Shown piece after piece: positions 1 through 37,821 of a stretch of 37,821 bases of DNA (positions are counted from its first letter, which is position 1; each line of letters starts with the position of its first letter). The DNA comes from Bacillota bacterium (GTDB lineage: Bacteria; Bacillota; Clostridia; CAKSNL01; HGM11501): contig JAUZPY010000008.1 of the NCBI GenBank assembly GCA_030705805.1, forward strand, positions 1-37,821, read 5' to 3'. The position numbers and the translations under genes were made by a program. The notes beneath the pieces were generated by a model. The model worked only from the letters and a program-made list of their open reading frames with translations. It had not been told where the DNA came from and did not search any database.

Positions 1-35
1 ATCTAAAGTAATTCTTTCTACTTTTGTTTACCCTA

Positions 36-1430
36 TTAATATTCAGCGTTTCCGACTGTTCTTGGATATGGTATTACGTCACGAATATTTGAAACTCCTG
101 TAAGGTACATAATAATACGCTCAAAACCAAGTCCGTAGCCGGCATGTTTAGTACCGCCAAACCTTCTTAAGTTTATATACCACCAGTAGTCATTTTCATT
201 AAGACCAAGCTCTTCCATTCTCTTAGTTAAAACATCAAGACGTTCTTCCCTCTGGCTTCCTCCTATTATCTCTCCTACTCCGGGAACAAGAAGGTCCATA
301 GCTGCAACAGTCTTATTATCATCATTCATTCTCATATAAAAAGACTTAATCTCTTTGGGGTAATCAATTACAAATACGGGCTTTTTAAATATCTGCTCTG
401 TCAAATAGCGCTCATGCTCGGTCTGTAGATCGCAGCCCCAGTCAACCGGATACTTAAATTCAGCTCCGCTCTCCTGAAGCAGTTTTACAGCCTCAGTATA
501 TGATACCTTTTGATAATCGCTTTGTGCAAGGGCCGTAAGTCTTTCGAGGAGTGTCTTATCAACAAAGCTGTTAAAGAACTCAAGCTCCTGTGTGCATTTT
601 GTAAGAACATGATTGATAATATGCTTTATCATGTCCCATGCAAGCTCCATATTGTCGTTTAAGTCGGCAAAAGCTATTTCAGGCTCTATCATCCAAAACT
701 CTGCCGCATGGCGTGCAGTGTTGGAATTTTCTGCACGGAAGGTCGGTCCGAAAGTGTAAATCTTGCCGAAAGCCATTGCATAGGTTTCGCCTTCCAGCTG
801 ACCTGAAACCGTAAGATTTGTACTCTTTCCGAAAAAATCTTGGGTCCAATCAATTGTGCCGTCCTCATTTTTAGGAGGGTTGTTAACATTAAGAGCAGTA
901 ACTCTAAACATTTCTCCTGCGCCTTCACAGTCAGAGCCGGTAATTAAAGGCGTATGTACGTAGACAAAGCCACGCTCGTTGAAGAAGGTATGAATTGCAT
1001 AAGCAACCTCACTTCTTACCCTGAATACCGCAGAAAACAGGTTCGTTCTGGGACGAAGATATGCCTGCTCACGCAAATATTCAACCGTATGTCTCTTTTT
1101 CTGCAAGGGATAATCGGGAGTAGAAGCACCCTCAACAGCGATTTCATTTGCTTTCAATTCAAATGGCTGCTGCATTCCGGGAGTAAGCTCCACCGTTCCT
1201 TTTACTATTATAGCGGAGCCTATATTCAGCTTTGCTATATCGTCATAATTTTTAATCTTTTCACGTTCAAATACTACCTGGACACCTTTAAAGCAGCTTC
1301 CGTCATTTAAATCAATAAATCCAAATGCTTTACTGTCACGGATAGACCTTATCCACCCGCCAAGGGTAATTTCCTTGCCTCCAAAGTTTTCCATGTTAGA
1401 ATAAATGTTTTTTATGTACTCTCTTTTCAT
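36..1430 (-). CDS. asnS: Asparaginyl-tRNA synthetase
   Basis: 464-aa ORF with N-terminal OB-fold ([21 protein letters not shown]), class II aaRS motifs ([47 protein letters not shown]). Confidence 0.95.
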
Positions 1431-1442
1431 GTAGACACCCCT

Positions 1443-2159
1443 TTATTTTCTGGTCTTGCCAAGGTATGCTTCTTTGATTCTTTCGTCTGATAAAAGCTCC
1501 CGGCCAATTCCGGTCATACTAACCGTACCTGTTTCAAGTACATAGGCAGTATTAGCAACCTGAAGGGCCATATTAGCATTCTGCTCAACTAAAAGAACCG
1601 TTATACCTTGAGAATTTATAGTTTTTATAATGTCAAATATACTTTTTACAACCAAAGGAGCAAGACCTAAAGAAGGCTCGTCCATCATTATAAGATTTGG
1701 TCTGCTCATAAGAGCACGGCCAACTGCAAGCATTTGCTGCTCGCCTCCGGATAATGTACCTGCAAGCTGCCATTCACGCTCTTTTAAGCGGGGGAACAAT
1801 TCAAAAACAAATTCAAAGTCCTTATCCAAGCTGTCTTTTCTTAAATAAGCTCCCACACGAAGGTTTTCTTTAACCGTTAGGTTGGCAAAAACTCTTCTTC
1901 CTTCAGGTACTAATGTTATTCCGGAACTTACTATAGCATCCGGAGATTTACCTAATATTTCATGTCCCTTATAAATAATCGACGCTGTCTTAGGCTTTAC
2001 AATGCCTGCTATGGTTTTTAATGTTGTACTTTTTCCTGCACCGTTAGCACCTATAAGAGTAACAATTTCCCCTTCGGGAACGTCAATTGAAATACCCTTT
2101 ACAGCCTCAATTCCTCCGTAGGAGACAACCAGGTTTTTTATTTCAAGTATATTACTCAT
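1443..2159 (-). CDS. livF: Branched-chain amino acid ABC transporter ATP-binding protein LivF
   Basis: Walker A GANGAGKST, signature LSGGEQQML, Walker B LIMMDEPSLGL; overlaps livG by 8 nt. Confidence 0.93.
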   Translation of the reverse strand: MSNILEIKNLVVSYGGIEAVKGISIDVPEGEIVTLIGANGAGKSTTLKTIAGIVKPKTASIIYKGHEILGKSPDAIVSSGITLVPEGRRVFANLTVKENLRVGAYLRKDSLDKDFEFVFELFPRLKEREWQLAGTLSGGEQQMLAVGRALMSRPNLIMMDEPSLGLAPLVVKSIFDIIKTINSQGITVLLVEQNANMALQVANTAYVLETGTVSMTGIGRELLSDERIKEAYLGKTRK

Positions 2160-2994
2160 CTTCAGTTACCCCCAGATATGCATCAATAACTTTCTGGTTT
2201 GCTTGAATTTCATCGGGAGTTCCCGAAGCTATAAGCTTTCCGAAATCAATAGCATAAATTCTGTCTGATATATCCATAACCAAATTCATATGATGCTCAA
2301 TTAAAAGAATCGTAAGCTTAAACTTATCACGAATATCGTGAATAAATGCTGTAAGATCATCTGTTTCCTGAGGGTTCATACCTGCTGCCGGCTCATCCAA
2401 AAGAAGCAAGTCGGGTTCAGTCGCCAATGCTCTGGCTATTTCCAAACGGCGCTGTTTGCCGTATGGCAGGCTGGTTGCCGCTTCGTCTTTTACATCTTCT
2501 AATCCTACAATACGCAGCAGTTCCAAAGTTTCGCTGCGCATCTTAGCTTCTTCTTTATAATTCAGCTTAAAGGTTGCAGTAAATAAATTGCTTGTACGGC
2601 GCAGATGCCTTGCAACGAGAACGTTTTCAAAAACAGTCTGACTTTTAAACAGACGAATATTCTGAAAGGTTCTGGCTACCCCAAGCTTTGTAATCTGGTC
2701 GGGAGTTTTAACAACCGTTTTTGTGTATAATCCTTTATTTTCACCGGCATATAATTTTTTCATCTTACCCTTTGGATAATTAGACAGAAGGGTCTGCCCA
2801 TTTAACTCAATAGAACCGTTAGTGGCTTCATAAACGCCGGTAATCACGTTAAATACTGTTGTTTTACCTGCACCGTTGGGGCCTATAAGGGATACTATTT
2901 CACCCTCGTTAACTTCTAAAGATAAGTTGTTTACTGCTACAACACCACCAAACTGCATTGTAACATTGCTTAGAGTAAGTACATTTTTACTCAT
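2152..2994 (-). CDS. livG: Branched-chain amino acid ABC transporter ATP-binding protein LivG
   Basis: Walker [37 protein letters not shown] typical of LivG. Confidence 0.93.
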
Positions 2995-2996
2995 TC

Positions 2997-4160
2997 TTAT
3001 GCCTCCTTACTCTTTTTGGGTGCGGACTTTATAAAAGTCTTTTTGAACCAATTCCAGACTCCGGCAGGAGTTAGTTCCCTGGTACCCATTATTCCCTGAC
3101 GATAGAACAGCACTATTGCCATTATAATTATAGAGAAAACAACTTTACGGAACCCCGACCGAAGAAATGGAACTTTCACTCCGCCAACATATTTTTCCGC
3201 ATCAAGGAAACGAAGCCACCATTCACTTGCGGCAATAAAGAGAAATGAACTGATACAGCTACCTGTTATAGATCCTATTCCGCCGATAACTACAACCAGC
3301 AAAATTTCATAGGTCATTGCGGATTTAAATGCAGATGCCTGAATGGTTGTCTGATACATTGCCAAAAGCGCCCCCGATATACCTGCAAAGAAGGAGCTAA
3401 TGCAGAATGCAATTTGTTTATGTTTAGCTAAATTAATACCCATCGCTTCAGCGGCAATTTCATCATCACGAATTGCCTTGAAAGCTCGTCCATATGTTGA
3501 ATTTATAAGCAGTACAATTATGGCAATACAAATACCGGAGGCAATAAAAGCGTATATAGTCGCCCCTGTTACATTTCCTGTTTTGCCAAAAATATCGCAC
3601 GTTATTTTCTGAATCCACTTTGAAAATCCTGTAGAATCAAGACTCGGGAATTTTCTTAAAAGATTAGAGCCATTAGTAATAGGGCCAAGCGCGTTCCATT
3701 GAAATATCGCTCTTATTATTTCCGCAAAGCCTAATGTTGCTATTGCAAGATAGTCACTTTTAAGTCTTAATACCGGCAGACCTATCAAAAATGCAAATAC
3801 AGCCGCCATAACACCGGCAAGTATTATAGAAATGGTAACCGGCAGATTAAATTTAATTAATCCTCCGCCAAAGTACTGATATACAGCAGTCCTCGCCTCG
3901 TTAGGTATTGTAAATATTGCATATGTATAGGCACCTATAAGCATAAAGCCTGCTTGTCCAAGGGAAAACAAACCTGTAAATCCGTTTAAGAGGTTCATTG
4001 ATACCGCAACCAGAGCGTAAATAACACCTTTTTGTAATACAATAAAAATCATGTTTGATGGGCTTAAAAAAAGCTCCATTAAATAAAGTCCAAAAAGCAG
4101 TAATATAATTAAAATAGTAGATACTGTTAAATTGATTTTTTTCTTACTTTTTTCTAACAT
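2997..4160 (-). CDS. livM: Branched-chain amino acid ABC transporter permease LivM
   Basis: Multi-TM protein with [16 protein letters not shown] and GGIGSITGS motifs; position in liv cluster. Confidence 0.92.
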
Positions 4161-4175
4161 AATTTCTGCCCTCCC

Positions 4176-5060
4176 TCAGACTTTATCTGTTGACTTTTCT
4201 CCGAAAAGTCCAGTGGGCTTAAATACCAAAATTATAATTAAGAGGGCAAAAGTAAAAGCATCAGAGAAGGTTGTCCAACCAACGCCTTTAATTATATTTT
4301 CACATATGCCTATTATAAAAGCACCTACAACAGCACCTGGTATGGACCCTATGCCACCAAACACAGCAGCTACAAAAGCCTTAAGACCAGGCATAGCACC
4401 TGCTGTCGGGGTTACACCTGTATAATTTGTAAAATAAAGAAAGCTTCCTACCGCTGCAAGAAATGAGCCTATTAAAAAGGTCATGCTTATAACAGAATTT
4501 ATCCTTATCCCCATCAGCTGTGAAGTTTCAAAATCCTTTGATACCGCACGCATTGCTATACCGATTTTGGTATATTTTATTAAAAGCACCAACATAGTTA
4601 CAAGAAGTATGGTAAGCACAGGTGTAACAAGTGTTACAACCTTCGTGGTAGTACCAAGGAAAGTAACAGTTTTGCTTATAGCCGGAATGGTGGGATACCT
4701 CTGAGAAAGTCCGCCGGTTATATAAAGTGCAAGATTTTGCAAAAGATAGCTTACCCCGATTGCAGAAATCATTATAGACATACGCGGTGCGCTTCTTAAA
4801 GGCTTATATGCCACTTTCTCAATCATAACACCAATCACAACTGTTGTTAATATAACAAGCGGTATTGAAACGTACATGGGCATAGTAGCTGAAGCATATA
4901 CCATGATTACGCCTGCTACCATAAAAATATCGCCATGAGCAAAGTTAATCAGCCTCAGTATTCCGTATACCATTGTATAGCCAATCGCTATAAGAGCGTA
5001 CTGACCTCCAACAGATATACCGGCAAATATGTAAGGTAGGTTTTGTGTAATCCAATTCAT
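4176..5060 (-). CDS. livH: Branched-chain amino acid ABC transporter permease LivH
   Basis: MVYGILRLINFAHGDIFM and VAAVFGGIGSIPGAVVGAFIIG motifs. Confidence 0.92.
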   Translation of the reverse strand: MNWITQNLPYIFAGISVGGQYALIAIGYTMVYGILRLINFAHGDIFMVAGVIMVYASATMPMYVSIPLVILTTVVIGVMIEKVAYKPLRSAPRMSIMISAIGVSYLLQNLALYITGGLSQRYPTIPAISKTVTFLGTTTKVVTLVTPVLTILLVTMLVLLIKYTKIGIAMRAVSKDFETSQLMGIRINSVISMTFLIGSFLAAVGSFLYFTNYTGVTPTAGAMPGLKAFVAAVFGGIGSIPGAVVGAFIIGICENIIKGVGWTTFSDAFTFALLIIILVFKPTGLFGEKSTDKV

Positions 5061-5451
5061 AGAAAAACCTCCTAAAAATAAAGTTTAGGCAATACGATAT
5101 GTCATTTAAGCTAACCAACGTGCATTAATTAAATACGGTTTTGAATGCTTTTTCCTGCTTAGACATAAGGAGTAAAGCTCTATATGCCCTGTCCTTGTTA
5201 AATTTCCGTCCTTCTTATCTTACGGATTTTGCATGGCGACAAGTGCTGCGATTCTTACGCACGAAAAGACAAAAATTTTCCTAAGAGCGCACGTCGTAGG
5301 GTTTTACGCCCTTATACCTAAGCTTATATACAGAAATTTCAGCCTTACTGCAAATTTAATATAAGGTATGAAATTACATATAGCTTTAGGAAAACTTAAA
5401 GATTAGCTAATAAAAAATGTGTTCTTAAATTGAAACCTAATATCTAATATT

Positions 5452-5476
5452 GGCGGGGGTAAAAATTACCCCCGCC
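5452..5476 (-). other. GC-rich hairpin in livJ-livH intergenic region
   Basis: GGCGGGGGTAA-AAA-TTACCCCCGCC, 11-bp stem, no U-tract on the minus strand. Confidence 0.8.
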
Positions 5477-5527
5477 TATAAATCGTTATACAAGAGAATT
5501 TCTACATCAAGCTTCTATCTCGAAAGC

Positions 5528-6718
5528 TTATTTGTTTGCACTTTTTACGCCTTGTACTGCTACAAAGTCCCATGCGCCTTTTTGGGTATTAGCGCACTTT
5601 ACATATGCAACGTCACGCTTAGCATCGCCATTATCATCAAATGCGATATCTCCTGAAACGCCTGTGTACTTAACTCCCTTAAGTGCCTGCTTTATAGCCT
5701 GGGGATCTTTAGATCCTGCAGCCTTAATAGCTTCAAGTGCTACAAAATATGCATCATAACCCATTGCTGTTACTGCTGCAACGGTATCATCTCCGCCGTT
5801 ATTTGTAAGACGTGTGGGGTCTGCACTTATCCATTCCTTAACGCCTTTATCAAATTCAGGTGCGCCGCCTTCCTGATAGAAGGTTGTTACATATATCTTA
5901 ACATCCTTGCCTTTAGATGCGTTAAGTATAACATTGGAATCCCAAGTGTCTCCTGCCATAATCGGCATTTTAAGACCTTGTGAAGCAGCCTGTTCGATAA
6001 GTAATGCTGCAGCTTCTGTAGATACAGGAGCAAAGAATACATCTGCGCCGGAATTCTTAGCACTTGTTATATAAGATACAAAGTCGCTGTTGCCTTCCTG
6101 GAAGGTTTCAGAAACTACTGTTCCGCCAAGAGCTTCAAAAGCTTGTGTAAAGTAATGTCCTAAACCGCCTGAATAGTCGTCTCCAAGCTTTGTAAGACAG
6201 TAAGCTTTTTTAGCTTTGAATTTATCGTTTGCAAAGTTAGCAAGTACTGTGCCCTGGAAAGGATCAAGGAAGCAAATACGGAAATAGTGATCATTTCCTT
6301 CTGTTACCTGTGGGTTTGTACAAGTTATGCCTATTACAGGAATACCTGCTTTACCAAATACATCAGATGCTGCAATAGAAACACCGGAACCATAAGAACC
6401 AAGTGCTACAGAAACACCTTTGCTTACTAATGATGATGCAGCAGAAGGACCCTTATCATTTGAAGATTCATTGTCTACAACTTCAAGCTTTACATCATAT
6501 TTCTTGCCGTTGATGTCAACTGTGTTAACCTTGCTGTTTGCATACTGAACGCCAAGTGTTTCCTGTTTTCCGCCTGCCCCGTTGTCACCGGAAGCCGGTT
6601 CATAAACACCTATGTAAATAACGTTGTCATTTGCTGCTTCTTTTGTTCCGCCACCACAAGCAGTAAATGTTGCCATGGGCATAACTAATGCCAAGGTAAT
6701 AGCAAGTATTTTTTTCAT
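5528..6718 (-). CDS. livJ: Branched-chain amino acid ABC transporter substrate-binding lipoprotein
   Basis: Lipoprotein signal MKKILAITLALVMPMATFTACGGG; periplasmic-binding-protein type I fold; adjacent to livHMGF. Start placed at internal Met after GGAGG-like RBS rather than ORF start 6757. Confidence 0.88.
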   Translation of the reverse strand: MKKILAITLALVMPMATFTACGGGTKEAANDNVIYIGVYEPASGDNGAGGKQETLGVQYANSKVNTVDINGKKYDVKLEVVDNESSNDKGPSAASSLVSKGVSVALGSYGSGVSIAASDVFGKAGIPVIGITCTNPQVTEGNDHYFRICFLDPFQGTVLANFANDKFKAKKAYCLTKLGDDYSGGLGHYFTQAFEALGGTVVSETFQEGNSDFVSYITSAKNSGADVFFAPVSTEAAALLIEQAASQGLKMPIMAGDTWDSNVILNASKGKDVKIYVTTFYQEGGAPEFDKGVKEWISADPTRLTNNGGDDTVAAVTAMGYDAYFVALEAIKAAGSKDPQAIKQALKGVKYTGVSGDIAFDDNGDAKRDVAYVKCANTQKGAWDFVAVQGVKSANK

Positions 6719-6781
6719 ATTCGAACTCCTCCCAATATAAGTATGTTTCTTCTGCATTATTAATATTAATAACGCTCTTAA

Positions 6782-6810
6782 ATTTTAACATATTTAATAT
6801 AGGATGTCAA
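6782..6810 (-). promoter_or_regulatory. Promoter upstream of livJ-type gene
   Basis: Minus strand TTGACA (6810-6805), 17-nt spacer, TAAAAT (6787-6782). Confidence 0.75.
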
Positions 6811-6973
6811 TATTTATTATTGCTCTAAAACAGTACTTAGTTGTGACTATTTCCCAATTTTTTAGAATTTTAGCCCTAAAATTATGCATTTTTTGACAAT
6901 TTTTTAGCATTCGATAACAATTTTGACCAATGGCTTCTTGTCGGTTTTTTTACATTGCTTTTTTACAGTTACA

Positions 6974-8164
6974 TTATGCAAAGTTACTCAAACATTTTTT
7001 AAGTCTTTGCATTGCTTCTTTTGTTTTTTCCGCACTAGAAAAAGCTGTCAGGCGAAAAAAGCCCTCTCCTTCTTTGCCGAATCCTTCACCGGGAGTTCCT
7101 ACAACCCATGCTTTATCCAAAAGAAAATCAAAAAACTCCCAGGAGCCCATGTTCTTAGGACATTTAAGCCATATGTACGGTGAATTCTTTCCGCCTACGT
7201 ACCATATCTTAAGGCCATCTAAAGTATCTGTTATTATTTTTGCATTTTGACGATAGTAATTAAGATTTTCCGCTATTTGCTTTTGCCCTTCTTCTGTAAA
7301 TACAGCCGCAGCTCCTCTTTGTACTATATAGGACACCCCGTTAAACTTTGTAGTCTGACGGCGTAGCCACAGTTTATTAACTTTGGTTTTGTTTACTATT
7401 AAGTCAAAAGGTACTACCGTATACCCGCATCTGGTACCTGTAAAACCTGCCGTTTTAGAAAAAGAACAAAATTCGATAGCGCAGGTTTTAGCTCCGTCAA
7501 TTTCATAGATGCTGCGGGGCAGTTTATCTACTACAAAAGCTTCATAGGCTGAATCGAACAGCAGAATGCTGTTATGTTTATTTGCAAAATCCACCCATGC
7601 TTTCAGCTGTTCATAATCATATACCGCTCCGGTGGGATTATTGGGAGAACAAAGATAAATAATATCTGCTGCTAAGCTTTCATCCGGCATCGGAAGAAAC
7701 CCGTTGTCAGATGATGCATCAGCATAAAGAATTTTTCTGCCGGCCATAACGTTTGTATCAACATAAACAGGGTAAACCGGGTCTGTTACAAGAACCGTAT
7801 TATCGCTTCCTAAAATATCAAGGATATTACCCAGGTCACTTTTAGCTCCATCGGAAATAAAAATTTCATCGGGATCTAACTTTATGCCTTTTTTCAGATA
7901 GTAATCACCTATTGCATTTTTTAAAAAATCATATCCCTGTTCAGGGCCATAGCCATGAAATGTCTCTGCCTTCCCCATTTCATCCACTGCTTTATGCATA
8001 GCTTCAACCACTGCTTCCGGAAGAGGACGGGTAACATCGCCGATTCCCATGCGAATAACATCCGCATCGGAATGTTCTTTTGTATATTTATTAACACGGT
8101 TTGCTATTTCTGAAAATAAATAGCTTTCAGAAAGCTTTAAGTAATTTTCATTTATCGTTGCCAT
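6974..8164 (-). CDS. dapL: LL-diaminopimelate aminotransferase
   Basis: [62 protein letters not shown]; next to dapF. Confidence 0.92.
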
Positions 8165-11100
8165 TAAATATACACCTCACCGTCAAATACTTTTATGCAG
8201 GGACCGGTTAGGTATACCGTATCTTCGGTATACTTAACAGTAAGTTCCCCTCCCACAAGAATTACTTTAATGTTTTCATTTATAGGACAATATCCGTTGA
8301 GTACCGAAGCCACTACCGAAGCGCAGGCGCCTGTACCACACGCAAAGGTTTCTCCGCTTCCTCTTTCCCAAACACGCATTTTTATAGTATGGGAATCAAT
8401 GATTTTAACAAATTCTGTGTTGACTCTTTCCGGGAACAAGTCATCATTTTCAAATTTCGGACCAATCTTTTCAAGATCCAATGAATCCACATTGTCGCAA
8501 AATACGATACAATGAGGATTACCCATAGAAACACAAGTAATTTCATAAGGAATTTCGTTTATGGAAACCTTACGGCTTACAACCATATTGCCGTCAAGCT
8601 TAACAGGAATTTTTGAGGGTTCAAGCTCAGCTTTTCCCATATCAACCTGTACTGTGTATACCTTGTCATCTTTAGTTGTAAGTTCCAGATACTTAATACC
8701 GCTCTTGGTTTCGATGCTGAGCTCTTTCTTGCCAATTTTCCTTACATCATATAAATATTTTCCCACGCATCTAATGGCATTGCCGCACATATTGCCTTCG
8801 CTGCCGTCAAGATTAAACATACGCATTTTTGCATCGGCAACATCCGATGGACAGATGAGGACAATACCGTCACCGCCAACTCCAAAATGCCGATCTGAAA
8901 GATAAACTGATAAAGATTCGGGGGAGTCAATTTTTTGTTCAAAGCAGTCAATGTAGATATAATCATTTCCGCATCCTTGCATTTTTGTAAACTTAAGCTT
9001 CATTTTTTCTTCCCTCATATTATTTATATCTATTATTTCCGTATTAATTTCACTGTAGCGGCTCATAATGCTGTCGGCAAGTGCGTTTGCCGTATCAATG
9101 CTGGTTACGCATGGAATGCCCAGCATACAAGCACGGCGACGAATTTTCACGCTGTCTCTTTGGGGAATACGTCCTTTTGTCGAAGTGGAAATAATGTATT
9201 TAATTTTGCCGCTCTCTATCAGCGTCATGCTGTTGAAATCGCTGTTTTCATAAATCTTAGGTACAGAAGTAACGGTAAAACCTGCATCGGTTAACACTTT
9301 AGCGTTACCTTCGGTAGCATAAAGCGAAAAGCCTAAGGTTACAAACTTTTTAGCTAAATCGGGGATTTCAAACCTGTCACCTTTTCTGACAGAAAAGAAT
9401 ACGCCGCCCTCTTTGTACATTTTATATCCTGCAGCGATAAGTCCTTTGTACAGCGCCTCTTTCAAATCTCTGCCTATACCCAAAACTTCACCTGTTGATT
9501 TCATTTCGGGGCCAAGCTGGGTATCTACATCTATAAGCTTTTCAAAGGAGAACACCGGAACCTTTACAGCAGTGTATGCAGATGTTTTATAGACACCGCT
9601 GCCATATCCAAGCTCAAAAAGCTTCTTCCCAAGGCTTACTTTAACTGCTAGGTCTACCATAGGAACACCCGTTACCTTAGATAAATACGGTACTGTACGG
9701 GATGCACGGGGGTTAACTTCTATTACGTAGATTTCATTTTTTGCTATAATATACTGTATGTTAACAATACCGATTGCGTTAAGCCCTTCGCATAATTTTT
9801 TTGTTGCAATAATAATTCGGTCTTTCATGTTATCATCTATATGCGTTGCAGGATAAACCGCAATGGAGTCACCGGAGTGTATGCCTGACCGCTCAATATG
9901 TTCCATAATACCCGGAATCAAAACATCTTCACCATCATAAATGGCATCTACTTCGATTTCCTTACCTTGCAGGTATTTATCAATCAACACAGGGTTTTCA
10001 ATTCCCCTATAGAGGATGATCTTCATATACTCAACAATGTCTTCATCGCTAAAGGCAATAATCATATTCTGACCGCCAAGTACATAGGAAGGACGCATAA
10101 GTACAGGATATCCGAGATCATTCGCTGCTTTTAAAGCTGACTCTTCATCCATAACAGTCGTCCCTTTCGGACGAGCTATGTTAAGGTCTTCCAGCAATCT
10201 ATCAAAGCGATCACGATCCTCTGCCATATCAATGCTGTCAGCAGAAGTTCCGACAATATTGTAGCCTGCTTTATCTAAAAACTTTGTTAATTTAATGGCC
10301 GTTTGTCCTCCAAATGCAACCACAACGCCGCACGGCTTTTCAACTTCTAAAATACTTCTTACATCCTCTTTTGTTAAGGGTTCAAAATAAAGTCTGTCCG
10401 CAGTATCAAAATCGGTGGAAACAGTTTCGGGATTGTTGTTTACGATTACAACCTCATAGCCCAGACTTTTCAGTACAAGCACACAATGAACCGAAGCATA
10501 GTCAAATTCAATTCCCTGTCCGATACGAATAGGTCCTGAACCGAAAACAACTACTGTTTTTTCAGGATTTTTTATAAATGGAGTTACTTCGTTCTCGCCG
10601 CCGCTTTCAGCTGAATTATATGTTGCATAAAAGTACGGGGTTGTAGCTTCAAATTCTCCTGCACAGGTATCTACCATTTTAAAAGTAGGTGCTAATCTAA
10701 AATCAAACTTGCTGCCGCTGATTTTTTCAAGAGAATTATCCAAAAAGCCTAATTTTTTACCTTCATAATAGGTTTCGAAATCAATAGGGCATCCCGTAAT
10801 TTTTTTCTCGTAATTTACAATGTTCTTAAGTTTACATAAGAACCAACGGTCAATTTTTGTTATGTCAAATATATAATCTTCTGATACTCCACGCTTTAAA
10901 GCTTCATAGACAACAAACAAGCGGGTATCGTTCTGCTCATATAATTTTTTATCCAGCTCTTCATCGGTAAGCTTACTTACCCATGCAAGATTTAACGTAT
11001 CGGCAGAAATCTCCGCACCTCTGACTGCTTTCATAATAGCAGATTCAAAGCTGTCGGAAATACTCATAACCTCGCCGGTTGCTTTCATTTGTGTGCCAAG

Positions 11101-12222
11101 ACTTTTCTTAGCATAAACAAATTTATCAAAAGGCCATTTGGGGAATTTAACCGCAACGTAGTCAAGAGCCGGCTCAAAAGCCGCATAGGTTGTTCCTGTT
11201 ACTGCATTTTGAATTTCATCTAATGTGTACCCGATTGCTATTTTGGTTGCTACCTTAGCAATGGGATAGCCGGTAGCTTTAGAAGCTAATGCAGAGGAAC
11301 GGGATACTCTGGGATTTACCTCTATTACAGCATATTCAAAAGAATCCGGCTTTAATGCAAACTGACAGTTACATCCACCGCAAACCTTTAGTGCTTCAAT
11401 TATTTTAAGTGCTGCACTTCGCAGCATCTGATATTCTTTATCTGCAAGAGTTACCGCAGGGGCAATAACAATACTGTCTCCGGTATGTATACCTACAGGA
11501 TCAAAGTTTTCCATGGAGCAGACTGTAACAGCATTACCTTTTGCGTCACGGATTACCTCAAACTCAATTTCCTTCCAGCCTGCAATACAACGTTCAACCA
11601 GAATTTGAGAAATGGGAGAAAGCGCAATACCATTATGTGCAATCTCTTTAAGCTCTGCTTCATCCTCTGCAATACCTCCGCCGGTTCCGCCCAAAGTAAA
11701 CGCAGGACGAACAATTACCGGATAGCCGATTTCTTCGGCAAAAGAAAGAGCGTCCGGAACGGTTGTTACAACTTTTGACGGTACGCAAGGCTGCCCTATG
11801 GATTCCATTGTGTCCTTAAAAAGCTGACGGTCTTCTGCCTTGTCAATAGCTTCCGGAGAAGAGCCGAGAAGTGTTATGCCGTTCTTTTCCAAAAAGCCTT
11901 CATGTGCCAGCTGCATACAAAGGGTAAGGCCGGTCTGACCGCCAAGGCCTGATAAAATACTGTCAGGCTTTTCTTTTTCAATAATTCTTTTTACCATAGT
12001 TAATGTAAGCGGTTCAATATATATTCTATCTGCCATGATATGGTCGGTCATAATCGTGGCAGGGTTGGAATTCACAAGAACTATTTCAATCCCATATTCT
12101 TTAAGGGCACGGCAAGCTTGTGTTCCCGCGTAGTCAAATTCAGCTGCCTGACCAATAACAATAGGCCCGGAACCAATAACCAGGACTTTTTTAATATTGG
12201 GGTTTAATGGCATATAAGACAC
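8164..12222 (-). CDS. carB: Carbamoyl-phosphate synthase large subunit in frame with diaminopimelate epimerase (CarB-DapF)
   Basis: 1352-aa ORF: residues 1 to ~1070 are CarB with two ATP-grasp halves and MGS domain; residues ~1074-1352 are DapF ([48 protein letters not shown]). No stop codon between them. Internal ATG for dapF at 9003 (minus) preceded by GAGGG. Confidence 0.9.
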
Positions 12223-12376
12223 CTCTTTCTATTGTTCATATCCCTTACTTAGGAAAAAGTTATTTTATTAAATACACATTTTACTACCTTAAAAACTATG
12301 TAATTATCTTATTTAATAAAATGCATAATGTCTGTCCTCTTTTGAATCAAGCTAAATTGTCTTGATATGGGGCTAA

Positions 12377-12463
12377 TTCAATAAACGCATTTATGCTTTT
12401 ATTGAATAAAACAGTATGCGGCTGCTTTATTCAATAAAATGCGTGTACACCACGCATTTTATT
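12377..12463. repeat. Two adjacent hairpin-forming inverted repeats in the carA-carB gap
   Basis: ATTCAATAAA-c-GCAT-tt-ATGC-t-TTTATTGAAT (12377-12407) and AATAAAATGCGTG-TACAC-CACGCATTTTATT (from about 12433 to 12463). Confidence 0.75.
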
Positions 12464-12506
12464 AATCGTTTATTCAAACTTTTTAAATATTACTCTCATG
12501 CACTGA

Positions 12507-13574
12507 TTATCTGCTATGCCCCATCAAATTAATGAAGTCATCAAATAGAAAATTGGTGTCCTTTGGACCCGGGCAAGCTTCCGGATGAAATTGTACAGAA
12601 AAAGCGAGGTTATTCTTATACGAAAGGCCTTCGTTAGTCCTGTCATTAATATTTATAAAAAGCTCATCAGCAATTTTTTCATCTATGCTTTCAGAAACAA
12701 CTGCATAGCCGTGATTTTGAGAAGATATGTATACATTCCCTGTTTTTAAGTTCTTTACCGGCTGATTTGCTCCGCGATGCCCATACTTTAATTTGGAAGT
12801 GGAAAATCCATGAGCAAGAGCAAGGAGTTGATGTCCTAAGCAAATTCCCATGGTGGGAATCTTTTCATCTGATAGTTTTTTAAGGTTTTCAATAACTTCT
12901 TTATTATCAGATGGATCGCCGGGGCCGTTTGTAAGGAATATTCCGTCAGGTTTGTACTTCATCACTATCTCAGGACTTGTATTATAAGGCAGTACCCAAA
13001 CGTCGCAGTCTCTTTTTAGCAGAGATTTGAGAATATTATCTTTCTTACCAAAGTCAAGCATAGCAACCGTATAGCGGCTTTTTTCACTTTTTACCAGAAA
13101 AGCTTCCTTTGTGGAAACTTCTGCTACAGGCTCGCAGATACGGTAGCTTTTAATTTTATCCAGGTCTACCTTAGGATTATCTGTTATTATACCGTTCATA
13201 GTGCCGTGCTCTCTAAGAATTTTTGTAAGGGCTCGTGTGTCAATGCCATAAAGACCGGTAATATCATTTTCTTTTAAATATGCATCCAGAGTCTTTTCAC
13301 AGCGAAAATTGGAAGGAAATTCACACCATTCCCGAACAACATAAGCAGAAACCCTTGGCTTTTCACTTTCAGTGTCTTCAGAAATCACGCCATAGTTTCC
13401 GATTAAAGGAAAGGTTTGCACCACAGCCTGACCGGTATAGCTTTTATCTGTCAGTGTTTCAATATATCCTGTCATAGCAGTAGTAAAAACAATTTCTGCA
13501 ATTACTTCTTTATCTGCGCCAAAAGCTTTACCTTTAAAAATGCTGCCGTTTTCTAAAATCAAATATCGATTCAT
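12507..13574 (-). CDS. carA: Carbamoyl-phosphate synthase small (glutamine amidotransferase) subunit
   Basis: GPGDPSDNKEV, GICLGHQLLALAHG, SVQFHPEACPGP; start overlaps purF stop. Confidence 0.95.
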   Translation of the reverse strand: MNRYLILENGSIFKGKAFGADKEVIAEIVFTTAMTGYIETLTDKSYTGQAVVQTFPLIGNYGVISEDTESEKPRVSAYVVREWCEFPSNFRCEKTLDAYLKENDITGLYGIDTRALTKILREHGTMNGIITDNPKVDLDKIKSYRICEPVAEVSTKEAFLVKSEKSRYTVAMLDFGKKDNILKSLLKRDCDVWVLPYNTSPEIVMKYKPDGIFLTNGPGDPSDNKEVIENLKKLSDEKIPTMGICLGHQLLALAHGFSTSKLKYGHRGANQPVKNLKTGNVYISSQNHGYAVVSESIDEKIADELFININDRTNEGLSYKNNLAFSVQFHPEACPGPKDTNFLFDDFINLMGHSR

Positions 13575-15016
13575 AGCAAATTTTTCTCCCTTTCCGATAG
13601 TTTACATTCAAAGCGGTTTTTTCCCATATGGCTTGGAATAGAAGTCGGATATTCTCCGCTAAAGCAAGCTTTACAGTAACCATGAACCGCATCATCATCA
13701 AAGCCAAGCCTTGTAACATCAGAAAGAGGCAGATAACCTAAGCTGTCCACACCTATATTTTTTGCGATTTCTTCTATGGATTGATTGCAAGCAATCAGTT
13801 TTTCCTTAGAATCAATATCGGTACCATAAAAACATGGGTTTAAAAAAGGAGGCGCGGACACACGCATATGCACTTCTTTTGCACCTGCTTGTCTAAGCAA
13901 ATTTACAATTTGTCCGCTTGTGGTTCCTCTGACAATAGAATCATCTACCATAATGACCCGCTTATCTTTTACCGTTTCTGCAATAGTACTTAGCTTTATT
14001 TTTACTTTATCCACTCTGTCATCCTGACCGGGTGAAATAAAGGTTCTGCCAATATATTTATTCTTAATAAATCCTATTCCGTAAGGAATTCCAGATTCGA
14101 TTGAATATCCTAAAGCGGCATCCAACCCTGAATCCGGCACTCCCACAACCACATCGGCATCTACAGGATGGGCTTTGGCAAGAAATGACCCCGCCCGAAG
14201 CCGCGCCTTGTGAATAGATATGCCGTCGATTACAGAATCGGGACGGGCAAAATATATAGTTTCAAATACACAAAGCGTATGATCACATGTTCCACAATGC
14301 TTAGTTATGGAACGAATATTATTTTTTTCAAATATAAGGATTTCGCCCGGAGCAATATCTCTTATAAAGGTAGCCCCAACTGCGCTCAAAGCACAGCTTT
14401 CTGATGCTATTATATAGCTGCCGTCTTTGCAGCGGCCATAGCACAGCGGACGAAAACCATGAGGATCACGGACTGCAATCAGCTTTGAGGGCGACATAAT
14501 TACCAAAGAATATGCGCCTTCTAACTTATTCATAGCCAGGCTTACTGCATCTTCAATTGAAGGAGCATTAATTCGTTCTTTTGTAATTATATAGGCAATT
14601 GTTTCAGTATCGCTTGTGGTGTGAAAAATAGCGCCTGACATTTCAAGCCCGCAGCGAAGTTCATACGAATTTGTAAGGTTACCATTATGAGCTAGTGCAA
14701 TATGACCTTTCAAATGATTTACTTCAATAGGCTGACAATTGTTTCGATTAGTGCCTCCGGTTGTTCCATAGCGCACATGACCTACAGCCATGGCACCTTG
14801 AGGTAACTTAGATAAAACATCACCGGAAAAAACATCATTAACCAGTCCCATATCCTTATGGGAAGCGAAAACTCCGTCATCATTTACCACGATGCCGCAG
14901 CTTTCCTGACCGCGATGCTGCAATGCAAATAGTCCATAATATACTATCTTGGCAACATTTTTAAATTCTGGGCTAAAAACGCCAAAAACGCCGCATTCCT
15001 CTCTTAATTCACTCAT
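13571..15016 (-). CDS. purF: Amidophosphoribosyltransferase
   Basis: ECGVFGVFSPE N-terminal Ntn glutaminase; VIMVDDSIVRGTTSGQIVNLLRQAGAKEVHMRVSAPP PRPP site. Confidence 0.95.
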   Translation of the reverse strand: MSELREECGVFGVFSPEFKNVAKIVYYGLFALQHRGQESCGIVVNDDGVFASHKDMGLVNDVFSGDVLSKLPQGAMAVGHVRYGTTGGTNRNNCQPIEVNHLKGHIALAHNGNLTNSYELRCGLEMSGAIFHTTSDTETIAYIITKERINAPSIEDAVSLAMNKLEGAYSLVIMSPSKLIAVRDPHGFRPLCYGRCKDGSYIIASESCALSAVGATFIRDIAPGEILIFEKNNIRSITKHCGTCDHTLCVFETIYFARPDSVIDGISIHKARLRAGSFLAKAHPVDADVVVGVPDSGLDAALGYSIESGIPYGIGFIKNKYIGRTFISPGQDDRVDKVKIKLSTIAETVKDKRVIMVDDSIVRGTTSGQIVNLLRQAGAKEVHMRVSAPPFLNPCFYGTDIDSKEKLIACNQSIEEIAKNIGVDSLGYLPLSDVTRLGFDDDAVHGYCKACFSGEYPTSIPSHMGKNRFECKLSEREKNLL

Positions 15017-15018
15017 GC

Positions 15019-15729
15019 TTAACCCTGAAACACCCTTTTCATCATCTCGGCATACGCACCTTCTACATTTCCCATATCACGGCGGAAACGGTCTTTGTCC
15101 AGCTTTTCATGAGTTTTAGCATCCCAGAAGCGACAGGTATCAGGTGAAATTTCATCAGCAAGTATAATAGTTCCATCTGCTGTTTTGCCAAACTCCAACT
15201 TAAAGTCAATAAGGTCTACACCTATATTTTTAAAGAAGTCAATAAGCAGATCATCAATGCGGAACGCATAGTCGGTGATTGTCTCCACTTCTTGCTTTGT
15301 TGCATATCCTGCGGCAAGTATATGATAATCGTTAACCATAGGATCGCCTAACTCATCATCTTTATAGCTGAATTCTAAGACCTTACATTTTAACGGCGTT
15401 CCTTCTTCAATGCCAAGACGCTTCGAGAAAGAGCCTGCGGCTACATTTCTTATTATTACTTCAAGAGGAACAATGTGAACCTTTTTTACCAAGGTTTCTC
15501 TATCGCTAAGTTCTTGAGCAAAATGAGTGGGGATACCGCTTCTTTCTAACATTTGCATGAGATAATTAGACATTTTGTTGTTTACAATGCCTTTACCTTC
15601 AATAGTCCCTTTTTTCAAGCCATTAAAAGCAGTAGCATCATCTTTATAAGAAACAATACAAAGATTTGGATCATCTGTTGCAAATACTTTCTTGGCCTTT
15701 CCTTCATATAATTGTTCTGCTTTTTTCAT
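15019..15729 (-). CDS. purC: Phosphoribosylaminoimidazole-succinocarboxamide synthase
   Basis: YEGKAKKVFATDDPNLCIVSYKDDATAFNG; LADEISPDTCRFWD. Confidence 0.95.
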   Translation of the reverse strand: MKKAEQLYEGKAKKVFATDDPNLCIVSYKDDATAFNGLKKGTIEGKGIVNNKMSNYLMQMLERSGIPTHFAQELSDRETLVKKVHIVPLEVIIRNVAAGSFSKRLGIEEGTPLKCKVLEFSYKDDELGDPMVNDYHILAAGYATKQEVETITDYAFRIDDLLIDFFKNIGVDLIDFKLEFGKTADGTIILADEISPDTCRFWDAKTHEKLDKDRFRRDMGNVEGAYAEMMKRVFQG

Positions 15730-15740
15730 ATCGGCACTCC

Positions 15741-17015
15741 TTACTGTATTTCAAAATATTTATCTCTTTCTGCTCCAACAGAAACATACTGTATCTGACA
15801 TTTTACCTTACTTTGAATAAAGGTAATATAATTTTTTGCCTGTATGGGCAAGCTATCAAAACTCTTACATCCGGAAATATCGCATTTCCATCCGTCCAAA
15901 TACTCGTAAACCGGTTTTGCATTATCCAGTTCTTTTCCAGCGGGGAATTTTTCGGTCTTTACACCGTTAACCTCGTATGCAACGCATACGGGAATTTTAT
16001 CATAGCAGGAGAGCACGTCCATTTTTGTAAGAGCCAGAGAAGTTGCGCCCTGAAGCATAACACCATATTTTGAAGCAGCTACATCAAAACCACCAACTCT
16101 TCTGGGTCTGCCTGTTGCTGCACCATATTCTCCGCCTGCTTCCCTCAGAACTTCTGCTTCCTCCCCAAACATTTCACATGTAAAGGGACCTTCTCCAACA
16201 CAGCTGGAATATGCCTTCATAATACCAATTACGTTATCTAATTTCATTCCGGGAACTCCGGCACCTATCGGCCCATATGATGCAATGGTCGAAGAGGATG
16301 AAGTATAAGGATAAATACCAAAGTCAATATCCCTTAATGCGCCAAGCTGAGCTTCAAACATTATGTCTTTTCCCTGCTCATTTGCCTCAGTAAGCAATTC
16401 GCCTGTATCACAGATATAGTCAACAAACGGCAAGCCGTAGTCTTCAAGCCACTTAATCATTTCTTCGGCAGAAATAGCTTCATGGCCGTATCCGTTTTTA
16501 ACCGTCAGGTTTTTCCATTCCATAATAGAGGGCATTTTCTTCTTTACTTCATCAAAATGGAGCAGGTCTCCCATACGAAATGCTTTTTTCATATATTTAT
16601 CCGCATACACAGGAGCAATTCCACGACGAGTAGAGCCAAATTTAGCATCTCCAAGCCTGTCCTCTTCCAATTCGTCAAGTAGCTTATGATATGGCATACA
16701 AATAGTTGCCCTATCACTGATTTTTAAGTTTTGGGGCGTTACTTTAATGCCGCCTTCTCTGAGCTTAGCTATTTCCTTGGTCAGATGCTCCAAATCGATT
16801 ACCATGCCGTTTCCCATAACATTTATGGTATTTTCACGTAAAATGCCGGAGGGGAGCAGATTTAAAACAAATTTACCTTTATCGTTAATTACTGTATGTC
16901 CTGCATTATTGCCGCCCTGATAACGGGCAACCACACCATATTTTTCAGAAAGCAAATCTACCATACGGCCTTTACCTTCATCGCCCCAGTTAATGCCTAC
17001 AATTGATGTTAACAT
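15741..17015 (-). CDS. purA: Adenylosuccinate synthetase
   Basis: VGINWGDEGKGRMVDLLSEK; QGGNNAGHTV; GATGRPRRVGGFD. Confidence 0.95.
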   Translation of the reverse strand: MLTSIVGINWGDEGKGRMVDLLSEKYGVVARYQGGNNAGHTVINDKGKFVLNLLPSGILRENTINVMGNGMVIDLEHLTKEIAKLREGGIKVTPQNLKISDRATICMPYHKLLDELEEDRLGDAKFGSTRRGIAPVYADKYMKKAFRMGDLLHFDEVKKKMPSIMEWKNLTVKNGYGHEAISAEEMIKWLEDYGLPFVDYICDTGELLTEANEQGKDIMFEAQLGALRDIDFGIYPYTSSSSTIASYGPIGAGVPGMKLDNVIGIMKAYSSCVGEGPFTCEMFGEEAEVLREAGGEYGAATGRPRRVGGFDVAASKYGVMLQGATSLALTKMDVLSCYDKIPVCVAYEVNGVKTEKFPAGKELDNAKPVYEYLDGWKCDISGCKSFDSLPIQAKNYITFIQSKVKCQIQYVSVGAERDKYFEIQ

Positions 17016-17030
17016 TACAAAAGTCCTCCC

Positions 17031-18479
17031 TTAAACATTGATTTCTATATTAATTCCAAGTAAATCCCTATATTTATCTAAAACAGGATTTACATACTCA
17101 GATAGAAACTCTTCTGTCTGTTCCTTTGCCATACCTGTAAATTTTTTATAGTCCAAAAGTGATTCCATTTCATCTTTAGTAATATTAAAGGTTTTATCTG
17201 AGAGAATTTGTTCAATCAAATTATTTTCTCCCCCATTAAGCTTAATATTCTTAGCACAGGCAACGGAATGTTGTCTGATGGCTTCGTGAAGAGCTTGGCG
17301 GTCGCCGCCTTTTTTAACACAATGCATCATAATATTTTCTGTTGCCATAAACGGAAGCTCTTCTTTTAAATGCTTTTCCATAACCTTTGGATAAACACTT
17401 CCGCCTTCAATAATATTTATGTAAAGAGACAAAATCGCATCTGCAGCCAAAAATGCTTCAGGTATGGAAATTCGGCGGTTTGCCGAATCGTCCAACGTAC
17501 GCTCGAACCATTGTGCTGAAGCTGTTATCGCAGGGTTCAAAGAATCAATCATGATATACCTGGAAAGTGAAGCAATTCTTTCACTTCTCATAGGATTTCT
17601 CTTATATGCCATAGCGGAAGAACCTATTTGCTTGTCCGCAAAGGGTTCATCAAATTCTTTAAGATGAGAAAGAAGCCTGATATCATTTGAAAACTTTGCC
17701 CCACTTTGTGCAATGCCCGAAAGTACAGAAATTATATTATAATCCACTTTTCTTGTATAGGTTTGTCCGGAAACCGGCATAACCTTTGAAAAGTTCATTT
17801 TTTCAGCTATCTTCTTTTCTAATGCCTTAACCTTTTCGGTATCACCTTCAAAAAGCTCTAAAAAGCTTGCTCCGGTTCCGGTGGTTCCTTTACATCCTAA
17901 TAGTTTCAAATTCTGAAGCTGAAATGAAAGCTGTTCCAAATCTATAAGTAAATCCTGAAGCCACAATGTTGCTCTTTTACCCATTGTAGTAGGCTGTGCA
18001 GCCTGAAAATGAGTATATGCAAGAGTTGGCAAGGATTTATATTCTTCTGCAAATTTGCCTACAGAAGCTATACAGTTCACAAGCTTTTTCTGTATCAGCT
18101 TCATTGCCACACTCATCTGGATAACATCGGTGTTGTCACCAACATAGCATGAGGTCGCTCCCAAATGAATAATGGGCTTAGCTTTAGGGCAAAGATCGGA
18201 GAAAGCATAAATATGTGACATAACATCGTGCCTAAGCTCTTTTTCATATTCTTTTACGGCATCATAGTTGATATCATAAATGTGCTCCTTCATTTCATCA
18301 ATCTGCTCATCAGTGATAGGCAAGCCAAGTTCTTTTTCACTTTCAGCTAAAGCAATCCATAGCTTACGCCAAGTGGAAAATTTAAAATCATCGGAAAAAA
18401 CAGTTTTCATTTCTTCGCTTGCATATCTGACACAAAGAGGGTTTTCATAACAGTTTCTCATTTGTACCTCCAATTTCAT
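17031..18479 (-). CDS. purB: Adenylosuccinate lyase
   Basis: TSCYVGDNTDVIQM, GSSAMAYKRNPMRSERIASLSR signature. Start could be 18461. Confidence 0.93.
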   Translation of the reverse strand: MKLEVQMRNCYENPLCVRYASEEMKTVFSDDFKFSTWRKLWIALAESEKELGLPITDEQIDEMKEHIYDINYDAVKEYEKELRHDVMSHIYAFSDLCPKAKPIIHLGATSCYVGDNTDVIQMSVAMKLIQKKLVNCIASVGKFAEEYKSLPTLAYTHFQAAQPTTMGKRATLWLQDLLIDLEQLSFQLQNLKLLGCKGTTGTGASFLELFEGDTEKVKALEKKIAEKMNFSKVMPVSGQTYTRKVDYNIISVLSGIAQSGAKFSNDIRLLSHLKEFDEPFADKQIGSSAMAYKRNPMRSERIASLSRYIMIDSLNPAITASAQWFERTLDDSANRRISIPEAFLAADAILSLYINIIEGGSVYPKVMEKHLKEELPFMATENIMMHCVKKGGDRQALHEAIRQHSVACAKNIKLNGGENNLIEQILSDKTFNITKDEMESLLDYKKFTGMAKEQTEEFLSEYVNPVLDKYRDLLGINIEINV

Positions 18480-18612
18480 TTGTTCTTATTTATAGGCATT
18501 TATCTTAACTTTGCCTTAGCAATATTTTATCTATTCCTGTGAATAAAAAGGAATCAATATCAGCATAGGAAATCCCCATTTTTGCCACGGCCTAAGTTTT
18601 CTTATTTTACTT

Positions 18613-20842
<2,230 letters not shown>

Positions 20843-20876
20843 TTATCACCTCTCCTTTCTGCATAATAAACAGCAG

Positions 20877-22085
20877 TTATTTATTGCTATATGCTTCTAA
20901 ATAGGCTGCCGGAAGAATATTCTTTACAAATGCACTTTGCATGGCCTTTGTAATGGCATCTTCTAATGTAACCGGAAGTGATTCAAGCTTATCTGTAATA
21001 CTTTTATCTGCTTTGTATAAATTAATATTCAGTGCTTCCGGTATATGAAGCTTTCTTTCAATACCATCAAGCCCAGCATAAATCAAGAGTGCAAACGCCA
21101 GATAAGGGTTTGCGGTAGGATCCGGGGAACGTAGCTCAATTCGTTTATCCCCGTTCTTGACAGCCGGAATACGAATCAATTGCGAACGATTTTCATGTGA
21201 CCAGGTAACATATTTCGGAGCTTTTTTCTCACCAAGTCTCTTATAAGACTGTTCTGTAGGATTTAAAAATAAAGTTATTTCTTTAATGTGCTCCATAATG
21301 CCGGCCATGAACGGCTGGGTACAATCCTTGCCTTTTTCACAATCCAAAGACATATTAATATGCATTCCGCTACCTGATTGATCTTTAAGGGGTTTTGGTG
21401 AAAAGTCTGCATTTAATCCGTTTCGCATAGCAACTGTTTTCACAACCCATTTAAAGGTGGCCGTATTATCCGCGGCAGACAAAGCGTCACTATAGTGAAA
21501 ATCAATTTCATTCTGCCCCGGCCCCTCTTCATGATGTGAAGCTTCCGGTTGAATTCCCATATCAATCAAAGTAAAACATATTTCACGACGCACATTTTCG
21601 CCGCTGTCTTCCGGCGCTATGTCCATATATCCTGCGTTGTCAAAAGGCAGCGTTGTTGCATTGCCGCTTTCATCGGTTTTAAACAAATAAAATTCCATTT
21701 CAGGTCCAAAATTTACGGAAACTCCCTTTTCTTTTGCAGCCTTAATGGCATTTTTCAAAATTAAGCGGCTGTCCTTCTCAAAAAGTGAACCGTCAGGATA
21801 CCTGATATCACAATACATTCTCACCACTCTGCCATGTATAGGCCTCCAAGGCAGAATTGAAAGCGTGGATGGATCAGGATGCAAAAACAAATCACTCTTA
21901 ACCTCGTCTCCAAAGCCTGCCACAGCCGAAGCATCAAAGGAAATACCATCTATAAATGCACGCTTAAGTTCATCCGGCATGATAGAAATGTTTTTTTGCT
22001 TTCCGAATACGTCGAAAAATGCAAGCCGTATAAACTTCACGTCTTCTTGTTCTACAAAAGTTAGCACCTCGTCATATGAATACAT
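20877..22085 (-). CDS. glnA: Glutamine synthetase type I (short form, 402 aa)
   Basis: GSI motifs FDASAVAGFGDEVKSDLFLHPD, GPEMEFYLF, EASHHEEGPGQNEIDF, KDQSGSGMHINMSL, NRSQLIRIPA, RSPDPTANPYLAFALL. Confidence 0.93.
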   Translation of the reverse strand: MYSYDEVLTFVEQEDVKFIRLAFFDVFGKQKNISIMPDELKRAFIDGISFDASAVAGFGDEVKSDLFLHPDPSTLSILPWRPIHGRVVRMYCDIRYPDGSLFEKDSRLILKNAIKAAKEKGVSVNFGPEMEFYLFKTDESGNATTLPFDNAGYMDIAPEDSGENVRREICFTLIDMGIQPEASHHEEGPGQNEIDFHYSDALSAADNTATFKWVVKTVAMRNGLNADFSPKPLKDQSGSGMHINMSLDCEKGKDCTQPFMAGIMEHIKEITLFLNPTEQSYKRLGEKKAPKYVTWSHENRSQLIRIPAVKNGDKRIELRSPDPTANPYLAFALLIYAGLDGIERKLHIPEALNINLYKADKSITDKLESLPVTLEDAITKAMQSAFVKNILPAAYLEAYSNK

Positions 22086-22134
22086 AGGCTAAACCTCCTG
22101 TAATCCTGTATTTTTTTGTTAAATTGCATATACT

Positions 22135-22194
22135 CAAAAACGAAAGCGTTCATCCGAAGGATAACTTTCCCCTTTAAGATGAACGCCATTGCCC
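22135..22194 (-). promoter_or_regulatory. ANTAR-target leader and terminator of glnA
   Basis: On minus strand P1 GGGC-[AATGGC]-GTTC (22194-22181), then 9 nt to AAAGGG; terminator GCGTTCATC/GATGAACGC (22186-22178 with 22154-22146) followed by TTTCGTTTTT. Confidence 0.75.
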
Positions 22195-22222
22195 TAATAA
22201 ATTACCAATATTAACAACTAAT

Positions 22223-22251
22223 ACTATACAAGAAAATCAATTATTTGTCAA
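22223..22251 (-). promoter_or_regulatory. Sigma-A-type promoter for glnA
   Basis: On the minus strand TTGACA (22251-22246), 17-nt spacer, TATAGT (22228-22223). Confidence 0.85.
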
Positions 22252-22291
22252 GCTGCTTTAGAAACATTTTGGAAAATATCCAAAAAAAGTG

Positions 22292-22320
22292 TTGACAAGA
22301 CAAGATTCATGAAATATAAT
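22292..22320 (+). promoter_or_regulatory. Sigma-A-type promoter for glnN
   Basis: TTGACA (22292-22297), 17-nt spacer, TATAAT (22315-22320); perfect consensus. Confidence 0.9.
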
Positions 22321-22331
22321 GGCTATATAAA

Positions 22332-22375
22332 TGGCAATGGTGTCGCAGGTAAAGGTATCTGTGGTACCGTTTTTT
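22332..22375 (+). promoter_or_regulatory. ANTAR-target antitermination element, unit 1 of glnN leader
   Basis: P1 TGGC-[AATGGT]-GTCG (22332-22345), P2 CAGGT-[AAAGGT]-ATCTG (22346-22361); both hexaloops have A1 and G4. Terminator GGTAT-CTGTG-GTACC (22354-22368) followed by T6 shares sequence with P2. Confidence 0.8.
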
Positions 22376-22424
22376 GTTAAACATGCATTAGGAACTGCAT
22401 TCCTAATATCCCTAAAAAAATGCA

Positions 22425-22470
22425 ACGGCAAAGGCGTCGTGAATTGTTTACGATACCCTTGTCGTTTTTT
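22425..22470 (+). promoter_or_regulatory. Second ANTAR-type P2/terminator unit in glnN leader
   Basis: Hairpin ACGGC-[AAAGGC]-GTCGT (22425-22440), A1/G4 hexaloop, mutually exclusive with terminator ACGGCAAAGG (22425-22434) / CCCTTGTCGT (22456-22465) plus U-tract 22465-22470. Confidence 0.72.
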
Positions 22471-22497
22471 ATTTTAAAGCAAAAAGGAGATAGAACA

Positions 22498-24591
22498 ATG
22501 AATACATTTTCAGAGTTGTTTGGCTCATGCGTTTTTGATGAATCAACTATGAAAGAGCGTCTGCCTAAGGAGACCTTTAAACAGCTGCAGCGTACTATAC
22601 AAAACGGAAGAAGTTTAGATAGCAACATTGCTAACGTAGTAGCTAATGCTATGAAGGATTGGGCCATTGAAAAAGGTGCAACTCATTACACCCACTGGTT
22701 CCAGCCTATGACAGGTATTACCGCTGAAAAACACGATAGTTTTATTTCACCTACAGCTGACGGTAAAGTAATTGCAGAGTTCTCCGGCAAAGAATTGATA
22801 CAAGGAGAACCTGACGCTTCATCTTTCACATCAGGCGGACTTCGTGCAACATTTGAAGCACGTGGCTATACAGCATGGGATCCTACATCTTATGCCTTTT
22901 TAAAGAATGGCGTTCTTTGCATTCCTACTGCTTTTTGTTCTTACGGCGGTCACGCTCTTGATAAAAAGACCCCGTTGCTTCGCAGCATGGAAGCAATAAA
23001 CAGGCAAGCAATGCGTATTTTGAAACTCTTTGGCAATGATGACGTTACATCGGTTAAAACAACCGTAGGTCCGGAACAAGAGTATTTTCTTATCGATAAA
23101 AAATATTACGAACAAAGAAAAGACCTTATTTATACAGGCAGAACCTTATTTGGTGCTAAAGCTCCTAAGGGTCAAGAGCTTGAAGATCATTATTTTGGTA
23201 CTATCAAATCCCGTGTTCAGGCTTACATGAATGAGCTGAACGAAGAGCTTTGGAAGCTGGGAATTCTTGCAAAAACCGAACATAATGAAGTTGCTCCCGC
23301 ACAGCATGAGCTGGCACCGATTTTTACCACAACCAATATCTCTACAGATCATAACCAACTGACAATGGAGTTAATGCAGAGAATTGCAAAGAAGCATGGT
23401 CTTGTATGCCTTCTTCATGAAAAGCCCTTTGCCGGTGTTAACGGCAGCGGCAAGCACAATAACTGGTCAATTTCCACCAATACCGGTGTAAACCTTTTGG
23501 AACCCGGTGAAACACCTTATGAAAATGCACAATTTCTTCTGTTCCTTTGTGCGGTAATTAAGGCAGTTGATGAATATCAGGATTTACTTCGTATTTCCGC
23601 CTCATCAGCAGGAAACGACCACCGTCTTGGCGCTAACGAAGCACCTCCGGCTGTAGTTTCTATTTTCCTCGGCACTCAGCTTACCGAAATATTAGAAGCT
23701 TTAGAAAGCGATGCTTCTTACGATGCAAAAGAAAAAGAACTCATGAGGATCGGTGTTCATGTACTTCCGAAATTCCCCAAGGATGCTACAGACCGTAACC
23801 GTACTTCGCCTTTTGCATTTACCGGTAATAAGTTTGAATTCCGTATGCTTGGCTCTTCTGCTTCAATTTCAGGTCCTAATATTGTTTTAAATACTGCAGT
23901 AGCAGAGGAACTTAAACAATTTGCTGACATTTTGGAATCTGCAAAGGATTTTGAATTGTCTTTGCATGATATTATTCAAGATACAATTAAAAAGCATAAG
24001 AGAATTATATTCAACGGCAATGGTTATGACGATGCTTGGATTTGCGAGGCTGAAAAGAGAGGTCTTCTCAATTTGAAGACCACACCTGATGCTCTCACAT
24101 ATTACCTCAATAAGAAAAACATAGATTTATTTACTTCTCATAAGGTTCTCAGCGAAGATGAAATGTGCTCTCGTTATGAGATTTTAATGGATAACTATAT
24201 AAAAGTTATAAATATAGAAGCACTTACTATGGTGGATATGGTTAGAAAAGATATTCTTCCCGCTGCAAGCAGATATACAAAAGAGCTTACAGATACAGCT
24301 CTTGCAAAGAAAGCTTTAGGCGATGATATTAATGCTTCTTATGAATTAGAGTCTGCAAAGCAAGTATCACACTTAACCAGTTCTATCTTTGAGCACGTAA
24401 AAGCACTGGAAAAAGCATTAATGAATGCAAAAGAAGTTACAGACCTTGAAAAATTAGCTTTCTATTATAAGGATTATATCTTTACAGCAATGATATCTCT
24501 TCGTGCTGTTACAGACGAACTGGAAGGTATTACAGCAGAGGATGTATGGCCTTATCCTTCCTATGGTGAATTGTTATTTGGTATCCTTTAA
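22498..24591 (+). CDS. glnN: Glutamine synthetase type III
   Basis: [80 protein letters not shown]; true start at 22498 behind AAGGAG, not ORF start 22420, which lies in the leader. Confidence 0.95.
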
Positions 24592-24608
24592 TATAAAATA
24601 GCGTTGAT

Positions 24609-24822
24609 AAAGAGAAGTAGCACAGAAGTTCTGTTTTTAAGCGAGTATGGGATGGTGGGAGCCATATACAAGTATCTGTGTGAATAACACTTTGGAGCTG
24701 CAATCTGAAAAGCATTACTGCTTAGTAGGTGAGCCGTGAGCCGAGCGAAAATCGGCAGCTTTTTTAAAAAGCAAAAGTAAAATAAGTAGGTGGCACCGTG
24801 AGTCACAGCACTCACCCTATCA
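24609..24822 (+). promoter_or_regulatory. T-box leader, asparagine specifier (AAC), upstream of asnB
   Basis: Stem I: AAAG/CTTT, AGAAGTAG S-turn, CACAGA/TCTGTG, distal AGCGAGTATGG-GATGGTGGGA-GCCATA, specifier GAATAACA with AAC at 24686-24688; T-box AAGTAGGTGGCACCGTGAG around 24784-24802 with TGGC matching a G-discriminator tRNA. Confidence 0.9.
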
Positions 24823-24850
24823 TAGAGCTGAAACATTTGGAGGTATTCTT

Positions 24851-26431
24851 ATGTGTTCTATTATGGGTTACTGTGTAAACGGTGCCGCCTTTGACGTTTT
24901 TAAACAGGCTCTCAGTCGTACATCTTCCCGCGGTCCAGATGATACGAAAACTGTAGATACCGGTAATGGATTTCTTGGGTTTAACCGGCTTTCTATTATG
25001 GGGCTTACCGAGGAAGGTATGCAGCCTTTTTCATTAGATGGTGATTATGCCGTATGCAACGGCGAAATATATGGTTTCAGACCACTTAAAGAAGATTTAA
25101 TAAAAAAGGGATATAAATTTAAAAGTGACAGCGACTGCGAAATTTTATTGCCGATGTACCGTGAATATGGTGTGTCTATGTTCAATATGTTGGATGCGGA
25201 ATATGCACTTATAATTTATGACAGCAAAACCAAATCATATATAGCTGCAAGAGATCCCATTGGTATCCGTCCCCTGTTCTACGGCTATGACGAGAATGGT
25301 GCAATCATATTTGCCAGCGAAGCAAAAAATCTTTTAGGTTTAACAGGTAAAATTATGCCCTTTCCTCCCGGCTATTATTATAAAGACGGGGAATTTATTT
25401 GCTATCGTGATATGACTAAAGTAAAAGCAGTCTGCCATGATGATATCGAAGTAATATGTAAAAACATTCACGATAAGCTGGTAAAAGGCGTTGAAAAAAG
25501 ACTTGATGCTGATGCACCGGTAGGCTTTTTGCTTAGCGGAGGATTAGATTCCTCTCTTGTATGCGCCATTTCTGCAAAATTATTAAATAAGCCTATATGC
25601 ACCTTTGCCATTGGTATGAGCGAGGATGCAATAGACCTTAAATATGCTAAGGAAGTTGCTGATTATATAGGCAGCGACCACCAGGAAATCATTATAACAA
25701 AAGAAGACGTACTTGGGGCTCTTGATACTGTCATTGAGCTTCTTGCAACTTATGATATTACAACAATTCGTGCCTCTATTGGTATGTATTTAATATGCAA
25801 AGCCATTCATGAGCAAACAAATGTAAGGGTGCTTCTGACAGGTGAAATATCCGATGAGCTCTTCGGATATAAATACACCGACTATGCTCCCTCTGCCAAA
25901 GAATTTCAGGATGAGTCAGCTAAACGCATACGTGAACTTTATATGTATGATGTTCTTCGTGCCGATCGTTGCATCAGCACAAACTCTTTGGAAGCTCGGG
26001 TACCCTTCGGAGATATTGATTTTGTGGAATATGTGATGAGTATGGACCCTTCTATAAAAATGAACACATATGGCAAAGGAAAATACTTGCTTCGCCATGC
26101 TTTTGAAGGTGATTACTTACCCCATTCAATATTAATGCGTGAGAAAGCTGCTTTTTCCGATGCGGTAGGACATTCCATGGTAGATTACCTAAAAGAATAT
26201 GCAGAAGCTAAATACAGTGATGAAGACTTTTTAAAGGAATGCAAGAAATATACATACGCAGCTCCTTTTACAAAAGAATCACTCCTGTATCGTGAAATAT
26301 TTGAAAAGCATTATAAAAGCCAATCACATATGATTGTAGATTTTTGGATGCCGAATAAATCATGGGAAGGCTGCAATGTAAATGATCCTTCTGCAAGAGT
26401 TCTTGCAAATTATGGTGACAGCGGCAAATAA
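24851..26431 (+). CDS. asnB: Asparagine synthetase (glutamine-hydrolysing)
   Basis: N-terminal MCSIMGYC class II GATase, RGPDDTKTV, NGEIYGFRPLKEDL; SGGLDSSLVCAISAKL PP-loop. Confidence 0.94.
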   Translation: MCSIMGYCVNGAAFDVFKQALSRTSSRGPDDTKTVDTGNGFLGFNRLSIMGLTEEGMQPFSLDGDYAVCNGEIYGFRPLKEDLIKKGYKFKSDSDCEILLPMYREYGVSMFNMLDAEYALIIYDSKTKSYIAARDPIGIRPLFYGYDENGAIIFASEAKNLLGLTGKIMPFPPGYYYKDGEFICYRDMTKVKAVCHDDIEVICKNIHDKLVKGVEKRLDADAPVGFLLSGGLDSSLVCAISAKLLNKPICTFAIGMSEDAIDLKYAKEVADYIGSDHQEIIITKEDVLGALDTVIELLATYDITTIRASIGMYLICKAIHEQTNVRVLLTGEISDELFGYKYTDYAPSAKEFQDESAKRIRELYMYDVLRADRCISTNSLEARVPFGDIDFVEYVMSMDPSIKMNTYGKGKYLLRHAFEGDYLPHSILMREKAAFSDAVGHSMVDYLKEYAEAKYSDEDFLKECKKYTYAAPFTKESLLYREIFEKHYKSQSHMIVDFWMPNKSWEGCNVNDPSARVLANYGDSGK

Positions 26432-26449
26432 ACCAGAAAGGACAAAACT

Positions 26450-29400
26450 ATGACACAGAAAAATCAAACCCTTTATGATCCCAGTTTTGAGCATGATGCC
26501 TGCGGAATTGGTGCGGTTGTAAATATAGACGGCCATCAAAGTTACAAGGTTGTCGACAGCGCACTTCATATTGTTGAAAAATTGGAGCACCGTGCCGGTA
26601 AGGATGCAACCGGTGAAGTCGGCGACGGTGTAGGTATCTTATTGCAAATTTCACACAAATTTTTCAGCAAGATTACTAAGGCACAAGGCTTTTCTATTGG
26701 GGCTGAAAGAGATTACGGTGTCGGTATGTTTTTCTTACCACAAGACACATTAAAAAGGAATCAAGCAATAAAAACATTTGAGTTTATTGTGAAAAAGAAT
26801 GACCTAAAGCTGCTTGGTTGGCGTAAGGTCCCTGTTTCCAGTGAGATTCTCGGAAAGCGTGCAAAGGATTGTATGCCTTGTATAATGCAGTGTTTTATTG
26901 CAAGACCGGATAATTGTGAAAAAGGTCTGGATTTCGACCGTAAGCTTTATATTCTCAGACGTGAGTTTGAAAAAAGCTGTGATAACACCTATGTGGTATC
27001 TCTTTCCTCCAGAACTATTGTATATAAAGGAATGTTCCTCGTAGGGCAGCTTCGTGCTTTTTATCTTGATCTGCAAGATGAGGATTATGTGAGTGCCATA
27101 GCTTTAGTGCATTCTCGTTTTTCTACTAATACAAACCCCAGTTGGGAAAGAGCGCATCCCAACCGTTATATTCTTCATAACGGAGAAATAAATACAATTC
27201 GCGGTAATATCGGAAGAATGCTTGCCCGTGAAGAAACCATGCACTCTGCATGTCTTAATGAAGATATGGAAAAGGTTCTTCCAGTTGTCAATGTCGAGGG
27301 CAGTGACTCTGCCATGCTGGATAATACCTTAGAATTTCTTTACATGAACGGGATGAGTTTGCCTCTTGCCGTTATGATAACTATTCCTGAACCATGGAAG
27401 CATAATAGGTATATGTCCCGTGAAAAGAAAGATTTTTACCATTACTATGCAACTATGATGGAACCCTGGGATGGTCCGGCAGCAATTCTTTTTTCAGACG
27501 GCGATACTGTAGGTGCTGTTCTTGACCGTAATGGTCTCAGACCATCTCGTTATTATGTTACTGATGACGGAACCTTGATCCTTTCCTCGGAAGTTGGAGT
27601 TTTGGATGTTCCCTCAGAGCATATCGTAAAAAAATCCCGTTTACAACCCGGCAAGATTTTACTTGTCGACACAACAAAGAAAAAGATAATTTCCGATGAG
27701 GAATGTAAGGGATATTATTCCACCAAAAGACCTTACGGTGAATGGCTTGACCGTAATCTTGTAAGGCTTAAAGATGTTTTTATTCCAAATAAGAAAGTCG
27801 AAACCTTCAATCAAGAAGATAGAGATAAAATGTATAAGGTATTCGGATATACTTACGAGGATGTAAAAAGCAGCATTTTGCCAATGGCTAAAAATGGAGT
27901 TGAAGCAACTGCTTCTATGGGCACGGATATTCCACTGGCAGTTCTTTCTGAAAAGCATCAGTCATTGTTCCATTATTTTAAACAGCTGTTTGCTCAAGTA
28001 ACCAATCCTCCCATTGACTCACTGAGGGAAGAAATAGTAACTGATACTACTGTTTATATTGGTTCGGACGGTAATCTTTTGGATGAAAAAAGCGAAAACT
28101 GTTCCGTTTTGGAAGTAGAGAACCCTATTTTAACGGGTGTTGATTTAATTAAAATAAAAGCCCTAAACAAGCCCGGCTTTAGAAGCACTACAGTTTCACT
28201 GCTTTACTATAAAAACAGCTCACTTGAAAAAGCTCTGGAGCAATTGTTTTTAAACTGTGATAAAGCTTATGAAAAAGGTTCTAATATTATCATCTTGTCA
28301 GACAGAGGAGTAGATGAAACTCATGTGGCAATTCCTTCTCTCCTTGCTGTATCTGCTATAGAACAACATTTAATTCGTGCTAAGAAGCGTACTGCGGTAT
28401 CCATTATTTTGGAAAGCGCCGAGCCCAGAGATGTACATCAATTTGCTACTATCCTCGGCTATGGTGCCAGAGCTATTAATCCTTACCTTGCTCACGAGTG
28501 TATTGGTGAGCTAATTGATAAAAAAATGCTTGATAAGGATTTTAACACCGCAATTATCGATTATAATGAAGCTATACTTCATGGAATAGTAAAGATAGCA
28601 GCCAAAATGGGAATTTCAACTCTGCAATCCTATCAGTCATCACAAATATTTGAGGCTGTGGGTATTTGCAAAGATGTTATTGACAAATACTTTACAAATA
28701 CAGTAAGCCGTGTTGGCGGTATAGGTCTTGATGAAATTGCACAGGGTGTAGCTTTCCGTCATGATCATGCCTTTGATCCTCTTGGTCTTGGCGTTGACAC
28801 CACACTTGACAGTACAGGATTCCATGCACTGAGACGAGGCGAAGATAAAGAAGACCATCTTTATAATCCCGATATAATAATTTCGCTTCAACAGGCAACG
28901 CAAAATGGGGACTATAATAGATTTAAGGAATACTCCGCCATAGTAGATGATGTAAGAAAACCTCATACTCTGCGTGGTCTTTTAAGCTTTAAGTTTTCGG
29001 ATGATGGTGGTATTCCAATTGAAGAAGTTGAAAGTGTAAATGAAATAGTAAAGCGCTTTAAAACAGGAGCTATGTCTTATGGCTCGATTTCCGAGGAAGC
29101 ACATGAATGTATGGCTATTGCCATGAATAGGCTTGGAGGAAAGTCTAATTCAGGCGAAGGCGGTGAAAAGCCTGAAAGGTTGGGTACTGAAAAGAACAGT
29201 GCCATAAAGCAGGTTGCATCAGGGCGTTTCGGTGTTACCAGTGAATATTTATTAAGTGCAAAGGAAATTCAAATTAAAATGGCACAGGGTGCAAAACCCG
29301 GAGAAGGTGGTCACCTTCCCGGTAAAAAGGTTTATCCTTGGATTGCAAAAACACGTTACTCCACACCCGGTGTTGCTTTGATTTCACCTCCTCCCCACCA

Positions 29401-30976
29401 TGACATTTATTCTATCGAGGATTTGGCGCAGCTTATTTACGACCTTAAAAATGCTAACCGCAAGGCTAACATTTCAGTAAAATTAGTATCTGAAGCAGGT
29501 GTTGGAACAATTGCTGCCGGTGTAGCAAAAGCAGGTGCTCAGGTTGTACTGATCTCAGGTTACGACGGAGGTACAGGTGCTGCTCCTCAGAGTTCTATCC
29601 ACCATGCAGGGCTTCCTTGGGAACTTGGTCTTGCGGAAGCACATCAGACACTGATACAAAATGGACTTCGCAGCCGCGTTAGACTTGAAACCGACGGTAA
29701 ACTGATGAGTGGCCGTGATGTTGCCATTGCTGCATTACTCGGCGCAGAAGAGTTTGGGTTTGCTACTGCTCCATTAGTATCTATGGGATGCATGATGATG
29801 CGTGTATGTAACCTTGATACCTGTCCGGTAGGTATTGCCACACAAAGTCAGTGTTTGCGCGGCCGCTTTAAAGGAAAGCCCGAATCTGTAATGAATTTCA
29901 TGACTTTCATTGCAGAGGAACTTCGTGAAATTATGGCTAAGCTTGGTTTTCATACCGTTGAAGAAATGGTAGGAAGAACTGATTATCTTTGCTTAAAGGA
30001 AAAGCAAGTAACTAAGCGTGCCGAAACAGTAGATATGAGTCAAATTATAAACCCTGTATATTGTAAAGCAGAAAACATTCATTTTAATCCGGCTGATGCC
30101 TTTGATTTTGAGCTTGAAAAAACTATGGATGAGGCTGTTTTATTAAAGAAATTTGCACAAGCCCTTAAAACCGGTGCAAAGCACAGTGAGGCCATTGAAG
30201 TTTCCAGCACAAACCGTACTCTTGGTACTATTCTCGGCTCCGAAGTAACCAAAAAATTTGGCAGTTCTCTTGCTGATGACACTTTTACGGTAAAATGTAT
30301 CGGCGGTGGCGGTCAATCCTTTGGTGCATTTATTCCCAAAGGGCTTACCCTTTCCCTTGAAGGTGATGCCAACGATTACTTTGGTAAGGGTCTTTCAGGC
30401 GGCAAGCTTGTTGTATATCCTCCAAAGAACAGATCCTTTGTAGCCGAAGAAAACATTATTATAGGTAATGTTGCTCTCTATGGTGCTACTTCCGGAGAGG
30501 TATATGTAAATGGTATTGCCGGAGAACGTTTCTGCGTTCGTAATTCAGGAGCCATTGCTGTTGTGGAAGGCTGTGGTGACCACGGTCTGGAATACATGAC
30601 AGGCGGTCGTGCGGTCATACTTGGCAAAACAGGTAAAAACCTTGCTGCCGGCATGAGCGGAGGAATTGCTTATGTTTTGGATACAGAACATAATTTGTAT
30701 CGGAGATTAAATAAAGAACTTGTTTCAATGGAAGATCTGACAGAGAAGCAGGATATTGATGAATTGAAATGCATTATACAAAAGCATAGTGAAGCTACCG
30801 GCTCTGCCGTTGGTAAAAATATTTTAGAACATTTTGATGAATATTTGTCTTCATTCAAAAAGATTGTACCAAAGGATTATTATCGTATGCTTTGTAAGAT
30901 AAGAAAGTTTGAAGAAAAGGGATTGTCCCACGACGATGCTGCACTTGAAGCATTTTATGCTGTTCAAAAAGGATAG
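26450..30976 (+). CDS. gltB: Glutamate synthase large subunit
   Basis: 1508 aa; N-terminal HDACGIGAVVNIDG glutaminase, FMN-binding/central domain GGKSNSGEGGEKPER, ISGYDGGTGAAPQSSIHHAGLPWE, CNLDTCPVGIATQ, C-terminal GXGXG domain. Confidence 0.96.
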   Translation: MTQKNQTLYDPSFEHDACGIGAVVNIDGHQSYKVVDSALHIVEKLEHRAGKDATGEVGDGVGILLQISHKFFSKITKAQGFSIGAERDYGVGMFFLPQDTLKRNQAIKTFEFIVKKNDLKLLGWRKVPVSSEILGKRAKDCMPCIMQCFIARPDNCEKGLDFDRKLYILRREFEKSCDNTYVVSLSSRTIVYKGMFLVGQLRAFYLDLQDEDYVSAIALVHSRFSTNTNPSWERAHPNRYILHNGEINTIRGNIGRMLAREETMHSACLNEDMEKVLPVVNVEGSDSAMLDNTLEFLYMNGMSLPLAVMITIPEPWKHNRYMSREKKDFYHYYATMMEPWDGPAAILFSDGDTVGAVLDRNGLRPSRYYVTDDGTLILSSEVGVLDVPSEHIVKKSRLQPGKILLVDTTKKKIISDEECKGYYSTKRPYGEWLDRNLVRLKDVFIPNKKVETFNQEDRDKMYKVFGYTYEDVKSSILPMAKNGVEATASMGTDIPLAVLSEKHQSLFHYFKQLFAQVTNPPIDSLREEIVTDTTVYIGSDGNLLDEKSENCSVLEVENPILTGVDLIKIKALNKPGFRSTTVSLLYYKNSSLEKALEQLFLNCDKAYEKGSNIIILSDRGVDETHVAIPSLLAVSAIEQHLIRAKKRTAVSIILESAEPRDVHQFATILGYGARAINPYLAHECIGELIDKKMLDKDFNTAIIDYNEAILHGIVKIAAKMGISTLQSYQSSQIFEAVGICKDVIDKYFTNTVSRVGGIGLDEIAQGVAFRHDHAFDPLGLGVDTTLDSTGFHALRRGEDKEDHLYNPDIIISLQQATQNGDYNRFKEYSAIVDDVRKPHTLRGLLSFKFSDDGGIPIEEVESVNEIVKRFKTGAMSYGSISEEAHECMAIAMNRLGGKSNSGEGGEKPERLGTEKNSAIKQVASGRFGVTSEYLLSAKEIQIKMAQGAKPGEGGHLPGKKVYPWIAKTRYSTPGVALISPPPHHDIYSIEDLAQLIYDLKNANRKANISVKLVSEAGVGTIAAGVAKAGAQVVLISGYDGGTGAAPQSSIHHAGLPWELGLAEAHQTLIQNGLRSRVRLETDGKLMSGRDVAIAALLGAEEFGFATAPLVSMGCMMMRVCNLDTCPVGIATQSQCLRGRFKGKPESVMNFMTFIAEELREIMAKLGFHTVEEMVGRTDYLCLKEKQVTKRAETVDMSQIINPVYCKAENIHFNPADAFDFELEKTMDEAVLLKKFAQALKTGAKHSEAIEVSSTNRTLGTILGSEVTKKFGSSLADDTFTVKCIGGGGQSFGAFIPKGLTLSLEGDANDYFGKGLSGGKLVVYPPKNRSFVAEENIIIGNVALYGATSGEVYVNGIAGERFCVRNSGAIAVVEGCGDHGLEYMTGGRAVILGKTGKNLAAGMSGGIAYVLDTEHNLYRRLNKELVSMEDLTEKQDIDELKCIIQKHSEATGSAVGKNILEHFDEYLSSFKKIVPKDYYRMLCKIRKFEEKGLSHDDAALEAFYAVQKG

Positions 30977-30988
30977 GAGGATGAGATA

Positions 30989-32455
30989 ATGGGAAAAATA
31001 ACCGGATTTTTAGAATATGATAGAAATAATAACGAGTCTTATTCTCCAAAGTTACGTATTAAAAACTTTAATGAATTTCATACACCTCTTTCTGTTAGTG
31101 AAAGGCAAGAACAGGGTGCCAGATGCATGAATTGTGGTGTTCCCTTATGTCAATCTGCCATTAAATTAAAAGGTATGGTAACCGGTTGCCCACTCCATAA
31201 TCTCATTCCTGAATGGAATGATTGTATTTATACCGGTAACTATACACATGCATTGTCAAGATTACTAAAAACAAGCAGTTTCCCCGAATTTACCGGCAGA
31301 GTTTGCCCAGCACTTTGTGAAAAAGCTTGTATCTGTGGTCTAAATGGGGATCCGGTAACTGTTAGAGAAAATGAATTATTTATTATTGAAACGGCTTTTG
31401 CAGAGGGAGATATGACACCCAGACCTCCCTATGTGCGTACTGATAAGCAAATCGCTGTCATAGGCAGCGGCCCTTCAGGTCTTGCAGTTGCAGATAAGCT
31501 CAACAAACGTGGACATAATGTAACTGTGTTTGAAAAATCTGACCGTATCGGCGGCTTGCTTATGTACGGAATTCCTAATATGAAGCTTGAAAAGCACATT
31601 ATTGACCGCCGTGTAGAGCTAATGAAAGCAGAGGGCGTTATCTTTATTACAAGTGCGGACATCGGTAATACCATTCCCGCTGAAGAAATTCTTGATAAAT
31701 TTGATGCTGTTGCTCTTTGCTGCGGTGCAAAACAGCCAAGAGATTTAAAGGTTATAAACAGAGAGGCTTCCGGAGTATACTTTGCAGTTGACTTCTTAAC
31801 TTCCACAACTAAAAGTCTTTTAGATAATGAGCTGAAAGAAGGTTCCTATATTTCAGCAAAAGATAAGAATGTCATTATTGTTGGCGGCGGCGACACAGGA
31901 AATGACTGTGTAGGTACCTGTATACGCCACGGCTGTAAGTCAGTAACACAAATTGAAATGCTGCCAAAGGCTCCTGATACCAGAAGTTCTGACAATCCCT
32001 GGCCGGAATGGCCAAAAATTTGTAAAACGGATTATGGTCAGGAAGAATATATTGCAAATTATGGTTCCGACCCCCGTATTTATGAAACAACAGTAAAAGA
32101 ACTGATTTCCGAAGACGGAAAGTTGTCAGCGGTAAAAACAGTAGAAGTAGCTTTTAAGGATGGTAAACTTTCAGAGGTAGAAGGTTCTGAAAAACTATTA
32201 AAAGCAGATATGCTTCTTATTGCCGCAGGATTTATCGGATGCGAAAATTATGTTACAAACGCCTTTGGTGTTGAGTTAACAGCAAGAAATGTTGTATCAA
32301 GTCCGGAAGGAACATATAAAACCAATGTAGATAAAGTATTTACAGCGGGAGATATGCACCGCGGTCAATCCCTTGTTGTTTGGGCAATTGCAGAAGGCAG
32401 AGCTTGCGCAAAGGAAATTGACGAATACCTTATGGGCTATACGAATATGGAATAA
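30989..32455 (+). CDS. gltD: Glutamate synthase small subunit
   Basis: CMNCGVPLCQS/GRVCPALCEKACICGLN Fe-S cysteines; VIGSGPSGLAVADKLNKRGHNVTVFEK; GGGDTGNDCVGTCIRHG. Confidence 0.95.
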   Translation: MGKITGFLEYDRNNNESYSPKLRIKNFNEFHTPLSVSERQEQGARCMNCGVPLCQSAIKLKGMVTGCPLHNLIPEWNDCIYTGNYTHALSRLLKTSSFPEFTGRVCPALCEKACICGLNGDPVTVRENELFIIETAFAEGDMTPRPPYVRTDKQIAVIGSGPSGLAVADKLNKRGHNVTVFEKSDRIGGLLMYGIPNMKLEKHIIDRRVELMKAEGVIFITSADIGNTIPAEEILDKFDAVALCCGAKQPRDLKVINREASGVYFAVDFLTSTTKSLLDNELKEGSYISAKDKNVIIVGGGDTGNDCVGTCIRHGCKSVTQIEMLPKAPDTRSSDNPWPEWPKICKTDYGQEEYIANYGSDPRIYETTVKELISEDGKLSAVKTVEVAFKDGKLSEVEGSEKLLKADMLLIAAGFIGCENYVTNAFGVELTARNVVSSPEGTYKTNVDKVFTAGDMHRGQSLVVWAIAEGRACAKEIDEYLMGYTNME

Positions 32456-32457
32456 TA

Positions 32458-32498
32458 AAAACAGCACTGCTTAAATCGGGTTTAAGCAGTGCTGTTTT
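32458..32498 (+). terminator. Terminator downstream of gltD
   Basis: 18-bp perfect stem AAAACAGCACTGCTTAAA-TCGGG-TTTAAGCAGTGCTGTTTT. Confidence 0.92.
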
Positions 32499-33102
32499 AC
32501 TTGTAAGGCTTTCATGCCTGCAATTTAAGAAAACGCCCTTAAAATGCCCTTGTAATTCTAATTTTAAACAACTTGTATAACTACTATTAGACCTGTCCGC
32601 TAATCCAGTCGCGAGCGGATTATTGAGGATTTTTTCTGTCGGTTGGTGTAGATGTGTTCTGCCAACACTTCGTGCATTGGCGGGGTCCTAAACGGGCGAC
32701 GCGTTGGAAAAAGACAAATTCTCGCAGATTTCTCGCAGATTTTTGTCTTGCGCTGCAAGATAAAAAATCTTGCTTACATCTCGCTTTGCGAGACAGAAAA
32801 TCTTGCTTATGCTGCCATGAATAGGTTAGCAGGCAATCTAACTATGATAAGATTAAACTATATAAAAGTTATAAAATTGTATTGATATACATGTGGACTA
32901 AAAAATAGAAAACCAAAATTCAATGTGATATAATAACTTTACCGTGAGCGAAGCGAAGCGGAAAGTTATTTCCTATGTTAAAAAGTAAATTACGGAGTAA
33001 TTTATGATATAAAACTATACACAAAAAGGAATTTAATTTTCTATGAATATACCATTGACAAATTGAGCTAAAAATGCTATAATACATTTCGTGACTTAAT
33101 AC

Positions 33103-33189
33103 GGAGAGGTGTCCGAGTGGTTTAAGGAGCTAGTCTTGAAAACTAGTGATCCGAAAGGACCGTGGGTTCGAATCCCACCTTCTCCGCCA
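33103..33189 (+). tRNA. tRNA-Ser (anticodon TGA at 33137-33139), CCA encoded
   Basis: GGAGAGG...CTTCTCC acceptor, anticodon arm CTAGT-CTTGAAA-ACTAG, long variable arm, GGTTCGAATCC T-arm. Confidence 0.96.
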
Positions 33190-33240
33190 TACGACTACTC
33201 TTAAATTTAATATAGATTTTCATTGCTACGCAATGCTTGT

Positions 33241-33332
33241 GGAGAAGTACTCAAGTAGGTCGAAGAGGCGCCCCTGCTAAGGGTGTAGGTCGGGAAACCG
33301 GCGCGAGAGTTCGAATCTCTCCTTCTCCGCCA
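33241..33332 (+). tRNA. tRNA-Ser (anticodon GCT), CCA encoded
   Basis: GGAGAAG...CTTCTCC acceptor, CGCCC-CTGCTAA-GGGTG anticodon arm, long variable arm, GTTCGAATCTC T-arm. Confidence 0.96.
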
Positions 33333-33356
33333 CCCATATGCACAATTGCATATGAG

Positions 33357-33387
33357 AAAAACCACGGCTATTAAGCCGTGGTTTTTT
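33357..33387 (+). terminator. Terminator downstream of the tRNA-Ser genes
   Basis: AACCACGGC-TATTAA-GCCGTGGTT followed by T run. Confidence 0.9.
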
Positions 33388-33740
33388 GTTGCAAAAAAAT
33401 AAAAGTCATTGCCGCCTGCAACATGAATGCGAGGTGCGAAAATATGCAAAGAAAAATCGTTTATGATATTACACCGCCCAAAATAGCAACCGCTGACCAA
33501 TGGGCAAAATAACCAATAGAAAGTTCGTGTGATAAATTGTTGAGGCATTTGTTTAAAATGATATCATTAGATCTCATTAAGCTCAAAGTTTGTCAACTGA
33601 GAGGAAATGATACAAGGGAAATGATTTTGCAGATTATTGCGGCAAATGTAAAATAATTTGTTAAAGGCAGTTGCATATACAGATTTTTGCACACCTCTAT
33701 ATGTTACAATAATAGAAAATTATTTTAGGAGATGTGTGGA

Positions 33741-34784
33741 ATGAAAAAAATGTTCATGGTTTTATGTGTAGCAATGGCGCTTTTAACGGCGTGTTCGGTG
33801 CAAAATGATTTGATTTCCGCTATAAAAAACGGTGACGAAAAAGCCGTAGTCACAGCAATTGAAAAGAACGCTGATGTGAATTTGGCTGATACAGATGGCA
33901 ATGTGCCAATTATTATTGCGGTAGAAAAAGGAAATGTTGAGCTTGTTAAGTTGCTTTTGAAAAATGGTGCAAACCCAAATGTTCTTAGTGCAAACGGGCG
34001 AGAGTTGATTGGAATTTGCTTTGATAAATTTTCTACCAATGACATATTTGAACTCATTAAATTAGGTATCAAAAAGGACGAAGCAGAGCTTGTAAAGCTT
34101 GCGGAACAATCGAAAAGATATGACTTTTTAACAAAATACTATGCTGATGCAAATAATTTTGAAAATATAATCAAATATGCTGATTTGGCTTTAGAACAAA
34201 ATAAAGATGATTATTTATCTCTTTGCTTATCCGCAGATGCTTATGTTGTGCGTGCTAAGAACACAGAGGATTTACAGCAAAAAATAAATTATTCTAAAAA
34301 GGCACTTGATATTTACAACTCGGCTATTGCAATTAACGAAAACGCTCCAATTTCATCAAAAGAGGTCGCACAAGTTATTTTGACGAGTTCGCAAAAGGAA
34401 ATTGAAAATATCAGATTAGCGGAAGAAGCAAAAAAAGCCGAAGAAATAAGAAAAACGGCTGAAACTAAGCAACCTCAGGTAGCAAGCACTCAGCCAAATA
34501 AAGTAACTCCCCCACCAAAGGCATCACAACCTACAATAACGCAAACAGAACCTAAAGTAGAGAAAACTTGGACATACACTCGTTGGGCAGAGCAGGGAGC
34601 GGTTATTACAAAAAATGACCCTAAATCTGCTGTGTTTAGTTATAAAAAGAAGTGCGACGCGTGTGGCAATGTAGAAAACGGGTCAACAACTACTGGCTCA
34701 TCAGGTGTTAATTCGAGCTTTACTTGTACGAAATGCAAAAACAAGCAGAAAATCGTTATTAAAAGCAAGGTTACATCAGACTGA
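33741..34784 (+). CDS. Ankyrin-repeat lipoprotein with C-terminal zinc-ribbon-like module
   Basis: Signal/lipobox MKKMFMVLCVAMALLTAC; ankyrin repeats DLISAIKNGDEKAVVTAIEKNADVNLADTDGNVPIIIAVEKGNVELVKLLLKNGANPN; C-terminal CDACGN...CTKCKN pair. Start behind AGGAGA. Confidence 0.75.
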   Translation: MKKMFMVLCVAMALLTACSVQNDLISAIKNGDEKAVVTAIEKNADVNLADTDGNVPIIIAVEKGNVELVKLLLKNGANPNVLSANGRELIGICFDKFSTNDIFELIKLGIKKDEAELVKLAEQSKRYDFLTKYYADANNFENIIKYADLALEQNKDDYLSLCLSADAYVVRAKNTEDLQQKINYSKKALDIYNSAIAINENAPISSKEVAQVILTSSQKEIENIRLAEEAKKAEEIRKTAETKQPQVASTQPNKVTPPPKASQPTITQTEPKVEKTWTYTRWAEQGAVITKNDPKSAVFSYKKKCDACGNVENGSTTTGSSGVNSSFTCTKCKNKQKIVIKSKVTSD

Positions 34785-34882
34785 TACAAATTTTTGCTCA
34801 CCTATACATATTTTCGTATAGGTCATATTTACAAGTTTTGTATAAGGGTGTATAATAAAATAAAAAATGTGGGGGTGCTATA

Positions 34883-35275
34883 ATGGATTATCTGCCTTGG
34901 ATTATAGGATTTGTTTTATTTATTATCGTAATATCGTTTCTTTCATCACATTTCAACAGAATAAAATGCCCTAACTGCAAAAAAAGAAACTGTCTTGAAA
35001 TAAAAAGAGAGGAAATATCACGCCAACAAGTTATGTTTGAGGAAGAAGAGATTATTAAACATGTAGAAAGAAAGGACGGATTGTATGGCGGTGCACAAGA
35101 AGCATACGCAAAATTGAAATCACAGGTTGGTGCACAAGACAGCACAACCATACGAAAATACAAAGTACCAGGCGAACGGATATATTACAAGGTAACATAC
35201 AAATGTAACAATTGTAGTGATACCTTTACAGGAAATGTTTATGTGGATAATAGACCTCCTACAGTCAGAGGTTGA
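34883..35275 (+). CDS. Hypothetical membrane-anchored zinc-ribbon protein
   Basis: N-terminal TM helix LPWIIGFVLFIIVISFLSS followed by CPNCKKRNC and CNNC cysteine pairs; GGGGG RBS upstream. Confidence 0.65.
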   Translation: MDYLPWIIGFVLFIIVISFLSSHFNRIKCPNCKKRNCLEIKREEISRQQVMFEEEEIIKHVERKDGLYGGAQEAYAKLKSQVGAQDSTTIRKYKVPGERIYYKVTYKCNNCSDTFTGNVYVDNRPPTVRG

Positions 35276-35353
35276 TTTATCTTACGATATATTCTATGGG
35301 GGTTGGATTAGTTATAATAAAGAATATTCAAATAAAAAATAGGAGGTTGCGAA

Positions 35354-35671
35354 ATGGGTAAAGTTTATAGTGGTTCTTCGGGTTGCAATTGTGTGGGGCG
35401 GGTAGAAGGCACAAAGATTTATAGCGGTTCTTCAGGTTACAATTGTGTTGGTAGGATAGACGGTGGAAAAGTTTATAGCGGTTCTTCAGGTTACAATTGC
35501 GTAGGCAGGGTAGAAAACGGTAAAATATATCGTGGTTCATCTGGCTACACCTGTATAGGCAGGGTAGAAAACGGGAAAGTTTATAGCGGCTCGTCAGGGT
35601 ATACCTGCGTAGGCAGAGTGGAAGATGGACTGACCAGCGGAGGCGCAGCAGCGTTATTGTTATTATTGTAA
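35354..35671 (+). CDS. Small tandem-repeat protein (5 x 18 aa KVYSGSSGYNCVGRVENG), beta-flower/beta-flap-like
   Basis: Five perfectly phased 18-residue repeats with conserved amino acids but many synonymous changes; AGGAGG RBS upstream. Confidence 0.8.
   Translation: MGKVYSGSSGCNCVGRVEGTKIYSGSSGYNCVGRIDGGKVYSGSSGYNCVGRVENGKIYRGSSGYTCIGRVENGKVYSGSSGYTCVGRVEDGLTSGGAAALLLLL
35360..35629 (+). repeat. Five 54-bp tandem repeats inside the 105-aa ORF
   Basis: Five in-frame 54-nt units encoding K[VI]YSGSSGYNCVGRVENG variants. Confidence 0.9.
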
Positions 35672-35718
35672 TAATGGGATTTCTACATATGCCAAGTATG
35701 TGTCCCAAAAAACCTTGA

Positions 35719-35748
35719 CAAAAATCTGCACACCTGTGCAGATTTTTG
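35719..35748 (+). terminator. Perfect palindrome / possible terminator or operator
   Basis: CAAAAATCTGCACA-CC-TGTGCAGATTTTTG, 14-bp arms, between the repeat-protein gene and the next ORF. Confidence 0.6.
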
Positions 35749-35834
35749 TATATGTAGATATGATATTATATTTGCAAGTCTTGTTATATGGTGTATGATT
35801 TCAAGAAATGATACGCAAAGGAGTGCTGGCTCTC

Positions 35835-36176
35835 ATGCTAACGATAGGTCCGTTTTTCTATATTGATGGAAAATTTTTAACTCATAAAATTTCTGTGGAA
35901 CAAGGCGATGTTCGTGGCGACAGGATTGATAATCCTTATTCCCACGAAAAACTATATGATGATAATTATAGTAGCGGTGATTATATCAATGTGCCACGAG
36001 GACGAGTAATTTGGGATAGTGAAAATAACAGGACAATAATTTATATTGATACTTGCATCGAAAAAGTCGATGGAGCAGTTAAGGAAATTGCCAAGGCTTT
36101 TGGTTTGACAGATTATTTGGTAGAACACGATGAACACTATGTTTGCCCAAATTGTATGAGAAACATTTGGGAATAA
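35835..36176 (+). CDS. Hypothetical protein (GPFFYIDGKF...DYINVPRGRVIWD...DEHYVCPNC)
   Basis: ORF 35808-36176; start at MLTIGPFFY behind AAAGGAG is plausible. C-terminal HYVCPNC suggests a metal site. Confidence 0.6.
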   Translation: MLTIGPFFYIDGKFLTHKISVEQGDVRGDRIDNPYSHEKLYDDNYSSGDYINVPRGRVIWDSENNRTIIYIDTCIEKVDGAVKEIAKAFGLTDYLVEHDEHYVCPNCMRNIWE

Positions 36177-36199
36177 AATAAAAACATGGAGGTAATGAA

Positions 36200-36958
36200 A
36201 TGAATATCAGCAACATAAATAATTTGAATGAGCTTTTTATTGCTTGGAAAGAATTTCAAACGAACGATGGTCTATATAATGTATTAAATAAATATTGCCA
36301 AAATATCGCACCAAACGCATTTGCAAGCGATGGTATAGTTGATGATGTTGTGTATAGCAATTGTGGTTTCCATGTTCTTTATGTTATGAGCGAAAGTAAT
36401 GCAGATGAGTCTGTTAAAGGAGTTGAAAACCAATCTGAATGGGATTTAAATAATGAATTTATAAGTTTTTCAGATGGAGGAAAAGATTGGCCACAGAGGC
36501 TTAAAACAAAAATTTGTGAAATGCAAAGAATTATACTCAAAACCGAAACAGGTATAGACGTTGGTATTCGTGAGGCTGCTAAAACTATTGCTGTTATGAA
36601 TTTGAATAAGCGTGGTGGCGGAAAGCAAATTTCTCGTTCATACTTTGAAGAGTATTTCAAACCATATGTTGAAAAACACACTGATTTTATAAAAAGAGAG
36701 GTTGAAATAATAAATCCTGATTTAATTATTTGGTGTGGCACAAATACTTATTCGTTAAAAGGATATGTAGTGCCGGATATATATACAAGAAAAACTTTTC
36801 TTATGTGGCATCCATCATATACACGGATTTCAAAAAATCATCCACAATCTAAAAACTGCATCAGCGAAGATGCCACACACAATGCCATAATAAGGAAATA
36901 TATAGCAGAGTTTGAAATGAGGTATCATAAATACATTAATCGGTACATCAATGTTTAA
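36200..36958 (+). CDS. Uracil-DNA-glycosylase-superfamily-like protein
   Basis: HVLYVMSESNAD (motif-1-like), IAVMNLNKRG, VEIINPDLIIWCGTNTYS, TFLMWHPSYTR (motif-2-like HPS). Confidence 0.6.
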   Translation: MNISNINNLNELFIAWKEFQTNDGLYNVLNKYCQNIAPNAFASDGIVDDVVYSNCGFHVLYVMSESNADESVKGVENQSEWDLNNEFISFSDGGKDWPQRLKTKICEMQRIILKTETGIDVGIREAAKTIAVMNLNKRGGGKQISRSYFEEYFKPYVEKHTDFIKREVEIINPDLIIWCGTNTYSLKGYVVPDIYTRKTFLMWHPSYTRISKNHPQSKNCISEDATHNAIIRKYIAEFEMRYHKYINRYINV

Positions 36959-37023
36959 TATAATCGATTGGACAAAGTCGTTGATTTTAGTATAGTATCA
37001 TTATAAAATGGAGGAATCAATAA

Positions 37024-37623
37024 ATGTATCGGTATTCTGATAATGTGAAGTTTATGCCATACGTCGGAGCTTATTATACCACATCAAATGTAAAAGTGAT
37101 GTTGCTTGGCGAATCCCACTATGCACATTCAATGGAAGCATATAATAACTTTACGATTGATGTGGTAGAACGTTACATCAAGATGGGCGATAATCCGAAA
37201 TTTTTCAACGGAATTTTAAGAACATTGTACGGAGAAATAAGTGACCGCGAAGCTCAATTTCAGAATATATGTTTCTATAATTATATTCAAGAGTTTGTAG
37301 GAGAACATCACAACGATAAAAAAACTAATAAAATGTGGATTGATGCACAGCCTGCATTTTTAAGTGTTCTTGAAGAATTACAGCCTGATGCGGTTATTTG
37401 TTTCGGTAAAACTATGTATAATGAATTGCCCCCTGGTGGAAAAGCGGGAGCAACATATACTGCTGAAGAAACAACTATTCGTTCATGGATATACACAGCA
37501 AAAAAAGAAATTCCTATCTTTTGCGTAACCCACCCATCATACATAGGCGGTTTTAATGCAGAGAAGTTTCATAATGTAATTAAAGAAATTCCTGTTTTTC
37601 AAAATTTTTTATATGGTGAATAA
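37024..37623 (+). CDS. Uracil-DNA-glycosylase-superfamily-like protein
   Basis: VKVMLLGESHY, FYNYIQEFV, LEELQPDAVICFGKTMYNEL, IPIFCVTHPSYIGGF; arrangement typical of the UDG-like fold. Confidence 0.68.
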   Translation: MYRYSDNVKFMPYVGAYYTTSNVKVMLLGESHYAHSMEAYNNFTIDVVERYIKMGDNPKFFNGILRTLYGEISDREAQFQNICFYNYIQEFVGEHHNDKKTNKMWIDAQPAFLSVLEELQPDAVICFGKTMYNELPPGGKAGATYTAEETTIRSWIYTAKKEIPIFCVTHPSYIGGFNAEKFHNVIKEIPVFQNFLYGE

Positions 37624-37625
37624 AT

Positions 37626-37821
37626 ATGCTAACTAATAAATCAAACATAATATGCATACTGCAAATATTAAAGGAATATTCGGATGAGGAACATATCTTG
37701 CAGATGAAAGACATTATTTCAAAAATGAATAATATTTACGGAATGAGTGTTGACCGAAGAACGGTTTATGGTGCGGTTGAGGCATTGAATTTTTTGGGGT
37801 ATGATATATCGACATTTGAGG
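37626..37821 (+). CDS. N-terminal fragment of a helix-turn-helix regulator, probably WYL-domain type (truncated by window end)
   Basis: MLTNKSNIICILQILKEYSDEEHILQMKDIISKMNNIYGMSVDRRTVYGAVEALNFLGYDISTFE resembles the wHTH N-terminus of WYL regulators. Confidence 0.6.
   Translation, partial: MLTNKSNIICILQILKEYSDEEHILQMKDIISKMNNIYGMSVDRRTVYGAVEALNFLGYDISTFE

Follow-up and report, generated by a model that had tools for sequence, protein, structure and literature searches.

The window analysed here, a Bacillota contig of 37,821 nucleotides, carries two glutamine synthetase genes on opposite strands. On the forward strand, glnN (22498..24591) encodes a type III glutamine synthetase with the Pfam domains GSIII_N, Gln-synt_C and Gln-synt_C-ter, and is preceded, at a distance of about 8 nt, by the ribosome-binding site AAGGAG. 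On the reverse strand, glnA (20877..22085) encodes a type I-like glutamine synthetase and is the first gene of the same-strand cluster glnA-ANTAR-pyrG-purB-purA-purC-purF, which looks like one operon. The ANTAR gene of this cluster (20255..20842, reverse strand; Pfam ANTAR, 65.5 bits) encodes a protein with a pseudo-receiver domain, our proposed regulator. It adjoins glnN and is the only ANTAR gene that a search of the genome returned.

The glnN leader is arranged in the order promoter-H1-T1-H2-T2-RBS-glnN, and each of its two units combines a strong intrinsic terminator (T) with one conserved A1/G4 hexaloop hairpin (H) lodged in the terminator's 5' arm. Based on sequence, a strong promoter is predicted at 22292..22320 on the forward strand (TTGACA 22292-22297, a 17-nt spacer and TATAAT 22315-22320), from which transcripts would start about 5 nt before H1. 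H1 (22332..22345, forward strand), the putative antiterminator of unit 1, reads TGGC[AATGGT]GTCG with the hexaloop in brackets, and its terminator T1 (22336..22375, forward strand) comprises a perfect 16-bp hairpin (22336-22371) and a T6 U-tract (22370-22375), rather than the weak GGTAT/GTACC terminator of the preliminary description. The 5' arm of T1 is made up of the H1 loop, the 3' strand of H1 and an apical stem, CAGGT[AAAGGT]ATCTG. Downstream of a spacer hairpin found by folding (22387..22407, forward strand), H2 (22425..22440, forward strand; ACGGC[AAAGGC]GTCGT), the putative antiterminator of unit 2, is enclosed in T2 (22425..22470, forward strand), which has its hairpin at 22425-22465 and a T6 U-tract at 22465-22470. 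All sequence strings quoted in the preliminary description are present in the window. In both units the 5' arm of the terminator takes in the loop of H together with its 3' strand, which is the overlap expected of an ANTAR antiterminator. The folding that had been suggested for the leader (22327-22497) gave -47.3 kcal/mol, 3.5 SD better than dinucleotide shuffles (z -3.5), and 0 of 200 shuffles were as stable. At the curated gathering score, Rfam gave no match for the window leader or for 20 related loci.

To evaluate conservation, the leaders of 80 named glnN relatives were scanned for an A1/G4 hexaloop hairpin nested in a terminator. The 81 glnN leaders contained 59 units, with at least one in 45 leaders and at least two in 14, and no unit occurred in 405 shuffled leaders (five shuffles of each glnN leader). 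The H stem of 39 aligned units showed 17 double-changed cells compared with 6.8 +/- 1.8 in shuffles, and 11 of the 14 terminator pairs in the aligned units had compensatory changes. Since these 39 units had been chosen for possessing an H stem, the test was repeated on a further set, for which a model pairing the terminator only and not the H stem (R1) collected 64 units from other Clostridia. Pairing of their 4-bp H stem reached 96.5% of cells, whereas shuffles averaged 79.5% and did not exceed 84.8%; exchanges of C-G to A-U and G-C to A-U were seen. All 64 R1 matches have A1/G4, a count that is not independent because R1 was trained on A1/G4 units. Units 1 and 2 of the window scored 47.4 and 42.3 bits with the unit model, far over chance, with both units being in the alignment of a model whose training sequences include the window. 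The model also matches the antisense strand, the terminators being near-palindromic, and overlapping weaker matches were dropped before counting. The alignment of glnN leaders from relatives, proposed earlier as a check, found the second hairpin and terminator to be conserved and covarying like unit 1. Because the H stem and the terminator each covary, selection seems to maintain both alternative folds, which is what an antiterminator/terminator pair would need.

The predicted energies are in line with such a pair. Medians over all units are -3.2 kcal/mol for H and -25.1 kcal/mol for T, and the H/T values in the window are -1.0/-17.5 kcal/mol for unit 1 and -4.2/-18.7 kcal/mol for unit 2. H is weak and T is strong throughout, as positive antitermination requires; since H is much weaker than T, termination would be the expected default and a protein would be needed to hold H.

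Serial units were found in about 30 leaders, a few of the flagged pairs being weak, with a spacing of 51-140 nt between H1 and H2 and a terminator between them. These tandem leaders include glnN of other Clostridia and of Treponema, amt in the present genome and in G241, and purC in G001. If two serial units act independently, the response would become sharper, as in a steep, multiplicative switch. An alternative is that unit 2 alone is regulated, and that unit 1 is an attenuator of other purpose, for instance one that limits leakage or produces a short RNA independently of ANTAR. About two thirds of leaders (61/94) do have a single unit, and H1 of the window (-1.0 kcal/mol) is weaker than H2. 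However, H1 is conserved and covaries like H2, unit 1 is the one nearest the promoter, and first units retain A1/G4 across genera, so that we consider regulation through unit 2 alone very unlikely.

The number of hexaloops per unit is the second point on which the leader could be read differently. The classical ANTAR target consists of two hexaloops, P1 and P2, joined by a short linker (PMC3369931). The preliminary description had interpreted each unit of the glnN leader as such a target, with P1 recruiting the protein and P2 excluding the terminator, so that two classical targets would follow one another. In unit 1 a further A1/G4 hexaloop, CAGGT[AAAGGT]ATCTG, does come directly after H1, but this presumed P2 is the apical part of T1 and hence not mutually exclusive with it. 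It is a variable tip whose hexaloop is of the kind that arises by chance: an A1/G4 apical hexaloop is present in T in 11 of 127 units, 82 of which have some apical hexaloop, and the nearest relatives, L002 and L003, differ from the window in the T1 tip. TGGC[AATGGT]GTCG, the presumed P1, is indeed a hexaloop hairpin, but it is homologous to the P2-type hairpin of unit 2. Unit 2 itself is without a P1 hexaloop; the 8-bp hairpin at 22387-22407 that had been offered for this role exists, but its loop is 5 nt and it is an unconserved spacer hairpin.

Across leaders, a recruitment hairpin would also have little place. A promoter-like pair lies upstream of the first H in 91 of the 94 unit-bearing leaders, and in these 91 the distance from the -10 box to H is mostly 8-16 nt, with a mode of 11-12. 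With the -10 box 11-12 nt upstream of H, there is therefore no room for a recruitment hairpin before it. Within 65 nt upstream of H, 1 of 93 leaders had another A1/G4 hexaloop against 0.9 expected, and looser criteria gave 2 of 70 against 1.7 expected; the scan of eutP/pduV loci meant as the positive control for second hairpins offered too few hexaloop-plus-terminator candidates to be informative. The spacer contained an A1/G4 hexaloop in 1 of 30 tandem pairs. The spacer between the two glnN units of L021, unlike other tandem leaders, has two extra A1/G4 hexaloop hairpins, ggga[AAAGAC]ttcc and caatcc[AACGGG]ggattg. H1 and H2 were also considered as P1 and P2 of a single classical motif and rejected, because a terminator and a distance of 51-140 nt separate them and because 61 leaders contain just one unit.

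Taken against the published definitions, a second hexaloop within each unit (Ramesh 2012) is at about chance level upstream, at the apex and in the spacer, and there is no conserved partner at the linker length of 5-12 nt seen in eut or of 2-25 nt used in later searches. The single-hexaloop minimal motif, a G4 and A1 loop on a short stem (PMC8934654), is present in both H1 and H2. The stacking of two units in the preliminary description is thus real, each unit having a hexaloop and a terminator, while its pairing of P1 with P2 in every unit gives way to a single conserved hexaloop for each terminator. Under a strict dual-hairpin definition the glnN leader is not a member of the class, though it would work like one, and two classical dual-hairpin targets in a row are very unlikely here.

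Several features of the ANTAR protein and its surroundings bear on the regulation. The receiver of the window protein is degenerate, with Asn59 at the position of the phospho-acceptor Asp; among its ANTAR relatives, Asn replaces this Asp in 18 of 22 and the acidic pair is absent, and because of these substitutions the protein resembles a pseudo-receiver that would answer to a partner and not to a kinase. From the gene neighbourhood, our guess is that glutamine synthetase itself is this partner. At the positions corresponding to EutV RNA contacts, the 22 relatives have His for Tyr164 in all cases, keep Met172 in all cases and have Arg for Lys147 in 21. A single unit was found by direct reading in the glnA leader (22136..22194, reverse strand), consisting of the hairpin GGGC[AATGGC]GTTC at 22194-22181, a terminator at 22186-22146 and a U-tract at 22145-22136, downstream of a promoter predicted from sequence at 22223..22251 on the same strand (TTGACA 22251-22246, TATAGT 22228-22223). 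A unit in this position, ahead of glnA and on the strand opposite glnN, is conserved in nine of the relatives examined; the R1 search of the genome had missed the one in the window. Because the leader of the glnA-ANTAR operon carries its own unit, the regulator is probably autoregulated.

The R1 search of the source genome gave one further convincing site, before the amt operon (C111, 40.4 bits), whose leader is also tandem, with a second unit of 26.3 bits. Four other R1 matches (C114, C94, C79 and C82) resembled plain terminators without the ANTAR hexaloop on inspection and were rejected. In other genomes, the genes downstream of units are glnN, amt, asnA, purC, pyrG, gltB and an amidotransferase gene. 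In many gut Clostridia and in Treponema, units recur at nitrogen genes. Among 194 Clostridia genomes, all 32 with unit matches at E<=1e-5 have ANTAR, as do 46 of 48 at E<=1e-4 (Fisher p 1.2e-12, a value inflated by shared ancestry); the unit/ANTAR table for 50 glnN genomes reads 33/5/2/10, an association that shared ancestry likewise inflates. Two consecutive ANTAR-type units under one regulator, the core of the preliminary description, are therefore well supported by conservation, covariation, ANTAR co-occurrence, the adjacency of the genome's sole ANTAR gene and the tandem layout at amt.

Some genomes depart from this pattern. Treponema ruminis (L051) has two clear glnN units and no ANTAR gene that profile or protein search could find, possibly through recent loss of ANTAR or because a different regulator is used. 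In the G001 assembly, tandem units precede purC and a CobB/CobQ-like amidotransferase gene (L113 and L115); no ANTAR gene was found in this assembly, and its glnN contig ends just upstream. L009 and L043, both from genomes without ANTAR, retain an AAAGGC segment and a terminator about 65-70 nt before glnN in which H-stem pairing is lost (gcggcAAAGGCggc), and the unpaired segment may be a natural relic. That the units are merely strong intrinsic terminators under some non-ANTAR factor, as T. ruminis might suggest, is highly improbable, since an A1/G4 hexaloop and a covarying H stem would serve nothing in a plain terminator, units and ANTAR are strongly associated, and it is in the two ANTAR-less genomes L009 and L043 that the H stem no longer pairs.

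The glnN leader is most probably controlled by ANTAR antitermination of a single-hexaloop, recruiter-less kind, with two switches in series. By default, T1 would form, and T2 would form for those polymerases getting past T1, such that transcription would stop before glnN. When active, as expected under nitrogen limitation, the pseudo-receiver ANTAR protein would bind the A1/G4 hairpin as it emerges from RNA polymerase, and the stabilised H would withhold its loop and 3' strand from the terminator; passage of both gates would be needed for full glnN expression. No separate recruitment hairpin would be involved, with H1 about 5 nt from the predicted start and one hexaloop per terminator. The same regulator probably governs its own operon (glnA-ANTAR-pyrG-pur) by one unit and the amt operon by two. 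We infer ANTAR binding, termination, antitermination, the signal and the multiplicative response from sequence, conserved structure, covariation, co-occurrence and gene context. Counting against the model are the need of published ANTAR proteins for both hairpins, the T. ruminis units without ANTAR, the weakness of H1 and the reliance on predicted transcript starts.

ANTAR nitrogen regulons, with several units per transcription unit, are already known. By covariance search, 13 units in 6 transcription units were assigned to such a regulon in Desulfotomaculum acetoxidans (PMC3369931), where ammonium transporters and glutamine and glutamate synthases are targeted and several units per transcription unit occur, as here; those matches were defined by two hexaloops, and stacked single-hexaloop leaders are not described in the accessible portion of the source. 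Published searches for ANTAR targets have required two hexaloops. EutV antitermination needs both hairpins, and NasR needs both for full affinity. The eut antiterminators of EutV (Ramesh et al. 2012, PMC3369931; PMC8934654) resemble the glnN units in several ways: a short-stem A1/G4 hexaloop overlaps an intrinsic terminator on its 5' arm, the gene for the ANTAR protein is close by, and one regulator serves several units. In contrast to eut, the glnN leader has one hexaloop per terminator with no P1 and no linker, its hairpin lies at the extreme 5' end of the predicted transcript, two units are serial in one leader and the regulator is a pseudo-receiver without the phospho-acceptor Asp. The nasF and amiE leaders (NasR, AmiR) likewise represent ANTAR antitermination of nitrogen genes, and AmiR is also a pseudo-receiver, but they have two hexaloops and one terminator per leader. 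Clo1313_2030 of C. thermocellum and nitR of C. acetobutylicum (cited in PMC4676874) are ANTAR/antiterminator genes in glutamine synthetase or nitrogen clusters with a suspected antiterminator role; no RNA target is described for these Clostridium genes in the available part of that paper. A search of the openly accessible literature found no account of antiterminators with one hexaloop and no recruiter, nor of such units stacked in series.

We consider it likely that the glnN leader represents a class of ANTAR antiterminators that is widespread in Clostridia and Treponema. Such antiterminators would have a single hexaloop for each terminator, placed at the extreme 5' end of the transcript, and would work without a recruitment hairpin; their regulator would be a pseudo-receiver ANTAR protein encoded together with glutamine synthetase. 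Where two units are stacked, the leaders of glnN, amt and some purC genes would become two-step gates, and H1 may in addition recruit the protein for H2. A single hexaloop was proposed as the minimal motif from the EutV structure, in a paper that calls for study of its use and raises the question of the need for both hairpins and of the role of lone hexaloops (PMC8934654). A natural one-hexaloop class would make the need for both hairpins directly testable and would enlarge the nitrogen regulon in anaerobic gut bacteria; its one-gate and two-gate leaders, which occur naturally under the same regulator, can be compared.

Elsewhere in the window, Rfam matched one T-box and two tRNAs only. The T-box leader (RF00230, 93.4 bits; 24595-24822, forward strand) lies between glnN and the asparagine synthetase gene asnB (24851-26431), placing an attenuation system of another kind at the gene adjoining glnN.
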